Of a DNA stretch of 64,000 nt, positions 1 through 64,000 are shown piece by piece. The translations under genes were made by a program, and so were the position numbers. The notes beneath the pieces are model-generated. The model did not search any database, was not told the origin of the DNA, and saw only the letters and a program-made list of their open reading frames with translations. Location: NCBI GenBank assembly GCA_004100325.1, contig SCKX01000001.1, positions 665,453-729,452 of the forward strand. Reading direction: 5' to 3'. This DNA is from Candidatus Microsaccharimonas sossegonensis. GTDB lineage: Bacteria; Patescibacteriota; Saccharimonadia; Saccharimonadales; Saccharimonadaceae. Within the stretch, counting starts at the first letter, position 1. Every line of letters begins with the position of its first letter.

Positions 1-1
1 A

Positions 2-340
2 AGAACCAGTGGTGCAAATAACGCTGATACTTTTAGCGCTCGACCTGGCTATAGTGAACATCAAACTGGCCTTGCTTTTGATGTGGCGGCATCTGTCAAT
101 AGCAAACAATACGTATTGAGTGACTTTAACAAAACAACCCGATACAACTGGCTCCAGGCGAACGCAGCAGATTACGGCTTTATTCAGCGCTATTATGCAG
201 GCTCGGAGTCGATCACTGGTTATAAAGCTGAAGAATGGCATTACCGCTACGTTGGGGTTGCTGTCGCGAAAGACATGCAAAAAAAAGGCATAAAGACACT
301 TGAAGAATATTGGGGCGTCTCAGGTGGTAATTACTATTAA
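2..340 (+). CDS. D-alanyl-D-alanine carboxypeptidase, VanY/M15B family (5' end outside window)
   Basis: The last 112 codons of a gene entering from the left edge. The visible part carries the M15 zinc site: SEHQTGLAFD (visible residues 18-27, zinc ligands His20 and Asp27) and EEWHYRYVG (77-85, catalytic Glu and third ligand His80). These are the two signature blocks of VanY-type carboxypeptidases, which trim the terminal D-Ala from peptidoglycan stem peptides outside the membrane. The N-terminal anchor or signal peptide would lie upstream and cannot be seen. The frame is open from base 2, so the GTG at 83 is not the start. Family assignment is strong; substrate is inferred from the family. 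Confidence 0.9.
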   Translation, partial: RTSGANNADTFSARPGYSEHQTGLAFDVAASVNSKQYVLSDFNKTTRYNWLQANAADYGFIQRYYAGSESITGYKAEEWHYRYVGVAVAKDMQKKGIKTLEEYWGVSGGNYY

Positions 341-410
341 CATCGCTTGTGTTTATGAGGATTTTAAGCAATAATACATATATTAGCTAACTTCTAACTT
401 AAGGATTATC

Positions 411-695
411 ATGGTCGCCAAAAAAAATGCTGCCAAAAAAACCTCCAAAACATTATCAGCATCTAAAAAACTTTCGAAAGGTGTATCAAAAAAGCATTTC
501 AAGAGTGTCCCGCAAAAAACGGTGTCAATGCGGTCATTTCACCTTTATAAAGATACACTTCCATTCACAACCACTCGACTAACCCGCCAAACTGTCTATT
601 GGCTCATCCTGCTTACATTTATTGTCGTTACCCAGTTATGGATCCTTAAACTACAAACTGACATTGTGAACTTGACGGCACTTATGAATTATTAA
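411..695 (+). CDS. Small lysine-rich single-span membrane protein, unknown function
   Basis: 94 residues. The first ~40 are extremely rich in Lys, Ser and Ala; residues ~61-80 form one hydrophobic helix (VYWLILLTFIVVTQLWIL). The start ATG has a good ribosome site (AAGGA, 5 nt spacing). It sits 70 nt after the carboxypeptidase on the same strand and ends just before a terminator, so it may share that transcript. The basic tail would be cytoplasmic and could bind nucleic acid or the membrane surface, but that is inference. I do not recognise a named family. Confidence 0.7.
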   Translation: MVAKKNAAKKTSKTLSASKKLSKGVSKKHFKSVPQKTVSMRSFHLYKDTLPFTTTRLTRQTVYWLILLTFIVVTQLWILKLQTDIVNLTALMNY

Positions 696-710
696 AAACG
701 ATAAAAGATA

Positions 711-735
711 AAAACCTCCACAATGGAGGTTTTTA
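711..735. terminator. Bidirectional intrinsic terminator
   Basis: A 10-bp perfect stem (AAAACCTCCA / TGGAGGTTTT) with a 3-nt loop, flanked by A and T tracts, between the convergent small membrane protein gene and rpsJ. It can serve both strands. Confidence 0.85.
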
Positions 736-749
736 TTATGAACTTGAAA

Positions 750-1076
750 TTACATCCGAATTTCTGCGTCGACACCAGCTGGAAGGCTAAGGTTTTGGAG
801 GCTGTCGATCGTTTTGGGGGTTGCGTTCGTAATGTCGATAAGACGTTTATGAATACGCATTTCAAATGCTTCACCACCCTTTTTATACACGTGTGGACTT
901 TTTACAACGGTAAATGTACTACGACGGGTCGGAAGTGGGACGGGTCCGGCGATGTTTGCACCACTACGAATAGCGGTGTCAATAATTTGCTTGGCTGATT
1001 GGTCGATGACCTTGTGGTCATATGCTTTTAGGCGAATACGAATGCGTAGGCCTTGGTCTTTTGCTGCTTCTGCCAT
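750..1076 (-). CDS. rpsJ: 30S ribosomal protein S10
   Basis: 108 residues, about the family's usual length. It shows the S10 blocks [14 protein letters not shown] near the N-terminus, then [10 protein letters not shown] and [13 protein letters not shown]10 is part of the 30S head and also a NusB partner in antitermination. It stands alone here: in most bacteria it opens the S10 operon or follows tuf in the str operon, but a plus-strand gene lies between it and tuf. It has its own promoter and a ~100-nt leader, and ends in a shared terminator. Confidence 0.97.
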
Positions 1077-1179
1077 GATGAAAGTCAGAAACCTTTCTTG
1101 GTTTATATCGTGTAACCTCTGCTCGAATCGCTTTTATGACGTCTGACCGAGTTATCACGAAGGATTGATATTCCCTATT

Positions 1180-1188
1180 ATTGTACCA
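1180..1188 (-). promoter_or_regulatory. Extended -10 promoter of rpsJ
   Basis: On the minus strand TGGTACAAT (extended -10) lies ~100 nt before the rpsJ start. No good -35 is visible. The leader holds a small AACC/GGTT hairpin and an AAAGG close to the start. Inferred from sequence only. Confidence 0.45.
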
Positions 1189-1220
1189 GTTTTCAGTTTT
1201 TATGTGAATATGTTATAAGT

Positions 1221-1667
1221 ATGTTTATGAATCAATATAATAATTCGCATGTAAACATTACTTATCGTCTGCGAAACATTTTAGAACTCAATGGGCGCTC
1301 ATTAGAATCGGTTGATTTAACTCCAGCCGCTCTCGCTAATATTATTACACAGATTGATGCCGAACTTAGCAAGAAAATGATTGAGGAAGCTGCATTCAAT
1401 CAGGAATACCGACCAACGGCGTCACGATTTATTCGACCGGTTGTCCTTATTGCACGACTTGCACTTGAAGACCAACCTTTTATGGCACTAAATCGACGTG
1501 CTCTTCAAAGTGGTGAACGTTACTTTACCCATGGTAGTGTACTGACCGAAGAAGCTCTACCTTATTGGAATAGCGTTGCAGGAACCGGCTATCAACCACA
1601 AGTCCATAATCTTCGCAGCACTGACGCATCGACTGCCGGCATTTGGCTAGGTATTAGTGAAAAATAG
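1221..1667 (+). CDS. Conserved-looking protein of unknown function between rpsJ and tuf
   Basis: 148 residues, no signal peptide and no membrane span; mixed alpha/beta composition with a basic central stretch. No motif I recognise. It is divergent from rpsJ and convergent with tuf, with a terminator after it, so it is its own unit. Two ATGs are possible (1221 and 1227). A TATAAG box at 1214-1219 would start transcription about at 1226-1227, which would make the second ATG the start of a leaderless message. It interrupts the usual tuf-rpsJ neighbourhood. Confidence 0.7.
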   Translation: MFMNQYNNSHVNITYRLRNILELNGRSLESVDLTPAALANIITQIDAELSKKMIEEAAFNQEYRPTASRFIRPVVLIARLALEDQPFMALNRRALQSGERYFTHGSVLTEEALPYWNSVAGTGYQPQVHNLRSTDASTAGIWLGISEK

Positions 1668-1689
1668 TATACATTACGATATTACGATC

Positions 1690-1724
1690 AAAAACCTCCG
1701 ATTGTTTTGACCGGAGGTTTTTCT
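1690..1724. terminator. Bidirectional intrinsic terminator between the 1221 gene and tuf
   Basis: A 10-bp perfect stem (AAAACCTCCG / CGGAGGTTTT) with an 11-nt loop, A tract on one side and T tract on the other, placed between convergent genes. Confidence 0.85.
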
Positions 1725-1765
1725 CTAAAATGATTAGATTTGAAATAATTTGTTACTTATTTACA

Positions 1766-2947
1766 TTATTTAACAATTTTCGTTACCACACCAGCGCCAA
1801 CAGTTTTGCCACCTTCACGGATAGCGAAGTTGAGACCTTGCTCCATAGCGATTGGGGCAAGAAGCTTCACTTTAAATGTTAGCGTATCACCAGGAATAAC
1901 AAGTTCTTTGTCAGCCGGTAATTCGACTTCACCAGTGACATCCGTGGTACGGAAGTAGAACTGAGGTTTGTAACCCTTACTGAATGGGGTGTGTCGTCCA
2001 CCTTCCTCTTTTTTCAAAATGTAGACTTCAGCTTCAAATTCAGTGTGCGGAGTAATTGAACCTGGCTTTACAATCACTTGACCACGTTCGATTTGTTCGC
2101 GTTCAATACCGCGTAAAAGAAGACCGGCGTTGTCACCAGCTTGTCCACGATCAAGATTCTTTTTAAAAGCTTCGATTCCCGTTACAACAGAATTTTGCGT
2201 TGGCTTCACTCCAACGATTTCAACTGGATCGTTAATGTTGATAACCCCAGTTTCAATACGTCCGGTTGCAACTGTTCCTCGTCCTTTAATTGAGAATACG
2301 TCTTCGATAGGCATTAAAAATGGTTTATCGAGGTCGCGGATTGGTTCTGGGAAGTAGTCGTCTAGAGCTGCAACAAGCTCCATGATTGCGTCTTCTGAAG
2401 CAGCGTCACCTTCAAGGGCCTTGGTCGCTGAGCCTTTGATGATAGGAGCGTTTTCGTCATAGCCATTCTTTGCAAGCAGTTCACGAATGTCCATTTCTAC
2501 CAGCTCTACCAGCTCTGGGTCTGCAAGGTCCATCTTGTTTAGGAAAACAAGAATCTTAGGCACACCAACTTGGTGAGCAAGCAACACGTGCTCACGAGTC
2601 TGAGGCAGGGGTCCGTCATTTGCGGCGACGACGAGTATAGCGCCATCGATCTGCGCCGCACCAGTGATCATGTTCTTGACATAGTCAGCGTGTCCTGGCA
2701 TGTCGACGTGAGCGTAGTGTCGTTTTTCTGATTCATATTCTTGGTGCGACGTGGCAATCGTAATACCACGTGCACGCTCTTCGGGTGCGTTGTCAATTTG
2801 TGCGTAATCAACTTTTTTGTTTACATCGCTTGGAAGCTTCTTCGCGAGTACAGTGGTGATCGCTGCAGTCAAAGTTGTTTTACCGTGGTCAACGTGGCCC
2901 ATTGTGCCAACGTTCACATGAGGTTTGGTTCGATCGAAATCTGCCAT
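1766..2947 (-). CDS. tuf: Elongation factor Tu
   Basis: 393 residues, normal length. G1 is GHVDHGKT (17-24), followed by RGITIATSH (switch I), DMPGHADY (G3, with Met where Cys is common), NKMD (G4) and GSATKAL (G5); domains II and III follow. It delivers aminoacyl-tRNA to the ribosome. It has its own strong promoter and a GAGGAG ribosome site. Its G4 and G5 are canonical, which matters because those of the fusA product in this window are not. Transcribed alone, ended by the terminator at 1690-1724. Confidence 0.98.
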
Positions 2948-3013
2948 CTAAATTAATTCTCCTCTATTTTATTTTCGCATAAGAATATAGCCATCTCATG
3001 ACGTATAAACACA

Positions 3014-3042
3014 ATTATACAGCCCTATTTACAGATTGTAAA
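3014..3042 (-). promoter_or_regulatory. Promoter of tuf
   Basis: TTTACA (3037-3042), a 17-bp spacer and a perfect TATAAT (3014-3019), read on the minus strand. The message would have a ~60-nt leader with a GAGGAG ribosome site. Confidence 0.8.
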
Positions 3043-3052
3043 CAGTGTAAAA

Positions 3053-3673
3053 TTAACGTTTATTGCGTCGCATCATATCGACATTCCATATTTCGGCTGA
3101 AGTAATGTATTTATTGTGCAAATGTAACCGTTCTTGAATAAACGCCGGCTGTAATTCGTGATGACTTTTGACTAAAATATGTAGTTCATGTAAGCGATGA
3201 TAATCTTTTTTATGAAAAGTCAATTTCATTCGAGCAGTGATTTCTTGCATATACACATAAAGAGATTCGTATGCTAATTTTACTTCTTCTGTATAGGCAG
3301 AGGCGTATCTTGATCCATGAAAAAGCTTGCATCGTACCTCGTACCAAAAATGTATCAATCCTCTCCAATCATCACTATCCTTTACGACACCATCCCAATA
3401 ACCTGACGTATTCGGCATAGGTGTATTTCGTGTCATCATAACGATTTGAATCATGATCTTGCGTAATCCGATTAAAGAGGTGCCCTCAATATATTCATCC
3501 CAGAGGACATATCTTGTCTTTAATACTTTTATTGCTTCAAAGTCATTATCCTTTCCGGTTGTCTTGCGGTACCAGGCATTGTACGCAATATATAGGCGCA
3601 TAAAAAGATCACGGTATTCAATACATGAACGATCAAACCAACTATAAACAATAGATTCGGCCACACTCACCAT
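3053..3673 (-). CDS. HEPN-superfamily (Apea-like) protein coupled to radC-like gene
   Basis: 206 residues, soluble and mostly helical. Two features place it in the HEPN fold: an N-terminal block resembling the Apea-like HEPN family (FMRLYIAYNAWYR, ~24-36) and the R-x4-H motif in YEVRCKLFHG (Arg114, His119), the usual RNase active-site pair of HEPN proteins. The ATG lies inside the end of the radC-like gene (ATGGTGA, 7-nt overlap), so the two are translationally coupled and probably work together. HEPN proteins are often RNases in toxin, defence or stress systems; whether this one cuts RNA is inference. It ends just before the tuf promoter with no terminator seen. Confidence 0.7.
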   Translation of the reverse strand: MVSVAESIVYSWFDRSCIEYRDLFMRLYIAYNAWYRKTTGKDNDFEAIKVLKTRYVLWDEYIEGTSLIGLRKIMIQIVMMTRNTPMPNTSGYWDGVVKDSDDWRGLIHFWYEVRCKLFHGSRYASAYTEEVKLAYESLYVYMQEITARMKLTFHKKDYHRLHELHILVKSHHELQPAFIQERLHLHNKYITSAEIWNVDMMRRNKR

Positions 3674-4317
3674 GTTTCACTCCGAAGTGATAGCTCTCCG
3701 TCTTTGTTGACGAGTAGTAAATCATGAATCGTGACAACAAATAACTGCGCCATGCCGTTGACATCTTTCGCAAGGCTTAATTCGTAGATTGAAGGATCGA
3801 GTGAGTGCTTGGCGCTCCCTATTGCGATCAATAAACCAGCTGCATGATCTGTGACAACATTTGAAAAAACTTGTCGCAGTAATTCAGAAGGATGTGTCGT
3901 GTCTCTACATTTTATTGTTCGTTTTGCAATTAAACGATGAGCGCCATCAAGCGTGACATATACCAATTTTCGATACGTCGAAAAACGTAACTCAACAAAT
4001 AAACCCCTCGCTTTGTCGTTTGTATCAATCGTCAGTTGTTTACTATTCACTGGATAGCGACTAGCAAGTTCAAAAGCTGCCATAATTAAAGACGCCCGTG
4101 CAGGTCCAAGTCCAGTGACTTCTTGCAATAAATCAATAGAAATAGCATTGCCATGCTTTGTCAGCTGCTTCAAAACATTTCTCGCTATACGACTAACACT
4201 TGCTTGTACTGTGCCGCTACCAATCAGAATTTGTAACAGTTCTGCATTTGAAAGTGAAGCAACACCTTTCTTTTGTAGTTTTTCACGTGGTCGATCATGT
4301 ATGGTGTCAATTGCCAT
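3667..4317 (-). CDS. RadC-family protein with degenerate JAMM metal site
   Basis: 216 residues with RadC architecture: N-terminal four-helix part (RPREKLQKKG, LSNAELLQILIGSGT), a helix-hairpin-helix (GLGPARAS, 69-76) and the C-terminal JAB/JAMM-like fold. In active-type RadC the last domain has AHNHPSGD; here the matching segment reads AIGSAKHSLD (165-174), so the His-x-His pair is missing and metal binding is unlikely. RadC function is poorly defined even in model bacteria. A TACAAT box ends 6 nt before the ATG, which predicts a leaderless message. The stop overlaps the HEPN start. I see the loss of ligands directly; a binding or regulatory role is inference. Confidence 0.8.
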   Translation of the reverse strand: MAIDTIHDRPREKLQKKGVASLSNAELLQILIGSGTVQASVSRIARNVLKQLTKHGNAISIDLLQEVTGLGPARASLIMAAFELASRYPVNSKQLTIDTNDKARGLFVELRFSTYRKLVYVTLDGAHRLIAKRTIKCRDTTHPSELLRQVFSNVVTDHAAGLLIAIGSAKHSLDPSIYELSLAKDVNGMAQLFVVTIHDLLLVNKDGELSLRSETW

Positions 4318-4352
4318 ACTTTTATTGTAAATAGGAATTATTGAATAAAATT

Positions 4353-4381
4353 AAAACGCCACTGTTTCGAGTGACGTTTTA
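4353..4381 (-). terminator. Terminator after fusA
   Basis: AAAACGTCACT and AGTGGCGTTTT pair around a short loop on the minus strand, followed by a T-rich run. It separates fusA from radC. Confidence 0.75.
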
Positions 4382-4391
4382 TATAAAACAA

Positions 4392-6491
4392 TTATTTGGC
4401 AGTGCGTTTCGCAATGATTTCTTGCTGAACGTTTGGCGGTACTTCTTCGTATTGTGACAGTTCCATGGTTGAAGCAGCACGACCTTGGCTCATTGAGCGA
4501 ATATCATTTGTATACCCAAAGAGGTTCGAAAGTGGCACGAAAGCACGTACCAGCTTGGCCCCGCCCGGAATATCTTCCATGGCGTCGATCCGACCACGTC
4601 TTGAGTTAAGGTCACCGATGATGTCACCCATGAAATCTTCTGGCGTTGATACCTCTACCTTCATAACAGGCTCTAAGATGACCGGTTTCGTCTTTGGAAT
4701 ACCTGCTTTCACAGCGAGCACCCCGGCAAGATTAAAAGCAAGTTCGCTTGAGTCGACGTCGTGGTAACTCCCGTCATACAGCGTTGCTTTGACACCGATC
4801 ATTGGGTAACCCGCCAAAACACCGCCGTCAAGTGTATCGTGTACACCCTTTTCGACAGGCTTGATATATTCTTTAGGCACAACCCCACCTTTTATAGCAT
4901 CGATGAATTCAAAGCCAGTACCATTCTCGGTCGGCTCGAAACGAATCCAGACATCACCATACTGACCACGCCCACCAGATTGTTTGGCGTGTTTGCCCTG
5001 TGCCTCCGCCATGCCGCGAATGGTTTCACGGAAGGCAACTTGTGGCTCTCCGACATTGGCTTCAACGTTAAACTCGCGTTTCATACGGTCCACCAGGATT
5101 TCGAGATGCAATTCTCCCATTCCCGACATAATTGTCTGACCGGTTTCTTCGTCGGTATGGATACGGAAAGTTGGGTCTTCTTCGGCAAGGCGTTGCAGTG
5201 CAACACCCATTTTTTCTTGATCAGCCTTTGTTTTTGATTCAACCGCAATAGAAACGGGTGGATCCGGAAACTCAATTGATTCCAGAAGAACAGGTTTTGT
5301 AGGATCTGCAAGTGTATGACCGGTAAATGTGCCTTTAAGTCCAACGACTGCGGCAATATCACCAGCACCAATCATATCAATATCTTCACGTTTGTCGGCA
5401 TGCATCCGGACAACACGACCAATACGCTCTTTGTCGCCGGTTGTTGTGTTCAGTACGTAGCTTCCAGCAGTCAATGTACCACTGTAGACACGAACAAAGA
5501 TTAAACGACCAACGAACGGGTCGGTAGCAATTTTAAAGGCAAGCGCAGAAAGCGGTGCGTCATCAGCCGGATTACGCTCAACAACATCACCAGTTTTAGG
5601 GTCAGTTGCCTGAACAGCTCCCTTATCAAGTGGTGACGGCAGATAATCGTTAATCAGGTCAAGCACTTTTTCAACAATCACCCCACGCCCATCACCACCA
5701 GTAACGAGGAAAAAGTCTCCGGCAAGGACCCGCTGACGAAGGGCACGCTTAAGTTCATCGATGGTGATGGAAGCTTCTCCCTCATTTAAATAGCGTTCGA
5801 ACAGTTCGTCCTCAGCTTCAACGGCTGCTTCTACTAAAAGACTGCGGGCATTTTTTGCTTTTTCAAGCATGTCTGCTGGAATTTCCCCTACAACCAGTTC
5901 ATGATCTGCGTAATCTTTATAGGTGTAGGCTTTCATATCGATAAGGTCGACGACGCCGTTGATGTCCTTTTCAAATCCAATAGGAAGATGCACCGGCAAC
6001 GCATGCTTTGAAAGTCGCAGATGAATTGTTTCCAAAGATTTGTAGAAGTCGCCACCAATTTGGTTGATTTTGTTGATAAAACAAATTCTAGGCACCCCAT
6101 ACTTATTCGCTTGGCGCCAGACTGTTTCAGATTGAGCTTCAACACCCATCTTGCCATCGAAAATGGTCACGGCACCGTCTAGTACACGCAGTGAGCGCTC
6201 TACCTCAACAGTAAAATCTATGTGACCTGGAGTGTCAATAATGTTAATCGTGTGACCTTTCCACTGAGCTGTGACAGCAGCTGAGGTAATCGTAATACCA
6301 CGTTCTTTCTCCTGAGCCATCCAGTCAGTCGTTGTACCGTCTTCTGATCCCGTCCCTTTGACTACACCGATTTTGTGGTTGATCCCTGTACGGTATAAAA
6401 TTCCTTCAGTAGTTGTCGTTTTACCAGCATCAATATGGGCGATAATGCCAACGTTACGAAAATTTTGTAATTGGACAGTTTTCTGTGCCAT
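4392..6491 (-). CDS. fusA: Elongation factor G
   Basis: 699 residues, all five EF-G domains at normal length. G1 AHIDAGKTT, switch I RGITITSAA and G3 DTPGHIDF are canonical. G4, normally NKxD with Asp reading the guanine, is NKIN (INKINQIGGDF, codons AAC AAA ATC AAC), and the G5 segment, normally GSAFKN, reads TGGDGRG. Domain IV (GGRGQYGDV) and the C-terminus look normal. It drives ribosomal translocation and recycling. The gene lies downstream of rpsL-rpsG, as in the str operon, but has its own upstream region with TATACT boxes and a terminator. The altered base-recognition motifs are discussed in the findings. Confidence 0.96.
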   Translation of the reverse strand: MAQKTVQLQNFRNVGIIAHIDAGKTTTTEGILYRTGINHKIGVVKGTGSEDGTTTDWMAQEKERGITITSAAVTAQWKGHTINIIDTPGHIDFTVEVERSLRVLDGAVTIFDGKMGVEAQSETVWRQANKYGVPRICFINKINQIGGDFYKSLETIHLRLSKHALPVHLPIGFEKDINGVVDLIDMKAYTYKDYADHELVVGEIPADMLEKAKNARSLLVEAAVEAEDELFERYLNEGEASITIDELKRALRQRVLAGDFFLVTGGDGRGVIVEKVLDLINDYLPSPLDKGAVQATDPKTGDVVERNPADDAPLSALAFKIATDPFVGRLIFVRVYSGTLTAGSYVLNTTTGDKERIGRVVRMHADKREDIDMIGAGDIAAVVGLKGTFTGHTLADPTKPVLLESIEFPDPPVSIAVESKTKADQEKMGVALQRLAEEDPTFRIHTDEETGQTIMSGMGELHLEILVDRMKREFNVEANVGEPQVAFRETIRGMAEAQGKHAKQSGGRGQYGDVWIRFEPTENGTGFEFIDAIKGGVVPKEYIKPVEKGVHDTLDGGVLAGYPMIGVKATLYDGSYHDVDSSELAFNLAGVLAVKAGIPKTKPVILEPVMKVEVSTPEDFMGDIIGDLNSRRGRIDAMEDIPGGAKLVRAFVPLSNLFGYTNDIRSMSQGRAASTMELSQYEEVPPNVQQEIIAKRTAK

Positions 6492-6613
6492 GAGTCTATA
6501 GTCTCTTTCTTATATTCGATTCTAATTAAATTTTAACTATTTTTTATCAAAAATGTAGTATATTTTTTGACATAAAAAATAGCACTTTAGTCGTAGTATA
6601 GCAGATTTGTTGT

Positions 6614-7243
6614 TTATTCACCAGTGTCGGATGTAAGCATAGCTTCAATTTCTGACGCAATGTCAGTTTGCTTGATATAGTCATTTATGATGGCATAATT
6701 TTCATTGACATGAAGGGCGTGCGCACCCATAATAACCGCACCGGTACCTCTAGTGAAAAGTTTTTGTAGTTCTTTCTCCCTCGTCATGTCTTTCGCCCAC
6801 GCCTCAATCATTTTTGTTGTGTGACTGCCTGCTATCTGCAACCCGGTTTTACCAACTTTTTCTAATCGAAGAGCGCCTTTTACTAGGGTACCATCCTTAT
6901 AAGAGGATATCCCCATACCCATTTGAAGCAGATGAGTCAAGTGATATAAATTAATACCTTGAGGATGCACAAGATCAATAATCTGGTAGCCTGCGCGCAT
7001 ACCACGCGCAAAGCTATGAGTTGCTTGATAATTTGCATACCGTCCATTTTCGACGTTTAATGCAACGCTGGCCGTTACGACTCGGCGCCATTGTTCATCT
7101 TCAGAACGAGGCTGCGCTATGTCCAACTCATCACGCATCAGACTTACCCAAGGACCACCGTATACATGGTAATATTCATCACATATTTCGGCTGCTGCAA
7201 GATAATCGTGTTCGGTGGGAAGTGGGACGTAATGTTCTAACAT
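6614..7243 (-). CDS. Unknown soluble protein
   Basis: 209 residues, soluble, with many conserved-looking aromatic and glycine positions (YYHVYGGPW, QATHSFARGMRAGYQ, LLQMGMGISS) but no motif I can name. A TATAAA box ends 6 nt before the ATG (leaderless arrangement); a second box, TATAAT at 7273-7278, could give a 20-nt leader instead. It lies between the broken gene upstream and fusA downstream. Probably lineage-specific. Confidence 0.7.
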   Translation of the reverse strand: MLEHYVPLPTEHDYLAAAEICDEYYHVYGGPWVSLMRDELDIAQPRSEDEQWRRVVTASVALNVENGRYANYQATHSFARGMRAGYQIIDLVHPQGINLYHLTHLLQMGMGISSYKDGTLVKGALRLEKVGKTGLQIAGSHTTKMIEAWAKDMTREKELQKLFTRGTGAVIMGAHALHVNENYAIINDYIKQTDIASEIEAMLTSDTGE

Positions 7244-7289
7244 ACATTCTTTATACTTTATGACTTTTTGTTATTATACACATTTTTGA

Positions 7290-7850
7290 TTAGGCAGCAA
7301 TTTTGTCATTTTCTTGCGTTAGTAACCGTTTATCGACGGAAGCCTCATTCATAACGTGTCGAGCAATTTTTTGACTTATTCTAAGCATATCAGCGGTGTT
7401 ATGCAAAGCAAGAGAATCGTATTCAATGACCTGGAATTCTTTTGGTCCTGCTTTTGCGGCCTCAAATAGCTTTGAAAAAATACCCAACTGGTGCTCAAGG
7501 TCTAACTGCTTGTCCTCTTCAATTTCAAGCTTGAAAAAATGTAATTGCTCTTCGTTGATGTGTGGATATACTTCTTGATAGATCCTTAGTGTTTCTTTCG
7601 CCAGAAAAGCAGGGTGCCGGGCAACAGTTTGCATGCTGTCAGCAAGCGTTCTCGCTTTCATATACTCTATTGCGACTTCTCTTGTTGGCGGAACGGCTGG
7701 ATACGTCACATCATGTGTCCAGTTATGAGCGATCCTCGGCATATGTGAACTCAGGGACCCATGTCCACGCAGTGGTTCAAGACCATCGTACCAAGCGTGT
7801 GGCCACAACAAATGATGGCGAGTCGTTTTGACTGTTGGAACTTCAGCTGA
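7290..7850 (-). pseudogene. 3' part of a gene split by an in-frame TGA
   Basis: This frame is continuous with the piece upstream (7851-8045) except for one TGA at 7851-7853. Directly after the stop the frame reads SAEVPTVKTTRHHLLWPHAWYDG, a segment that looks conserved and has no start codon before its key RHHLLWP block; the only start, TTG at 7811, would cut that block and has no ribosome site. Further on are PRIAHNWTHD and helical stretches. I recall RHHLxxP plus HN motifs as typical of Saccharibacteria hypothetical proteins, but cannot check. Either a nonsense-mutated gene, a read-through gene or a sequencing error. Confidence 0.55.
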
Positions 7851-8045
7851 TCACCAATCATATCCAGGCACAACCGTGCTTTTGACGAGTTCGACAAGCG
7901 CACGCCTATCAACAAGACCTGTCATTTCATCGACTGGTGTTGGCAGGCGACCTTCTTTATGCAGATCATAAGTCCTGACTTCAAGCGGTGGAATATATGG
8001 CGAGGCTGGATTTGAGTAATGCGGCTCAATCCAGACAAACGCCAT
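7851..8045 (-). pseudogene. 5' part of the same split gene
   Basis: Codons from ATG 8045 (MAFVWIEPHYSNPAS) to the TGA at 7851-7853; a TTG 12 bases further upstream is a less likely start. Proline-rich, no domain recognised. In the same frame as the 3' part with no intervening frameshift; repaired, the protein would be about 251 residues. The last codons before the stop are GYDW. Confidence 0.5.
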
Positions 8046-8129
8046 GTTAGTATCCAACTCCGCTGTTTGTTTTTATCCCCATTTGCTTTTGTTATACATG
8101 AGCGGAATAGTTGTGTAAACCCCTAAAAA

Positions 8130-8167
8130 TAACAAAAACAAAACCCGGATGCATATTGTCCGGGTTG
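8130..8167 (-). terminator. Terminator after rpsG
   Basis: AACCCGGA / TCCGGGTT, an 8-bp perfect stem, followed on the minus strand by a T-rich tract (TTTTGTTTTTGTT). Confidence 0.85.
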
Positions 8168-8185
8168 AGTACGATATTGATGCTA

Positions 8186-8665
8186 TTAACCACGCGCAAA
8201 GTGAGCAAATGCTCGGTTGGCTTCCGCCATTTTGTGGGTGTCTTCTTTTTTCTTGAAGGCAGCCCCGGTTTCGTTGTAGGCGTCAACGATTTCAAGTGCA
8301 AGTCGTTGGCTATACGGAAGGCTTTTACGGCTTCGTGCAGCTTGGACTAACCATGTAAATGAATAGTGAAGCTGACGGTGTCCGGCAACTGGAAACGGAA
8401 TTTGATAATTTGCGCCACCCACCCGACGTGATTTCACTTCAAAGTTTGGTGAAACATTTTTAAGTGCACGTTCAAATACCTCTAATGGATTTTCGCTGTT
8501 AAGCTTTTTAGCTGCCGTCTCAAGGGCAGTGTAGACCGCTTTTTCGGCCACGAGCTTTTTTCCATTAAGCATCGACTTGTTTATCAAACGCTGTACGAGG
8601 ATACTTTGGTACCGGCGGTCAGGAGAAAGCTTGCGCTGAAGGCTGGCAGTCACTTTACGAGGCAT
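8186..8665 (-). CDS. rpsG: 30S ribosomal protein S7
   Basis: 159 residues, normal length; shows the S7 core PRKVTASLQRK, SPDRRYQSILVQRLINK, FERALKNVSPNFEVKSRRVGG (read in parts) and the C-terminal KKKEDTHKMAEANRAFAHF. It nucleates assembly of the 30S head. The ATG shares one base with the rpsL stop (TAATG), so it is translationally coupled to rpsL. It ends in a clear terminator, so fusA is not read through as in the classical str operon. Confidence 0.98.
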   Translation of the reverse strand: MPRKVTASLQRKLSPDRRYQSILVQRLINKSMLNGKKLVAEKAVYTALETAAKKLNSENPLEVFERALKNVSPNFEVKSRRVGGANYQIPFPVAGHRQLHYSFTWLVQAARSRKSLPYSQRLALEIVDAYNETGAAFKKKEDTHKMAEANRAFAHFARG

Positions 8666-9078
8666 TACTTGTTCTCCTTCTTGGTACCGTACTTAGAACG
8701 ACCCTGTTGGCGCTTATTCACACCTTGGAGATCCAGTGCACCACGAACGATGTGGTAACGAACACCTGGAAGATCTGGGACACGTCCACCGCGGACAAGC
8801 ACGACGGCGTGTTCTTGCAGATTGTGACCTTCACCACCGATGTAAGCCCATACTTCTTGACCATTCGTCAAACGAACACGAGCTACTTTGCGCAGTGCTG
8901 AGTTAGGCTTTTTGGGTGTCTTGGTTGTCACCTTTATACATACGCCGCGCTTTAACGGAGCATCTTGGTCATAGTAACGAGTTTTCAGTGCATTATGAAT
9001 ACGGCCGAGTGCAGGCGACTGACTTTTTTGTCGAGCAATCTTTCGTGGTTTGCGCACTAATTGGTTGATTGTTGGCAT
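8665..9078 (-). CDS. rpsL: 30S ribosomal protein S12
   Basis: 137 residues with the decoding-centre blocks [15 protein letters not shown] and [10 protein letters not shown]. The loop that normally reads [13 protein letters not shown] reads [13 protein letters not shown] here: proline (CCA) replaces the lysine equivalent to E. coli Lys87, a known streptomycin-resistance position. S12 controls decoding accuracy. First gene of the rpsL-rpsG unit, with a promoter 24 nt before the predicted transcript start to ATG. Confidence 0.98.
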
Positions 9079-9109
9079 TAAATTACAACTTTCGTTTGCA
9101 TTAATTGAA

Positions 9110-9138
9110 ATTATATTTTATATGAATATTTTCATGAA
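9110..9138 (-). promoter_or_regulatory. Promoter of rpsL-rpsG
   Basis: TTCATG (9133-9138), 17-bp spacer, perfect TATAAT (9110-9115) on the minus strand; predicted leader ~24 nt. The rest of the 257-nt gap up to 9335 shows no further gene. Confidence 0.65.
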
Positions 9139-9335
9139 ACCCAGAGCGGAAGAAATCCGCAGTTGGATTATGAAGGTCAGCATCCCACATAATCAATGTT
9201 TAGCCCTTAATATCTCTTAAAAGGAACTTACAAAACTTGTACACTGTTTTGTAAAAAGCTAAACGGAAACTCACAAATAATGGTAACAGATATACGTACA
9301 TATATCAAGACAATGAAAGAGCCCGCTATAAAAAG

Positions 9336-9695
9336 TCAGTTTGCGCTATTGTAGCTAGCACCAGAAGAGGTACAGGTAATCGTTGCTCCATTAACAACAT
9401 GCGTACCTGGTCCTAAAGTATTACACTGATTGCTAAGTGAAATGGCGAAGATAGCCATTATCGTTCCGGCAACTAAACCGAAGGCTGTAAAAATAGCTCC
9501 TATAATAATACCCGCTTTAGCTAGTCCATTTTTATAGCCAGCTCGTCGCGACTGATTATAAGCAATGATACTTACAATAAGTCCAACTCCACTAATGAAC
9601 AATGACAGCACAAACCCCGCCACGCCAAGACTTTTTCCGGGATATGTATTTTGATTACTTACTTGCGCAGTGGGCTGATTAGAATTTGGTGGCAT
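9336..9695 (-). CDS. DUF4190-like small membrane protein
   Basis: 119 residues. A polar Asn/Gln-rich N-terminus (1-22) is followed by two membrane helices joined by a short basic loop: GVAGFVLSLFISGVGLIVSI, then YNQSRRAGYKNGLAKAGIIIG and a second hydrophobic run. That GxxG...R...G-lAkaGiiiG layout is the DUF4190 signature. The C-terminal tail has two cysteines and would face outward. Ribosome site TAGGAG; extended -10 TGATAGAAT upstream. It sits between rpoC and rpsL as its own unit. Function unknown. Confidence 0.75.
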   Translation of the reverse strand: MPPNSNQPTAQVSNQNTYPGKSLGVAGFVLSLFISGVGLIVSIIAYNQSRRAGYKNGLAKAGIIIGAIFTAFGLVAGTIMAIFAISLSNQCNTLGPGTHVVNGATITCTSSGASYNSAN

Positions 9696-9794
9696 GGAAA
9701 CTCCTATAACATAATTTATGATGCTGTAATTCTATCATACTATTTTGTCATTTGACTTTCTCAATATGTTCTATTGTGGGCTTTTATCGTCGGT

Positions 9795-9823
9795 AAAATC
9801 AAAAGCACCCCTTGCGGAGTGCT
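9795..9823 (-). terminator. Terminator of the rpoBC operon
   Basis: On the minus strand AGCACTCC, loop GCAA, GGGGTGCT, then TTTGATTTT: an 8-bp GC-rich stem with a U-rich tail, 20 nt after the rpoC stop. Confidence 0.9.
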
Positions 9824-9844
9824 CTCAGATTCACTTGCTACGTG

Positions 9845-12800
9845 TTACACAGTCAATTCGACATCTTCGAGAATTTCGGCTTCGACCACGTCTTCGTCGA
9901 GTGTATCAAGCGCTGTTGCACTATCAACACCGGTTCCGACAGGAATCTTGCGTCCGATAATCACGTTTTCTTTCAAACCATTTAATCGATCGATACGTCC
10001 ACTGACAGCAGCGTTGATGAGGACACGGGTGGTGTCTTGGAACGATGCGGCGGACAGGAAGCTATCGGACCAGATTGATACTTTGGTTATCCCTAACAAT
10101 AACTGTGTAAAGGCAATTGAGCTCTTGCCCTCACTGGCAAGCACGTCGTTGGCTTCCATAACGGCAGCACGAGAGACGATATCACCAGTGACGAATGCTG
10201 AATCACCCGGGTCTTCGACTTGAACACGACTAAACATCTGTCGAACAATGACCTCGAGGTGCTTGTCGGCAACGTCTTGACCCTGTGCCGCGTAAATACG
10301 AAGCACTTCGTTGATAATGTAGCGCTGGGTGGCTTCAATACCCTTTAGGCGCATTACATCGTGCAGGTTGAGAGAGCCACTAGTCAGGCGATCACCCGCT
10401 TGGACCATGTCACCGGACTTGATGGTCAATTGGTAGTTACCAGGGATTTCGTAGCGAACAGGAGATGAAGCATTAGCTGCTAGGATAAGAGCCTCATCTG
10501 TGACTTCAACGACACCGTCAAATGGTGCTACGAGTGGCTTGGATTCACTTTCTCCAGAGGCAAGCACGTCGCCAACCTTAACATTTGAACCGGATTTAAT
10601 CGATACCGTACGACCTTCCAGCGCAATTCGTTCAGTATGACCAGCTTCTGGCGTCACCTGAACGATATACTTTTTGCCGTCTTCCCACTGCTCGACCAAC
10701 CCAGTCACTTCGGTCACGTATGCCTGACCTTTTGGCGAACGAGCTTCGAATAGTTCTTCTACACGTGGAAGACCTTGGGTGATGTCGCTTTCTTGTACAC
10801 CACCTTGGTGGAAAGTACGAAGCGTCAGCTGGGTTCCTGGCTCACCGACAGACTGGGCCGCGATCACCCCAACTGGCTGAGCTTTAGCAACAATTTTGTT
10901 GGTCGACATGTCGATACCGTAGCTTGACTGCGGCACTCCTCTAAGGTTTTTAGTTGAAAGGACCGAACGAATCTTGACTTCGGTGATAGTTTTGTCATTT
11001 TCAATTGCCTGCGCAATCTCACGAGTCACTAGTTCACCGGACTTGACATAATCTGCAACGTCTTCGGCGACAAATCGTCCGTACAGACGATTACTAAAAT
11101 CAATCATGGTAAGTTCAGTTTCAGATCGGTAAATCGTGAATCCTTCATCGTCACCCTCAGAGTCTTCAACCGTGAACACGTCCTGAGACACGTCAACCAA
11201 ACGACGAGTCAGATAACCAGAGTCGGCAGTCTTTAGAGCTGTATCGATCAAGCCTTTACGTGAACCACGCGTTGCGACGAATTGCTCGAGTGAACTCAGC
11301 CCCTTTTTGTAACTTGAACGGATTGGCAGTTCAATTTCGCGGTTGGTTGCATCAACCATAATACCGATCATCGCACTCGCCAGCTGAATATTTGAAATGT
11401 CACCACGTGCCCCAGAGTTCACCATGACAGAGACACTAGTGTCCATTGTTTTCATTCGTTCGGTGAGAAATTCAGTAATCGTACGAACAACGCCACGCCA
11501 GGTCGAAACGGTCAATGCGTATCGTTCATCTTCAGTGATGAGTCCTTGGTTAAACTGTTCACTAATCAGCGTTGTTTTTGCATCCCCTGCAGCGATAAAC
11601 TCGTCTGTTTCAGGAAAAATAACGTAGTCATCCTTACTAGTTGACACAGCTGCAATGGTGGCAAAGCGGAATGCCAGGCCCTTCATGCGGTCGGCAGTTT
11701 GAGCTGTTGTTTCAGCACCGTAGGTTTCAAAGATGTCGTTAAGAACTCTTTTAAGCTGCTTTTTTGTTTGAACACTATCGTCATACGGGAAGTCTGCTGG
11801 AAGGATCTCGTTAAAGAAAACCCGTCCAAGCGTCGTCTCGCGCATGGTGCCTTTTGCGTACACGCGAATTGGCGTTTGTAACTGAATGTGGTGGTTATCA
11901 TACGCCATTTCTGCTTCGTACACCGAGCTGTAAGATCGAAGCTTTTCAATTTGTGCAGATGGTTTGTTATAGGTCAAGTAATAGTTGCCGAGCACGATGT
12001 CTTGGGCAATCGAAAGCACCGGTGCACCATCAGCTGGTTTGAGAAGGTTTGCAGTCGCGCTCATGAGTTCGCGAGCTTCTTGCTGGGCTTGCTTTGAAAG
12101 CGGAAGGTGCACCGCCATTTGATCACCGTCGTAATCGGCGTTGAAACCGTTTGCAACGAGAGGATGCAGTTGAATTGCCTTCCCTTCGACCAATTTTGGC
12201 ATGAATGCCTGAATTGACAGACGATGGAGTGATGGTGCGCGGTTCAGGAGCACGTACTTACCTGCAATCACGGCGTCTAGCGCATCCCAGACAACTGCTT
12301 CACCGGAGTCAATTAAACGCGTTGCTGAACGAATGTTATGAGCATATTCACTCGCGATAAGCCAATGGATAACGAACGGTTTAAAGAGTTCGAGCGCCAT
12401 TTGTTTTGGTAAACCGCATTCGTTAATTTTTAGTTTTGGACCAACCACGATCACGGATCGGCCAGAGTAGTCAACGCGCTTACCAAGTAAGTTTTGACGG
12501 AATCGCCCTTGTTTGCCCTTGAGCATATCAGAAATAGACTTCAAGCGGCGTCGACCACCTGTTGCGTTCACGGCACGACCGCCACGAGCAGCCGAGTTGT
12601 CGATCAAAGCATCCACAGCTTCTTGTAGCATACGCATTTCATTTCGACGAATCACTTCTGGCGCGTTGAGTTCTACCAACTTCTTAAGTCGGTTGTTACG
12701 GTTAATCACGCGTCGATACAAGTCATTGAGGTCTGATGTTGCAAAACGACCACCAGTCAGCTGCACCATTGGGCGAAGGTCTGGTGGAATCACTGGAAGA

Positions 12801-13690
12801 ACAGTCAGTGTCAAACTTGATGGCTTAATACCAGCAGATTGCATCCCCTCTAGCACCTTTAGCCGCTTCAATAATTTTTTCTCACGCTGACCTTTTGCAC
12901 CCGCCACTTCGTCAGTTAACTGTGCAATCAGTTCGTTCAAGTTTATATTGTCAAGCAGGTTTTTGAGTGCAATACCACCCATGCCGACCTCAACCAAGTC
13001 TTGGTACTCTTCCGGAAGGTTACGAAAGTCAACTTCACTAATGAGGGCATTTTGTACCAGACTTTCAAGTTGGGCTTTTTTAACTAAGTAAGATTCGTTC
13101 AAATCTTCAAGTTCACGAGTCTGACCCTCAGCAAGGACTTTGACATCCGCGTGTTCGATTTCAGCGTCTTTTTCGTAACGCATTTTAATTGCGACCCGAC
13201 CAGCTTCTGTTTCAGCTTCAAGGTCAGCCAGCATTTTGTCTCTTGTTTCATCATCGCTTTTTAAGATAACGTAGGTTGCAAAATACGCGATGCGCTCAAG
13301 GTTACGAACAGTGATGCCAAGCAACAACGACATTGCTGAGGGAGTACCGCGCATAAACCAGATGTGCGCAACTGGACTCGCCAGTTGAATGTGGCCCATG
13401 CGCTCGCGCCTGACGATAGACTTTGTGACAAGGTCACCATTCTTATCGACAGCAGCCTCACGGGAACGAACACCTTTTAGCTTGTTGTCGTGAGGGTTGA
13501 TATCTTTAACTGGACCGAAAATTCGTTCACAAAACAGTCCATCACGCTCAGGTTTTTGAGTTCGGTAGTTAATGGTTTCGGGTTTTGTCACCTCACCATA
13601 ACTCCATTTTATAACATCATCCGGGCTAGCGATTGAAAGTCGAATGGCGTCAAAGTCAGCGATGCCGTTGTTTATTACTGCGCGAGACAT
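9845..13690 (-). CDS. rpoC: RNA polymerase beta' subunit lacking both zinc sites
   Basis: 1281 residues. The catalytic loop is present as NADYDGDQMAVH (Tyr for the usual Phe), with the bridge/trigger helices (AVGVIAAQS-type block as PVGVIAAQSVGEPGTQL) and clamp. The whole protein has only two cysteines (FCERIF, NECGLPK). The N-terminal zinc ribbon, normally four Cys after FGPVKD, reads INPHDNKLKGVRS...VDKNGDLVTKS; the second site, normally CETRYGLCAKCYG, reads TKNLRGVPQSSYG, and its fourth ligand region reads VSQDVFTVEDSEG. So all eight ligands are gone while the fold flanks remain. It starts one base after the rpoB stop with a GGAGG ribosome site inside the end of rpoB. Confidence 0.98.
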   Translation of the reverse strand: MSRAVINNGIADFDAIRLSIASPDDVIKWSYGEVTKPETINYRTQKPERDGLFCERIFGPVKDINPHDNKLKGVRSREAAVDKNGDLVTKSIVRRERMGHIQLASPVAHIWFMRGTPSAMSLLLGITVRNLERIAYFATYVILKSDDETRDKMLADLEAETEAGRVAIKMRYEKDAEIEHADVKVLAEGQTRELEDLNESYLVKKAQLESLVQNALISEVDFRNLPEEYQDLVEVGMGGIALKNLLDNINLNELIAQLTDEVAGAKGQREKKLLKRLKVLEGMQSAGIKPSSLTLTVLPVIPPDLRPMVQLTGGRFATSDLNDLYRRVINRNNRLKKLVELNAPEVIRRNEMRMLQEAVDALIDNSAARGGRAVNATGGRRRLKSISDMLKGKQGRFRQNLLGKRVDYSGRSVIVVGPKLKINECGLPKQMALELFKPFVIHWLIASEYAHNIRSATRLIDSGEAVVWDALDAVIAGKYVLLNRAPSLHRLSIQAFMPKLVEGKAIQLHPLVANGFNADYDGDQMAVHLPLSKQAQQEARELMSATANLLKPADGAPVLSIAQDIVLGNYYLTYNKPSAQIEKLRSYSSVYEAEMAYDNHHIQLQTPIRVYAKGTMRETTLGRVFFNEILPADFPYDDSVQTKKQLKRVLNDIFETYGAETTAQTADRMKGLAFRFATIAAVSTSKDDYVIFPETDEFIAAGDAKTTLISEQFNQGLITEDERYALTVSTWRGVVRTITEFLTERMKTMDTSVSVMVNSGARGDISNIQLASAMIGIMVDATNREIELPIRSSYKKGLSSLEQFVATRGSRKGLIDTALKTADSGYLTRRLVDVSQDVFTVEDSEGDDEGFTIYRSETELTMIDFSNRLYGRFVAEDVADYVKSGELVTREIAQAIENDKTITEVKIRSVLSTKNLRGVPQSSYGIDMSTNKIVAKAQPVGVIAAQSVGEPGTQLTLRTFHQGGVQESDITQGLPRVEELFEARSPKGQAYVTEVTGLVEQWEDGKKYIVQVTPEAGHTERIALEGRTVSIKSGSNVKVGDVLASGESESKPLVAPFDGVVEVTDEALILAANASSPVRYEIPGNYQLTIKSGDMVQAGDRLTSGSLNLHDVMRLKGIEATQRYIINEVLRIYAAQGQDVADKHLEVIVRQMFSRVQVEDPGDSAFVTGDIVSRAAVMEANDVLASEGKSSIAFTQLLLGITKVSIWSDSFLSAASFQDTTRVLINAAVSGRIDRLNGLKENVIIGRKIPVGTGVDSATALDTLDEDVVEAEILEDVELTV

Positions 13691-13691
13691 A

Positions 13692-16600
13692 TTACACCTC
13701 CTCCTTTATATTTTCTATTTCATCAATGTCTTGAATACTCATACCATCTTCAATGTCACCAATCTCGTCAACTTCATCAAGAACAATTTCTTCGTCGTCG
13801 TCACTCGCAACTGACGCTGCTGCCACAGGCTGACCATTAATCACACTGCCAATGACTTGTTCGGCGTCAACGACAGCATCTTCAGATTCATCAAGGAGAT
13901 CAACCCGTAACCCCAGACCTTGCAGTTCTTTTACAAGAACATTAAAGCTTTCAGGCAGCTTTGGACCAACAATTGGTTCATCTTTGATGATTGATTCATA
14001 CGCTTTGGCGCGTCCGTAGACGTCATCGGACTTAATTGTTAACATTTCTTGAAGTGTTGCGGCAGCGCCATATGCTTCAAGTGCCCACACCTCCATTTCA
14101 CCAAACCTTTGACCACCATTTTGCGCCTTACCACCAAGTGGTTGCTGCGTCACCATTGTGTATGGTCCAGTTGATCGGGCGTGGATCTTGTCGCTCACCA
14201 TATGGTGAAGTTTCAACATATGCATCACCCCAACAGTGGTTCGTTCTTCGAAAGGTTCACCGTTGCGACCGTCAAACAGTTGACTCTTACCATCACGGGC
14301 GAAGCCAGCTTTTTCGAGTTCATCGGAAATAGTTTCGTCAGCAACACCATTGAATGGAGGGGTGGCGACTTTGTATCCAAGGGCATGAGCGGCCATACCA
14401 AGGTGCGCTTCAAATAGCTGACCGATGTTCATTCGTGACGGCACTCCAAGTGGATTTAAGATCACATCGATAGGTGTTCCATCCTCCATGAATGGCATAT
14501 CTTCAATAGGTAGAATTCGCGCAACGACACCCTTGTTACCATGACGTCCCGCCAATTTGTCTCCAACTGAAATTTTCCGGAATTGAGCAACAAAAATTTG
14601 AATCTGCATAAGAACACCGGCCTTCAGTTCATGACCGTTTTCACGAGAGAAAATCTTGACGCCGACAACTTTTCCGCTTCCGGCGTTGTTCATTCGTTGA
14701 GATGTATCTCGAACATCTTTTGCTTTTTCACCAAAAATGGCTCGTAGCAGACGTTCTTCACTTGAAAGTTCTTGTTCACCTTTTGGAGTGATTTTCCCCA
14801 CCAACACATCACCCGCTTTGACTTCGGAACCAAGTTGTACGATACCGTTTTCATCAAGATGCCGCAGTGACTCTTCGGATACGTTTGGAATGTCACGCGT
14901 GACAATTTCAGGACCCAATTTCGTCTCACGGACTTCAACCGTATAGTCTTTGATATTGATGCTGGTGAGGGTGTCATCTTGTACTAGACGTCGAGATAGT
15001 ACAATGGCATCGTCCATGTTGTACCCAGACCAAGGCATGTATGCCACTAGCAGATCACGTCCAAGCGCAATTTCACCTTGGTCAATTGATGCACCTTCAA
15101 TTAGAATGTCACCGGCCTTCACTTTTTGACCACGCTCAACCCGAACCTTTTGGTTGATCGAACGGTCGTCGTTAGACTTCGTAAAGTGAATTGGCTGGTA
15201 GATCTTTGTACCGTCAGCGTATGAGACGTGTACCGCATCGCCATCAGCACGCACAACTTCACCGGTTCCTTCAGCAATAACCAGTTGACTGGTATTAAGA
15301 GCGATTTCGTGTTCGATGCCGGTGCCGACGGCAGGAGCTTGTGGTTTTAGAAGTGGAACAGCTTGCTTTTGCATGCTTGCAGCCATCAGTGATCGGTCGA
15401 CACGGTTCTTTTCAACGAAAGGTACGAGTGACGCGGTTGAACCAAGAATTTGTTTGTGGGCAGCATCCATGTATGTCACTTCGTTTGCATCAACCTGTTC
15501 TGGTAAAAGACCATTACGAGCCGATAAACGCTCTTCAGTAAATGTCCCGTCATCATTTAATTTAGCGCCGGCATCAGCAATCACTTCAACCGCTTCCTCT
15601 GCAGCGTCAAGGTAGACAACCTTGTCGGTTACTTTTCCGTTTTCTACTTTCAGATACGGGGTTTCAATAAAGCCATATTCATTTATGCGTGCATATGCTG
15701 CAAGGTTAAGTACCAGACCAATGTTGGCACCTTCTGGTGTCTCAACTGCACATAGACGTCCATAGTGGGTGGGGTGGGCATCACGAACATCAAATCCAGC
15801 ACGTTCACGCGAAAGTCCGCCAGGACCCATTGAGGAAAGGCGTCGCTTGTGCGCCAGCTCAGCCAAAGGGTTTATCTCATCCATCAGCTGTGAAAGTTGT
15901 GAACTCGCAAAGAATTCACGCACCGCAGCAACTACAGGACGGGCGTTGATCAACTGGTTTGGCGACACATTTTCGATATCGGACATTGACATACGATCCA
16001 TCGCGTTTCGTTGCATACGGAGCATACCGACGCGGAATTGGCGGGCGACTAATTCCCCAACTAATTTAACGCGGCGATTCGACAACGCATCGATGTCATC
16101 AGGCAGTTCCTGGGTATTATTAAGACGGATAATTTCCTTTACGATAGCCTCAAGGTCTTTAACCATAAAGACACGATTCTCAGTCGTATTTGGAACTTGG
16201 AGATTCAGACGCTGGTTGAGTTTGTAACGACCAACACGGCTGTAGTCAAATCGTTTAAAGTCAAAGAACATACGCTCAATCATCGTCCGTGCATTATCAA
16301 CAGTCGCCAGATCACCAGGTCGAAGGCGACGGTATACTTCAATCAAAGCTTCGTTAGTACCGCGTGCTGGATCTTTATCAAGCGTGGCGTCAATATATTT
16401 AACTTCCCCAGTATCGACATCTTCAAAAAGCGCTTTGATGTCAGTGGTTTTGTTGTAGCCGAGTGCACGAAAAAGCGTCGTCACCGGTAGTTTACGTCGC
16501 CGGTCGATCTTAACGTAGATCGCGCCATTTGAAGCGGTTTCAAATTCAAGCCATGCACCACGTCCTGGAATAAGTTTTGCACCATAGTTATTGCGAGTCG

Positions 16601-17057
16601 CCAGGCGGTCAGCGGTAAAGAACACCCCGGCCGAACGAATCAGCTGAGACACAACCACACGCTCAGTCCCATTGATAATAAACGTCCCACGTTCGGTCAT
16701 CCATGGGTAGTCACCCAAGTAGATTTCTTGTTCTTTCACTTCACCAGTCACTTTGTTTGTCAGCTCTACCACAGCTTTTAAGGGTGCATCGAAAGTCAAG
16801 TTGTTTTCTTTGGCATGTAGTTCAGCTATTTTTGGTGCTTCAAAAGCATACTTGCCAAATCGAAGCGCCAATTTTTGGCCTGTATAATCATCAATTGGAT
16901 TTAACTCTGCAAAAATTTCTCCTAAACCAGTCTCGACAAATTCCTGCCATGAAGACCGCTGATGATCAATTAAGTTTGGTAAGGCGAGCGCTGTGTCGTC
17001 TTTCGTAAAGAAAACACGCTTCGAATCTGCGCGATGGGTGCGTTTTGTGTTAGCCAT
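13692..17057 (-). CDS. rpoB: RNA polymerase beta subunit
   Basis: 1121 residues, at the short end for bacteria. The rifampicin-pocket region is recognisable (SSQLSQLMDEINPLAELAHKRRLSSMGPGG, read in parts), followed by HPTHYGRLCAVETPEG, and the C-terminal SVGDKLAGRHGNKGVV and HMLKLHHMV blocks. A ~65-residue very acidic tail ends the protein. Together with beta' it forms the polymerase core. First gene of rpoBC; the usual rplJ-rplL neighbours are absent. Ribosome site GAGGAGC directly before the ATG; upstream promoters are listed separately. Confidence 0.98.
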   Translation of the reverse strand: MANTKRTHRADSKRVFFTKDDTALALPNLIDHQRSSWQEFVETGLGEIFAELNPIDDYTGQKLALRFGKYAFEAPKIAELHAKENNLTFDAPLKAVVELTNKVTGEVKEQEIYLGDYPWMTERGTFIINGTERVVVSQLIRSAGVFFTADRLATRNNYGAKLIPGRGAWLEFETASNGAIYVKIDRRRKLPVTTLFRALGYNKTTDIKALFEDVDTGEVKYIDATLDKDPARGTNEALIEVYRRLRPGDLATVDNARTMIERMFFDFKRFDYSRVGRYKLNQRLNLQVPNTTENRVFMVKDLEAIVKEIIRLNNTQELPDDIDALSNRRVKLVGELVARQFRVGMLRMQRNAMDRMSMSDIENVSPNQLINARPVVAAVREFFASSQLSQLMDEINPLAELAHKRRLSSMGPGGLSRERAGFDVRDAHPTHYGRLCAVETPEGANIGLVLNLAAYARINEYGFIETPYLKVENGKVTDKVVYLDAAEEAVEVIADAGAKLNDDGTFTEERLSARNGLLPEQVDANEVTYMDAAHKQILGSTASLVPFVEKNRVDRSLMAASMQKQAVPLLKPQAPAVGTGIEHEIALNTSQLVIAEGTGEVVRADGDAVHVSYADGTKIYQPIHFTKSNDDRSINQKVRVERGQKVKAGDILIEGASIDQGEIALGRDLLVAYMPWSGYNMDDAIVLSRRLVQDDTLTSINIKDYTVEVRETKLGPEIVTRDIPNVSEESLRHLDENGIVQLGSEVKAGDVLVGKITPKGEQELSSEERLLRAIFGEKAKDVRDTSQRMNNAGSGKVVGVKIFSRENGHELKAGVLMQIQIFVAQFRKISVGDKLAGRHGNKGVVARILPIEDMPFMEDGTPIDVILNPLGVPSRMNIGQLFEAHLGMAAHALGYKVATPPFNGVADETISDELEKAGFARDGKSQLFDGRNGEPFEERTTVGVMHMLKLHHMVSDKIHARSTGPYTMVTQQPLGGKAQNGGQRFGEMEVWALEAYGAAATLQEMLTIKSDDVYGRAKAYESIIKDEPIVGPKLPESFNVLVKELQGLGLRVDLLDESEDAVVDAEQVIGSVINGQPVAAASVASDDDEEIVLDEVDEIGDIEDGMSIQDIDEIENIKEEV

Positions 17058-17430
17058 AAGCTCCTCGGATTAGATTGTTTTAGCTCATATACCACTAAAG
17101 ATCGTTGGTGTCGATAATTATATGAGAAGGGTTCTTTGGCGTTGAAGATTCCCTTAACCTTTGATTTTTATGCCACCCTACAAGGATTGCCATATCCTTT
17201 TTGTAGAAAACAAAAAAACATAAAAAATCACGGCTACACTACTTCTTGTAAACTATTATGCGCATCAAGTGACGTTACGTCAAGTGTTCTAATACACTTT
17301 TTAAAATTTCATCTTGTTTCAGTTGCATTTGAGGGCGCAATGTCAACAAAAAGCCGGCCAATACGAGCACGGTCTTTTTTCAGCAAAATGTTTTTCGACG
17401 CCTCTTCTCATAGTTTCGGCATACGTATGT
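17058..17430 (-). promoter_or_regulatory. rpoB leader and intergenic region
   Basis: 373 nt with no gene. Two minus-strand promoters are visible: TTGACG-17-CATAAT (17255-17283), which gives a ~190-nt leader, and TATAAT at 17117-17122 with a weak TTCAAC. Inside the long leader CTACA-AGGAT and ATCCT-TGTAG (17184-17212 region) can form an interrupted 10-bp hairpin. With no rplJL upstream, this leader may hold the control of rpoBC; that is inference. No clear terminator for clpP is seen. Confidence 0.6.
17255..17283 (-). promoter_or_regulatory. Main promoter of rpoBC
   Basis: TTGACG (17278-17283), 17-bp spacer, CATAAT (17255-17260) on the minus strand, the closest match to consensus in this gap. 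Confidence 0.75.
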
Positions 17431-18024
17431 TTAGGCTTTTGTAATCACTTCGTCAATGATGCCGTACTCTTTGGCTTCATTGGCGCTCATCCAGAAGTCA
17501 CGCTCGACGTCTTTTTCAACTTTAGAGATTTTTTGACCTGTGTTCTTTGCTAAAATTTCATTCAGCATTTTCTTTAAATGCAATCCTTCACGTAGCGTAA
17601 TCTCTTGATCGGTAATCTTCCCTTGAGTCCCGCTTGATGGTTGGTGAATCATGATGCGGCTGCTGGGTAATGCGTATCGCTTGCCTTTTGTGCCGCTTGA
17701 TAATAGGAAAGCTCCCATACTTGCCTGTAGTCCAATACCTATCGTTTGTACATCTGGTGCAATGTGTTGAATTGTATCGTAAATTGCCAGCCCATCATAC
17801 ACACTTCCACCCGGACTGTTAATATATAGTTTAATATCTTTTTTCGGATCTTCGTATGCAAGATGTAAAAGCTGGGCAACGACAACATTTGCGGTGTGTT
17901 CGTTTACATCTTCACCTAAAAAGATAATCCGTTCGTTTAAAAGGCGAGAATAGATATCAAACGCCCTTTCGCCGTCATATGATTTTTCAATGACTGTTGG
18001 AACAAGATAATTTGATGGTTTCAT
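17431..18024 (-). CDS. clpP: ATP-dependent Clp protease proteolytic subunit
   Basis: 197 residues, normal length. The serine protease triad is visible: Ser in GLQASMGAF, His in MIHQPSSG, Asp in ERDFWMSA. It forms the 14-mer barrel that works with ClpC/ClpX unfoldases. The promoter (TTGCAA-17-TATACT) overlaps a perfect CIRCE operator, and the -10 ends 6 nt before the ATG, so transcription should start at the A of the start codon (leaderless). clpC in this window carries the same operator, so the two are probably induced together by HrcA release. Confidence 0.97.
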
Positions 18025-18058
18025 ACGTTAAGTATATATAAAATTAGCACTCGTTGCA
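18025..18058 (-). promoter_or_regulatory. Promoter of clpP, leaderless
   Basis: On the minus strand TTGCAA (18053-18058), 17-bp spacer, TATACT (18030-18035), then TAACGT and the ATG. The -35 lies inside the CIRCE element. Confidence 0.75.
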
Positions 18059-18070
18059 ATAGAGTGCTAA
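18044..18070. promoter_or_regulatory. CIRCE operator (HrcA site) of clpP
   Basis: TTAGCACTC-N9-GAGTGCTAA, a perfect 9-9-9 CIRCE element. HrcA, its known repressor, is not encoded in this window. Confidence 0.95.
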
Positions 18071-18090
18071 ATAATTTCAGTTGTGTTAAG

Positions 18091-18185
18091 GGAGAGCGGC
18101 GGCGACCGCTCAAGGGTCCAGACCCTAATCTATTCCGCTGTACGCGGTCGCCGCCAAGGCGAGCCCATCCCCGAGCTCGTCTTTA
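18091..18185. other. GC-rich structured element between tig and clpP
   Basis: A 12-bp perfect inverted repeat (18098-18109 with 18144-18155) encloses a second hairpin (AGGGTC/GACCCT, 18113-18126); a further CGAGC/GCTCG hairpin lies at 18159-18181. Its GC content is plainly above the flanks. No U-tract follows on either strand, so it is not a simple terminator. It does not show the conserved blocks of tmRNA, SRP RNA, RNase P or 6S RNA that I know. Could be a small RNA or a palindromic mobile element. Confidence 0.5.
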
Positions 18186-18309
18186 TATCCCAAAAAAGTG
18201 AGTCATGCTCATTACCCGAAAATTCGCATATTATCACTGAGGGACTGCAGGAGTGAAGACCCCTACAGCAATTTACTATATCATATTTTTCTTAAAAAAG
18301 AAGTATCGA

Positions 18310-19593
18310 TTAACTATTGAGTAAAATAAGCTGTTCGATCGTTTTTTCAGTTATAAAGTGGTTGGTAATATCACGTCGTACTGCTTCGGTTTCAAACTGT
18401 TTTAAAGCTTCTGGATTATTCTGATACTGCCGTTTATGCATTGCGACGTGTTCGTTAATTTCTGCGTCCGTTGCAGTGATTGTTTCAGCTGTCGTTAACT
18501 CAGCCAGCACAAGACCTGCCTGAACTCGTTTCAGCGCCGTCGGACGGACTTCTTTTTCTCGCCACGTTGCACTATCTTTGAAACCTTTTGTGGTAAGATA
18601 TGAATCAATTGTCACTCCTTGATACACAAGGTTCTGTTCAAAATCACGTTCAATCGAGCGCATTTGGTCGGCAACAAGAACCTCAGGAATGGGCACCTTG
18701 CTTTTTTCAACTAGCTCAGTTAGGAGGGCATCTTTGAATTTTTCAAGACTATCACGTTCTTTTTGGGCCATGAGTTCTCGTTTAATGTCATCACGCAGTG
18801 CTTCGACGTTTTTGAAAGGACCTGCTTTCTTTGCAAAGGCATCATCGATGTTAGGGAGTTTTGATTCAAACACTTTATGAAGCGTTACCGTAAAAGTAAC
18901 TGCCGTACCCGCAAGTTCGGCGGCATGGTAGTCGGCAGGGAAATTAAGATCAATATCGAATGTTTCGCCCAAATTGTGACCAATGATCGCTTCTTCAAAA
19001 CCAGGTATAAACTGCCCGCCACCAAGTTTTAACGTATAATCGGTTGCTGTTCCACCATCAAAAGCGATACCATCCTTTTTGCCTTTAAAATCAATCACGA
19101 CTTCATCGCCGTTTTTTGCTGCCCGCTTAACTTCTTTCTTTGTTGCGTGACCAACGCGCATACGCTCGATTGTCTCATCAATTTCTTTTGCCGTGACGGA
19201 AGCTTTTTCTTTTTTGGCTGACAACTTTTTATAGTTTCCAAGTGTCACTTTGGGAAGCACTTCTACTTCAGCGGTACATTCAAGCAACTCGCCAGGTACA
19301 AATTTCTTTACTTCAACAGTTGGTCGATCGAGAGGTTGCAGTTTTTCTTTTGCAAAGCTTTCCGCAACGGCGCGGCTGAGCGCATCATCTAAAGTTTGTT
19401 CTTGCAACGCCTGCGGATTGACATGTTTTGCCGCTATACTGGCAGGTACTTTGCCGGCTCGAAAACCGGGAACTTTAGTTGTTTTACTAAGCTTTATGAG
19501 TGCAACTTGCGCTGCTTGTTCAAGTTCAAGGGCTCCGACAGTTATTGTTAGTATTACTTTTGTATCGGATAGGTAGGTAAGTGTTGTTTCCAT
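18310..19593 (-). CDS. tig: Trigger factor, ribosome-bound chaperone and prolyl isomerase
   Basis: 427 residues from the ATG at 19593. The ribosome-docking loop VPGFRAGKVP is at ~45-54; the FKBP-like domain holds GDEVVIDFKGKKDG and FIPGFEEAIIGHNLGE; a long helical C-terminal chaperone arm follows. An upstream ATG at 19629 exists in frame, but the sequence TGTTATAAT then 7 nt then ATG 19593 (extended -10, -35 TTGCAT at 17 bp) places the transcript start at the second ATG. The promoter lies inside the end of hisS. No terminator is seen. Confidence 0.95.
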   Translation of the reverse strand: METTLTYLSDTKVILTITVGALELEQAAQVALIKLSKTTKVPGFRAGKVPASIAAKHVNPQALQEQTLDDALSRAVAESFAKEKLQPLDRPTVEVKKFVPGELLECTAEVEVLPKVTLGNYKKLSAKKEKASVTAKEIDETIERMRVGHATKKEVKRAAKNGDEVVIDFKGKKDGIAFDGGTATDYTLKLGGGQFIPGFEEAIIGHNLGETFDIDLNFPADYHAAELAGTAVTFTVTLHKVFESKLPNIDDAFAKKAGPFKNVEALRDDIKRELMAQKERDSLEKFKDALLTELVEKSKVPIPEVLVADQMRSIERDFEQNLVYQGVTIDSYLTTKGFKDSATWREKEVRPTALKRVQAGLVLAELTTAETITATDAEINEHVAMHKRQYQNNPEALKQFETEAVRRDITNHFITEKTIEQLILLNS

Positions 19594-19621
19594 TGATACG
19601 ATTATAACAGAGGTGGGAAGT

Positions 19622-20908
19622 CTATGCAAATCGTGCGATTATGTCTTTGATCGAAAGTTTTACTTCTTCTTGGCTGACAAGATTTTTGAGTGAAAAAGAA
19701 TCAGTGTCATGTTCACCAACAAATAAAACGTATTCGATACATTTTTTCGTAGCCGTTTTAAGCTTTTTGTCGATTTTACGTGACGTCATATCAACTTCAG
19801 TATTTATTCCGGCACTACGAAGTTTAGTTGCGACCTCGTTGGCTTTAGTCAGTGCATTACCAATGACGGCGATATACATTTTTGTCAAAGATCTGTGCGC
19901 TGGAATAAGATCACGTACTGTTAAAAAATTTTCAATCATTGTACTTCCCATTGCAACGCCGACCGCAGAGATCGGTTCAGCTCCAAACATCTCCACCAGA
20001 CCATCGTATCGTCCGCCGCCAAATAATGCACGGTTATTATCCGGGTGCGTATCGAATACTTCAAACACAGTACCAGTATAATAATCCAGTCCTCGCATCA
20101 AGCTCGCATCAAAAACAGCCGTGCCGACCCCAGCTTTCGCAACGCCTTCTAACACGGCTTTGAGCTCAAAAAGAGCCGGACTTTGTTTTAATTCAGCCGG
20201 TAACTCATCGATAGACGTTACAGTGACGATCTGTTCGATTTTTTGAAAACGAGCATCATCTGGTGTTGTTTCACCAAAAATTTGCAGCGCTTGCTCCTTA
20301 AAATCTTGCGCCGTTATTTTATTTCGTCGATCAAATAATTTCATCATGCGCTGCGCATCAACTTCATCAAGGCCAAGATATTGGGTCATCATGAAATTGA
20401 TACACTTTCTATTATTGATACGAATCGTGAAATCGTTATTCTTTGCACCAAGGGCTTTTAAAAGTGCGTCTGACATCATAATAATTTCGATATCTGCAGC
20501 CATATCATCGACGCCGAAAATATCGATATTGAGCTGCCAAAACTCTCGTTCGCGGCCTCTTTGCGGACGCTCATAACGCATAAAATTCGCTATCGAATAA
20601 AGTCGCGCCGGATACGCTAGTTCTTGGCGCCGTGCTGCCACCATTCGACTGATCGAAGGGGTCATTTCTGGACGAATCGCGACAGTTCGTCCACCTCTAT
20701 CATTAAAAATGTATGTCTGGTCATTGACTAATTCCTGACCACTTTTAGCTGCATAGATATCAATCGGCTCTAATATAGGGGCACCGTACTCTTCATAACC
20801 AAAGCTCTCAACAACTTTTCGCCAGACATTAAAAATATAATTTTGAGTTTGCTTTTCAGCGGGAAAATAATCACGCGTTCCTTTATACGGTTGAGATGAT
20901 AGAGTCAT
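19622..20908 (-). CDS. hisS: Histidyl-tRNA synthetase
   Basis: 428 residues, class II. Motif 2 (FMRYERPQRGREREF), the HisRS loops RGLDYYTGTVFE and GGRYDGL, and the C-terminal anticodon-binding domain are present. It charges tRNA-His. A TACAAT box 9 nt before the ATG gives a leader of only about 3 nt. No T-box or other leader element fits in such a short space. Confidence 0.97.
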   Translation of the reverse strand: MTLSSQPYKGTRDYFPAEKQTQNYIFNVWRKVVESFGYEEYGAPILEPIDIYAAKSGQELVNDQTYIFNDRGGRTVAIRPEMTPSISRMVAARRQELAYPARLYSIANFMRYERPQRGREREFWQLNIDIFGVDDMAADIEIIMMSDALLKALGAKNNDFTIRINNRKCINFMMTQYLGLDEVDAQRMMKLFDRRNKITAQDFKEQALQIFGETTPDDARFQKIEQIVTVTSIDELPAELKQSPALFELKAVLEGVAKAGVGTAVFDASLMRGLDYYTGTVFEVFDTHPDNNRALFGGGRYDGLVEMFGAEPISAVGVAMGSTMIENFLTVRDLIPAHRSLTKMYIAVIGNALTKANEVATKLRSAGINTEVDMTSRKIDKKLKTATKKCIEYVLFVGEHDTDSFSLKNLVSQEEVKLSIKDIIARFA

Positions 20909-20932
20909 ATTGACTTTATTGTATCATCAAAT

Positions 20933-21613
20933 CTACCCAGCTTCAGGGAGTTCGTCACCACCACCATATGGCAAGCGCTCGACTGACGAATCAGAGTGAA
21001 CTGGTGGTGGAGCTATGTCGCGAATTGTACTGAGTGCTATGGTGTGCAGAAAAAAGCTTTTTTTGGCTGCTTTCAAGTTAAACGCATGTTCCGCCATTCT
21101 TCTCGCTTTATGACTAATTAAGGCTTGTGAGGCAATATCAACGAAAAGATAATGGCCAAATGTTGGTTGACGATCAATTTTATTCGGAAGTTGTTCTATA
21201 GTGTCATCTTGGTAGGTCCCCTGAGTATCAAATCTTGTTTCTGGCTGTATCTTTAGCGCCGTCAGTGCATCAAATTCTTCTTGATTAGATAACAAGAATT
21301 GAAACCGCGTCGTGCTACCGCCCGGAAGCTCTTTTTCACGCATATGAGGTGCGACATGTAGTGGTTTGGTGTACGCCGCAAATTTTCTTCCAAGGCGCTG
21401 CAGGCTGCCTTCGTGCTGATAATAATCGGGGATGTCCAGAAGCAACTGTCGACTTGCATAAAAGCGAATTGGCGTCGTGTGACGACGAGGCTCTTGGATG
21501 AATTTACCTGTTTCTTTCAAAAGAGATTCATTTGGCTCAAAACTAAACCGCATTAAACGCTGAGGTGGTTTTTGAATACCTGAATGTGGGGTGTATACCT
21601 CTGCGTTTACCAT
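20933..21613 (-). CDS. Unknown soluble protein
   Basis: 226 residues from ATG 21613; a GTG/other start further upstream in frame at 21667 would overlap the methyltransferase gene, and CATAAT ending 6 nt before 21613 supports the later start. No membrane span or signal. Segments such as FYASRQLLLDIPDYYQHEG and GHYLFVDIASQALISHKA look structured, but I recognise no family. The C-terminus is Pro/Gly-rich. Placed between a SpoU methyltransferase and hisS. Confidence 0.65.
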   Translation of the reverse strand: MVNAEVYTPHSGIQKPPQRLMRFSFEPNESLLKETGKFIQEPRRHTTPIRFYASRQLLLDIPDYYQHEGSLQRLGRKFAAYTKPLHVAPHMREKELPGGSTTRFQFLLSNQEEFDALTALKIQPETRFDTQGTYQDDTIEQLPNKIDRQPTFGHYLFVDIASQALISHKARRMAEHAFNLKAAKKSFFLHTIALSTIRDIAPPPVHSDSSVERLPYGGGDELPEAG

Positions 21614-21636
21614 AATTTTATTATGACACGCTACAT

Positions 21637-22248
21637 CTAGCGGGTCAACGCGTGTTGCTGCAACCACACATACATTGCGATACCTGCTGCAACACCAACA
21701 TTCACAGACCTTGTTGACCCAAACTGTTCGATCATGACAGTTTTTTTGGCTGTAGCAAGCATCTCTTGGCTAAGGCCGGGACCTTCCGCGCCGAAGATTA
21801 AAACGGCATTAGCCGGCAGCATAGCCCCAGATAGACCTTTCGCACCGGCCACAATATCAACCGCAATCATTTCCCTACCCGTCTTTTTCATTACTTCCGC
21901 AAAAGACCGCACGTTGTCATGATATTGAATATTCATATAGAGGTCAGTTACCATCGCGCCACGTTTGTTCCACTGTTTGCGGCCAATGATGTGTACTTTT
22001 TTTACATTAAAAGCGTTCGCAGCCCGAACGATCGTTCCCATATTGTAATCACGTTGTAGATTCTCAATCGCTATTTCAAGGTCATGACGACTCATATCAA
22101 GGTCTGCTTTTATCGCTGCGACTGTCCAATAACGATATATATCGAGAACATTTCGGTTATCGCCTTCTTTAAGGAGTGTGCGGTCAAATTTCAGATCAGT
22201 CGGCCATGGTTCGGGGTGTGGACCAACACCAATGAATTCTTTCTGCAT
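21637..22248 (-). CDS. TrmH/SpoU-family RNA 2'-O-methyltransferase
   Basis: 203 residues with the three SPOUT motifs: NMGTIVRAANAF (motif 1), LIFGAEGPGLS (motif 2) and EQFGSTRSVNVGVAAGIAMY (motif 3), which form the trefoil-knot SAM site. The ~60-residue N-terminal extension is unusual. Likely methylates a ribose in tRNA or rRNA; target unknown. Follows the 22280 gene by 31 nt and probably shares its transcript. Confidence 0.88.
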   Translation of the reverse strand: MQKEFIGVGPHPEPWPTDLKFDRTLLKEGDNRNVLDIYRYWTVAAIKADLDMSRHDLEIAIENLQRDYNMGTIVRAANAFNVKKVHIIGRKQWNKRGAMVTDLYMNIQYHDNVRSFAEVMKKTGREMIAVDIVAGAKGLSGAMLPANAVLIFGAEGPGLSQEMLATAKKTVMIEQFGSTRSVNVGVAAGIAMYVWLQQHALTR

Positions 22249-22279
22249 AAGTCTAGTCTGACTTGCCGCACGATATATG

Positions 22280-22711
22280 TCAAAGGGGTAGTCGTGTGTA
22301 ATTTAAGTTTCCTACCAATTCATCCAATTGCAGTGCTGGCATACCTTCGTCTTCGTTAGTTAAAAAATACCCTTCACGCAGTGTCCGCCCATCTTGTGTC
22401 AAGCGGAGGTGGCGTGGTTCAAGGTATAACTGATCCATTCTCATGACACCTGACAAGCTAAAAACTGGTCGAGCATCGTCATCCATACATACGACGTCTA
22501 GGAACGCAGCGCCATCTAGGATACCGGCACCAAAAACGGGAACTTGCGGCAGTTCAACAATTAAACGGCCAGCCTCTCGCATATCATTGTTGATTGCCAG
22601 CATTAAAGTATAGATAACACCACGGGCTAACTTTTGCGTTTTTATTCTATCCGGTGACAATACATCGTATTCTCCACGGCTCGTCAAATGAATCGGCACT
22701 GTCTCATTCAT
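22280..22711 (-). CDS. Unknown soluble protein
   Basis: 143 residues, no transmembrane helix. Blocks such as VFGAGILDGAAFLDVVCMDDDARPVF and TQDGRTLREGYFLTNEDEG look conserved but match no family I can name. TATACT, 6 nt, ATG gives a leaderless arrangement. Probable first gene of a unit with the SpoU methyltransferase. Confidence 0.65.
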   Translation of the reverse strand: MNETVPIHLTSRGEYDVLSPDRIKTQKLARGVIYTLMLAINNDMREAGRLIVELPQVPVFGAGILDGAAFLDVVCMDDDARPVFSLSGVMRMDQLYLEPRHLRLTQDGRTLREGYFLTNEDEGMPALQLDELVGNLNYTRLPL

Positions 22712-22741
22712 AGCGATAGTATACCTATTTATTACCGAAAT

Positions 22742-22773
22742 AAAAAATGGTTCACCCCAATAAGAGGGTGACC
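22742..22773 (-). terminator. Terminator after the RCC1-repeat gene
   Basis: Minus strand GGTCACCC and GGGGTGAACC pair with one bulge, followed by ATTTTTTATTT. Confidence 0.65.
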
Positions 22774-22855
22774 TTACTCATGGTGCAGAAGGGTGAGCAT
22801 TATAAGGTGTAAAATAGCAACACTGTGAATACGGCGTCAAAAATAACAAAAAATC

Positions 22856-24157
22856 CTAAAATGGCTTGTTGACTATCACTGGTACCGCTGAATCAATCTT
22901 CGAATTATTACCAAGTTGGCCTCCATTGTTAAATCCCCAGCAATAAGCAAGGTTGTCAGAGGCAATAATACAGGTATGAAAACTATTGCCAGTGGCGGAT
23001 ATAGATTGAGGTGTTTTGCCCGCCAGTGTGCCGCTCATCGTGACCGCAACCGGCACAGATGACAGAGCTGTCGTGCCATTACCAAGCTGGCTAGATGAGC
23101 CATCTCCCCAACAATAAGCATTGGTATCTGATGCAATCACACAGCTATGTAGCTTGCCGACAGCAAGCGAAGTAACTGTCTTGCCAGATAACATCCCTGA
23201 CGTCGTCACGGCAACAGGTGATGCTGACTGGGTGGTTGACCCGTTGCCTAGCTGACCTTCATTGTTTCGGCCCCAACAATAGACGTTATTGTCAGACGCA
23301 ATGACACAGGTATGAAGACCACCGGCACCCATAGCTTTGATAGTTTTACCCGACAGTACTCCAGACTGCGTAACGGCTACTGGTACAGCTGACTGAGAAA
23401 TGGATCCGTGAAGAAACAGGCTGTCCCCTAATTGACCCGATGAACTTAATCCCCAGCAGTAGGCGTTGTTGTCTGAGGCGATGGCGCAGGCATGGTATGC
23501 GCCGCTCGAGACCGTCTTGAGCGTTTTGCCTGATAACACACCCGATGTCGTCACGGCAACTGGTAATGATGACTGGGTGGTTGACCCGTTGCCTAGCTGT
23601 CCAAACAAATTTTCTCCCCAGCAGTAGGCGTTGTTGTCTGAGGCAAGCACACAAGTAAACTTGGCGCCAACCGAGATTGCCACAATCGTTTTACCAGACA
23701 GTGCACCCGACGTGTTTACAGCAACCGGTACTGATGAATCATTGGTTGTACCGTTCCCCAGTTGACCTGCGTTATTATATCCCCAACAATATGCGTTATT
23801 ATCAGATGCTATCGCACAAGTATGAAAATAACTGCTTGATATGGCTTTTATTGTTTTTCCAGCCATAGCACCGGACGTACCAACTGCAACCGGTGTTAAC
23901 GAATCCGCTGTTAACCCGTTGCCCAGCTGTCCATAGGTGTTAGAGCCCCAACAATATGCTGTATCATCTGTCGCGATCGCGCAGGAATGAGCATAGCCGT
24001 TTGCGATAGACTTAAAACCACCACCAGGACATGAACCTTGTTTAGCGCCACTGGAAGTAGAGGTTTGATCAATGTAGTACAGCACCGAAGTATCGACCGA
24101 CGAGATTGCATTGATACAAAATCTCGAAGCAGACGATGAAGCGATGCTAACTGTCAC
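22856..24157 (-). CDS. RCC1-repeat beta-propeller part of a split pilin fusion
   Basis: Seven tandem repeats of ~54-57 residues, each with C-x8-YCWG-x5-6-GQLG (for example AYCWGSNTYGQLGNG), the hallmark of RCC1 propellers; seven repeats make a closed seven-bladed ring. Every repeat has two cysteines, fitting an extracellular, disulfide-linked protein. No secretion signal of its own: the GTG at 24157 is only the first possible start after a TAA at 24221, and the frame upstream continues without shift into a prepilin N-terminus (24221-24400). Repeats are very similar at DNA level, so recombination between them is likely. Function: surface or pilus-borne binding domain (inference). Confidence 0.8.
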   Translation of the reverse strand: MTVSIASSSASRFCINAISSVDTSVLYYIDQTSTSSGAKQGSCPGGGFKSIANGYAHSCAIATDDTAYCWGSNTYGQLGNGLTADSLTPVAVGTSGAMAGKTIKAISSSYFHTCAIASDNNAYCWGYNNAGQLGNGTTNDSSVPVAVNTSGALSGKTIVAISVGAKFTCVLASDNNAYCWGENLFGQLGNGSTTQSSLPVAVTTSGVLSGKTLKTVSSGAYHACAIASDNNAYCWGLSSSGQLGDSLFLHGSISQSAVPVAVTQSGVLSGKTIKAMGAGGLHTCVIASDNNVYCWGRNNEGQLGNGSTTQSASPVAVTTSGMLSGKTVTSLAVGKLHSCVIASDTNAYCWGDGSSSQLGNGTTALSSVPVAVTMSGTLAGKTPQSISATGNSFHTCIIASDNLAYCWGFNNGGQLGNNSKIDSAVPVIVNKPF

Positions 24158-24220
24158 TCCACCACTGGCAGCGAAGGTCGATGGAATCGACGATGGGTAG
24201 CCGTTACCAAAATTTCTGGC

Positions 24221-24400
24221 TTATTCCATTGCTTGGGCGGCACCGTTCAAATCACTTTTTAGTTGACTGACAATGGTTTGTTTTTTCCAGGCGCCATAGC
24301 CAAGGATTGAAACGCCAGCCAGGATGCCGATGACAGCGATGATAACTAGTAATTCGACAATCGTAAAGCCCGAAAAACGCAGAGAGTTTTGTTTAACCAT
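24221..24400 (-). pseudogene. Type IV prepilin N-terminus, cut by in-frame TAA
   Basis: 59 codons from ATG 24400. FSGFTIVELLVIIAVIGILA is a textbook class III signal: prepilin peptidase cuts after Gly11 and the new N-terminus starts FTIVELL with Glu at +5. The helix continues (WKKQTIVSQLKSDLNGAAQAME) and is then stopped by TAA at 24221-24223. The next codons in the same frame, ARNFGNGYPSSIPSTFAASGG, are typical pilin globular-start sequence and lead into the RCC1 repeats. AAGGA ribosome site 6 nt before ATG. Probably one gene of ~514 residues broken by a nonsense codon. Confidence 0.75.
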
Positions 24401-24424
24401 TGAGTATCCTTAACGTGATTTCAG

Positions 24425-24442
24425 GATAGCATAAGTGCTATC
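24425..24442. repeat. Inverted repeat in the pilin promoter region
   Basis: GATAGCA-TAAG-TGCTATC, a perfect 7-bp palindrome with 4-nt spacer; it overlaps the likely minus-strand -10 (TGCTATCCT) of the prepilin gene, so it may be an operator or a leader hairpin. Confidence 0.4.
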
Positions 24443-24564
24443 AGTCGAGCAAATTGTAAGCTCTGAAAACAATCATATACAAAAACGTAGAGCTGCCATT
24501 TTTATTTACAGCTTAAAAGTGTGTGCTATTATTTTTGAAACTTACACTCACGACTGCCATCGAA

Positions 24565-24811
24565 ATGGCGCACAAAGTGCTAGTACGACACAAAGTGCTT
24601 AACAATAAAAAGCAGACCATCGCTGCCGATTGCTGTTTGAAAATTTCATTATGGTGCCCATAAGGTTACTCTTGTTGAACCCGATGTGCTACACGGATTG
24701 TATCAGTTGCTAAGCAATTATGACACCTATCGAGATAGCCTAGAGCGTCTCAAGCAAACGCTACGCAATCTGATAAAGCCCGACAGCGTCCTCAATAACA
24801 GCTTTATCTAG
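24565..24811 (+). pseudogene. Small gene with a one-base frameshift, island left end
   Basis: ATG 24565 opens 32 codons ending in TAA; one base later the second frame opens after TGA (24641) and runs to TAG 24811 with a clear protein-like stretch (HGLYQLLSNYDTYRDSLERL). Removing one A from the run in GAAAATTT (24639-24646) joins both into an 81-residue protein without any stop. No family recognised. The rest of the 427-nt gap 24401-24827 holds only the pilin promoter region and a direct repeat of CACAAAGTGCT (24570, 24590). Confidence 0.4.
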
Positions 24812-24827
24812 CGTATAATAGCGGTAT

Positions 24828-25004
24828 ATGAGCGATACTGACAACACACCACAAGAAACGCCACAGGCTCCAGTTGAGCCAACGCCTCCACCAGCACCAG
24901 AGCCAAAAGTCAGCCAACCCGAACGGGTGTCATTTGACCCTAATGGCGATAGGTACATACGTACTGACCCAAACTATAATGACGATAAGAAAGAGCAACT
25001 ATGA
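24828..25004 (+). CDS. Small proline-rich protein coupled to methyltransferase
   Basis: 58 residues. The N-terminal half is Pro/Glu/Thr-rich (TPQAPVEPTPPPAPEPK), the C-terminal half polar (VSFDPNGDRYIRTDPNYND). Disordered in appearance. Its TGA overlaps the ATG of the methyltransferase (ATGA), so the two are translationally coupled. TATAAT ends 8 nt before its ATG. Function unknown; perhaps a partner or adaptor of the enzyme. Confidence 0.6.
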   Translation: MSDTDNTPQETPQAPVEPTPPPAPEPKVSQPERVSFDPNGDRYIRTDPNYNDDKKEQL

Positions 25005-25606
25005 CCCAATCAAATGAGCGAACACTCAACTCATACGAGGCACACGTACAAGAATATGTAGACGGCACACCGCAAGAGGTGTCTGGTGGTGTTAAAGACT
25101 GGATTGACCGTACTCTTGAGGGCTTACCTCACGAGGCAAGAATAATTGAAGTTGGGTCAGCTTTTGGCAGAGACGCACAGTACATTGAGGCACAAGGCTA
25201 CAAAGTCGACAGAACTGACGCAACACACGGGTTTGTAGAGCTACTTCAGTCGAAAGGTTACCAAGCAAGAGACTTCAACCTTATAACTGACAGTTTTAAC
25301 GAGCAGTATGATGTCGTGTTTGCCGACGCCGTTTTGCTCCACTTTACTCGTGAGGAGCTAGAGCTTTCTGTTGATAAGGTACGTCAAGCCTTACTACCGA
25401 ACGGACGTTTTGCCTTTTCTCTGAAGCAAGGTGAGGGTGAAAGGTGGTCAGAGGACAAGCTAGGTGCTCCTCGTTTTTTCTGCTACTGGACTGACGAGCA
25501 AATTACCGAGACACTTGAGCGAGTTGGCTTTAGCGATATTGCCATAACCACGAGTGAGTTTGGCAATAATAATCCTAAATGGTTACACATTGTAGCCAGT
25601 AAGTAG
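25001..25606 (+). CDS. Class I SAM-dependent methyltransferase
   Basis: 201 residues with the Rossmann-type SAM site: RIIEVGSAFGRDA (motif I), a later acidic strand end, and DVVFADAVLLHFTREEL (motif IV-like). This is the Methyltransf_11/25-like general fold; the substrate cannot be told. Start overlaps the stop of the proline-rich gene. It belongs to the accessory island that ends with the serine recombinase; cargo role unknown. Confidence 0.85.
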   Translation: MTQSNERTLNSYEAHVQEYVDGTPQEVSGGVKDWIDRTLEGLPHEARIIEVGSAFGRDAQYIEAQGYKVDRTDATHGFVELLQSKGYQARDFNLITDSFNEQYDVVFADAVLLHFTREELELSVDKVRQALLPNGRFAFSLKQGEGERWSEDKLGAPRFFCYWTDEQITETLERVGFSDIAITTSEFGNNNPKWLHIVASK

Positions 25607-25803
25607 CCCCCCCCTACCTACCAAAATCGTGCTTTTGAAAACAAGCGTAAACGTACAGCCTACCTACATTTTTACGGCTTTCAAAAAATGCTTTATTTTC
25701 GCCATTTGACACAACAAAAACTAACAGAGGTGGACACGAAAAAATTGCCCAACGAACAACAACAGCCATAACAGAGGTGGCGTTGTTATACTTGTTGGCA
25801 AAA

Positions 25804-26193
25804 CTACGTTATATTTTGTTGGACTTTTGACTTCAAGAGCTCGTAGCGTCGCCTAGTTTCAGGCTCGCTTAGACGTTTCTCACGAACTGAACTAAAACCA
25901 CTAAGTGCGACGCTTGCGACTTGCAACTCTTGGTCGTCAGGGTATTGTGAGCGACTAGCGTCAAAAACAGTACCGTCGTCAAGAACGTTTCTGTAGTGGC
26001 TTTCCTCGTGTCCATTAAAGATAGTCGTAAGCTTTTGTAAATCACCACCTAGATAATCTTGAGCAACGAGGGCAGTCGGTACACACTGACCCCTACTTGC
26101 TTTTGTCTCGCTCCACTCACTAGGAGTGCTAGACGTTTCTTGTGTCCAACTATGCTCTAAAGCGGTTTGGAGTTGAGCTTTAGTTACTTCCAC
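25804..26193 (-). CDS. YunG-like protein
   Basis: 129 residues. It matches the layout I know from Bacillus YunG: ALEHSWTQETS, then RGQCVPTALVAQDYLGGDL, SHYRNVLDDGTVFDASRSQYP. The Cys in GQC and the His in SHY could form a papain-like active pair, but no activity is established for the family as far as I know. GTG start; overlaps the end of the MazG-like gene by 10 nt, so they are coupled. Island cargo. Confidence 0.7.
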   Translation of the reverse strand: MEVTKAQLQTALEHSWTQETSSTPSEWSETKASRGQCVPTALVAQDYLGGDLQKLTTIFNGHEESHYRNVLDDGTVFDASRSQYPDDQELQVASVALSGFSSVREKRLSEPETRRRYELLKSKVQQNIT

Positions 26194-26501
26194 TGTCTTG
26201 TGCGATTCTTCTTTTCTTTATCAACGACAGCACTAAACATATCCTCGTCTAGCATACTCGCAAGCCCAAGTAGGACGATTTGAACGTCAGCGAGTTCTTC
26301 TCTTAGCTCCTGTTGTTTTGTGGTGTCAGTGAATTTCATACCGACGTGCTTACGAATAGCTTTAGCTAGTTCGCCCACTTCCTCCATTAGCATTACGAGC
26401 TTTTTGCTAGCGTCCTCCGTATTGAAACCACGCTCTATGTTCATTTGCCATATGTACTTTTGTAGCTCTGTGAGCGAGTCGTTTTTTGGTAAATCTGTCA
26501 T
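26184..26501 (-). CDS. MazG-like nucleotide pyrophosphohydrolase
   Basis: 105 residues, all-alpha. LMEEVGELAKAIRK and LREELADVQIVLLGLASMLD give the EExxE...ExxD metal site of the MazG/all-alpha NTP-PPase superfamily. Such enzymes hydrolyse (d)NTPs or modified nucleotides; those on mobile elements are often house-cleaning or defence related. TATAGT ends 6 nt before ATG (leaderless). Coupled to the YunG-like gene. Confidence 0.85.
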   Translation of the reverse strand: MTDLPKNDSLTELQKYIWQMNIERGFNTEDASKKLVMLMEEVGELAKAIRKHVGMKFTDTTKQQELREELADVQIVLLGLASMLDEDMFSAVVDKEKKNRTRQWK

Positions 26502-26525
26502 ATACCAACTATAGCACTTGGTGGA

Positions 26526-26753
26526 TTATCGACCTTGCTCGTTGCGTATGTTGGTATTCGTAAAGCCTCGTTTTGCCATAGCCTCGTCAAAGGTTTTGTC
26601 CATATACGCAAGGTCGGCGAACCAGCCCATAAAAAGATAGTTACAGGTAACGCTACGCCAAAACCAGCCTTTAGCGTTACCCAAGTACCAGCGGTTAATC
26701 GGTAGTATGAAACTACAGGCGGTTAGTATTTTGTATGTTTTGCGGTCTTTCAC
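26526..26753 (-). CDS. TM2-domain-like small membrane protein
   Basis: 75 residues from GTG 26753, chosen because AGGAG lies 8 nt before it (the GTG at 26762 is only 1 nt from that site). Two hydrophobic stretches joined by RWYLGNAKGW and ending in WFADL resemble the TM2 domain, where a turn with Arg/His-x-Tyr-x-Gly and a final Asp are typical. Downstream of a structured RNA candidate that may control it. Function unknown. Confidence 0.65.
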   Translation of the reverse strand: MKDRKTYKILTACSFILPINRWYLGNAKGWFWRSVTCNYLFMGWFADLAYMDKTFDEAMAKRGFTNTNIRNEQGR

Positions 26754-26797
26754 GTCTGACACTCCTATTTAGGTTAGTTGCCCTCAAGAGTGCCAAA

Positions 26798-26936
26798 TAA
26801 AAAAGGACACCGTGAGGTGTTCTAAGCCTTTATCACAATAAGCGTCCGCCTACTGCTTACACGGTGCCCTTTTCAAAGTCGGACACCGTCGGAGTAAATC
26901 CGTCGGTTAGTCTTATTGTGATTAAAAGCTTAGAAC
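26798..26936 (-). ncRNA. Candidate structured RNA or attenuator, island-borne
   Basis: An extended -10 TGCTATAAT (26943-26951, minus) puts the start at ~26936. The RNA then begins with a ~24-bp helix closed by its own 3' region (26912-26936 with 26819-26842). Inside, ACGGUGUCC pairs with GGGCACCGU (9 bp). At the end ACACC-UCAC-GGUGU plus UUUUUU is a terminator. The same GGGCACCGUG can instead pair 10 bp with the terminator copy CACGGUGUCC, so two folds exclude each other. It could be a free RNA of ~139 nt or a switch in front of the TM2 gene, whose start is 45 nt further on. Confidence 0.6.
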
Positions 26937-27030
26937 TTCCTCATTATAGCAAAAACAGCGTATTTTGAGCTGTTTGTTACATATACCAAAAAACAGTTGA
27001 ACCCATAAGCTAAACGGTATAATTACAAGT

Positions 27031-28848
27031 ATGGCAAGTGAGAAAAAGATAAAGCGTAAGCACCAGCGTATACCCGTCAGCCAAGAACAGCTACGCAAGA
27101 CACAGGCGATAGTAGACGCTAGCCTTAAAGATAACCCAGATATGTTTAACTTGCCCGTGAGTAAGCACAGTGTAGAGCTACTAACCGACTATTTTGTTAA
27201 AACGAAAGCCGATACAACTCGCATATTGCCGAAAGAAAAACGCCGTTATGTTATCTACTGTCGTAAATCTACCGACGACGAAAGTAAGCAAGTCCGTTCA
27301 CTCGACGACCAAGAAAAAGAGTGTCTAGAGCTTGCCGAACAACTCGATATTAAAGTGCGAAAAGAGGACATTTTTAGAGAAAGTGCGTCAGCTAAAAAGT
27401 CAGGCAAACGCCCGATATTCGACCATATCATAGAGGGCTTTCAGACAAACAAATATCACGGCTTACTAACGTGGTCGCCCGACCGTTTGTCTCGCAATAT
27501 GAAAGAGGGTGGTGAGATTATCGAGCTTGTCGATTTAGAGCGTATACAGGACTTGCACTTTAAGACGTACCAGTTTGAGAACACGCCAAACGGCAAGATG
27601 TTACTCGGTATTCTGTTTGCGACCTCCAAGCAATATAGCGATAAGTTGTCCGTCGATGTAAATAGGGGTATTACAGGTAATATCACGGAGGGTAAATATA
27701 ACGGGAGCGTCAAAAAGGGCTATTATGCCAACCCCGACACGGGCTATTTTGAACCCGACAGCCTCAACTGGCACCTCATACGTCGAGCGGTCGTTATGCG
27801 AGCTTACGAGGGCAAAACAAACCAGCAGATAGCCGATTGGTTGAACGCCTCGCATTTGAGTGTTCGCCGAAACCGAGACGATACGCCAAAGCTAGCCAAA
27901 ATGAGCAAGAAAACCGTTGGCGATACGTTTGCCGACCCGTTTTATTGCGGTGTCTATCACTATGGCGAGCGTATAGCCAACCTCAACGAGCTGTACGACT
28001 TTATGCCACTTATGACCACTGACGAGTATGTAACTATCAACAGAGCGACCGCAGACACCTTTAACGAGAAGTACGTTGGTCGAGCTACCAAGTCCACTAA
28101 ACTCGATTTTGGCGTACTCCGAGAAAAAGTCATTTGCGATTATTGTGATACGGTTATGGAGTTTCAGCGTCAGCTTATTAAAAAGGGCAAAAACAAAGGA
28201 AGTTATACTATTCGCTACTACTGCCGTAACCGAGCGAGTTGTGAGCGACACCTCAAGAAAGACGAGTGTATAGCTAAGTATGGCAAGGTGCTACCGAAAA
28301 GCGTCAGGCTCAAAACTATCGCTCCAGCTATCGAGGACACGCTACGCCACTTAACCAAGAATACCGTCGAGGCTCACAAGCGGTATATTGAACGCCTGGA
28401 GCAACAAATTATCGTCGATAAAGCCATAGCCGAGCGTAAGCTACGCCAAGCGACTAGCGACGTAAAGAAACAGCAAGTCGAGTACGACAAGTATCTCAAT
28501 CTACACCTCAACCATACGTCAGACTACAATAAGTATCACAAGGGTAAGCTAGAGCAAACAGAGACACTGCTAAACGCCTACCGAGCAACACAAGAGCAAT
28601 CCAAGAAAGATTTAGCAAAACTGAAAGAGCCGTTGCCAACCCGTGAGCAGTTTGTTGAACTCGTCAATTCGTATCTTAAAATCGCCACTACTACACAAGA
28701 TTTGGTTGAGGAGGATGCAGTGTATAACGAAGTCGTGTTGAACCTCCGAGTTCGAGACGATGTTGTATCTGTTATAAAGCTAAATCCACCATACGATTTG
28801 ATGGTGGATTTAGAGAAAATTACATTTGGTGCGCGCGAGAGGACTTGA
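27031..28848 (+). CDS. Large serine recombinase (integrase)
   Basis: 605 residues. N-terminal resolvase domain with catalytic Ser in YCRKSTDD (~80) and the DRLSRN block; recombinase domain (LIRRAVVMRAYEGKTNQQIADWLN, read in parts); zinc ribbon (CDYC ... YYCRNRASC); long coiled coil; typical of phage- and ICE-type large serine integrases. An extra ~65-residue basic N-terminus precedes the resolvase fold. TATAAT, 7 nt, ATG. The stop codon lies 22 nt inside tRNA-Leu(CAG), convergent, which marks the island end. No second att copy was found by eye. Confidence 0.93.
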   Translation: MASEKKIKRKHQRIPVSQEQLRKTQAIVDASLKDNPDMFNLPVSKHSVELLTDYFVKTKADTTRILPKEKRRYVIYCRKSTDDESKQVRSLDDQEKECLELAEQLDIKVRKEDIFRESASAKKSGKRPIFDHIIEGFQTNKYHGLLTWSPDRLSRNMKEGGEIIELVDLERIQDLHFKTYQFENTPNGKMLLGILFATSKQYSDKLSVDVNRGITGNITEGKYNGSVKKGYYANPDTGYFEPDSLNWHLIRRAVVMRAYEGKTNQQIADWLNASHLSVRRNRDDTPKLAKMSKKTVGDTFADPFYCGVYHYGERIANLNELYDFMPLMTTDEYVTINRATADTFNEKYVGRATKSTKLDFGVLREKVICDYCDTVMEFQRQLIKKGKNKGSYTIRYYCRNRASCERHLKKDECIAKYGKVLPKSVRLKTIAPAIEDTLRHLTKNTVEAHKRYIERLEQQIIVDKAIAERKLRQATSDVKKQQVEYDKYLNLHLNHTSDYNKYHKGKLEQTETLLNAYRATQEQSKKDLAKLKEPLPTREQFVELVNSYLKIATTTQDLVEEDAVYNEVVLNLRVRDDVVSVIKLNPPYDLMVDLEKITFGARERT

Positions 28849-28913
28849 ACCTCCACGTCCTTGCGGACACTAGCACCTGAAGCTAGCGCGTCTACCAATT
28901 CCGCCACGCACGC
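28827..28913 (-). tRNA. tRNA-Leu(CAG)
   Basis: 87 nt with encoded CCA. Acceptor GCGTGCG pairs with CGCGCGC; anticodon loop TTCAGGT between CTAGC/GCTAG gives CAG; long variable arm as in tRNA-Leu. Its 3' end overlaps the recombinase 3' end. Transcript would begin ~29025 and includes two copies of its own 5' half before the tRNA. Confidence 0.95.
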
Positions 28914-29019
28914 ATTTGTGTCATGTGCGCTTGCGCGTCTACTCATATTTCGACCGCCACGCACGCATTTGTGTCATGTGCGCTTGCGCGTCTACTCATA
29001 TTTCGACCGCCACGCGCGC
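28914..29019 (-). repeat. Two tandem degenerate copies of the tRNA-Leu(CAG) 5' half
   Basis: Two 53-nt units (28967-29019, 28914-28966), identical but for one base. Each starts GCG(C/T)GCGTGGCGG, has an enlarged D-loop (TCGAAATATGA) and then GTAGACGCGC as in the tRNA, then non-tRNA sequence; each abuts the next unit exactly. Confidence 0.9.
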
Positions 29020-29031
29020 ATACACCCAAAA

Positions 29032-29040
29032 ATTATAGCA
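29032..29040 (-). promoter_or_regulatory. Promoter of tRNA-Leu(CAG)
   Basis: Extended -10 TGCTATAAT on the minus strand; predicted start ~29025, about 5 nt before the first 5'-half copy. Confidence 0.65.
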
Positions 29041-29042
29041 GA

Positions 29043-30641
29043 TTACGCGACGAAATCAGAGGCATCATACGACGAGCGAAGTGCTGCAACCAGGCTTCGA
29101 ACGTCATTTTTTTGCTTGACGCCAGGATTGAGTGTTCCAAAAGGATCAAAAATCGCTCGGACTTGTTCGTAAAGATGAGCTTCTGATTCGGTAATTGTCG
29201 ACCAGGCAGCATTTGCTTTCAAGCGTCCTTCCCCACCATCGCTGACAAATGCACCATCCGTTTTTGCTACCAATTCCGCATAATCGCTTATTAAACGAAA
29301 GAGTTTCTGTTTATCGCCTATCACATCTAGTTTTAACACGGGGTATGCATCAATCGTACCTGTTAAGACATTCACGGCAAGTGGCATTTCAATATGATGT
29401 TTCGTAGTCAGTTCAGCCAGTGCATCGGTGAATGCTTCGCGTCGGCCAGCTGGAACGAACGCACCGTCAATAATTGGCAGTGCAATGCGATCGTCTTCAC
29501 CAGCTCGTCGCAGCGAATCGCCAATCTCACGCACCGCTTCAAATTCATCGATTTGATGATCGGAAGAGTCTATCATGCTAACGTTTAACTTTTTTAAAAG
29601 TTTTCGCATCTTCTTGAGCTTACCAAGCTGTGCTCTATGACTGGCATCATTAAATTCAATATAAATGGCCGTACCAATCGATTCAACAGAACCAAGAAGA
29701 CTCGCCTGTGCACCCAGTTCGGCAGCACGTCGAAATAATTCACCATCAAATGTGCGTAGTACGGACGGTTTTAATTCGATTAAACGGTCGGAGATATCTC
29801 GCGCCATTGCCGCATTTTCTACTACAGCAACGGCAATCATCTGCTCATTATAAAACTGTGCCTTAAGGACGATCTCCGAAATAATACCGAGCGTCCCCTG
29901 ACTCCCCACAAAAAGTGGAGTTAAATCGAACGAGCCATCCTTTTCTTTGACAAGAGAAAGGCTCCTATACCCAGTGTTATCCCGGGTTGTATCGGCTGCA
30001 AGTTGTTTGATAAGCTCGCTATTATCCTCGATGAGTCCTTCAATCTTACGGTAAATTTCGCCTTCGAAAGTTTGGAGACCGAGTTTTTTATTGAGCTCGT
30101 GTTTACTTACGCGCCCTGTTTCAATCAAATCACCATTTGCGAGGACAATTTCGAGCTTTTCAACAGCTTTACTTATCTCTCCTTGATCACCCAACGCATT
30201 TGTTGCGATTGCACCGCCAATTGTACCGTAGCGTTCATTGTGAGGATAATTTGGCAGCGCCAATCCCTGCCATTTTAATGCGTTATTAAGTGTTTCAAAG
30301 GTTACACCTGGTTGTACTTGAATCAGGCGGTCTTTAGTGAGCAATGTTAAAATGTTATTGAGATGGGTCGTCATACTCACTACCACTCCCTTACCAATAG
30401 CAGCACCAGTTGCATCACTTCCCATGCCTCGTACCGTCAGACTCAGTGGATGACCCTTTTCAGCCAGCTGCCAAGAAAAACGAGCAACCTTACGAATATC
30501 ATTCGTAATACGAGGAAAGGCAATTATTTCTGGTGTGATTGTTAAGACACTTCCGTCACGACTATAGCGGCGACGCATTGCTTTTGAACTAGTTACCTCA
30601 CCAAGTAAATGCTCATTCAGATATACTGCAATTTTATTCAT
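29043..30641 (-). CDS. GlcD-type FAD-linked oxidoreductase
   Basis: 532 residues from ATG 30641 (MNKIAVYLNEH; upstream in-frame codons do not look coding and a TGCTATCAT box lies before this ATG). The FAD_binding_4 (PCMH) domain shows LTVRGMGSDATGAAIGKGVVV and RYGTIGGAIATNALGDQG; the C-terminal half matches the FAD-oxidase C domain. Such flavoproteins oxidise 2-hydroxy acids like D-lactate or glycolate; a substrate cannot be read from sequence. No Fe-S domain is attached. It lies between two tRNA-Leu genes. Confidence 0.85.
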   Translation of the reverse strand: MNKIAVYLNEHLLGEVTSSKAMRRRYSRDGSVLTITPEIIAFPRITNDIRKVARFSWQLAEKGHPLSLTVRGMGSDATGAAIGKGVVVSMTTHLNNILTLLTKDRLIQVQPGVTFETLNNALKWQGLALPNYPHNERYGTIGGAIATNALGDQGEISKAVEKLEIVLANGDLIETGRVSKHELNKKLGLQTFEGEIYRKIEGLIEDNSELIKQLAADTTRDNTGYRSLSLVKEKDGSFDLTPLFVGSQGTLGIISEIVLKAQFYNEQMIAVAVVENAAMARDISDRLIELKPSVLRTFDGELFRRAAELGAQASLLGSVESIGTAIYIEFNDASHRAQLGKLKKMRKLLKKLNVSMIDSSDHQIDEFEAVREIGDSLRRAGEDDRIALPIIDGAFVPAGRREAFTDALAELTTKHHIEMPLAVNVLTGTIDAYPVLKLDVIGDKQKLFRLISDYAELVAKTDGAFVSDGGEGRLKANAAWSTITESEAHLYEQVRAIFDPFGTLNPGVKQKNDVRSLVAALRSSYDASDFVA

Positions 30642-30705
30642 TTCCGTCCGCTTCCCTCTAACATTCGTATGCTTTGCATCTATGATAGCACAAGCAAGTT
30701 GGGTC

Positions 30706-30734
30706 GTGACAAACAATCTCGTCTCTGTTATAAT
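30706..30734 (+). promoter_or_regulatory. Promoter of tRNA-Leu(TAG)
   Basis: GTGACA (30706-30711), 17-bp spacer, TATAAT (30729-30734) with TGT in front (extended -10). Predicted start ~30741. Confidence 0.8.
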
Positions 30735-30744
30735 CCAGTGTAAT

Positions 30745-30800
30745 GCGCGCGTGGTGGATCTAGGTATGAGTAGACACGCTGCGTCGCAAAAAAAATATGT
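30745..30800 (+). repeat. Degenerate copy of the tRNA-Leu(TAG) 5' half
   Basis: 56 nt: GCGCGCGTGGTGGA, a changed and longer D-loop, GTAGACACGCT, then an A-rich tail directly joined to the tRNA. The segment TATGAGTAGAC is identical to that in the copies before tRNA-Leu(CAG). Confidence 0.9.
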
Positions 30801-30885
30801 GCGCGCGTGGTGGAATTGGTAGACACGCTAGCCTTAGGAGCTAGTGCTTTACGGCGTGAAGGTTCAAGTCCTTTCGCGCGCACCA
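30801..30885 (+). tRNA. tRNA-Leu(TAG)
   Basis: 85 nt with encoded CCA. Acceptor GCGCGCG/CGCGCGC; anticodon loop CTTAGGA between CTAGC and GCTAG gives TAG; class II variable arm. Followed at once by a terminator. Confidence 0.95.
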
Positions 30886-30922
30886 AATCAAAAAGCAGAT
30901 CGACTGGTCTGCTTTTTGATTT
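30885..30922. terminator. Terminator of tRNA-Leu(TAG), also usable by rsmD
   Basis: AAATCAAAAAGCAGA and TCTGCTTTTTGATTT form a 15-bp perfect stem with an 8-nt loop and T-rich flanks on both strands. Confidence 0.9.
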
Positions 30923-30973
30923 GGTTCTCGATAATAGCAAAAACTGAACCGAACTAACGAATAAAGAAGACGC

Positions 30974-31516
30974 CTAAGCGCCTTCTTTTCGGTAAAAGGC
31001 GATCGCCGCATTTCCGTAACTACGATTGTCCACCACAACAACTCCCGTTTCGGCCAGCGTCTCACTTCTACCTGGGTATGATAGTACCATAAGCCCATTA
31101 GGTTTTAATAGTCTAAACAATTCGGTAACTGTGGATAACTGCGGGTCATGATACGGTGGATCGGCAAAAATAATATCAAATTGCCGATGTGATGCTTTCG
31201 CCCAACTCGCAACCGGTGCTTTGACGAGTGTTGCATCACGTTCTACGCCAAGAAGCGCAATGTTGCTATTAATAATAGTTTGTGCAACCCGGTCACGCTC
31301 GATAAACGTGACTTTTCTTGCTCCACGGCTTAGAGCTTCAAGACCTAGCGCTCCACTTCCAGCAAATGCATCAAGCACTTCGGCATCTTTTAATTCAAAT
31401 CCAATTTTATTAAAAATAGCATTGCGTATGCGCTCTCCCATCGGATGCGTACGGTTGGTGCCAGAGCCTTCAATAATTCTCCCACCATACAGCCCGGAAA
31501 TTAAACGAACGTTCAC
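30974..31516 (-). CDS. rsmD: 16S rRNA (guanine966-N2)-methyltransferase RsmD
   Basis: 180 residues. RLISGLYGGRIIEG and THPMGERIRNAIFN match the RsmD N-terminus; VLDAFAGSGALGLEALSRG is SAM motif I and FADPPY the catalytic motif IV. It methylates G966 in the 30S P-site region. GTG start overlaps the upstream gene's TGA (GTGA). Last gene of a tyrS-recG-31513-rsmD run. Confidence 0.94.
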   Translation of the reverse strand: MNVRLISGLYGGRIIEGSGTNRTHPMGERIRNAIFNKIGFELKDAEVLDAFAGSGALGLEALSRGARKVTFIERDRVAQTIINSNIALLGVERDATLVKAPVASWAKASHRQFDIIFADPPYHDPQLSTVTELFRLLKPNGLMVLSYPGRSETLAETGVVVVDNRSYGNAAIAFYRKEGA

Positions 31517-32328
31517 TTTGTTTCCCTATTCATATCAAGAGACGTATGCCAACCTAGTACGACAGCACGGACAATGAGTGGTACGAGCTCCTCTCGAACA
31601 GCTTTGGCAAGCTGACGATTCCACCCATTCTTTGAGTATGTTTCATATGTTTCAAGCTTCACAACCTGCTGCATAATCTTTGCAAATGTTTTTGGATAGC
31701 CATCCTGTCGTAAAGCAAGTAGATCCGACTTTGTTATTTCAATGTTTCCAAACGTATTGCCTAGAATTGCTGTTGCGACACCGAATTCATACAGGAAATG
31801 ATTCATAAAAATACCGTGCTTCCCCCAATACTGCCAATTTTTTGACAACGTATCACGACGATTCTTACCTTTTATAATGTTTTTTTCGCGAACGCTGCTG
31901 CGTTCATGATGGGGCATGCCAAATAGCTCTTCAATTTTATCCGCTAAAGGATAGTGATGTGCCGGTGTGAGTCCGTCGACAATAGCATGCGCCATCCAGG
32001 CCGCTTCAAACGATGCCCGCTCCACATTTTTTTTCTTCAGTGCATGTGCCAGGTTGATTTGATGATCTTGAATCATTCGCATGACTTCGTTATCATATGC
32101 GAACGTTTCGGGCGCAATAAAATGCCATGGCTCGTCTACTGAAGGACTTTTTCTTTTAATGCCATCTGGTCCATTGTCTCCTTCAAAATGAAGAATATCT
32201 TTTGCCGTCGGAAAAAACTCTTTGCCAATAAGAAGGGGTTTTAGGTGTTGTCGTGCAATCCTATCAATTCGTTGATGGACACCAATGAATCGACCAGATT
32301 TTTTACCGTAGGTGGTTCCTGCATACAT
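31513..32328 (-). CDS. Helical protein resembling zinc-dependent phospholipase C
   Basis: 271 residues, all-helical in appearance, no signal peptide. Histidines and acids occur in a pattern like zinc-dependent PLC / S1-P1 nucleases: EPWHFIAPET, AWMAHAIVDGLTPAHHYP, and HFEGDNG. Those families hold three zinc ions with His/Asp/Trp ligands. The match is by motif layout only, and the normal secretion signal is absent, so activity is uncertain. It lies 31 nt after recG and overlaps rsmD by 4 nt, so it belongs to that operon. Confidence 0.6.
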   Translation of the reverse strand: MYAGTTYGKKSGRFIGVHQRIDRIARQHLKPLLIGKEFFPTAKDILHFEGDNGPDGIKRKSPSVDEPWHFIAPETFAYDNEVMRMIQDHQINLAHALKKKNVERASFEAAWMAHAIVDGLTPAHHYPLADKIEELFGMPHHERSSVREKNIIKGKNRRDTLSKNWQYWGKHGIFMNHFLYEFGVATAILGNTFGNIEITKSDLLALRQDGYPKTFAKIMQQVVKLETYETYSKNGWNRQLAKAVREELVPLIVRAVVLGWHTSLDMNRETK

Positions 32329-32359
32329 AGTGAAGTCTTAATTTGAAATACTCATGAAG

Positions 32360-34390
32360 TTAATTTAATGTTGTCAGACGCTGGTATTGCGTGACGTCAC
32401 GGTGTAGTTGATGATAGTGAAGCAGATCAGCCCCAGATTCAACAAATGCCTTGGCGGCTTTTTGTGTGCGTGCTATCAGTTTTGTATCTGCCAAGCTCGC
32501 CACTTGTAAGTTTAATTCACCGTGCTGTGCACGTCCATAGATTTCACCAGGACCACGAAGCCGCAAATCTACTTCTGCAAGGTAAAATCCATCGTTACTT
32601 TTTTCGACCTCTTTTAAGCGACGACTGGGAGTCTTCGATGAGCTCACCATTAAGTAGCAGTAACTTTGATGAGCACTTCGCCCCACCCGTCCACGGAGTT
32701 GATGGAGCTGCGCCAAGCCAAAATGGTCAGCATCTTCAATCAGAATAACAGTTGCGTTCGGAACATCAACACCAACCTCCACCACAGTTGTACTAACCAG
32801 GATGTCTATTTTACCCGCGGTAAATCGTTTCATTATTTCATTTTTTTCTGTGGCTGTCATTTTGCCATGAAGCAACCCGATCGTACGGTGTTTGAATTCT
32901 TTTTGATCGAGGCGTTTAAATTCAGCTTGAACACTTTTTAGTTCATTATCAGGATTGTTATCAATCAAGCTACAGATAACGTACGCCTGACGACCTTTAA
33001 TGAGCTGCGATTCGATCAAGCCATACAGCTGCATACGACTATTTGGAGACCAGATTTTCGTTGCAACTGGTGTGCGATTTTTAGGCAGTTCATTCAACAC
33101 CGATACATCTAATTCACCATAAACGGTCAACGCAAGGCTACGGGGGATGGGTGTCGCTGTCATCGCGAGAAGGTGCGGCATGTGTGCCGACTTTAAAAGC
33201 AGAGCGTGGCGCTGATTGACGCCAAATCGGTGCTGTTCATCGATCACAACAAACCCAAGCCGGTGAAAATTGACAGACGACTGAATTAACGCGTGTGTAC
33301 CGACAACCACATCGACATCACCTTTCTTAATAGCGTCGTACAGTGTTTGACGTGCTTTTCCCTTCACACTTCCTGTCAGCAGTCCAACTGTGACACCAAA
33401 TGGTGATAATAATGTACTCAAAGTCTGGGCGTGCTGCGTTGCCAAAATTTCCGTTGGCGCCATAACAGCAGTTTGAAAGCCTTCATGCGCCGCCTGTCTG
33501 GCGGCAAGTCCCGCGACAACCGTCTTGCCAGACCCAACATCACCCTGAAGTAACCGGTTCATTGGAACCTTTTTTTCAAAATCCTGTAAAATGTCCCAGG
33601 CGGCCCTTCGCTGAGCCCCAGTAAGTTCGAAGGGGAGTTTCAGGACAAATGCTTTTACGATAGTTCGATCAAAGTGAATACGCCAACCTCTTAATTTTTG
33701 ATTTTCAATCCGATTTAATTGACTAGCCAGCAGCAGTGCAAACAATTCTTCAAACCCAATTCGCTCCTTTGCCTTTGAAATATCATCAATTGCCTCGGGA
33801 AAATGTATTCCCAGTAAAGCATCGCTATGGCTAACCAGGTTTTCTGATTTTACAATTGATATTGGGAGTGTCTCTGGAACCATCGACATGAGGGGACGAA
33901 GTTCGTTCATGATCTTACGAACAAGCGTTGTTTTCAAGCCATGAATCGAACGATATATTGGCAATATCCGATCTGTATGTACGGGCATATCACTTACTTT
34001 TTCGGCGCTTGGGTTTGTCAGTTGATATTTGTTAAAGTTAAATTCAAACACTCCAGAGAAATAAAACTCCTCGCCAGATTTTAATTGGGTTTCACGATAC
34101 GGCTGATTAAACCAGACTGCCTGCAACTTGCCGGTTTCATCAGCAAGAGTCGCAGTCGTGATACGAAGGCCTCGTCGCACCGGACGGGTGGTAATCTTTT
34201 CGCAGCGTGCTTTGATTGTCATTTTTCCTGGATGAATATCGGCAATAGTAGTGACGTGTGAAAAGTCCTCGTACGCTCTGGGCAGAAAATGAATTAAGTC
34301 ATTGACCGTATGTAAGCCAGCTGCCTCAAACTCTGCAGCTGTTTTTTCGCCGATGCCCTTTATCTGTTGCAATGGCACATTAAGATTCAT
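32360..34390 (-). CDS. recG: ATP-dependent DNA helicase RecG
   Basis: 676 residues, normal length. N-terminal wedge/OB domain; helicase motifs GDVGSGKT (I), DEQHRFGVNQR (II, Walker B), MTATPIPRSLAL (III), QLHQLRGRVGRS (VI). It remodels stalled forks and Holliday junctions. 24 nt after tyrS on the same strand. Confidence 0.97.
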   Translation of the reverse strand: MNLNVPLQQIKGIGEKTAAEFEAAGLHTVNDLIHFLPRAYEDFSHVTTIADIHPGKMTIKARCEKITTRPVRRGLRITTATLADETGKLQAVWFNQPYRETQLKSGEEFYFSGVFEFNFNKYQLTNPSAEKVSDMPVHTDRILPIYRSIHGLKTTLVRKIMNELRPLMSMVPETLPISIVKSENLVSHSDALLGIHFPEAIDDISKAKERIGFEELFALLLASQLNRIENQKLRGWRIHFDRTIVKAFVLKLPFELTGAQRRAAWDILQDFEKKVPMNRLLQGDVGSGKTVVAGLAARQAAHEGFQTAVMAPTEILATQHAQTLSTLLSPFGVTVGLLTGSVKGKARQTLYDAIKKGDVDVVVGTHALIQSSVNFHRLGFVVIDEQHRFGVNQRHALLLKSAHMPHLLAMTATPIPRSLALTVYGELDVSVLNELPKNRTPVATKIWSPNSRMQLYGLIESQLIKGRQAYVICSLIDNNPDNELKSVQAEFKRLDQKEFKHRTIGLLHGKMTATEKNEIMKRFTAGKIDILVSTTVVEVGVDVPNATVILIEDADHFGLAQLHQLRGRVGRSAHQSYCYLMVSSSKTPSRRLKEVEKSNDGFYLAEVDLRLRGPGEIYGRAQHGELNLQVASLADTKLIARTQKAAKAFVESGADLLHYHQLHRDVTQYQRLTTLN

Positions 34391-34414
34391 ATTCCAATTT
34401 TCTATTTCAAATGA

Positions 34415-35641
34415 CTAGCGAACTAGAACGAAATTATTCTTGCCTTTTTTCACGAGTGAGATAGCGGTGATAGTGACATCTTCAGAAATCTTCTCTCCAT
34501 TAACAGATACTGCACCACTTTCAATTAAGCGGCGAGCATCACTATTGCTTGAGGCGAGGTTCGTCTTTACCAAGGCATCAATAAGAGATATTTCTTTTTT
34601 TTCAGTGGGGATTTCATCCGCCAAGACATCTAGGTCATCTTCAGTCAGCTCTGAAAACGATTGTCCGCCAAATAAGACATTCGTGACGCGTTCGACACTG
34701 GCGGTTCTCTCTACGCCGTGCACAATCTGTGTCACCTCGTGCGCCAATTTTTTTTGTGCTTCACGGCCACTTGGATTATCGGCCAGTTGCCGTTCCATTT
34801 CAAGAATTTCATCGTGGCTGAGCATCGTAAATATACGTGCGTAATCCGACGTTCCTTCATCGTCAGCGTTCAGCCAGAACTGGTAAAACTGAAATACGCT
34901 AGTTTTATTGGCGTCCAGCCATACCGCGCCATCTTCAGACTTACCGAATTTCTTGCCGGTTGCTCGGTTAATGACGAGAGGGGTCGAGTAGACATGTACT
35001 TCTTTTTTATCAATTCGACGAATAAGATCAACACCGGCAATAGAGTTTCCCCACTGGTCAGCACCACAGAGTTGAAGCTTGACACCATATTCACGGCTGA
35101 GGTGAAGAAAATCGTATCCTTGAATCAGTGCGTAGCTAAACTCAGCGTAACTTATACCCGAACCTTCTTCGCCAATGCGTGACTGGACGAATTCACGACC
35201 AAGCATTTGGCTCAGTGGGACATTTTTGCCGATAGTGCGAAGAAAATCAAGATAATTGATGTTCTTAAACCAATCATAATTATCAACGATTTCAAAGTTT
35301 TTTCCCGCAAAAACTTGTTTGTATTGCTCTATAATCGCAGCTTTATTACTAGCAATTTGTTCCATGGTTAAAAGTTTGCGCTCATCTTTCTTTCCATCTG
35401 GATCGCCGATCATGCCGGTTGCACCACCAACAAGAAGATATGCTTTGTGCCCAGCTTCAATAAAGTGTCGCACCATCATTGCAGCAGCAAGATTACCAAT
35501 CGTCATACTATCAGCCGATGGATCAACGCCCCAATAAAAAGAAATAGGACTGTTGTTATCATTAATGTCGAGGTCAGTCATAGCTGCGAAAGTCGTTTGA
35601 TTCACAAAACCACGCCACTGCAATTCTTCGGAAAGCCGCAT
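34415..35641 (-). CDS. tyrS: Tyrosyl-tRNA synthetase
   Basis: 408 residues. TyrRS-specific blocks: YAEFSYALIQGYDFLHL, CGADQWGNSIAGVDLI and KFGKS (KMSKS loop); C-terminal S4 domain (ARRLIESGAVSVNGEKIS). The class I HIGH motif, normally HIGH in ADSLHIGHL, reads TIGN (ADSMTIGNLAA), a form normal for TrpRS. Extended -10 TGCTATACT at ~35674 and AAGGAG ribosome site. The ~25-nt leader is too short for a T-box. Confidence 0.95.
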   Translation of the reverse strand: MRLSEELQWRGFVNQTTFAAMTDLDINDNNSPISFYWGVDPSADSMTIGNLAAAMMVRHFIEAGHKAYLLVGGATGMIGDPDGKKDERKLLTMEQIASNKAAIIEQYKQVFAGKNFEIVDNYDWFKNINYLDFLRTIGKNVPLSQMLGREFVQSRIGEEGSGISYAEFSYALIQGYDFLHLSREYGVKLQLCGADQWGNSIAGVDLIRRIDKKEVHVYSTPLVINRATGKKFGKSEDGAVWLDANKTSVFQFYQFWLNADDEGTSDYARIFTMLSHDEILEMERQLADNPSGREAQKKLAHEVTQIVHGVERTASVERVTNVLFGGQSFSELTEDDLDVLADEIPTEKKEISLIDALVKTNLASSNSDARRLIESGAVSVNGEKISEDVTITAISLVKKGKNNFVLVR

Positions 35642-35673
35642 CCTATCTACTCCTTATCTGTTATATCTCTGGT

Positions 35674-35682
35674 AGTATAGCA
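35674..35682 (-). promoter_or_regulatory. Promoter of tyrS operon
   Basis: TGCTATACT extended -10 on the minus strand, ~33 nt before the tyrS ATG. Confidence 0.6.
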
Positions 35683-35711
35683 AATAATGATGCTTTACGC
35701 ACCGTTTTTAA

Positions 35712-35720
35712 TGTTATAAT
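35712..35720 (+). promoter_or_regulatory. Promoter of the PBP gene
   Basis: TGTTATAAT extended -10, divergent from the tyrS promoter; start ~35727, leader ~31 nt with AGGA before the GTG. Confidence 0.65.
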
Positions 35721-35757
35721 GGTGGAGATATTGCTTATGGGAATAAAATAGGAAAAC

Positions 35758-38403
35758 GTGGCTAAAGCTAAAAAATCTACCTCGCGTACATTAAATGTCT
35801 ACGCAAACCTTTCCAACAAAAGAAAGGTGAAAAAAGATAGCGAAACTCGGCGCCGTGCAGAGTATTTGGCGACACTACCCAAACACCCTGTCAAAAGACT
35901 TTTATATCGTTTGCACCCTAAACGTTTCTGGGCGTATTGGTTCAGTAAACGTGGCGTAATTATGGCACTTAAGATTTTTGGTGTCACTATTTTACTGCTT
36001 GCCCTGCTAGTCGGAGGGTTATTTGCCTATTTCCGCAAAGACCTGAATCAAATCCGACCCGGTGAAATCGATAAACGCGTTCAATCTACCGTGACAACCT
36101 ATCTCGACCGAAATGGACAGACATTATGGGTAGATAAGGGTGGTGGCAACTATAAATTAGTTGTACCAAGCCAAGATCTTAGTGATAATTTGAAAAAAGC
36201 GACCGTCGCAATTGAAGATCGTAATTTTTATAATCATAGCGGTATCAGTATCACAGGTACCTTACGTGCAGCCTTCAACAACTTTACGGGTGGAAGTGTC
36301 CAAGGTGGGTCAACCTTGACACAACAGCTTGTGAAACAAGTCTTTTTTGCTGATCAAGCTCAGAACCGTGGTCTTAGTGGTATACCCCGTAAGATTAAGG
36401 AGTTGATTTTATCGATTGAAATTGAGCGTATGTATACCAAAGATCAAATCCTCACACTGTATCTCAATGAATCGCCATATGGAGGACCGCGTAATGGCGC
36501 AGAATCAGGTGCTCAAGCTTACTTTGGCGTAGCCGCCAAAGATCTCACGCTTGCTCAAGCATCACTCTTGGCAGCCATACCGCAAAATCCATCGGAATTT
36601 AATCCTTACAACGTTGCTGGACATCAGGCTTTAATCAATCGTCAATACGAAGTTCTCGATGCGATGCGCCAAGTTGGATACATTACTCAGGCACAAATGG
36701 ATGCTGCCAAAAAAGAACCGATCCTTGATACTTTAAAGCCAGAACAAAGCCAGTACGCCGGAATTAAAGCCCCACACTTTGTACAAATGGTACGAAATCA
36801 ACTTCAAAATGAGTTAGGCGTGACGACAGTTGGCAAGGGTGGCTTGACCGTTAAAACTACGCTTGATCTTCGCATTCAAAATAAACTCGAACAAGCAATG
36901 ACAGACATGTTTAACTCATATGTACCTGCTTACGCTGGATTTACAAATGGTGCAGCGACTGTCGAAGACACACAGACTGGACAAATTGTTGCACTTGTAG
37001 GCAGTAAGAACTTTAATGCAGCCGGGTTTGGGCAAGACAATGCCGCAACGGCGTATATTCAACCTGGTTCTTCGATTAAGCCGCTCGTGTATTCGCAGTT
37101 ATTTCAGCAAAAACCAACTGGTCAGCAGAATTATGGGAGCGGCTCAATTCTCAAAGACGAACCAATAGACGCCATCTATGGAGCTCAGCTGCAAAATGCC
37201 GACCGCAAATTCCTAGGAGATATTACCATCCGCACCAGCCTGGCATCTTCTCGTAACGTCCCAGCTGTAAAAGCAATGGTGATTAACGAGAACGCTAAGA
37301 AGGGTTCGACACTCCAAACCATCCGCGACATGGGCGCATCGAGTTACTGTACTCAAGGGGCCGATACGACCGCAGGTTTGTCTTTGGCCATTGGTGGATG
37401 TGGTCTCAAACAAATCGATCTCGTCAACGGATACGCTTCAATTGCTCGCGGTGGCGTGTATAAGCCACAATCAAGTGTACTTGAAGTAAAAAATAGTTCT
37501 GGTGAAACACTTAAAAAATGGTCAGACGTCGCCGGAACACAGATCGTCAGTCCACAAACCGCATACGTTGTCGATGATATTCTAGGTGATACGAATGCAA
37601 GTGCCGCGCTTGGTAACTATGCGGCCAAAAACATTTCTGGTGTCAAGCTGGCCATTAAGACAGGTACATCAGATAAGGGCGGAAATGCTAAAGACCTTTG
37701 GATGCTCGCTTATAGTCCAGTCCTCACAATGGGGGTCTGGCTTGGTAACCCAGATACGACAGTTCTTAAAAATGGAACATCATCTCTTGGAAGTCCGATT
37801 GTTGCCTCGGTCATGGAATACGCTCATAAATCTGTCTACGCCCCTGAAGGGAAATACAAACTGGGTGACTGGTTTAAACAACCGACGGGTATACAACGTG
37901 TCACCCAAAACGGCGTCAGCCAAGTCTATCCTTCGTGGTGGAATGCTACTCAAGGTCAGACGAATGCGCAGTTGACATTTGATAAGGTTTCTAAATATAA
38001 AGCTACCAGCTGTACGCCAGAAGCCGCCAAAGATACAGTCAATGTCACAAAAACAACAGATCCTGTTACTAAGAAAGATATCTATACAAACGTCCCTAAT
38101 GGCTACGACGCAACGAAGGATGACGACAAACATAGCTGTAATGACGCTATGCCAAGTATTGTTAATGTGTCGGCAGTTGGTGGAACAGTGACGGTAACCG
38201 TTAATCCGGGGACTTTCCCGCTAAACCCATCAGGCGCAACTATTACCTATAATGGCGTCGCGCTCGGTGGTATTACGTATAGTTCAAATGGCAACCTTGG
38301 TATATACAAGGCCAACTACACCGGAACGGCAACCCCCGGATCAATCAGCGCAACAGTTTTAGATACCGGATACTATGCTTCGTCCCCAAAGACGAACCCT
38401 TAA
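35758..38403 (+). CDS. Class A penicillin-binding protein (PBP1a-like)
   Basis: 881 residues, GTG start with AGGA 4 nt before. Basic cytoplasmic N-terminus (~70), one membrane helix (~72-94), GT51 glycosyltransferase (catalytic Glu ~152 in AIEDRNFYNHSG, QGGSTLTQQLVK), transpeptidase with SSIK (~436), SRN (~497) and KTGT (~633), then a ~150-residue Thr/Asn-rich C-terminal extension with Ig-like appearance. It polymerises and crosslinks peptidoglycan outside the membrane, where the VanY-type enzyme also acts. Monocistronic, with a terminator. Confidence 0.96.
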   Translation: MAKAKKSTSRTLNVYANLSNKRKVKKDSETRRRAEYLATLPKHPVKRLLYRLHPKRFWAYWFSKRGVIMALKIFGVTILLLALLVGGLFAYFRKDLNQIRPGEIDKRVQSTVTTYLDRNGQTLWVDKGGGNYKLVVPSQDLSDNLKKATVAIEDRNFYNHSGISITGTLRAAFNNFTGGSVQGGSTLTQQLVKQVFFADQAQNRGLSGIPRKIKELILSIEIERMYTKDQILTLYLNESPYGGPRNGAESGAQAYFGVAAKDLTLAQASLLAAIPQNPSEFNPYNVAGHQALINRQYEVLDAMRQVGYITQAQMDAAKKEPILDTLKPEQSQYAGIKAPHFVQMVRNQLQNELGVTTVGKGGLTVKTTLDLRIQNKLEQAMTDMFNSYVPAYAGFTNGAATVEDTQTGQIVALVGSKNFNAAGFGQDNAATAYIQPGSSIKPLVYSQLFQQKPTGQQNYGSGSILKDEPIDAIYGAQLQNADRKFLGDITIRTSLASSRNVPAVKAMVINENAKKGSTLQTIRDMGASSYCTQGADTTAGLSLAIGGCGLKQIDLVNGYASIARGGVYKPQSSVLEVKNSSGETLKKWSDVAGTQIVSPQTAYVVDDILGDTNASAALGNYAAKNISGVKLAIKTGTSDKGGNAKDLWMLAYSPVLTMGVWLGNPDTTVLKNGTSSLGSPIVASVMEYAHKSVYAPEGKYKLGDWFKQPTGIQRVTQNGVSQVYPSWWNATQGQTNAQLTFDKVSKYKATSCTPEAAKDTVNVTKTTDPVTKKDIYTNVPNGYDATKDDDKHSCNDAMPSIVNVSAVGGTVTVTVNPGTFPLNPSGATITYNGVALGGITYSSNGNLGIYKANYTGTATPGSISATVLDTGYYASSPKTNP

Positions 38404-38410
38404 GACAAAT

Positions 38411-38438
38411 AAAAAACCTTTTGAAATAAAGGTTTTTT
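38411..38438. terminator. Bidirectional terminator between PBP and PIN-TRAM genes
   Basis: AAAAAACCTTT / AAAGGTTTTTT, 11-bp perfect stem, 6-nt loop, between convergent genes. Confidence 0.85.
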
Positions 38439-38450
38439 ATTGATTTTGAC

Positions 38451-39419
38451 TCATCGTTGTTGATCAAGTAAATCAAATAGACTGTCTTCTGGCGTCCGGC
38501 GGCGATTGTTAGATCGATTATTGGAACGCGCTTGTTGCGGGTGTTTACTACGAGATGACTTTCTTTGTGGTTCCGACACAAAAACGGCACTGGACGCTTT
38601 GTACGGCTGTTCAGCAACCGTTCGTTTCACTCGTTCAACCCGAACTGTTTTTTGACGCGGCAGTTCATTCGTTAGCGTAGCAGATTTTGCCCGGGTGGAG
38701 GCTTTTTTTACCGGCGCCTGGTCACTGCCTCCGACCAATCTGGCAAACATCATTTTACCGGCTGCTGTTTGCAGACCACGAATGAACTCAATATCGACAA
38801 TTTTTCCAATTTGACTGCTGGCGTGCTCGACAACAACCATCGTCCCATCATCAAGATGTCCAATTCCTTGATGCTGATCGTTGCCTTTTTGTGTCAGTTC
38901 GAGTTTCATTTTTTCGCCGGGAAGGTACGCCATTCGAAGTGTCTTTGCAAGATCATTCACATTCAAGACGGGGATGTTTTCTACTTGAGCGACTTTATTA
39001 AGGTTAAAATCAATTGTACATATTGCACCGTTATATTCTTTAGCAAGTTTCAAAAGACGATTATCAACACCTTCTTCCGCTTTTGTGCCGTCATTAAAAA
39101 TTTCAACTATCACATTCGCCATTGATTGCAATTCTTTCACTACGTCAAGTCCGTGACGCGCCCGGCTTCGCTTTTCAGCGTCCGCTGTGTCAGCTAAAAA
39201 CTGTAGTTCACCCACGACGCTTCGCGGGATAAATAATGTACTGGTAATAAAGCCTGACTTCGCAATAGAAATAATACGCCCATCAATCAGGACAGAAGTA
39301 TCCACAAAAATTGGCATATGCTGTTTTTTTGCTTGTTTTAGTTTAATGTTTTGCGCCACTACTAAATAAGTTGTTTCTGCCAAAATGACAAAAAGTGCGC
39401 TCATGATTACGATTTCCAT
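38451..39419 (-). CDS. PIN-TRAM domain protein (YacL-like)
   Basis: 322 residues. One N-terminal hydrophobic helix, then a PIN domain (FVDTSVLIDGRI, acidic EEGVDNRLLKLA, CTIDFNLNK) with the acidic residues of a metal-dependent RNase, then a TRAM domain (GHLDDGTMVVVEHASSQIG). This is the YacL family, which has four helices in Firmicutes but one here. A ~90-residue Arg/Lys/Ser-rich tail is added. 14 nt after radA, same operon. Confidence 0.88.
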   Translation of the reverse strand: MEIVIMSALFVILAETTYLVVAQNIKLKQAKKQHMPIFVDTSVLIDGRIISIAKSGFITSTLFIPRSVVGELQFLADTADAEKRSRARHGLDVVKELQSMANVIVEIFNDGTKAEEGVDNRLLKLAKEYNGAICTIDFNLNKVAQVENIPVLNVNDLAKTLRMAYLPGEKMKLELTQKGNDQHQGIGHLDDGTMVVVEHASSQIGKIVDIEFIRGLQTAAGKMMFARLVGGSDQAPVKKASTRAKSATLTNELPRQKTVRVERVKRTVAEQPYKASSAVFVSEPQRKSSRSKHPQQARSNNRSNNRRRTPEDSLFDLLDQQR

Positions 39420-39433
39420 ATGTTCTTTTCTTC

Positions 39434-40786
39434 TTACTTTTGTAAGTAGTCGATCAACGCAGTGCGAAGATCTCCTACCGGTTTAATAAATGTATTTTTA
39501 CGATGTATCTTTGGTGCGATGGCGAGTTTGAAGCCAAGCTTTTTTGCTTCTGAAACACGTTTTTCAACTCCCAGCACAGATCGTACTTCGCCACCGAGTC
39601 CTACTTCGCCGAAAACAACTGCTTCGTCGTTGAGTCGGCGTCCGGCTGCGGCACTGGCAATTGCCATGCAAATGGCAAGATCAGCCGCCTGATCGTTGAG
39701 TTTAAGTCCTCCAACAACGTTGATGTAAATGTCTTTGTCAGATAAATTCAATTTTGTGCGACGCTCCATCACGGCAATCAGCACATTTAGTCGATTGAGG
39801 TCAAACCCGCTGGCAGTACGCTTAGGATATCCGAAACTTGTCGGATTGACAAGAGCTTGGATTTCTACCAATAGTGGTCGATTGCCTTCAAGGGTCGCAA
39901 GGACAACCGATCCGTCGGCAGGATTGCGTTCAGCAAGCAGCGCCGCCGATGGATTTTCAACCGGTCGCAACCCTTCTTCGTACATTTCAAAGAGCGCCGC
40001 TTCGTTAGTTGATCCGAAACGGTTTTTAACCGCCCTAACAATTTTGAACCCACCATAACGATCCCCCTCAAACTGCAAGACAACGTCAACAAGGTGTTCG
40101 AGTACTTTTGGACCTGCGATACTCCCCTCTTTGGTGACATGACCAACAAGAACTACGGCTGATTCGGTTTCTTTTGCAGCCCGAATTAAAACATTACTAC
40201 TGTTTGTGATTTGACTGACTGTCCCTGGCGCACTCGTTATCTCATCGAGTGCGAGCGTCTGAATAGAGTCGACAATCACCAGGCCATACTTATTGCCTCG
40301 AATCGTCGCTGCAATGTCATTTGCACTAGTGCTGGCGGCAAAATCCAGTCGTTCACGTGACTCAGCGCCAAGGCGACCAGCTCGAAGCTTCACCTGACTA
40401 GCCGACTCCTCACCACTGACATACAACACTGAATTGGACGTAGCAATACATGCCGCCACCTGCAATAGTAGCGTGCTTTTACCTATACCAGGTTGTCCAG
40501 CCAGAAGGACAACCGCCCCAGGAAGGATTCCTCCCCCCAACACTGTGTCTAGGTCGAGTGCGCCGGTTGGCATACGCTGTGCTATATCATCCGTGGCCAT
40601 ATCTTTCATGGACTGCACCTTAAGGGCTTGTCCGGTTCTGACAGCCTGCGCAAGCGATGACTTTCCTGAGCTGACGATTTGTTCGACCAAAGTATTCCAT
40701 TCGCCACACACGTCGCAACGGCCTGACCACTTACTGTGCACCGCCCCACAATTTTGACACACGAACTGAGTTTTAGCTTTTACCAT
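39434..40786 (-). CDS. radA: DNA repair protein RadA
   Basis: 450 residues. N-terminal C4 zinc finger (CQNCG...CDVCGEWN, intact), Walker A GQPGIGKST, RadA-specific KNRFG and a Lon-like C-terminal domain. It drives branch migration in recombination. TATAAT, 7 nt, ATG: leaderless. That the zinc finger is intact shows the loss in RpoC is not a general loss of zinc proteins. Confidence 0.96.
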   Translation of the reverse strand: MVKAKTQFVCQNCGAVHSKWSGRCDVCGEWNTLVEQIVSSGKSSLAQAVRTGQALKVQSMKDMATDDIAQRMPTGALDLDTVLGGGILPGAVVLLAGQPGIGKSTLLLQVAACIATSNSVLYVSGEESASQVKLRAGRLGAESRERLDFAASTSANDIAATIRGNKYGLVIVDSIQTLALDEITSAPGTVSQITNSSNVLIRAAKETESAVVLVGHVTKEGSIAGPKVLEHLVDVVLQFEGDRYGGFKIVRAVKNRFGSTNEAALFEMYEEGLRPVENPSAALLAERNPADGSVVLATLEGNRPLLVEIQALVNPTSFGYPKRTASGFDLNRLNVLIAVMERRTKLNLSDKDIYINVVGGLKLNDQAADLAICMAIASAAAGRRLNDEAVVFGEVGLGGEVRSVLGVEKRVSEAKKLGFKLAIAPKIHRKNTFIKPVGDLRTALIDYLQK

Positions 40787-40820
40787 TAGGTCTATTATAG
40801 CCTAGATAAAATAATAAATA

Positions 40821-41825
40821 TTAAACCGAAGGCGTTGGCTGAAGCTCTTTGATACTATCAATACTTTTATTCAATGCTTCAATTTCTGAAGACACCTTTT
40901 GATACTCGGCGTATGTTGCATTGTATGTATCGATAGCAGCACTGATTGAGGCTCGATCGGCATCAAGTTGATTCGACCGCTTCAAAAGTGCAGCCCGTTC
41001 AGTATTGAATTCATTCATTGACGAAAAACCACCGTTATTGGCCCGCGCATTAAAGGAAGCAATGTCAGCCGATAGTTGTTTGACATTCGTATCATACTGC
41101 GTTGATCGAGCCTCAATGCTCGCACCCAGTGTTTTTAACTGAGTGTATAAGGAATCGGATTGAGACTTTAAGCCGCTAAATACCGCGGCATACTTTGCTT
41201 GATAATCGACAACTTTTTGGCGATCATTAAAATATTGCTTATAATACGCTTCAAGTTCGGGACTGAGGTTTGGAATTTCAGTACCTACTATCGCAAAAAG
41301 TTCATTATCAAATTGACCGGGCTCCGTGCGTTTATAATAGTCCATGCGCTGCTTTAAATTAGCATTACTCCCAAGTTTTGCGTATGCTGCCTCAAGGAGT
41401 ACACTCATGCGCGTTCTTTCACTCATCGTCATGCGCTCCCATATAGCATGCATAGTTTCGTGCGCTGCCGTGACCTCTTCAATGCCATTTAACTGCGTAT
41501 TTGTGACATCAAAGATGTAAATCCTACTTGCTATATAACATCCAAGGATTGGGTTACCAACTTCTTGTCTTTGACAATTCTTGTTAAAATCGGTTGATCC
41601 GTTGATTTCTGGCTGCTGGGCATAAAAATAAAACGCACCTTTATTCGTGAAATTAATATTTTTTTCAAGATTTTGAACTTTCGCAGGTGGTTTGAACGAC
41701 CAGACGGTTATCTGATCTTTTATGTACTGTTGGTTGAAGAGAAGAAATAACGCAGTACCAACAAGTACAAAACTAAACAATCCAGCCAGTAGTGCTCGTG
41801 TACCGTTATGCTTCTTGCCCGACAT
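40821..41825 (-). CDS. Membrane-anchored protein with HExxH motif and coiled coil
   Basis: 334 residues. N-terminal basic stretch and one membrane helix (~11-30), then an outside domain with AAHETMHAIWERM (HETMH, an HExxH zinc-protease motif, ~121-125), then a long coiled coil (~185-325). Two cysteines in the domain could form a disulfide. It overlaps the end of clpC by 20 nt and is read from the same message, so it may be co-induced in heat stress. Zinc-peptidase activity is plausible from HExxH alone but not proven. Confidence 0.65.
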   Translation of the reverse strand: MSGKKHNGTRALLAGLFSFVLVGTALFLLFNQQYIKDQITVWSFKPPAKVQNLEKNINFTNKGAFYFYAQQPEINGSTDFNKNCQRQEVGNPILGCYIASRIYIFDVTNTQLNGIEEVTAAHETMHAIWERMTMSERTRMSVLLEAAYAKLGSNANLKQRMDYYKRTEPGQFDNELFAIVGTEIPNLSPELEAYYKQYFNDRQKVVDYQAKYAAVFSGLKSQSDSLYTQLKTLGASIEARSTQYDTNVKQLSADIASFNARANNGGFSSMNEFNTERAALLKRSNQLDADRASISAAIDTYNATYAEYQKVSSEIEALNKSIDSIKELQPTPSV

Positions 41826-44283
41826 TGATCTGTATTTTTCCCCTTACGGCAGCTATCCTTAGCACTGTACCCTTTTCGTATTCACCGGATAAAATTCCGT
41901 CAGCTACAGGTAATTCTAACAGATCTTGCATGGCACGTCGAAGTGGACGCGCACCATATTTCTCATCGTGACCTTTAGCAATAATCTGTCGTTTAGCGGA
42001 TGCCTCGATAACTAAGTGAATGCCCTTACGAATCAGTCGATCCTGGAGTTCGATCAGTAATGTATCGAAGATCTTAGCCACTTCTTTTTTCGTCAACGCA
42101 CGGAATGTCACGATCGCGTCAAAACGATTCACAAGCTCTGGTCGCATGATACGATTGAGCGCATCTGCAGCCGCCAATGCGTTTGCATCATGAACTTCGT
42201 CGAGGTGTTCTTCATCCTTACGCGTCATCGCATTAAAGCCAAGGCTGGCTTCTTTCATCATTCTCTCAGCTCCAAGATTGCTTGTAAGAATTATTATCGA
42301 ATTGGAAAAATCGACACGGTGTCCTTTGGCGTCGGTCAAAGCACCATCCTCAAGAATCTGTAATAGTAAATGAAATACCTCTGGATTTGCTTTTTCAATT
42401 TCGTCAAATAAAACGACGCTGTATGGCTGGCGACGAATCTTATCCGTCAATTGTCCACCATCATCATATCCAACGTACCCAGCCGGCGCACCAACCAGAC
42501 GACTAGTGTTATGACGTTCACTAAATTCACTCATGTCGATCTTTATTAAATTATCTTCGCTTCCAAACACTTCACGAGCAAGTACTTTGGCTAGCTCAGT
42601 CTTTCCTACACCAGTCGGTCCCATGAAAACAAATGAACCAATTGGACGCTTGCTACTGGCAACGCCACTCCGACTACGACGAATAGCGCGTGATACTTTT
42701 TCAACGGCTTCACTTTGTCCAATCACATATTTCTCAAGATGTCTTTCGAGGTTTCGAAGCATTTTTGCTTCAGATTTTTGTACACGGTTGACAGGAATGC
42801 CGGTCATCAATGAAATGGCATGGGCAATGTCATCATCTCCAAGAACGACTGGTGTTTTCTTTTCATATTCAGCGCGAGTTTCTTCTAGTTTCACGTTTAG
42901 CTGGCTAATACGTGTCTTATAAAGAGCTGCCCGTTCATAATCTTCGCTTGTCACCGCTTCTTCCATTTTTTCGTTCAAATTTTTTAGTTGTTTCATGTAA
43001 TCGCGAAGCTTACTTGGTTTTCGACCTGATTTAACACGAACACGGGCGGCTGCTTCATCAATAACATCAATTGCTTTGTCCGGCATGTACCGTTCGTTGA
43101 TGTAACGGTCAGCCATATATACCGCATCTTCAATGACTCCGTCACTAATGGTAACCCCGTGGTGCTTTTCATAGTACGGCTTTAGTCCCTTTAAAATCGA
43201 GATCGTATCCTTGAGCTTTGGTTCTGGAACCACAATCGCTTGTAGGCGACGTTCCAATGCCGTATCTTTCTCGATGTGTTTTCGGTACTCGTCAAGTGTG
43301 GTCGCACCAATCAAACGTATTTCGCCTCGAGCAAGGGCAGGTTTAAGCATATTGGCAGCATCAAGCGCACCTTCTGCCGCACCTGCCCCTACCAGTAGAT
43401 GGAGTTCATCAATAAAAACGATGACGTTTTTTTGTTCTTCTAGTTCCGAAACCACCTTCTTTAGGCGCTCTTCAAACTCGCCACGATACTTTGTACCAGC
43501 GATCATACCAGCAAGATCAAGCTGAACAATCCGCTTGTCAAGCAGGTGTTCCGGTACGTCTTCGCTGGCGATACGCTGCGCCAGACCTTCGACAATCGCC
43601 GTCTTACCGACTCCAGGTTCCCCAATTAGCACCGGGTTATTCTTTGTACGGCGACTCAGAATAGTCACCAGGCGCTCTTCTTGCTCAGCCCGACCAATCA
43701 CAGGGTCAAGACGACCTTCCTTAGCACGTGCCGTTAAGTCAGTACCGAACGTACCGAGCGCTCCTTTGCGCTGTGGCGCTTTTTTGGTTTCTGTGACTAT
43801 GTCGTCGCTTTGCGTGTAAGCATCTCCCTGCCGATCAAGATATTCTTCAATTTCTGAAATAATATCAGCAATATTAACATTCATATCACGAAGCAGGACG
43901 GTTGCACGGGCATTCTTCTGGGTAAGAATACTGTAAAGAATATGTTCTGTCCCAAGATAATCCTGATGAAATTCCTGGGCAATATCCCAACTCATTTTAA
44001 GAGTTAGCTTTGCGGTTTCGCTAAGGCTCTTTGTACTTAGCCCACCTACTACGGCTGATACAGGTACCATATTAAGTGCGGTTTGCGCACGGTCAAGCGT
44101 TACTCCGGCATCAGCTAAAATTTTTGCACCTACTGATGCGCCCTGTGCCATGACTCCCAAAAGAAGGTGTTCGGTGCCAATGTAAGAGCTGCCATAGCCA
44201 CCAGCAATCAAGGTAGCATGATGCAGACTGGTCCGTGCATTGTCGGTGAGATGCGAGATAAATTCTGCAAAATCATCAGCCAT
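41806..44283 (-). CDS. clpC: Clp ATPase ClpC
   Basis: 825 residues from ATG 44283 ([17 protein letters not shown], the usual Clp N-domain start; a start at 44325 is possible but adds a non-Clp segment). Two AAA+ modules ([16 protein letters not shown]) and, between them, a UVR motif ([16 protein letters not shown]), which marks it as ClpC rather than ClpA or ClpB. It unfolds proteins for ClpP. CIRCE-controlled promoter upstream; ~60-nt leader with AGGAGG. Confidence 0.95.
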
Positions 44284-44353
44284 AATCTTATTATCTATCC
44301 TCCTGTGTATGAAGCGCAAGCTCATTTTTATTATGCACTTGGTTTCTTAATCT

Positions 44354-44381
44354 ATTATAGCAAAATTAGCACTCTCGTCAA
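44354..44381 (-). promoter_or_regulatory. Promoter of clpC
   Basis: TTGACG (44376-44381), 16-bp spacer, TATAAT (44354-44359) on the minus strand; the -35 lies inside the CIRCE element. Confidence 0.85.
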
Positions 44382-44392
44382 TGGAGTGCTAA
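44366..44392. promoter_or_regulatory. CIRCE operator (HrcA site) of clpC
   Basis: TTAGCACTC-N9-GAGTGCTAA, perfect, covering the -35 of clpC. The second such site in the window. Confidence 0.95.
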
Positions 44393-44413
44393 CTGATGGT
44401 TGTAACTTATACT

Positions 44414-45550
44414 TTAGGCTTCGGAGGTATTTTCAACCTCCCTCGCCGCGTCAAGCAAACTATCTTCAATATTCTTTTTTGGACCAGCTTCAGTTCGTTT
44501 TGCCACTGCTGTTGCTTGTTCAATGTCAAGTTCATAGCCAGTTAAATGACTGGCCAGACGAACATTTTGTCCACCTCGTCCAATTGCAATTGACTGCTGA
44601 TCTTCATTAACAAAGACGGTTGCGCGCTTGTCTTTTTCGTTTATGACAACCTTTACAACTTCAGCTGGACTTAGAGCGTTCTTAATGAATTGTTCAACAT
44701 CCGGATCAAAAGTAACAATATCAATTTTTTCCTGGTCACCAACTTCATTCATAACGGCCTGCACACGTGTCCCGTGACCACCAACAAACGTACCAACCGG
44801 ATCAACGCCCGGCACGGTACTGGCAACTGCAAGCTTAGTACGGCGTCCAGCTTCGCGGGCGATGGCTTTAATCTCAACGGCACCAGTTTCAAGCTCGGGC
44901 ACTTCCTGACGGAAAAGGTACTCGATAAATTCTGTATTACCGCGGCTAAGAATCAGTTGTGGGCCGCGATTATCACGTTCAATATCTTTAATAAAGACTT
45001 TGATGCGACTACCGACGCTGTAGTATTCACCTTGAATCTGTTCACTTTGTGGAATAATACCGTTGGCTTTACCAATTTCAACCCGAATAACGCGTGGTTC
45101 AACTCTTTGCACTGTTCCATTTACAACCGTTCCAATTTTGTCTTCATATTCACTAAGTACAACTTCACGCTCAGCCTCACGGAGACGTTGAAGGACCACT
45201 TGTTTGGCGGTTTGCGCCGCAACGCGTCCGAAACTACTGACCTCATATGATTCTTCGATCATGTCGCCAATGACCGCGTCTTTTTTGATTTTTTTTGCAG
45301 CTTCAAGACTGATTTCGTGTGCTTCGCTTCCTACAACATCAACCACTTCGCGAGCAACAAAGACATTTGCGGTACCGTTATTCACGTTGAGTTCGCTGCG
45401 TACCTCTTGATCGCGTTCACCGTGATCACGGCGCCAGGCCGCAGCAATGGCTTGTTCAATCACAGATAAAACAACCTCTTCGGGAAGATTCTTTTCGTCA
45501 GCGATGGTTCGCACTGCTAGTGTTAACTGTTTTAAATTTAGTTCATCCAT
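44414..45550 (-). CDS. nusA: Transcription termination/antitermination factor NusA
   Basis: 378 residues: NusA N-terminal domain, S1 domain (GTVVNGTVQRVEPRVIRVEIG), two KH domains (VGTFVGGHGTRVQAVMNE; SIAIGRGGQNVRLAS); the acidic repeats of E. coli are absent, as in Gram-positives. It binds polymerase and strengthens pausing and hairpin-dependent termination. The leader contains a hairpin plus T-run between promoter and start (see findings). AAGGA ribosome site. The neighbouring infB/rimP genes of the usual operon are not here. Confidence 0.96.
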   Translation of the reverse strand: MDELNLKQLTLAVRTIADEKNLPEEVVLSVIEQAIAAAWRRDHGERDQEVRSELNVNNGTANVFVAREVVDVVGSEAHEISLEAAKKIKKDAVIGDMIEESYEVSSFGRVAAQTAKQVVLQRLREAEREVVLSEYEDKIGTVVNGTVQRVEPRVIRVEIGKANGIIPQSEQIQGEYYSVGSRIKVFIKDIERDNRGPQLILSRGNTEFIEYLFRQEVPELETGAVEIKAIAREAGRRTKLAVASTVPGVDPVGTFVGGHGTRVQAVMNEVGDQEKIDIVTFDPDVEQFIKNALSPAEVVKVVINEKDKRATVFVNEDQQSIAIGRGGQNVRLASHLTGYELDIEQATAVAKRTEAGPKKNIEDSLLDAAREVENTSEA

Positions 45551-45576
45551 ACTATTTTGTCCTTTCGTATTTTATG

Positions 45577-45600
45577 AAAAAATCCGACCTGCGGGCCGGA
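45577..45600 (-). terminator. Hairpin with T-run in front of nusA
   Basis: TCCGGCC-CGCA-GGTCGGA, 7-bp stem (one G-U), then TTTTTT. It lies after the end of the nuclease gene and after a TTGTAT-17-TATACT promoter (45615-45643), but before nusA. Confidence 0.75.
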
Positions 45601-45671
45601 AATGTACTGTTTCTAGTATACCTACTTTTTATTGTAAATACAATGGCTCTATTTGGTAGCAATGTGGGTAG

Positions 45672-46361
45672 CTATTTGCTGGGAAGCACTTGGTTTGGAC
45701 ATGATGATAAAATGGTCAGCATTGCTCGTTTTTCGGCATCAGTCACCCAAAGTGTGTATTTTTGCTTTATTGCAATTTGCCGCGCGGCGTATTCACAACG
45801 AAAACTTTTGTTTGCAGGTAACCAGGTGGCAGCGTCTCCATCGCCTTTTTGCTGATTTGCGTCACCTTGTACAGCCAATAGTTCTAATGGATCATTGGCA
45901 AGTTGCACTCGCTGCGCTTTGGTCAAATTTTGCGCACCTGTTTGCCAGGCATTAGAAAGTGCAACCACATGATCGATCTGCACGTCACTGCCTCCTTTCG
46001 TGAAGTTGATGTCTGTCGCCGTATACGGATCGTGTAGGACGCCCGCAACGACGACACAGCTACCGTTAACAACTGGGTTTTCTAAATCTCTGTATAGAAT
46101 GATATTTCTGGTGTCACAACCATTAGTCGTCCCCCAGCCGCTGCCAAACTGAGTACGTGTATACCCCGTTTTTGGTGCACGCCCTTTGACCACTAAAGCA
46201 TCGAGTGCTTTTGCTGCCGAACCAGACGGAGATATAGCAACTGGCCTGGTCTGGGTTTTATTTGTTTGCTCGATCACGGGTGGTGCAGCCGCTAGGATAA
46301 CGACAGCAAAACCCACCAAACTCAGTATTGAAACAACACTCCTCCGAAGCCGCATAGTCAT
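45672..46361 (-). CDS. Secreted DUF1524 (HNH-type) nuclease
   Basis: 229 residues. Basic N-terminus and hydrophobic helix (~8-27, signal peptide or anchor). The catalytic block QIDHVVALSNAW, then LANDPLELLAVQGDANQQKGD and WLPANKSFRCEY match the DUF1524/HNH fold also found at the GmrSD C-terminus. Secreted forms degrade DNA outside the cell; in a host-dependent bacterium this fits nucleotide scavenging or DNA uptake. CATACT, 6 nt, ATG: leaderless. Confidence 0.88.
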   Translation of the reverse strand: MTMRLRRSVVSILSLVGFAVVILAAAPPVIEQTNKTQTRPVAISPSGSAAKALDALVVKGRAPKTGYTRTQFGSGWGTTNGCDTRNIILYRDLENPVVNGSCVVVAGVLHDPYTATDINFTKGGSDVQIDHVVALSNAWQTGAQNLTKAQRVQLANDPLELLAVQGDANQQKGDGDAATWLPANKSFRCEYAARQIAIKQKYTLWVTDAEKRAMLTILSSCPNQVLPSK

Positions 46362-46467
46362 GCTTTTAGTATGACTTATGGGAGTAAAGTTACAATGATA
46401 ACAACCAGAAGTAGCATGATTGTTTAACTATTTGGTAAGCGGCTTGGTTGATTGCTATACTGGCTAT

Positions 46468-48990
46468 ATGCAGACTGTAGCTCGACTTATAAACACATTC
46501 GTTCCAAAACACTATCAACTTTCAATCACACTCGACCGAATTAATCGAACGTTTGACGGAACGGTGACTATCAACGGTGCTTCTGTCGTCGGTGCAAAAA
46601 ATATTGTACTGCATTCAAAAGATCTGGCGATTTCGTCCGTCACGTTCGATGGCAAACAAGCAGACTTTATGTTAAATAATAACGACCAAGCACTGACCAT
46701 TACACATTCTGACATGACAGACGGAACTCATATCGTAACCATCGGTTTTTCTGGTGAAATTACAGACGGTATGCACGGACTTTATCCATGCTACTACGAG
46801 CATGATGGCGTCAAGAAAGAGCTTCTTGCGACGCAATTTGAAAGCCATCACGCCCGTGAGGTTTTTCCTTGTATCGATGAGCCTGAAGCAAAAGCAACGT
46901 TTGACGTCACCATAACAACCGAACAAAACGTCGTTGTGCTTGGTAACATGCCAATTAAAAATCAGCGTCACGAGGACGGCATGCTTGTGACGCAGTTCGA
47001 GACGACGCCTCGAATGAGCAGCTACCTCCTGGCTTGGGTGGTTGGTGAGCTGCAAAAAAAGTCCACCAAAACAGCAAGTGGTGTAGAGGTCAACATTTAT
47101 GCAACACCGGCACAGACTCCAGAAAGCCTCGATTTTGCTCTTGATATCGCAACCCGTGGCATTGAGTTCTTCGATGCGTATTTTGACGTTCCATATCCAC
47201 TGCCAAAATCTGATCACGTGGCCTTACCTGATTTCTCTTCCGGTGCGATGGAAAACTGGGGACTTATTACATACCGTGAAATTGCCCTTTTGAACGACCC
47301 AAAAACCGGTTCACTGCAAACTCGCCAGCAAGCTGCCCTGACGATTACTCACGAACTCAGTCACCAGTGGTTTGGCAACCTTGTCACGATGAAGTGGTGG
47401 AATGACCTCTGGCTTAACGAAAGTTTCGCCAATATGATGGAATATGTGTGTGTCGATGCGCTTGAACCTCAGTGGCATATTTGGCTCGATCAGGTTACAT
47501 ACGAAGTGGTGCAGGCCCTGCGTCGTGACAGCCTTGATGGCGTCCAGGCAATCCGAACCGAAGTGAATCACCCAGATGAAATTTCGACAATTTTTGATCC
47601 TTCAATTGTCTATGCAAAGGGTGGACGTCTGCTTCGTATGCTCCAAAGCTACATCGGTGATGCAGTACTACAAACCGGTTTAAAAACTTATTTTAAAAAG
47701 TTTGCCTACCAGAATACCGATGCGAATGACCTATGGGAATGCCTGTCTGAAGCATCAGGGCAAGATATCGGTCTGTTGATGAATAGCTGGATCTCTCAAT
47801 CAGGCTATCCGGTTCTCAACGTTTCGCAGGACGGCGACCTTGTTCATTTATCACAAGAACAATTTTTTATCGGTCCTCACGAACCGTCTGAAAAAATATG
47901 GCCGATTCCTCTCGGTGCATCCGAACAAAATTTTCCTCGTTTAATGACTGAAAAAGAATTGACACTGACACGCAGTTCGGAATTACCACTAGTTATGAAT
48001 CATGAAAGTACCGCTCATTTCATCACTCACTACACACCTTCTCTACTTGCGGAGTTAGTACGTGCTTTACCGACACTTTCTGATACTGATCGTTTAAAAC
48101 TTTTAAATGAACAAGTGCTGCTAGCACAAGCCAGTAGGCTATCGAGCGCCGAACTTATTCCTTTACTATGGCAGTACAAAAACGAATCAGTTGAGGCTGT
48201 GTGGGATATCATGCTTGTTGCCTTAAATGAATTAAAAAAATTCGTTGAAACAGATGAAATACTCGAAAATAAACTGCGTGCATTTGCCGCCAATCTGGCA
48301 GAAGAGCAGTTTCAGCGTCTTGGGTGGGACCCAAAAAAGGGCGAAACAGAAGCGGATACAAAACTGCGAAGTATTGTGGTTGGACTGATGTTGTATAGCG
48401 AACGTGCAGACATTTTAGAAAAAGCCCGTAACATCTACGATTCAACAACGCTAGAAGCGATAGATCCGAACCTGCGCGTTATTATTATCGGTTCCGTCGT
48501 TCGGTACGCGAAAGATCAATCAATTATTAACCACTTACTTAAAGCTCATCAGATGACGTCATCAAGCGAACTAAAAGAGGATATCGCCTCTGCAATTACC
48601 TCGACACGAGATCCGGAATCGATCGATCGCCTGCTTGGTCTCCTGAAAGATGCAACGATTGTCCGTCCACAAGATTTCATGCGCTGGTTCGTCTGGCTGC
48701 TTCGTAACCGTCATGCCCGGAACGAAACTTGGCGCTGGGGACGCGATAACTGGTCATGGATGGAAGAAACTTTTGGTGGAGACAAAAGTTACGATTCCTT
48801 CCCACGATACGTTGCGATGTGCCTGATAACCGCAAAACAACTTGAAGAATACAAACAATTTTTTGATCCGCTCAAAAAACAGGTGGCATTAAAGCGAAAT
48901 ATCGAACTTGGTATGCTTGAACTCAGTAGCAAAATTGCCCACATTGCTCGTGATCAAGCGGCTGTACGAAACGCCTTACTTGAGCTCTAA
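46468..48990 (+). CDS. M1-family zinc aminopeptidase
   Basis: 840 residues from ATG 46468, supported by TTGGTA-18-TATACT ending 6 nt before it (leaderless). GAMENWG (substrate site), HELSHQWFGN with Glu in NESFA 18 residues on (zinc site), and the ERAP1-like C-terminal domain are visible. No signal peptide, so probably cytoplasmic, releasing N-terminal residues from peptides downstream of Clp. Convergent with rnhB, ends overlapping by 15 nt. Confidence 0.94.
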   Translation: MQTVARLINTFVPKHYQLSITLDRINRTFDGTVTINGASVVGAKNIVLHSKDLAISSVTFDGKQADFMLNNNDQALTITHSDMTDGTHIVTIGFSGEITDGMHGLYPCYYEHDGVKKELLATQFESHHAREVFPCIDEPEAKATFDVTITTEQNVVVLGNMPIKNQRHEDGMLVTQFETTPRMSSYLLAWVVGELQKKSTKTASGVEVNIYATPAQTPESLDFALDIATRGIEFFDAYFDVPYPLPKSDHVALPDFSSGAMENWGLITYREIALLNDPKTGSLQTRQQAALTITHELSHQWFGNLVTMKWWNDLWLNESFANMMEYVCVDALEPQWHIWLDQVTYEVVQALRRDSLDGVQAIRTEVNHPDEISTIFDPSIVYAKGGRLLRMLQSYIGDAVLQTGLKTYFKKFAYQNTDANDLWECLSEASGQDIGLLMNSWISQSGYPVLNVSQDGDLVHLSQEQFFIGPHEPSEKIWPIPLGASEQNFPRLMTEKELTLTRSSELPLVMNHESTAHFITHYTPSLLAELVRALPTLSDTDRLKLLNEQVLLAQASRLSSAELIPLLWQYKNESVEAVWDIMLVALNELKKFVETDEILENKLRAFAANLAEEQFQRLGWDPKKGETEADTKLRSIVVGLMLYSERADILEKARNIYDSTTLEAIDPNLRVIIIGSVVRYAKDQSIINHLLKAHQMTSSSELKEDIASAITSTRDPESIDRLLGLLKDATIVRPQDFMRWFVWLLRNRHARNETWRWGRDNWSWMEETFGGDKSYDSFPRYVAMCLITAKQLEEYKQFFDPLKKQVALKRNIELGMLELSSKIAHIARDQAAVRNALLEL

Positions 48991-49896
48991 GTAGGTATCA
49001 ATTTTTGGCGGTATTCCTGACAAAGTGATAACCGTCAGTAATAAATCAACGTTTTTTAGTTTTTTTGACGCTACGTAATAGTCGGCTGCAAACTTCATCT
49101 GCTGTTGTTTCTTTGTCGTCACTGCCGCTAATCCACCACCCTGTAAGTGTGTTCGTCGATACTTCACTTCCGAAAAATACACAACGTCATTCCTCCGAGA
49201 CACAATATCTATTTCACAAAATTTTGTTTTCCAATTTCGTTCTAACATAACGTGACCGAGTGCGATTAAGTAGTCGGTTGCGATGGTTTCAGCTCCATCA
49301 CCAAGACTTTTTGTTGTAACGGTGCTAGCTTTGTATTTCTTTAATGGTGCAAACGAAAGACGATGTAGGGGTGTAACACCCAAACTATCAATTTCGATGC
49401 GGTGGGCGGCAGTACCGTATCCAACGTGACTACTGAACATATATCCTGGATAGATAGCATCCTGAAAGCTCATGTAACGATCTCTAGCGACTTTCGCAAT
49501 AATAGATGCAGCCGAAACGCTTTGTATCAACCTGTCCGCCTTAGGCAGTGTTGTGACGTAGCGCCCTTTTGCCGTTTCACGAAGAAAATTGATCGTACCG
49601 TCGATAATTATTTCGTGATATGGCGTTTTAATCTGTTCGACCGCACGAATGGTTGCTAATCGGAGGGCTGCCCCAAGCCCGATTTCGTCAATTTCTTGCG
49701 CCGACACCCAGCCCAATCCAAAACCAGTAGCTTTGCGACGAATTTCGGCGTCAAGTGCAGCTCGTTTTTTCTTTGTCAGCTTTTTACTATCAGTCAGTCC
49801 ATCAATCTTGTCATTGCCGAGCACGACCGCGCCGACGACTAAAGGACCAGCCCATGGTCCTCTGCCAACTTCGTCAATACCTAAGATCATATCCAT
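48976..49896 (-). CDS. rnhB: Ribonuclease HII fused to a YraN/UPF0102 endonuclease-like domain
   Basis: 306 residues. Residues ~1-190 are RNase HII (GIDEVGRGPWAGPLV with catalytic DE, IIIDG, KADRLIQSVSAASIIAKVARD). From ~198 on the sequence fits UPF0102/YraN: GDGAETIATDYLIALGHVMLERNW, CEIDIV, YFSEVKYR, a restriction-endonuclease-like fold with a D...ExK site. The two genes are neighbours in many bacteria; here they form one reading frame. RNase HII removes ribonucleotides from DNA; YraN role is unknown. Confidence 0.9.
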   Translation of the reverse strand: MDMILGIDEVGRGPWAGPLVVGAVVLGNDKIDGLTDSKKLTKKKRAALDAEIRRKATGFGLGWVSAQEIDEIGLGAALRLATIRAVEQIKTPYHEIIIDGTINFLRETAKGRYVTTLPKADRLIQSVSAASIIAKVARDRYMSFQDAIYPGYMFSSHVGYGTAAHRIEIDSLGVTPLHRLSFAPLKKYKASTVTTKSLGDGAETIATDYLIALGHVMLERNWKTKFCEIDIVSRRNDVVYFSEVKYRRTHLQGGGLAAVTTKKQQQMKFAADYYVASKKLKNVDLLLTVITLSGIPPKIDTYLELK

Positions 49897-49947
49897 AACT
49901 ATACTTCTTTATTCTATAAACATTCTTAACCTATTGCACTTGCCACA

Positions 49948-49976
49948 TAAAAAACGCTCCATTAGTAAGAGCGTTT
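49948..49976 (-). terminator. Terminator after rplS
   Basis: AAACGCTC / GAGCGTTT, 8-bp stem, followed on the minus strand by TTTTTTATG. Confidence 0.8.
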
Positions 49977-49992
49977 CATAAATGAAAAAGAC

Positions 49993-50514
49993 CTACACTG
50001 CGTTATGGCGAGCTTCAACTTCTGCCTGCTTGGCAGCAAGAGCCGCCTCTTCAGCAGCTTTTTCAGCTTGTTTTGCTTCTGCAGCAAGCCGCGCTTCTTC
50101 TTTCAGACGGGCAGCTTCTTCCTCAGCGTGGATATCACGAATATCGTTCACCCCTTCACGGTCAAAATTCACGCTACGAAGACGGGCACTTTTACCACTA
50201 CGTTGACGAAGATACGAAAGATAGTTGCGCCGTACTTTCGCGCGTCTTGTAATCTCAATTTTTTCTATAAGAGGACTATGAATCAAAAAGCTTTTTTCAA
50301 CGCCAATACCGCTGGCAATTTTACGTACCGTCATCCGAGCGGTGTGTGACAAAGCACGATCAATACGGATCACAACGCCTTCAAAAATCTGAATACGTTC
50401 TTTCGTGCCTTCTTTAATTTTCTGGTGAACGCGAACAGTGTCACCGCTTTTTGCGTCTACAACGGCGGGTTTTTTTTGCGCTTCATTTACCAGCTTAATA
50501 AGTTCAAAACTCAT
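49993..50514 (-). CDS. rplS: 50S ribosomal protein L19 with helical C-terminal extension
   Basis: 173 residues; typical L19 is ~115. The core is present (FEGVVIRIDRALSHTARMTVRK, read in parts; KVRRNYLSYLRQRSGK). From ~118 on an Ala/Glu/Lys-rich helix is added (RDIHAEEEAARLKEEARL and onward). L19 sits at the 30S-50S interface, so the tail could reach a neighbour. AAGGACGAG ribosome site. Confidence 0.96.
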   Translation of the reverse strand: MSFELIKLVNEAQKKPAVVDAKSGDTVRVHQKIKEGTKERIQIFEGVVIRIDRALSHTARMTVRKIASGIGVEKSFLIHSPLIEKIEITRRAKVRRNYLSYLRQRSGKSARLRSVNFDREGVNDIRDIHAEEEAARLKEEARLAAEAKQAEKAAEEAALAAKQAEVEARHNAV

Positions 50515-50624
50515 CTCTCGTCCTTACAATATTCACTTTATCTTTTATTTCTGCAATCGAATATATAATATAGCATAGTTAATCACTTTTTAAAAGTGGT
50601 GAGATAGAATTAGATTAAGCGGTA

Positions 50625-52247
50625 TTAGATCACACGGTTCACTTCGTCCAGTGTCGTCTCTCCGCGAAGCGCCGCGAGCACACCGTGTTCTAGTAAGGTT
50701 ACCATGCCATCAGCCCGCGCTGCTTGTTCAATTACTTCTGTGTGAACTTCGGCTATATCACCTCGCAGGAACTTTTGTATACTTTCACTGACAACCATTT
50801 GTTCCATTATCACCATACGTCCAGCATACCCAAACGGCGACTTCTCAGTTGGAACCGGCCTATACAACTTAAACATATCAAGATCCGGCTTTTCAACGTG
50901 TGTCGGTAAGTGAGCAAGAGCCGCTTTCACCCAGTTGCGTGTTGCTTCATCGGGTTCGTAAACTTCTTTTGATGTGTCATCCAAGCGACGAACGAGTCGC
51001 TGCGCAATCACCAATCGAATTGCCGTACTAAAGATTGGGTTGATACCTATCAAGTCAATCATCCGACTAAATGCTGCGGACGTTGAATTAGCGTGGAACG
51101 TAGAGAGTACCAGGTGCCCCGTAATTGATGCTTGGATTGCCGTTTTTGCGGTATCGGCGTCACGAATCTCTCCCACCATCACCACATCTGGATCAAGGCG
51201 AAGCACTGATCGCAGGTGATCAGCAAAACTTTGACCACCAGTCGTATCGACAGGAATCTGAGAGATACCTGAAATACCATATTCAATCGGGTCTTCAAGA
51301 GTTATAATTTTTCGATCAGTAGTATTGAGGGCAGTAATCATGCTATATAAGGTCGTTGACTTACCCGACCCGGTTGGTCCGACCATCAGCACCATCCCAC
51401 GAGGATGACTAACAATTTCATCTATTTCTCGTCTTTCAGCAACCCCAATCCCAAGTCTCTCAAGGTTCAGCATAGACTCATCGTAGTTAAACAAACGAAT
51501 GACGGCATCCTGTCCATACATGGTCGGAATCACTTCAATCCGCATATTTAATAAATGCGTCACTCCACCATTTGTGATTTCTTTTTGCATGTGACCCGAT
51601 TGCGGCTCGTTTGATGCGGTCGATAGATTGCCTCTTGAAGCCAATGCCCCCAAAATAACGCGGTAACGATCGCTATCGAGCTCAGCAACCGGATGCAGAG
51701 CGCCATCAATCCGCATACGCACTCGAATACCACCGCGTTGGTTCTCGATGTGGATGTCACTTGCACCAAGCTGATCGGCTTGCGTTATGAGATAATCAAA
51801 TAATTCATCACTTCCAACCGAATTAAGCGTCTCACTCACTTGTGTGATCGTGTCGCTATCGCCTTCTTTGGCAATTTTAATGTCATCATACACAGTAACC
51901 ACCGGTGGATCATAACGGTTCATGAGTGTATTAAAGCCACCAAGGCTTATTAGAACGAAATTTACGTTCTGAGCCTGAGCACTATACTGCTCTTTTATCT
52001 GACGCATAAAAGATTGTGGTGTTTGCGTTGTCACACCAAACTGCCAGGTTGTTGAATCACTGCCGGCCCGAAGCGGCACAAGACGGTTTTTGTGCATGTC
52101 GTCTTTTGTCAATATATTTGGAATAAGTTCAAGCGTCTGATCAATTCCGCGAGTATCTAAATATTCCATACCAAGAATCGCAGCACGACCCTGAGTCGAC
52201 TGTTCATCTTGGTCACGAGCACGCTCCTGAATTTTTTGTTCATCCAT
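50625..52247 (-). CDS. pilB: Type IV pilus assembly ATPase PilB (GspE family)
   Basis: 540 residues from ATG 52247. N-terminal GspE_N-like domain, then the ATPase: Walker A GPTGSGKST, Asp box, VVMVGEIRD (Walker B), THxxHAN block (SITGHLVLSTFHAN). After RLVRRL the C4 zinc motif usual for PilB/GspE is missing (DDTSKEVYEPDEATRN). It powers pilus extension; the prepilin fragment at 24221-24400 would be a substrate class. No other pil genes are adjacent. Confidence 0.9.
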   Translation of the reverse strand: MDEQKIQERARDQDEQSTQGRAAILGMEYLDTRGIDQTLELIPNILTKDDMHKNRLVPLRAGSDSTTWQFGVTTQTPQSFMRQIKEQYSAQAQNVNFVLISLGGFNTLMNRYDPPVVTVYDDIKIAKEGDSDTITQVSETLNSVGSDELFDYLITQADQLGASDIHIENQRGGIRVRMRIDGALHPVAELDSDRYRVILGALASRGNLSTASNEPQSGHMQKEITNGGVTHLLNMRIEVIPTMYGQDAVIRLFNYDESMLNLERLGIGVAERREIDEIVSHPRGMVLMVGPTGSGKSTTLYSMITALNTTDRKIITLEDPIEYGISGISQIPVDTTGGQSFADHLRSVLRLDPDVVMVGEIRDADTAKTAIQASITGHLVLSTFHANSTSAAFSRMIDLIGINPIFSTAIRLVIAQRLVRRLDDTSKEVYEPDEATRNWVKAALAHLPTHVEKPDLDMFKLYRPVPTEKSPFGYAGRMVIMEQMVVSESIQKFLRGDIAEVHTEVIEQAARADGMVTLLEHGVLAALRGETTLDEVNRVI

Positions 52248-52300
52248 TACCACTCATCCTACCAAAAAACATAAGCAATTTATAGTAGCATTCGAAGTGG

Positions 52301-52799
52301 TATAATGACGAACATGTCAGAAATCATTATCATCGCGCATAATATTCGTTCAACCCATAATGTGGGAGCACTTTTTCGTACCGCTGATGGTTTCGGTGTC
52401 TCAAAAATTATTCTTAGTGGCTACACGCCGTATCCTCGTATTCCTCGTGACCCACGGCTACCGCATATTGCTGATAAGCTGACGGCACAGATCCATAAAA
52501 CAGCACTGGGTGCTGAAAAAATGGTTACTTTTGAATATAGTCAACAGCCGTGGCTTGATACGTTAAAAGCAGACGGATATCGTATCGTCGGTCTTGAACA
52601 AACCAATCAAAGCGTTCCCCTTCATACATATCTAGCGCCAGAAAAAGTTGCGTTACTGATAGGTGAAGAGGTGCACGGCATAAAACAGCCGTTACTTGAC
52701 CAGTGCGATGACATTATAGAGATAACCATGGTCGGAAAAAAAGAATCATTTAATGTCAGTGTGGCGACTGGTATCGCCCTTTATGCACTGACTACTTGA
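52301..52799 (+). CDS. SpoU-family RNA methyltransferase
   Basis: 161 residues from ATG 52314. Motif 1 NIRSTHNVGALFRTADGFG, motif 2 LLIGEEVHGI, motif 3 KKESFNVSVATGIALY. Minimal SPOUT enzyme with no extension, similar in size to TrmL-like proteins; target unknown. TGGTATAAT (52298-52306) then 7 nt then ATG predicts a leaderless message; the ATG at 52305 lies inside the -10 and is not used. Convergent with dnaE, 8-nt overlap. Confidence 0.88.
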
Positions 52800-55700
52800 T
52801 GACAACTGCATCTTCACCAAAAATTTTCACTAAATCACCTATCATAGTATCACTACAATCAACTTTGAATGGCATTTTTATTGCCGACTGCTTATCCGCA
52901 CCAAGCACCAAAACGACTTCAATGAGACCTGGATAATCACTGCAAATCTGCTTCACTTGCATAAGCACTTGCTTGTCGTCAGGGTTTTTGACATGCACAA
53001 ATAATTTTTTTATTGACTTCGTGTCAACCACGCTATAGGACGTATCAGCTGTTATGTTCTTGATATCTTTGCGTTTTGATACAGCTATACGTCGTTTTGC
53101 GACCATACTGGTCGTATGCGCTTTGGGCTTAGTCATTTTATTGCCATGTGATTCGTAGTGACGAAGCTCGGCATCATCAATAATTTGAATATCATCGGCA
53201 ATAATCTTAATGTCATTACCGAGGTTACCGTCACGATCACGAGCATTTACTTTTCCAAAGACACGGATAACCTGGTCCTGCAGTAACTGACCGCCAACTA
53301 TTTCATAGATACCTGGAAAGACGATAACTTCGGTCTCCGAAGTTTTATCTTCAATTTTTACAAACGCCATTTTGGAGCCGCTTTTTGTCACTATACTACG
53401 GACGGATGAAATAAGCCCTCCGACAGTTAAAGCTTGACCGTCTATGTCGTTCGATAATTCACTCATTGGAACGGTTTGTTCGGTAAAGTAATCATCATAG
53501 TTATCAAGCGGATGGGCACTAATATACAGTCCAAGAAGCTCACGCTCCCAGCCGAGCCGTTCTTTATCAGTGTGCTTCACCGGCGCATCGAGCATGGCAA
53601 TTGAAGGTTGTGCTAAAATTGTCGAGTCACCTAAACCGCCGAATAAATCAGTTTGACCACTCAACGCTTCTTTTTGTAGCTTTGACGCAAATGCTTGAAT
53701 GGTTTCGAGATTATATAAAAGATCTGATCGATCTGCTAAAGTGTCAAATGCACCGGTTTTAATCAGCGACTCCCAGGCTTTTTTGTTAACGCGTGCAGAT
53801 GATACTCGTCTTGCAAAATCTTCAACCGATTGAAATATACCATCAGCACGAGCTCGAAGTATTTCTTCAACCACTGCCGTCCCGACGCCTTTAATGGCGG
53901 CCATACCAAAACGAATTTCTTTTTTGCCAGGTACAACAGCAAACTCAACAAATGACTCGTTGACGTCTGGAGAAAGCACCCGGATACCCATATGTTTGCA
54001 TTCGTTCATTTCAATCGCCAGACGATCAAGATCTCCTTGATCACTTGTCATTAACGCAGCCATAAAAGCTTCTGGATAATGGGCTTTCAGATACGCCGTC
54101 CAATAAGCAATCAACCCATAACAGGCAGCGTGAGATTTGTTAAAACAATAAGCAGCAAAATCTTCAAGCTGTTTCCAAAACTTTTCCATATCATGCTTCC
54201 CAGCACCGGATTGCGCCGCTGCACCTTCAATAAAGCGCGCTTTCATTTTCGCCATCATTTCGAGGTTCTTTTTACCGATCGCTTTACGAAGCGTATCAGC
54301 TTCTCCACCAGTAAAACCTGATAAGTCTTTTGATATCTGCATTACTTGTTCTTGATAGACAAGCACGCCATATGTTGTGCTCAGAGCACTTTCCATTTTT
54401 GCATGAGCATATGTAATCGCCCGCTCGCCATGTTTTCGCTTGATAAAGTCGTCAATAAACTGCATTGGACCTGGTCGATACAATGCTACCATTGCAATAA
54501 TATCATCGAAAATAGTCGGCTTTAATTCACGTAGATATCGTTTCATACCAGCGGATTCAAGTTGGAATACACCGGTCGTATCGCCTTTTTGAAGTAATGT
54601 ATACGTCGCTTCGTCGTCGAGCGGAATTTCTTGTAAGTTAATCGTAATGTTAAAAACCTTCTTTATAATACGAAGTGCGTTGTTGATAGTCGTTAAGTTT
54701 GATAGTCCCAAAAAGTCCATTTTGAGCAGGCCCAACTCTTCAACTGGTCCCATTGGATACTGCGTCGCAACCACGCCTTTTTGCGACATTTCAACCGGCG
54801 CGAAATTTACAATGTCATCGGGGGCAATCACCACACCGGCGGCGTGAACACCATGACTGCGAATCGTACCTTCCAACTGTATGGCGTAATCAAGTACTTT
54901 TTTTATCGCCGGATTTGACTCATATTCATATCTTAGATCAACGTTTTCAACCACGCTGACAGATAAAGGAATGTGCCGACCTTGTACGGGCGGTGGAATT
55001 AGTTTTGCAAGACGATCACTTTCGGCATACGGTACTTGCAGAACACGGGCGACGTCACGAACGGCCGCACGCGCCGCCATTTTACCAAATGTCACAATGT
55101 TGGCAACACGTTCGCTGCCATATTTTTCGGTACAATACTGGATGACTTCGTCGCGACGTGTATCTTGGATATCAATATCGACATCCGGCATACTAATTCG
55201 ATCAGGGTTTAAAAAACGCTCAAAAAGAAGATCATACTTCAAAGGATCAAGTTCAGTCATCCGAACAGCGTATGATACGATCGAACCTGCTGCGCTACCA
55301 CGACCAGGACCAAAGATGATGCCCCGATTTTTACCCCAGTTAATAAAATCTTGAACAATCAGAAAATAGCCGCTATATCCCATACGGTCAATGACACCCA
55401 GTTCATAATCCGCACGTTCCAGTACTTTATTAGGAAGGTGTTTTCGATATTCAGCAATGGTGATCGACAGTGGATCACCACTGATATCAAGCTTGCCGTC
55501 TCCATAACGGGACACTAACCCCTGAAATACCAACTGCAGTAAGTAGGTTTTTTCGTTATAGCCTTTTGGTGTTGGAAAGGTAGGAATTAAAATGCCCCCA
55601 AGTTCAAGTTCGACATTACAACGATCAGCAATGATTTTTGTATTTAACACAGCCTGCGGATTTGTTTTACTCCACCGATCAATCAGCTCTAATGGTTCCG

Positions 55701-56502
55701 TCACATGCAGCTCGAAGTCTTTTAATGACATTCGTTTCTCGTCGGCGAGAAACGCTCCTGTACCGACGGCTAGCAGTATTTCGTGCGCATCTTGATCAGC
55801 ATGAACTAAATAATGTCCATCACTCGTGACGACGAGCTGAATAGCAAGCTCTGTAGCAATCCTTTCGAGGTAGTTGTTAATTTTTACCTGGATATCCCAT
55901 TGAGCCGGGGCGTCTGGATGACCATGATCTTGCAGCTCCAGATAATAACGATCACCGAAAATTGATTTATACCAGGCAGCAATTCGCTTTGCTTCATCGT
56001 AATTATCATTCCGTAAGTTTTCACCCAACTCTCCACTTGCACAGCCAGAAAGAATAATCAGACCTTCGTTATACTTCTTGAGTAACTCATGATCAATACG
56101 GGGTTTGTAGTACATACCTTCGAGATTAGCCGCTGAACTAAGACGCATCAGATTTTGATACCCAACTTTGTTCATTGCCAGGATGATAAGGTGATAACGT
56201 GCTTTGTCTTTTTGCGGATCACGGTCATGACGCGACCTTGCCGCGATGTATGCTTCCATCCCAATAATCGGTTTGATGCCAGCAGCTTTAGCTGCTTTGT
56301 AAAACTCAACCGCACCAGACATAGTCCCGTGATCCGTGATAGCGACCGCATCCATGCCAAGATCCTTCACTCTGTTGATAAGAGCTGGTATTTTCGTCAG
56401 CCCATCAAGCACACTGTGATGGGTGTGGTTATGTAGATGTACGTAACTAGCCGCATTCAGAGAGTGCGGGATACGTTGTGAAGCTTCTTTTTTTACCCTC
56501 AT
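52792..56502 (-). CDS. dnaE: DNA polymerase III alpha subunit
   Basis: 1236 residues. PHP domain (YVHLHNHTHHSVLDG, AITDHGTMSG), polymerase core with PDVDIDI (catalytic Asp pair), tandem HhH and an OB fold (QALTVGGLISSVRS). DnaE1-type replicative polymerase without a built-in DEDD exonuclease. TATACT ends 10 nt before ATG, giving a ~3-nt leader. Confidence 0.97.
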   Translation of the reverse strand: MRVKKEASQRIPHSLNAASYVHLHNHTHHSVLDGLTKIPALINRVKDLGMDAVAITDHGTMSGAVEFYKAAKAAGIKPIIGMEAYIAARSRHDRDPQKDKARYHLIILAMNKVGYQNLMRLSSAANLEGMYYKPRIDHELLKKYNEGLIILSGCASGELGENLRNDNYDEAKRIAAWYKSIFGDRYYLELQDHGHPDAPAQWDIQVKINNYLERIATELAIQLVVTSDGHYLVHADQDAHEILLAVGTGAFLADEKRMSLKDFELHVTEPLELIDRWSKTNPQAVLNTKIIADRCNVELELGGILIPTFPTPKGYNEKTYLLQLVFQGLVSRYGDGKLDISGDPLSITIAEYRKHLPNKVLERADYELGVIDRMGYSGYFLIVQDFINWGKNRGIIFGPGRGSAAGSIVSYAVRMTELDPLKYDLLFERFLNPDRISMPDVDIDIQDTRRDEVIQYCTEKYGSERVANIVTFGKMAARAAVRDVARVLQVPYAESDRLAKLIPPPVQGRHIPLSVSVVENVDLRYEYESNPAIKKVLDYAIQLEGTIRSHGVHAAGVVIAPDDIVNFAPVEMSQKGVVATQYPMGPVEELGLLKMDFLGLSNLTTINNALRIIKKVFNITINLQEIPLDDEATYTLLQKGDTTGVFQLESAGMKRYLRELKPTIFDDIIAMVALYRPGPMQFIDDFIKRKHGERAITYAHAKMESALSTTYGVLVYQEQVMQISKDLSGFTGGEADTLRKAIGKKNLEMMAKMKARFIEGAAAQSGAGKHDMEKFWKQLEDFAAYCFNKSHAACYGLIAYWTAYLKAHYPEAFMAALMTSDQGDLDRLAIEMNECKHMGIRVLSPDVNESFVEFAVVPGKKEIRFGMAAIKGVGTAVVEEILRARADGIFQSVEDFARRVSSARVNKKAWESLIKTGAFDTLADRSDLLYNLETIQAFASKLQKEALSGQTDLFGGLGDSTILAQPSIAMLDAPVKHTDKERLGWERELLGLYISAHPLDNYDDYFTEQTVPMSELSNDIDGQALTVGGLISSVRSIVTKSGSKMAFVKIEDKTSETEVIVFPGIYEIVGGQLLQDQVIRVFGKVNARDRDGNLGNDIKIIADDIQIIDDAELRHYESHGNKMTKPKAHTTSMVAKRRIAVSKRKDIKNITADTSYSVVDTKSIKKLFVHVKNPDDKQVLMQVKQICSDYPGLIEVVLVLGADKQSAIKMPFKVDCSDTMIGDLVKIFGEDAVVIK

Positions 56503-56566
56503 GAATACTTTTAGTATAACGAATCAGGGCGTGCTCGTCTGTAGTAAAAAATTATATAAAGCGTAA

Positions 56567-56848
56567 TTATTTTTTTGGACTTTGCTGAACTGTATTAACC
56601 ACAAATTGAATAAATTGACCAAAACCACCAGGAACATCAACCAAAAGATTGAGAATCCATAAGACGATAGCAATAACAATCGTACCACCTAGCACACTGC
56701 CGACACCAAAAAAGATACCTCTTATGAGGTTCATCAGATATACCTGACGTCTACTGGTATGAAAGTCATAAAACAAATCTTCAAGAATTGCTTTTCGAGC
56801 ACCATTTTCATTATTGTTTTTACTTGTAGAAACGGTTTTTTTGATCAT
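56567..56848 (-). CDS. DUF5665 small membrane protein
   Basis: 93 residues. Polar N-terminus, then MNLIRGIFFGVGSVLGGTIV and one or two hydrophobic helices up to ~80, the pattern of DUF5665. Function unknown. Between dnaE and the YtxH gene. Confidence 0.75.
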   Translation of the reverse strand: MIKKTVSTSKNNNENGARKAILEDLFYDFHTSRRQVYLMNLIRGIFFGVGSVLGGTIVIAIVLWILNLLVDVPGGFGQFIQFVVNTVQQSPKK

Positions 56849-56879
56849 AACTATGATCCTATCCTAACATAATAAAGAC

Positions 56880-56902
56880 GCGCCTTTGTAGCGCGCCTTT
56901 TG
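56880..56902 (-). terminator. Terminator after the YtxH gene
   Basis: GGCGCGC / GCGCGTC, 7-bp stem (one G-U), followed by TTTATT on the minus strand. Confidence 0.7.
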
Positions 56903-56908
56903 TATTTA

Positions 56909-57274
56909 TTATTTATTCTTGTTAATCGCAGACCTTGCGTCTTTTGCGATACCACTACTACGAGCTTTAAGTTCTTTTGTCCTATCAACAACAACATCCG
57001 AAGCCTTTTCAGTCGCTCCGACAAATTTGTCGGCTGCCTGACTAGCTACTCTTTCGGCTTTTTCAACCACGTCTTCGGCTGCGTTGCCAACCTTATTACG
57101 GACATCGTTGCTGATTTCTTTACCTTTAGCAATTGCCTCGTTTTTCTTTTCGTCAGCCTTTTGTTTTAGTTCTGCACGAGTTTCTTTACCGCTTTTTGGT
57201 GCAGTCAACACCCCTGCAACAAACCCTGCCGCTGCCCCAAAAATTGCTCCTAGTACTACATTTGCTTTTGCCAT
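56909..57274 (-). CDS. YtxH-domain protein
   Basis: 121 residues. GAIFGAAAGFVAGVLTAPKSGKETRAEL (read in parts) is the YtxH signature: a Gly/Ala-rich membrane segment then APKSGKE. The rest is a charged amphipathic helix of Lys/Glu/Ala. Linked to stress responses in Gram-positives. In one unit with the DUF948-like gene. Confidence 0.85.
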   Translation of the reverse strand: MAKANVVLGAIFGAAAGFVAGVLTAPKSGKETRAELKQKADEKKNEAIAKGKEISNDVRNKVGNAAEDVVEKAERVASQAADKFVGATEKASDVVVDRTKELKARSSGIAKDARSAINKNK

Positions 57275-57276
57275 AA

Positions 57277-57537
57277 TTATTTTCCCTTTCGTGATAATTT
57301 AGTAAATTTCTTCATAAACTTTGCAACTAACTCCGCAACAAATAGCGGCGAAGTCAGCCGTGTCACGTTTGACACAGCCGATTCAACCGAATCAACGGCA
57401 TGTGCTGCTGTTTTTGCAATACGCCGAATTTCTGCTGACAAACGAATCAAATAAATAATCAAGACGACTCCGACAATGAGAAAGATAGATAGCACCACAG
57501 CCAGGATGATAACGAGAATTTCTGCAGCTGAGCTCAT
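57277..57537 (-). CDS. DUF948-like membrane protein
   Basis: 86 residues from ATG 57537 (AAAGG 7 nt before). One long hydrophobic helix (~6-34) then a helix with SAEIRRIAKTAAHAVDSVES, as in DUF948 proteins, which often pair with YtxH proteins as here (2-nt gap). TGTATAAT upstream. Function unknown, probably membrane stress. Confidence 0.7.
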   Translation of the reverse strand: MSSAAEILVIILAVVLSIFLIVGVVLIIYLIRLSAEIRRIAKTAAHAVDSVESAVSNVTRLTSPLFVAELVAKFMKKFTKLSRKGK

Positions 57538-57601
57538 AGCGTGACCTTTCTGGTGCAACCTTTACCTTCTTATTATACAGTGATAGTTAAGGTAAAGCAA
57601 A

Positions 57602-58483
57602 CTACTCGCTGAGGCGTTGCTTTAGAAAGTCAGTCAGTTCAGCCCCATATTCTTCGCTTTCCAGCGCAAGATCTACTACAGCTTTAATGTATTTTAATTG
57701 ATCTCCCGTATCATGCCAGACTCCTTCTATGAATAAACCATACAGCTCTCCTGTTCGAGCAAGTTCGGCGAGACTATCAGCAATGCCGATTTCACCGCCA
57801 TGACCAACTTTTTCTTGTTCGATGATTGGCCAAATTTCTGGCGTCAATAAATAACTGCCGACAGATGCAAAATGAGAGGGAGCGTTCCTCGGACCTGGTT
57901 TTTCGACAAGACCGGTTAATTGATACAGTCGCTTGTCTTTTTTGTTGTCAGCAAGACTAACAATGCCGTATTTATGTGTTCCATCATCATCAACTTCAAT
58001 CAGCGAAATGACCGAGTTGCCTGTTTTGTTGTAGGCTTCTTTTAACTGCATCGGCCAAGGTATGTCACTCCGAAAAAAGTCATCCGCGAAAAAAACAAAA
58101 AAGGGTTCGTCGTCACTAATCAAATGCCGAGCATTAAGGATTGGCCGAGCATTTCCTTTTGGAAAACCTTTTTGACGAACATACACAAAATTTGCCAATT
58201 CAGCAACGCGTTTTATCTCGTCCGCCTTGTCATCTTTTCCATTTTCACGAAGTTCAGCTTCTAACTGGTCGCTTCTATCAAAGTGGTCTTCGATGGCGCG
58301 TTTGGTGCTTCCTGTCACAATAATAATTTCAGTGACGCCCGCTGCAACGGCTTGTTCCACAATCACTTGAATGACTGGTCGATCAATCAGTGGCAGCATC
58401 TCTTTTGGCATCGCCTTGGTTTGTGGCAGGAAACGTGTTCCGAGCCCGGCTGCACAAATAATGGCCTTAGTTGGTTGCTTCAC
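57602..58483 (-). CDS. galU: UTP-glucose-1-phosphate uridylyltransferase
   Basis: 293 residues. AAGLGTRFLPQTKAMPKEML is the nucleotidyltransferase signature; GSTKRAIEDHFDRS, KGFPKGNARP and FADDFF follow the GalU family. Makes UDP-glucose for surface glycans. GTG start overlaps the gatB TGA (GTGA), a coupling with no metabolic reason I can see. Confidence 0.95.
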   Translation of the reverse strand: MKQPTKAIICAAGLGTRFLPQTKAMPKEMLPLIDRPVIQVIVEQAVAAGVTEIIIVTGSTKRAIEDHFDRSDQLEAELRENGKDDKADEIKRVAELANFVYVRQKGFPKGNARPILNARHLISDDEPFFVFFADDFFRSDIPWPMQLKEAYNKTGNSVISLIEVDDDGTHKYGIVSLADNKKDKRLYQLTGLVEKPGPRNAPSHFASVGSYLLTPEIWPIIEQEKVGHGGEIGIADSLAELARTGELYGLFIEGVWHDTGDQLKYIKAVVDLALESEEYGAELTDFLKQRLSE

Positions 58484-59940
58484 GATAATTCTTCCAATCG
58501 TCGACGAATTAATTGTCCGGCCAGCGCTGGGTTTGCTTTACCAGCGGATTTTTTCATCACCTGTCCTACTAAAAAACCGATGGCTTTATCTTGTCCAGCT
58601 TTTATATCAACGACAGACTGAGCACTAACGGGATCAGCGAGCACTTCATCAATAATGGCAATAATCGCGGATTCATCACTGACCTGAAGGAGGTTTTTAG
58701 CTTCAGCAATATGTCGCGGTGATATATTGTCGGTGAGTAGGTGCACAAAAATGTCTTTAGCAGCGGTACTTGATACTTCATTCTTCTCAACCATTTCAGC
58801 CAGTTCGATGTATCCATCGGCAACAAAGTTAGTGACTGTCATGGTCGCAGTTTCATCAATGGCACTGACCGAACTAGCAAACCAATGCGCAGCGTGGCGT
58901 GCGGCATCATCTCCGGCAGTATGTTGAATTTCTGTAATGAGTGTGGCATACTTTTGATTACTCAATAGTGTCTCTGTCACTGAACGATCAAGCGTAAGCT
59001 TTTTCCAGACGTTGCGATAATAGGCTGGAAGCAGCGGAACATCTGCCTGCATCGCAGCTATGTCTTCAACACTTAACACGACTGGTGGAATATCTGCATC
59101 TGGCATGTAGCGATAGTCCTGGGCATCTTCTTTGCTGCGTTGTGAACTAGTTTTACCGGTTGCGTCGTCCCATCCCCGTGTTTCTTGAACGATTTTTTCA
59201 CCTTTTTCAATCAGTTCTACCTGACGAGAAAATTCATATTCCGCAGCTTTTTCAACACTTCTAAATGAGTTCAAGTTCTTAATTTCAGCCCGCGTCCCAA
59301 GTTCTGTCGCACCTTTTAAGGCAACCGAGATATTAACATCAAAACGCATATTGCCATGGTACAAATCTCCGTGCGTGACGCCGGCAAAGGTCATCAGCCG
59401 ATGTAGCTCTGTCGCATACGCTTTTGCGGCAGCAGCTGAATGAATGTCCGGTTCGGATACAACCTCTATCAGTGGTGTACCAGCGCGGTTAAGGTCGACT
59501 AAACTAAAATCTGAGTGATGCGTTAATTTTCCAGCATCTTCTTCGATATGAGCGTGGTGAATACGAACTTTGACTGTTGTGCCATCAAGTAGTGGTGCTT
59601 CGACGTAGCCTCCAATAATAATCGGCTGGTACATCTGACTAATCTGATAGCCTTTCGGAAGGTCAGGATAAAAATAATGCTTTCGATCAAACCGGCTGAC
59701 ATGCGCAATGTCTGCGTTCAATGCTTTGCCGGCACGGACGGCCAGCACAATTGCTTGATGATTTAAAACTGGTAACATGCCAGGCAGGCCAAAATCGATC
59801 GGACTCGTGGCTGCATTTGGGTTTTTGTCATTAGCGTTGTTATCGGCGCCACTAAAGAGTTTACTCATTGTCGCCAACTGAACGTGGCATTCAATGCCAA
59901 TTGTCATGTCATATTTATCGAGGATTTCAAGACTGACCAT
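58480..59940 (-). CDS. gatB: Aspartyl/glutamyl-tRNA amidotransferase subunit B
   Basis: 486 residues. GIECHVQLATMSKLF, FGLPGMLPVLN, and HYFYPDLPKGYQISQ match GatB; the C-terminal YqeY-like domain (residues ~340 on) binds tRNA. Presents misacylated Glu-tRNA-Gln or Asp-tRNA-Asn to GatA. Starts at the base after the stop of the membrane HEPN gene. Confidence 0.97.
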   Translation of the reverse strand: MVSLEILDKYDMTIGIECHVQLATMSKLFSGADNNANDKNPNAATSPIDFGLPGMLPVLNHQAIVLAVRAGKALNADIAHVSRFDRKHYFYPDLPKGYQISQMYQPIIIGGYVEAPLLDGTTVKVRIHHAHIEEDAGKLTHHSDFSLVDLNRAGTPLIEVVSEPDIHSAAAAKAYATELHRLMTFAGVTHGDLYHGNMRFDVNISVALKGATELGTRAEIKNLNSFRSVEKAAEYEFSRQVELIEKGEKIVQETRGWDDATGKTSSQRSKEDAQDYRYMPDADIPPVVLSVEDIAAMQADVPLLPAYYRNVWKKLTLDRSVTETLLSNQKYATLITEIQHTAGDDAARHAAHWFASSVSAIDETATMTVTNFVADGYIELAEMVEKNEVSSTAAKDIFVHLLTDNISPRHIAEAKNLLQVSDESAIIAIIDEVLADPVSAQSVVDIKAGQDKAIGFLVGQVMKKSAGKANPALAGQLIRRRLEELS

Positions 59941-60366
59941 TTAGATTGCTCCTACGTCTTTCAAAGCTTGTTTAAAAGAAGCCAAAGCACGACGCGCCGT
60001 ATCATAGCTAAGCTTTACATCTGGCTCGTGGGCAATTTGATTGCGTAGTTTGTGAGCTGCCCATACATTATTGGCATGAGACCATTTATGCTGCATATTC
60101 TTCATACGTTCGCCCATCGTCGCACCTTGAATACCTTTTTCTTTTAATGCTTGATCAAGCAGCGTGTCAGCATTCAGAACACTCAGTTGAAATGTCATTA
60201 CCTCAGCTTGATTGAGTTGTTGTTCAATCGCCATCCACTTGATGCGGTATTTATTAACGTCTAATGATGTCGAGCCACGGCGCGTCAGTGAGATAACAGC
60301 AAATAAGATGGCTGCAAATACTAACACTGCTGCTAGAAAAAATACAACTGAAATTGATTGATCCAC
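59941..60366 (-). CDS. Membrane-anchored HEPN-like protein inside the gat operon
   Basis: 141 residues. One membrane helix (~5-27), then a helical domain ending in HKLRNQIAHEPD (Arg108, Asn109, His113), the RN-x3-H form of the HEPN R-x4-H motif. It overlaps the gatA stop by one base and abuts gatB, so it is firmly inside gatC-gatA-x-gatB. HEPN proteins may be RNases or nucleotide-binding scaffolds; a link to tRNA charging is inference from position. Confidence 0.6.
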   Translation of the reverse strand: MDQSISVVFFLAAVLVFAAILFAVISLTRRGSTSLDVNKYRIKWMAIEQQLNQAEVMTFQLSVLNADTLLDQALKEKGIQGATMGERMKNMQHKWSHANNVWAAHKLRNQIAHEPDVKLSYDTARRALASFKQALKDVGAI

Positions 60367-61736
60367 TAAACTTCCTCCTCAATACGTTTTGCAAGTGCCA
60401 AGAGCAGTGCGTCATCACGGCGTTTTCCAATCAGCTGCACACCAATAGGAAGCCCTTGCTCGTTCTTTCCAGCCGGCACACTGATCGCTGGTAACCCGGC
60501 TAGGCTTGCTGGCACAGTCATAACATCAGAGAGATACATTTTAATTGGATCGTTGGTATTCTCTCCTAAAATAAAGGCTGGTGTTGGCGCGACAGGAGTA
60601 ATTAAGACGTCAAACGTTGTCAAGAGTGCATTAAATTCGTTAATAAGCAAAGTACGCACTTTTTGTGCCTGAAGATAGTAGGCGTCAAAGAAACCACTTG
60701 AAAGCACATAACTTCCGATCATAATACGACGCTTGTTCTCGGTCATGAAACCTTGATCGCGCGAGGAACCATATACTTCTCTTAGTCGATTTGCCTCCGC
60801 CCGCTTACCATAGCGAATGCCATCATAACGACCTAGGTTGCTGCTAATTTCGGCCGGAACAACAATATAATAAATCGCTAAAGCATATTTCAATAAGGAT
60901 AGACTTACCTCTTCAACCTCATGTCCATCAGTACGGAGCTTCTCGACGTATTCATTTGTCACACGTCGTACTTCGGGGTCGACATCATCAGTCATTGCCT
61001 CCTTAATAACACCTATGCTTTTTTTTTCATCCAGTTTCGTCGGTACAAAAAAATCAGGCAAGGTCGTCATATCCTTTGTGTCTTTACCACTGATAATACT
61101 CATCACCAGCGCGGCGTCGTCGGTACATGATGCCAGCACGCCAATAGTATCAGTGCTGCTTGCCATTGCCACCACTCCGTAACGACTCACCGTTCCATAG
61201 GTTGGTTTGACTCCGACCACTCCGTTAAAACTCGCGGGTTGACGGATAGAACCGCCCGTATCCGTACCCAGTGCAAATGGCACAATACCAAGCGCCACAG
61301 CCACTGCAGAGCCCCCACTGCTTCCGCCAGCAACCCGTTCCTGATCAAAAGCATGTTTCGTCGGACCAAAAGCAGAATTTTCGGTACTTCCACCGTGCGC
61401 GAATGCATCTAGATTAGCTTTACCGATACAAATTGCACCCTCAGCTTCTAATTTTTCAATTGCGGTGGCCTGGAGCGGTGCTGCAAAGTTTTCGAGAAAC
61501 TTACTCGCTGCCGTTGTCGTGCCGCCTAACGTTAAAAAATTGTCTTTCGCAACAAAGGGGACCCCCGCAAGCTTGCCCGAAATCTCACCACGATCAACCG
61601 CATCAGCGCGCTCTAACGCGCGGGTTTCGGTCAAACTGAGGAGTGCATGAAATGATTCATTGGCATGTGCCTTTGCAATCGCTGCTTCAACATTCTTTCG
61701 GGCAGAGACACCAACAAAATTTGAAATTTTGCTCAT
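60366..61736 (-). CDS. gatA: Aspartyl/glutamyl-tRNA amidotransferase subunit A
   Basis: 456 residues. Amidase signature with the Ser-cisSer-Lys triad: VAKDNF (Lys), GGSSGGSAVAVA, TDTGGSIRQPASF. Releases ammonia from glutamine and amidates the misacylated tRNA. One base after gatC. Confidence 0.97.
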   Translation of the reverse strand: MSKISNFVGVSARKNVEAAIAKAHANESFHALLSLTETRALERADAVDRGEISGKLAGVPFVAKDNFLTLGGTTTAASKFLENFAAPLQATAIEKLEAEGAICIGKANLDAFAHGGSTENSAFGPTKHAFDQERVAGGSSGGSAVAVALGIVPFALGTDTGGSIRQPASFNGVVGVKPTYGTVSRYGVVAMASSTDTIGVLASCTDDAALVMSIISGKDTKDMTTLPDFFVPTKLDEKKSIGVIKEAMTDDVDPEVRRVTNEYVEKLRTDGHEVEEVSLSLLKYALAIYYIVVPAEISSNLGRYDGIRYGKRAEANRLREVYGSSRDQGFMTENKRRIMIGSYVLSSGFFDAYYLQAQKVRTLLINEFNALLTTFDVLITPVAPTPAFILGENTNDPIKMYLSDVMTVPASLAGLPAISVPAGKNEQGLPIGVQLIGKRRDDALLLALAKRIEEEV

Positions 61737-61737
61737 G

Positions 61738-62028
61738 CTATAGCACCTTTGGTACCTTTATTTGTGCTGCTTCGGTCACTGGTGCTAACGCAAGAAGGGC
61801 TGACGCAGCAACATCATAGGTATCGACGACATCATCGCGCCATACATTCTCAAGGTCAGTGACTTGGTAGGTTGGCTCAACTCCCGTCGTATCAAGTTCA
61901 TCAAGCTGCGTAATGTACCCGACTATATTGTCGAGATCAACTTGCAGCATACGCGCTTCATCGTCCGTAAGCCGCAAATTGCTGAGTCGTGCAAGGTGTT
62001 GCACATCATCATGAGAGAGTTGTGTCAT
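61738..62028 (-). CDS. gatC: Aspartyl/glutamyl-tRNA amidotransferase subunit C
   Basis: 96 residues: VQHLARLSNLRLTDDEARML and the PTYQVTDLENVWRDD belt segment of GatC, which holds A and B together. First gene of the unit; TATACT ends 8 nt before ATG, so the leader is 0-2 nt. No glutaminyl- or asparaginyl-tRNA synthetase is in the window. Confidence 0.95.
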   Translation of the reverse strand: MTQLSHDDVQHLARLSNLRLTDDEARMLQVDLDNIVGYITQLDELDTTGVEPTYQVTDLENVWRDDVVDTYDVAASALLALAPVTEAAQIKVPKVL

Positions 62029-62077
62029 ATTTTTATAGTATAGCGTAACATGCCCATTTTTTCACACAGTAAAGGAG

Positions 62078-64000
62078 TTACATTTTTGAACGTATGTCGG
62101 CAATGAGATCGCGCAGCTCAGCCGCTTTTTCAAATTCTAAATTTGCGCTGGCAAGATCCATTTGACCGGACAGCTCTTTCACCAAACCTTGGTACTCATC
62201 TTTTGGAATTTTTTTCAAGTTCAGTTTTGGCGTTTCACTCTCTTTTTTAGGAATGAGTGCACGGAGTCCCTCATCAATTTCTTTTGCAACACTGGTAGGG
62301 GTAATGCCGTGCGAAGTATTGTAAACGGCTTGAATACTGCGTCGTCGATTGGTTTCATCAATCGCCCGCTGCATCGAATCGGTAATGTTATCAGCATACA
62401 TCAGTACTTTTCCGTCAATGTGACGGGCAGCCCGACCTATCGTCTGAATGAGTGCGCTGGTACTTCTTAGGAAACCTTCTTTATCGGCATCGATAATGGC
62501 CACCAGACTGACTTCGGGTAAATCGAGTCCTTCACGTAGCAGATTAATTCCCACCAATACGTCATAGACGCCAGCACGAAGATCACGCAAAATGTCGCTG
62601 CGTTCTAACGTATCGACTTCACTGTGAATATACGCAGTCTTGATATCAAGTTCCTGTAAATAGGTAGACAGGTCTTCAGACATGCGCTTTGTTAATGTCG
62701 TCACTAGTACACGTTGCCTATTTTTTACTCGCTCACGGATTTCGGCAATGAGGTCATCAATTTGCCCGGTTGTTGGACGAATGATAATTTCGGGATCGAT
62801 CAATCCGGTTGGACGAATGATTTGCTGCACTGGTTCTGGACTGTGGGCAAGCTCGTATTCTGCAGGTGTGGCCGAAACGTAAATTGCGTTGTTGATATGC
62901 TTGTGAAACTCGTCAAATGTCAGCGGACGGTTATCCAGCGCGCTCGGCATACGGAATCCGTTATCAACCAGTACTTCTTTTCGTGCCCGGTCACCGTTAT
63001 ACATACCACGAACCTGAGGAAGTGTCATGTGACTTTCGTCAACAAATAGCAAAAAATCATCTGGAAAATAATCAAGCAGTGTCGCCGGTTGCTCACCTGG
63101 TTCACGACTAGTCAAGTAGCGGCTATAATTCTCAATTCCTTTGACAAAACCTGTTTCTTCCAACATTTCAATATCATATTTCGTGCGTTGTCCGAGTCGC
63201 TGGGCTTCCAGTAACATGTCACGAGATTCAAAATACTCCATGCGTTCTTCAAACTCTTTTTTTATTTCTTCAATTGCATGTTCTAATTTTGCACGCGGCG
63301 TGACATAATGGCTGCTTGGAAAAATAGTAGTTTCGTTTGGTTCACCCAAGATTTCACCCGTCAAAGGATCAATGCGTGTGATACGTTCGACTTCATCACC
63401 AAAAAACTCAATACGATAGGCGATGTCACTACCGGCAGGAAAAATGTCAACAATATCACCACGGACACGAAACGTACCGCGGTGAAAATCGATGTCATTG
63501 CGTTGATATTGAATATCAGTCAGCAAGCGAACAAATTTATCTTGCTGACGACGCTCACTCTTTTTTACCGTAATCGACATTTCGGCATAATCGTCCGGTG
63601 AACCAATGCCATAAATACAACTCACACTGGCGACGATAATCGTATCACGATGCGTCAGCAGTGCCGTCGTGGCAGCATGACGAAGCCGATCTATCTCGTC
63701 ATTGATTTTACTATCTTTTTCAATATAGGTATCGCTACTAGCGATGTAGGCTTCTGGCTGATAGTAATCAAAATAACTGACAAAATAATGCACTTCATTG
63801 TCGGGAAAGAAGGCTTTAAATTCACTATACAGTTGCGCTGCAAGTGTTTTATTGTGCGCTAACACTAATGTCGGTACGTTCTGATCCGCAATAATATTGG
63901 CCATTGTAAATGTTTTTCCACTACCAGTCACCCCTAACAAAGTCTGCTCTCGATGTCCCTCATTGATACCTTTTATAAGACCAGCGATCGCAGCAGGCTG
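62078..64000 (-). CDS. uvrB: UvrABC system protein B (5' end outside window)
   Basis: About 640 visible residues. Walker A VTGSGKT; beta-hairpin [18 protein letters not shown]; helicase motifs ESHMTLPQ and [11 protein letters not shown]-terminal UVR domain ([20 protein letters not shown]). The frame is open to the window edge; the TTG near 63940 is not the start. It loads on damage with UvrA and recruits UvrC. Confidence 0.97.

Follow-up and report, generated by a model that had tools for sequence, protein, structure and literature searches.

A conserved leader RNA of Saccharibacteria, a candidate transcription attenuator upstream of surface and accessory genes

In the genome of Candidatus Microsaccharimonas sossegonensis (Patescibacteriota; Saccharimonadia; Saccharimonadales; Saccharimonadaceae), a short segment between a serine recombinase and a small membrane protein gene can apparently fold as RNA in two mutually exclusive ways. 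Is it a switch that controls the gene, an RNA in its own right, or a remnant of mobile DNA? The segment had been singled out in an earlier note, made from sequence alone, within a stretch of 64,000 nt (assembly GCA_004100325.1, contig SCKX01000001.1, positions 665,453-729,452 of the forward strand), which is the window referred to here and from whose first letter positions are counted. The elements listed in that note (a promoter box, a start at the base of a helix of about 24 bp, an inner 9-bp hairpin and a terminator with six U) were all found on the minus strand. The long helix joins 26936-26912 to 26842-26819, with G26936 as its first base, and the inner hairpin joins ACGGUGUCC (26889-26881) to GGGCACCGU (26869-26861). 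The rival pairing, of 10 bp, joins GGGCACCGUG (26869-26860) to CACGGUGUCC (26814-26805), a strand that directly abuts U6. The minimum free energy of the 156-nt span is -61.8 kcal/mol versus -35.0 ± 4.0 for its shuffles (z -6.8; 0/200 as stable), and the 138-nt leader scores 108 bits with the covariance model. The observation was thus confirmed, and proved larger in extent than first described.

Table 1. Features of the leader RNA and its downstream gene, in window positions
Feature	Position	Strand	Basis
-10 promoter element TATAAT	26943..26948	-	sequence; RNA start 7 nt downstream
Leader RNA, 138 nt, first P1 base to last terminator U	26799..26936	-	fold, covariance model
P1 + P2, 5' strand	26912..26936	-	pairing and two-sided changes, 94 copies
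Side hairpin P2b, CGGA with UCCG	26890..26902	-	sequence and fold
Strand d, ACGGUGUCC, rival of c for pairing with strand a, upstream of it (antiterminator-like hairpin)	26881..26889	-	
P3 5' strand GUGUCCG, overlapping strand d	26880..26886	-	P3 pairing on 94 copies
Strand a, GGGCACCGUG, apical loop, partner of d or c	26860..26869	-	alignments, shuffles
P3 3' strand CGGACGC	26842..26848	-	P3 pairing on 94 copies
P2 + P1, 3' strand	26819..26842	-	pairing and compensation in alignments
Strand c, CACGGUGUCC, 3' side of terminator and pseudoknot	26805..26814	-	a:c pairing
U6 run, intrinsic terminator	26799..26804	-	sequence; U run conserved
Shine-Dalgarno-masking hairpin of read-through mRNA, UUGGCACUCUUG (26796-26785) with UAGGAGUGUCAG (26767-26756)	26756..26796	-	fold
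75-aa small membrane protein gene, preceded by the leader	26526..26753	-	homologous genes

The structure is not a chance fold, because its homologues keep it. The covariance search asked for in the earlier note did find homologues, in which the long helix is kept with compensatory changes and not broken. In a MAFFT alignment of 26 copies, built without reference to any structure, the long helix is 98.4% paired over its first ten pairs (P1), eight of which are compensated, and the helix between strands a and c is 98.1% paired, with three pairs compensated, versus 32-55% for slid controls over both helices together. A second alignment, of 94 copies, was made with a covariance model (R2) that includes P1, P2 and P3 but not a:c. 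Here P1 is 99.0%, P2 90-94% and P3 91.4% paired, with two-sided changes at every pair of P1 and P2 and in 8/8 pairs of P3, counts that are biased towards the model behind the alignment. The a:c helix is 98.6% paired in the same 94 copies, and its compensatory pairs extend it to the base before the U-run; pair 109:285, for instance, is GC in 51 copies, CG in 35 and another standard pair in 4. Over the whole structure, two-sided compensatory change occurs in 30 of the 36 pairs, overall pairing is 95.7% (35-41% when slid) and the covariation score is 0.69 (0.05-0.07 when slid), and family-wide a:c scores 26.8 versus 14.1 in shuffles. The criterion for a terminator, a conserved stem with a U-run directly 3' of it, is met by a:c at 98-99% pairing. 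The conserved fold therefore consists of P1-P2-P3 plus the pseudoknot a:c, which is shown as far as the helices go; the coexistence of P1 with a:c would need a long pseudoknot reach and lacks three-dimensional support. The inner hairpin is present, but it competes with the better-conserved P3 (26886-26880 with 26848-26842), and a hairpin at the position of P2b is visible by eye in many homologues. Few unpaired bases are conserved, so that no pocket for a small molecule is evident.

How far does this RNA extend? At the DNA level, and with E up to 0.1, 28 genera were matched among 394 genomes of the same family, the weakest matches being due to chance (among the fetched loci, L027 and L028 were spurious), and a covariance model (R1) found the RNA in 147 of the 394 genomes and 31 of the 61 genera. 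In a sample of the phylum, R1 matched 14/286 genomes, the confident matches all coming from the same family or order, and R2 gave matches in 39 of the 246 genomes taken from the order, which added several further families. The named records of these contigs are Candidatus Saccharibacteria, some bins being labelled Nomurabacteria yet placed here in the same family. Since ordinary terminators elsewhere reach 41 bits, only matches above 45 bits with R1, or inspected by eye, were relied on. A wide bacterial distribution was rejected: the 3' motif occurs in Psychrobacter and Clostridia, but with at most 41 bits with R1, and these matches are ordinary terminators, mostly short, terminator-like and often on both strands. 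Weak matches elsewhere in the phylum (20-30 bits) were not accepted on the same grounds, and a viral origin was rejected with the exact 3' motif in 0 viral contigs.

The source genome contains two copies, the one studied (G000:C1 692252-692388) and another at 251121-251245. The latter reaches only 35.6 bits, but promoter box, P1 and P3 are all retained, and its a:c strands, though different (GGGCAGCC and GGCUGUCC), still match each other. With an E limit of 0.001, other genomes carry many more: 34 copies in G181 (about 0.8 Mb), 17 in G319 and 10 in G003. Two same-strand leader copies per locus were observed in L144 (259-572), L191 (1211-4427) and L192 (1243-1824), spaced by about 70 and 350 nt in L144 and L192.

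The statement that no named riboswitch class fits this RNA held for Rfam 15 (4227 families). At gathering score, the whole window gave tRNAs only; a search with 221 bases at E up to 10 returned only two chance matches, of 16.1 and 12.9 bits, and nothing over the leader RNA was found in 18 homologous loci. The family is absent from Rfam 15 and from the literature searched, while the supplementary motif lists of large screens could hold a prior description.

The surroundings of the RNA are regular. In 97 of 100 copies, a -10-like box precedes the first P1 base by no more than 14 nt, a finding that upholds, by consensus only, the proposal that the RNA starts at the first base of the long helix. 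Among the 96 copies with sufficient sequence, 91 are followed by a gene on the same strand, which begins a median of 44 nt past the U-run (10-90%: 28-70). Because of this promoter box and this same-strand gene at a regular short distance, we regard the RNA as a 5' leader and not as a free small RNA; the same genes argue against the self-contained RNA that had been left as a possibility. An N-terminal hydrophobic segment is present in 45 of the 91 downstream products versus 11 of 94 upstream neighbours. Pfam recognises among the downstream products DUF4352, Fib_succ_major, TM2, DNA methylases, the host cell surface-exposed lipoprotein, type IV secretion pilin, OmpA and others, and PADLOC type II and III methyltransferases. 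The downstream genes thus encode mainly surface or secreted proteins and restriction-modification enzymes; the shared metabolic theme that riboswitch genes usually have, though it is not a strict requirement, is absent among them, with no single pathway represented. The description of the RNA as island-borne does not hold in general, since a serine recombinase adjoins it in only 14 of 99 loci, and a functional link with the recombinase was rejected on this count.

Several features of the window were noted in passing. Two perfect 53-bp tandem copies and the start of a third occupy 28901-29006, overlapping the 5' end of a tRNA-Leu (cag) at 28827-28913 (-), whose 3' end is overlapped by the 3' end of the serine recombinase reading frame. 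Downstream of the leader-associated gene lie a MazG-like pyrophosphohydrolase (26184-26501, -) and a YunG-family protein (25804-26193, -), and at 22856-24157 (-) this 0.8-Mb bacterial genome encodes a 433-aa RCC1-repeat protein (Pfam E about 1e-82, RCC1-like domain).

The gene that follows the copy studied most likely starts, judging from its relatives, at GTG 26753, as had been proposed. Its family occupies 17 places in 295 genomes, two of them fragments, and 14 of the 15 near full-length genes have an intact RNA directly upstream; the remaining one, L283 (genome G017), retains just the leader's 3' half (1774-1828). At L283, different sequence stands in place of the leader promoter and 5' half, and the junction falls inside the RNA. 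The protein carries a TM2-like string, NRWYLGNxKG, and had been called a TM2 membrane protein. This label remains unproven and was dropped as unsupported: the protein does not match Pfam TM2 (PF05154) with E up to 0.01, and against true TM2 relatives a profile comparison gave 4%. The Shine-Dalgarno-masking hairpin of Table 1, at -21.0 kcal/mol for the segment in isolation, is also found in relatives with the same 75-aa gene. Such masking is weak family-wide (10.5 versus 9.2 ± 0.4) and was kept only for this gene subfamily.

The central claim of the earlier note was that one segment has two mutually exclusive partners. Its a:c half held strongly, and its d:a half is supported but less uniform. 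The d:a hairpin overlaps the 5' strand of P3, and therefore d:a and P3 plus a:c are alternatives. Family-wide, d:a complementarity is 14.7 versus 11.8 in dinucleotide shuffles (standard deviation of the mean 0.26), and the d:a columns are 66% paired versus 28-37% when slid; about one third of the copies exceed their own 95% shuffle limit, so that the pairing is not universal. In nested predicted folds, pseudoknots being excluded, strand a is paired upstream in 75 of 101 copies, and in 58.5/101 when the 28 nt upstream of a are shuffled. Because so many survive this shuffling, d:a as the rival fold is supported rather than proven, standing above the controls on average and not in every copy. The predicted energies for the copy at 26799..26936 are -54.8 versus about -44.0 plus -17.5 before the pseudoknot penalty, and over 101 copies the pseudoknot state gains -10.7 ± 3.0 before penalty. 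A gain of this size is of the order of usual pseudoknot penalties. By these model predictions the two states are probably close in energy, in this copy and in the family, with weaker support than the helices have.

What, then, does the RNA do? A conserved RNA with helices P1, P2, P3 and a:c, a promoter box in a constant position and a co-directional gene is shown. Since the gene lies at a constant short distance, together with promoter box and terminator, we read the RNA as a 5' leader controlling read-through, and since pairing is maintained up to the U-run, we take a:c as the terminator stem. Our preferred interpretation, to which we give a probability of roughly 0.6 in the absence of transcript or termination data, is a cis-acting transcription attenuator that forms a new RNA class in Saccharibacteria. 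In this view, transcription would begin at the first P1 base, and strand a would pair with the upstream strand d, the most likely antiterminator, which would keep a from the terminator and let the polymerase continue into the gene. Alternatively, P3 would form from its 5' strand and the downstream partner and so release a, which would capture c as it leaves the polymerase; the a:c helix, flush with the U-run, would then stop transcription and close a pseudoknot with the apical loop. Some signal (a metabolite, ion, protein, tRNA or physical cue) would shift the balance, and in the read-through mRNA of the 75-aa gene subfamily a further hairpin could mask the Shine-Dalgarno sequence. The direction of the switch, its signal and its physiological role in turning surface, secreted and restriction-modification genes on or off are inferred. 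As the downstream genes share surface location or accessory nature and not a pathway, a global cue, or a protein or RNA effector, may be suspected rather than a pathway metabolite. The resemblance to attenuators and riboswitches pointed out at the start is thus supported, since compensatory changes in homologues maintain the long helix as well as a:c, the terminator pairing; a riboswitch in the strict sense is not established, and the signal for switching is not identified. Against the attenuator stands a short local partner of strand c, GACACC before c, which could itself terminate; in a few divergent copies (L065, L066) this partner and c have changed in step.

Transcription attenuators are well known as a kind of element, and several precedents exist for parts of this one. 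In the HMP-PP (thiS motif) riboswitch (PMC6478431), as in the leader, conserved structure and intrinsic terminator have strands in common and a pseudoknotted fold may rival the terminator stem, which makes it the precedent for a terminator-sharing pseudoknot. The leader, however, is about twice as long, its terminator strand pairs with the apical loop of a long closed hairpin, its genes are not thiamin-related and no ligand is known. The attenuators obtained by premature-terminator analysis (PMC2965389) likewise place terminator/antiterminator alternatives between promoter and first start codon, but each of those families accompanies one gene type, whereas the leader precedes many unrelated accessory genes in many copies per genome. 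In ZTP and fluoride riboswitches, too, a pseudoknot competes with the terminator strand; the leader differs from them in its helices and conserved bases, has no Rfam match and no known effector. T-box leaders are also 5' leaders with a terminator/antiterminator choice, and strand a resembles part of the conserved T-box string, but there is no Rfam match (E up to 10), no specifier stem was recognised and the downstream genes are not amino-acid genes. LOOT RNA (RF03000) is another structured RNA upstream of a small membrane-protein gene, and one example (74 bits) was observed in the leader-bearing Saccharibacterial locus L009 (2677-2794), about 65 nt before such a gene; it is a separate element some 1.1 kb downstream of the leader, with no relation in sequence or structure. 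Within Rfam 15 and the papers searched, neither this leader family nor its architecture, nor its multiplication ahead of surface genes, has a prior description.

Among other explanations, two are unlikely without being excluded. The first keeps the leader and places control at translation or mRNA stability, with constant read-through and with c, the Shine-Dalgarno region and a strand e (a second copy of a past the U-run) swapping partners. It is favoured by c:e complementarity after the U-run (14.5 versus 12.2 ± 0.2 shuffled, enriched but not general), by a match of e to c over at least 8 bp in 27 of 29 copies of G181, and by the masking hairpin of the 75-aa gene subfamily, in which the segment corresponding to e pairs instead with the Shine-Dalgarno region. 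Against it, the U-run is conserved, a:c is kept flush with it, and neither strand e nor the masking hairpin is family-wide. The second takes as terminator the short local hairpin of GACACC with GGUGUC, in competition with the base of P1, and makes a:c the antiterminator. This local pairing is present in 93% of cells, and in L065 and L066 changes in strand a, the local strand and c go together; however, 28 of 94 copies no longer have the outer local pair, although that base still makes its P1 pair, the local hairpin is weak in the copy studied (-5.8 kcal/mol), and c would, by inference, be free only once the polymerase is at the U-run, late for an antiterminator.

A stand-alone, trans-acting small RNA with its own promoter, a constitutive terminator, the pseudoknot as its mature fold and an incidental neighbour gene is likewise unlikely. 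Promoter box and strong terminator in nearly all copies speak for it, as does a pseudoknotted fold more stable before penalty, but the co-directional genes are too regular for chance, with little room for a promoter of their own, intact 75-aa genes almost always carry the RNA, and nearly all inspected copies of G181 precede related secreted-type proteins. Finally, the RNA fold could be an accident of a palindromic mobile element or of a recombination site used by the adjacent serine recombinase. The divergent recombinase at both source-genome copies (as the earlier note had described for one) and the junction in L283 suggest this, but it is all but excluded by the family-wide contexts without a recombinase, by copies that differ in sequence with compensated helices and by the promoter box at the same place in each.

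Returning to the attenuator, its most extensive use is in G181, where nearly all of the 30 copies read stand ahead of a long reading frame 40-80 nt on. Most of these frames belong to two paralogous secreted-type families; Pfam recognises little in them, and an N-terminal hydrophobic segment is present in 25 of the 26 products above 60 aa. For 29 copies of this genome, the a:c pairing has a median length of 14 nt, and strand e matches c over at least 8 nt in 27. A bolder reading, possible and no more, is a lineage-wide, RNA-only regulon in which one attenuator class before many accessory genes (surface, secreted, restriction-modification) answers one global cue and, in one 0.8-Mb genome, has expanded to 34 copies, most of which precede secreted paralogues. 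There, the c of any terminated leader also matches the e of other mRNAs; if this reading is true, leaders could affect one another in trans, biasing the choice of surface proteins produced.

Saccharibacteria live on other bacteria with genomes of about 0.8 Mb, and their gene regulation is largely unknown. The leader adds an RNA class outside Rfam 15 whose terminator stem apparently belongs to a pseudoknot, and in G181 it marks more than 20 secreted-type family proteins as probably jointly controlled. A switch-like leader before surface and secreted genes would offer a concrete handle on this regulation, with a start, a terminator and mutations expected to lock it on or off.

Follow-up and report, generated by a model that had tools for sequence, protein, structure and literature searches.

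According to an earlier report, RNA hairpins are both created and maintained by replication template switching, whose signature in RNA genes is the inverted repeat (PMC8794818). The leader units described here resemble such mutations in carrying reverse-complement copies of neighbouring sequence and in forming perfect stems in RNA genes. Likenesses also extend to T-box leaders, which sense tRNA and provide a functional analogy as leader RNAs with alternative pairings near tRNA biology; to REP/BIME and other dispersed palindromes, which are also short hairpins and are matched in their dispersal by an insert from Bacteroidota; and to the tRNA pseudogenes and partial repeats of integrative elements, in which a truncated tRNA copy stands beside an intact tRNA. 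No earlier description of tRNA-leader copies, or of the palindrome reported below, was found in the open-access papers searched. The pattern at the present locus and its relatives points to a copying process rather than to a proven switch.

Leader units at tRNA genes of the source genome

The window, which is the whole 64,000-nucleotide stretch of DNA that was analysed, holds a complete tRNA-Leu(CAG) gene on its minus strand (28827..28913; ARAGORN and Rfam RF00005). Read along that strand, a TATAAT resembling a -10 box (29032..29037, minus; in its extended form TGCTATAAT) is followed by 12 nt, by a promoter-proximal unit 1 (28967..29019, minus), by unit 2 (28914..28966, minus), and by the tRNA, which unit 2 adjoins. 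A scan with the consensus gave no good match to a -35 element for this TATAAT. The two units are direct repeats of 53 nt, detected as a 53-nt tandem family, and differ at a single base (GCGTGCG versus GCGCGCG, the latter being the acceptor copy of unit 1). Each begins with nucleotides 1-13 of the tRNA (13/13 for unit 2), comprising the 5' acceptor strand and the 5' side of the D-stem. There follows an 11-nt insert, tcgaaatatga, in the position where the tRNA has AATTG, making the loop 6 nt longer and free of the GG pair. The unit then returns to tRNA sequence with GTAGACGCGC, corresponding to nucleotides 20-29, and leaves it again in a non-tRNA tail, which in unit 2 is aagcgcacatgacacaaat. This anatomy, described in an earlier sequence-only reading of the region, is confirmed in each of its parts. 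A chance origin of these units is excluded by the 53-nt repeats together with an acceptor identity above the permutation maximum.

A serine recombinase gene (27031-28848, plus; Resolvase and Recombinase domains by domain match) has its last codons antisense inside the 3' end of tRNA-Leu(CAG), and is probably an element, or the remnant of one, integrated at that 3' end.

At a distance of 1.9 kb and on the opposite strand lies tRNA-Leu(TAG) (30801..30885, plus; tRNA gene call), which has a unit of the same build that the earlier reading overlooked. This unit (30745..30800, plus) consists of GCGCGCGTGGTGG, the insert atctaggtatga, GTAGACACGC and a tail, and matches its own tRNA at 14/14 positions at an offset of -56. 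A promoter-like GTGACA-17-TATAAT, found by sequence scan (30706..30734, plus), ends 10 nt before it. Rfam models, searched across 26000-33000 to E=5, returned only tRNA matches above the gathering score, with no leader or riboswitch, T-box or other.

When the 39 tRNA genes of the source genome (G000) were surveyed together with their upstream DNA, counting as a unit any match of at least 13/14 to a gene's own first 14 nt, units were present upstream of Leu(CAG), Leu(TAG), Leu(TAA) and Arg(CCT) only. By the same threshold the other 35 of the 39 genes, among them Leu(GAG) and Leu(CAA), were without one. The Arg(CCT) leader (L069; G000 C1:339048-339127) joins 19 nt of its own 5' end to the reverse complement of its own D-arm; this reverse complement, CTATCCAGTTGA, is carried by the Arg(CCT) unit in two genomes, and within the genus the unit is common to G000 and G396 only.

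Distribution in Saccharibacteria and Bacteroidota

A class-wide search of 393 Saccharibacteria genomes, with a pattern placing the copy 30-60 nt upstream of a complete tRNA-Leu, matched 18, of which a few are chance matches or of another type; the reversed control pattern gave zero matches among the genomes matched by the forward pattern. Leu(TAA) units and decayed ones escape the pattern, since it demands GTGGYGG, and pattern searches of this kind bias which units come into view. Within the genus, orthologous positions were inspected without the GTGGYGG filter, and units were found at 6/11 CAG, 6/17 TAG, 3/16 TAA, 2/13 CAA and 2/13 Arg(CCT) loci, sometimes in tandem or decayed. Among close relatives in the one genus, the same locus carries a unit in some species and lacks it in others; the CAG loci of G059 and G095 have only a small leader hairpin. 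On a 13-genome tree, built from the FAD-oxidase protein encoded between the two window tRNAs and with several forks poorly supported, each locus requires no fewer than 3-4 changes. Units also co-occur by genome, 8.0 within-genome pairs being expected and 21 observed (p<=5e-5 by permutation; shared ancestry is removed neither here nor in the other permutation tests). Four genomes (G000, G396, G072, G164) have three units or more, and five others (G077, G393, G375, G383, G395) have none. The sequence-only reading had held a conserved function to be unlikely should relatives lack the copies at these loci, and on this point the result is mixed, copies being absent at some loci and carried at others. 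Its suggestion that the copies are remnants of repeated partial duplication gains support from this presence and absence at orthologous loci, from the build of each unit on its local tRNA, and from the tandem and decayed units.

Other hairpins and copies occur in the class. Leu(CAA) leaders without units in the genus (e.g. L235, L236, L239) often have a different small hairpin, which lies downstream of a conserved TTGTACAAT promoter. In other Saccharibacteria families a second type of 5' copy precedes tRNA-Leu (L004, L006, L026), with an acceptor unlike that of the downstream tRNA and a tail bearing GTAGTRA..TCTGGA or similar. An assembly artefact was rejected as the source of the units, since many independent assemblies carry them. 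A dispersed repeat in Saccharibacteria was likewise rejected: the D-stem/tail inverted-repeat pattern and the ATTACGTA insert pattern match tRNA-Leu leaders and one unrelated site each.

Beyond the class, a scan of GTDB contigs yielded mostly chance matches, yet a clear excess of perfect acceptor matches (at least 18 with 7/7), which among the matches listed came mostly from Saccharibacteria or Bacteroidota. In Bacteroidota a palindrome, TCCCGATAGNTATCGGGA, stands as the insert where the D-loop would be, for instance in Mesonia (L102), Robiginitalea marina (L171), L193 and Gramella (L157). It is dispersed, with 4 to 26 matches per strand elsewhere in those genomes, and is nested in itself once (L303). 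Upstream copies of two other tRNAs are interrupted by the palindrome CCCGATAGCTATCGGG: a tRNA-Met copy of Gramella (L278) has it in the D-loop, a tRNA-Phe copy of Robiginitalea marina (L280) close to the anticodon loop. The Leu arrangement is rare in Flavobacteriales (1/296 genomes), and a generic, non-Leu D-arm with the palindrome was found in 0/296 Flavobacteriales genomes, which makes the tRNA-Met case a rare one. Several Flavobacteriaceae (L081, L096, L110, L151) have the 5' half of a different tRNA-Leu upstream of a tRNA-Leu; these halves reach through the anticodon arm and differ in acceptor from the downstream gene.

Local frames, shared inserts and the origin of the units

The tRNA-derived part of a unit (nucleotides 1-13 and 20-29, here termed the frame) follows the gene next to it. 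Across 27 Saccharibacteria units the acceptor copy agrees with its own tRNA at a mean of 6.59/7 positions, where 2000 permutations reached at most 5.33; the D-stem pair Y11/R24 agrees with the own tRNA in 25/27. Inserts are shared more widely: ATTACGTAnnATGC-like inserts occur at the CAA, CAG, TAG and TAA loci of a single genome (G072), and a TAG unit (L016) and a CAG unit (L122) have identical 13-nt inserts. Where units with inserts 70-100% identical stand before different local tRNAs, both follow their own tRNA at 150/163 of the sites at which the tRNAs differ, a descriptive count taken over overlapping, non-independent pairs. Among units with identical local tRNAs, frames average 94% identity and inserts 59%. 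Inserts thus appear to pass between genes, with frames that are local. Identical inserts within frames that differ at 5-6 sites, all of them locally correct, are hard to reach by stepwise point substitution, but would result from copying in which the frame is made anew on the recipient gene.

The explanation we prefer, to which we give a chance just short of even, is recurrent local partial duplication combined with hairpin-forming template switching, or with short-tract or cassette copying between leucine tRNA genes, the products being tolerated. The recipient gene's own 5' third (nucleotides 1-13 and 20-29) would be duplicated locally, through replication template switching or very short-tract copying; an insert common to other tRNA-Leu genes, or in Bacteroidota the dispersed palindrome, would be copied into the duplicate's D-loop; and the reverse-complement tail would arise by fold-back synthesis. 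Lying between promoter and tRNA, the unit would be expected in the primary transcript, from which RNase P would remove it, and with the downstream tRNA intact the cell would survive. We infer these mutational steps, together with the near-neutrality of the units; their transcription and processing would follow from the promoter-like boxes. A reverse-complement copy of nearby sequence that forms a stem, as expected of template switching, is found in the tail, to which the 3' D-stem copy (ACRCGC) is complementary beyond permuted tails (p=0.0005), and in the Arg tail, which is the reverse complement of the D-arm. The 3' D-stem copy is also complementary to the 5' D-stem copy (p=0.0015), largely as a consequence of local tracking, and the acceptor copy has no specific complementarity to the tail (p=0.35 by permutation). 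Because template switching itself yields reverse-complement copies, base-pair covariation in the units is not by itself proof of selection; a MAFFT/RNAalifold analysis of the units gave a weak consensus, as insert lengths vary and the frame hardly does. Counting against the template-switch reading are the near confinement of units to tRNA-Leu (and Arg(CCT)) in Saccharibacteria, a restriction that a blind mutational process does not predict, the clustering of units by genome, and the 94% frame against 59% insert identity, which looks like selection.

The persistence of the hairpin form would, on the preferred explanation, reflect lesser interference with tRNA folding than a plain copy causes. 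Predicted equilibrium folding of unmodified RNA (ViennaRNA), which ignores kinetics, proteins and modifications, gives the tRNA alone a probability of about 0.99 of pairing its own acceptor. Preceded by a plain copy, in which the native D-loop is restored, the tRNA is predicted to pair its own acceptor with a probability of 0.11, and to have its 3' strand captured with one of 0.82. With the real units of 27 loci these values are 0.54 and 0.40. Own-acceptor pairing is higher with the real unit than with the native-D-loop version at 26/27 loci (p=1.4e-7), decoy pairing is lower for the real unit than for the plain copy at 24/27, and shuffling insert and tail lowers own-acceptor pairing to 0.35 (p=0.004). 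For the window precursor with both units, own-acceptor pairing is predicted at 0.93 and the two decoy pairings at 0.0006 and 0.008.

The strongest alternative, possible although somewhat unlikely in our estimate, is that the units are a selected cis-acting leader, an RNA switch or insulator for the folding, processing or stability of the tRNA-Leu precursor. The 3' copy of the D-stem would have either the 5' copy or the tail as its partner, and the tail could pair with the D-stem of the tRNA itself as well. The two mutually exclusive partners of the 3' copy argue for such a switch, as do the higher conservation of frames than of inserts, the restriction to Leu and the clustering in genomes; genuine TATAAT boxes would, moreover, place the whole unit within the transcript. 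Against it, most species of the genus lack units at the same loci, the window precursor is predicted to fold without capture by the copies, most changes in the acceptor copy disrupt pairing, and the arrangement is rare in Flavobacteriales. The decoy or switch proposed by the sequence-only reading is thus weakened by the high own-acceptor pairing of the window precursor and by the pairing-breaking changes; some other loci are predicted to be decoy-dominated, and a switch may hold at some of these.

We also consider unlikely, as a whole, a micro-element of tRNA-Leu leaders, namely a 10-30-nt hairpin cassette that would spread between isoacceptors, re-creating the recipient's 5' sequence on both sides, and that may also act as a precursor folding switch. 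A mobile hairpin micro-element, REP- or MITE-like, that a trans-acting enzyme would insert into the D-loop once the 5' segment of a tRNA has been duplicated, is quite improbable. It would account for inserts common to loci with different frames, for the clustering of units by genome, and for a Bacteroidota insert that is dispersed and once nested. However, the Saccharibacteria inserts were found essentially at tRNA-Leu only, and no target-site duplication of fixed length can be separated from the tRNA copy. The Y1 transposase of the IS200/RAYT type (PF01797) is absent from 17/17 genomes of the genus, with control genomes positive, and reverse transcriptases, present in 6/17, do not track the presence of units.

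A simple acceptor-strand decoy, with copies and true 5' strand as rivals for the 3' strand of the tRNA, is highly improbable. The close match of acceptor copies to their own tRNA speaks for it, as does predicted decoy pairing of at least 0.8 at several other loci (e.g. L005, L022, L076), where the copy is predicted to win. At the window locus, however, capture of the 3' acceptor strand, which the sequence-only reading had rightly noted as possible by sequence, is predicted to be rare (P<=0.008). Across the loci folded, real units are mostly less decoy-like than plain copies, and of the deviations in the acceptor copies of Saccharibacteria 8/11 disrupt the helix with the 3' strand, so that this pairing is not conserved. 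As most deviations do so, the acceptor decoy is not what is maintained, and a self-folded D-arm hairpin comes closer. That the units are a scar left by an integrative element with the tRNA gene as its target is barely conceivable, for although the serine recombinase gene ends inside the 3' end of tRNA-Leu(CAG) (at 28848), it is the 5' end that is copied, the tRNA 3' end is present in the window only in its two complete tRNAs, and other Leu and Arg loci carry units, all of which bears out the earlier view that the recombinase next to the tRNA fails to account for the copies.

An insert common to several genes, set in a frame copied from the local one, makes a sharp and unusual signature, through which the copying of short hairpins between paralogous RNA genes becomes directly testable; the series of presence and absence within the genus offers natural filled and empty sites. 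The units also bear on the tolerance of an essential tRNA towards a rival copy of its 5' end carried in one and the same transcript.

Comparison with described systems

Set against the systems introduced at the outset, the units differ from each in a definable way. In contrast to the tRNA repeats of integrative elements, the copied part is the 5' rather than the 3' end, it lies between promoter and tRNA, and it recurs at several isoacceptors without an element. Compared with T-box leaders, the units precede a tRNA gene, mimic the 5' part of a tRNA and have no Rfam match. The many copies typical of REP/RAYT systems are found for the Bacteroidota palindrome but not for the Saccharibacteria inserts, which are non-dispersed, occur without a Y1 transposase, and are always framed by local tRNA sequence. 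Template-switch mutations (PMC8794818) share with the units the reverse-complement copying of neighbouring sequence; in the units this is joined by a direct copy, within the leader, of the 5' end of the gene itself, and by an insert that is common to paralogous genes.
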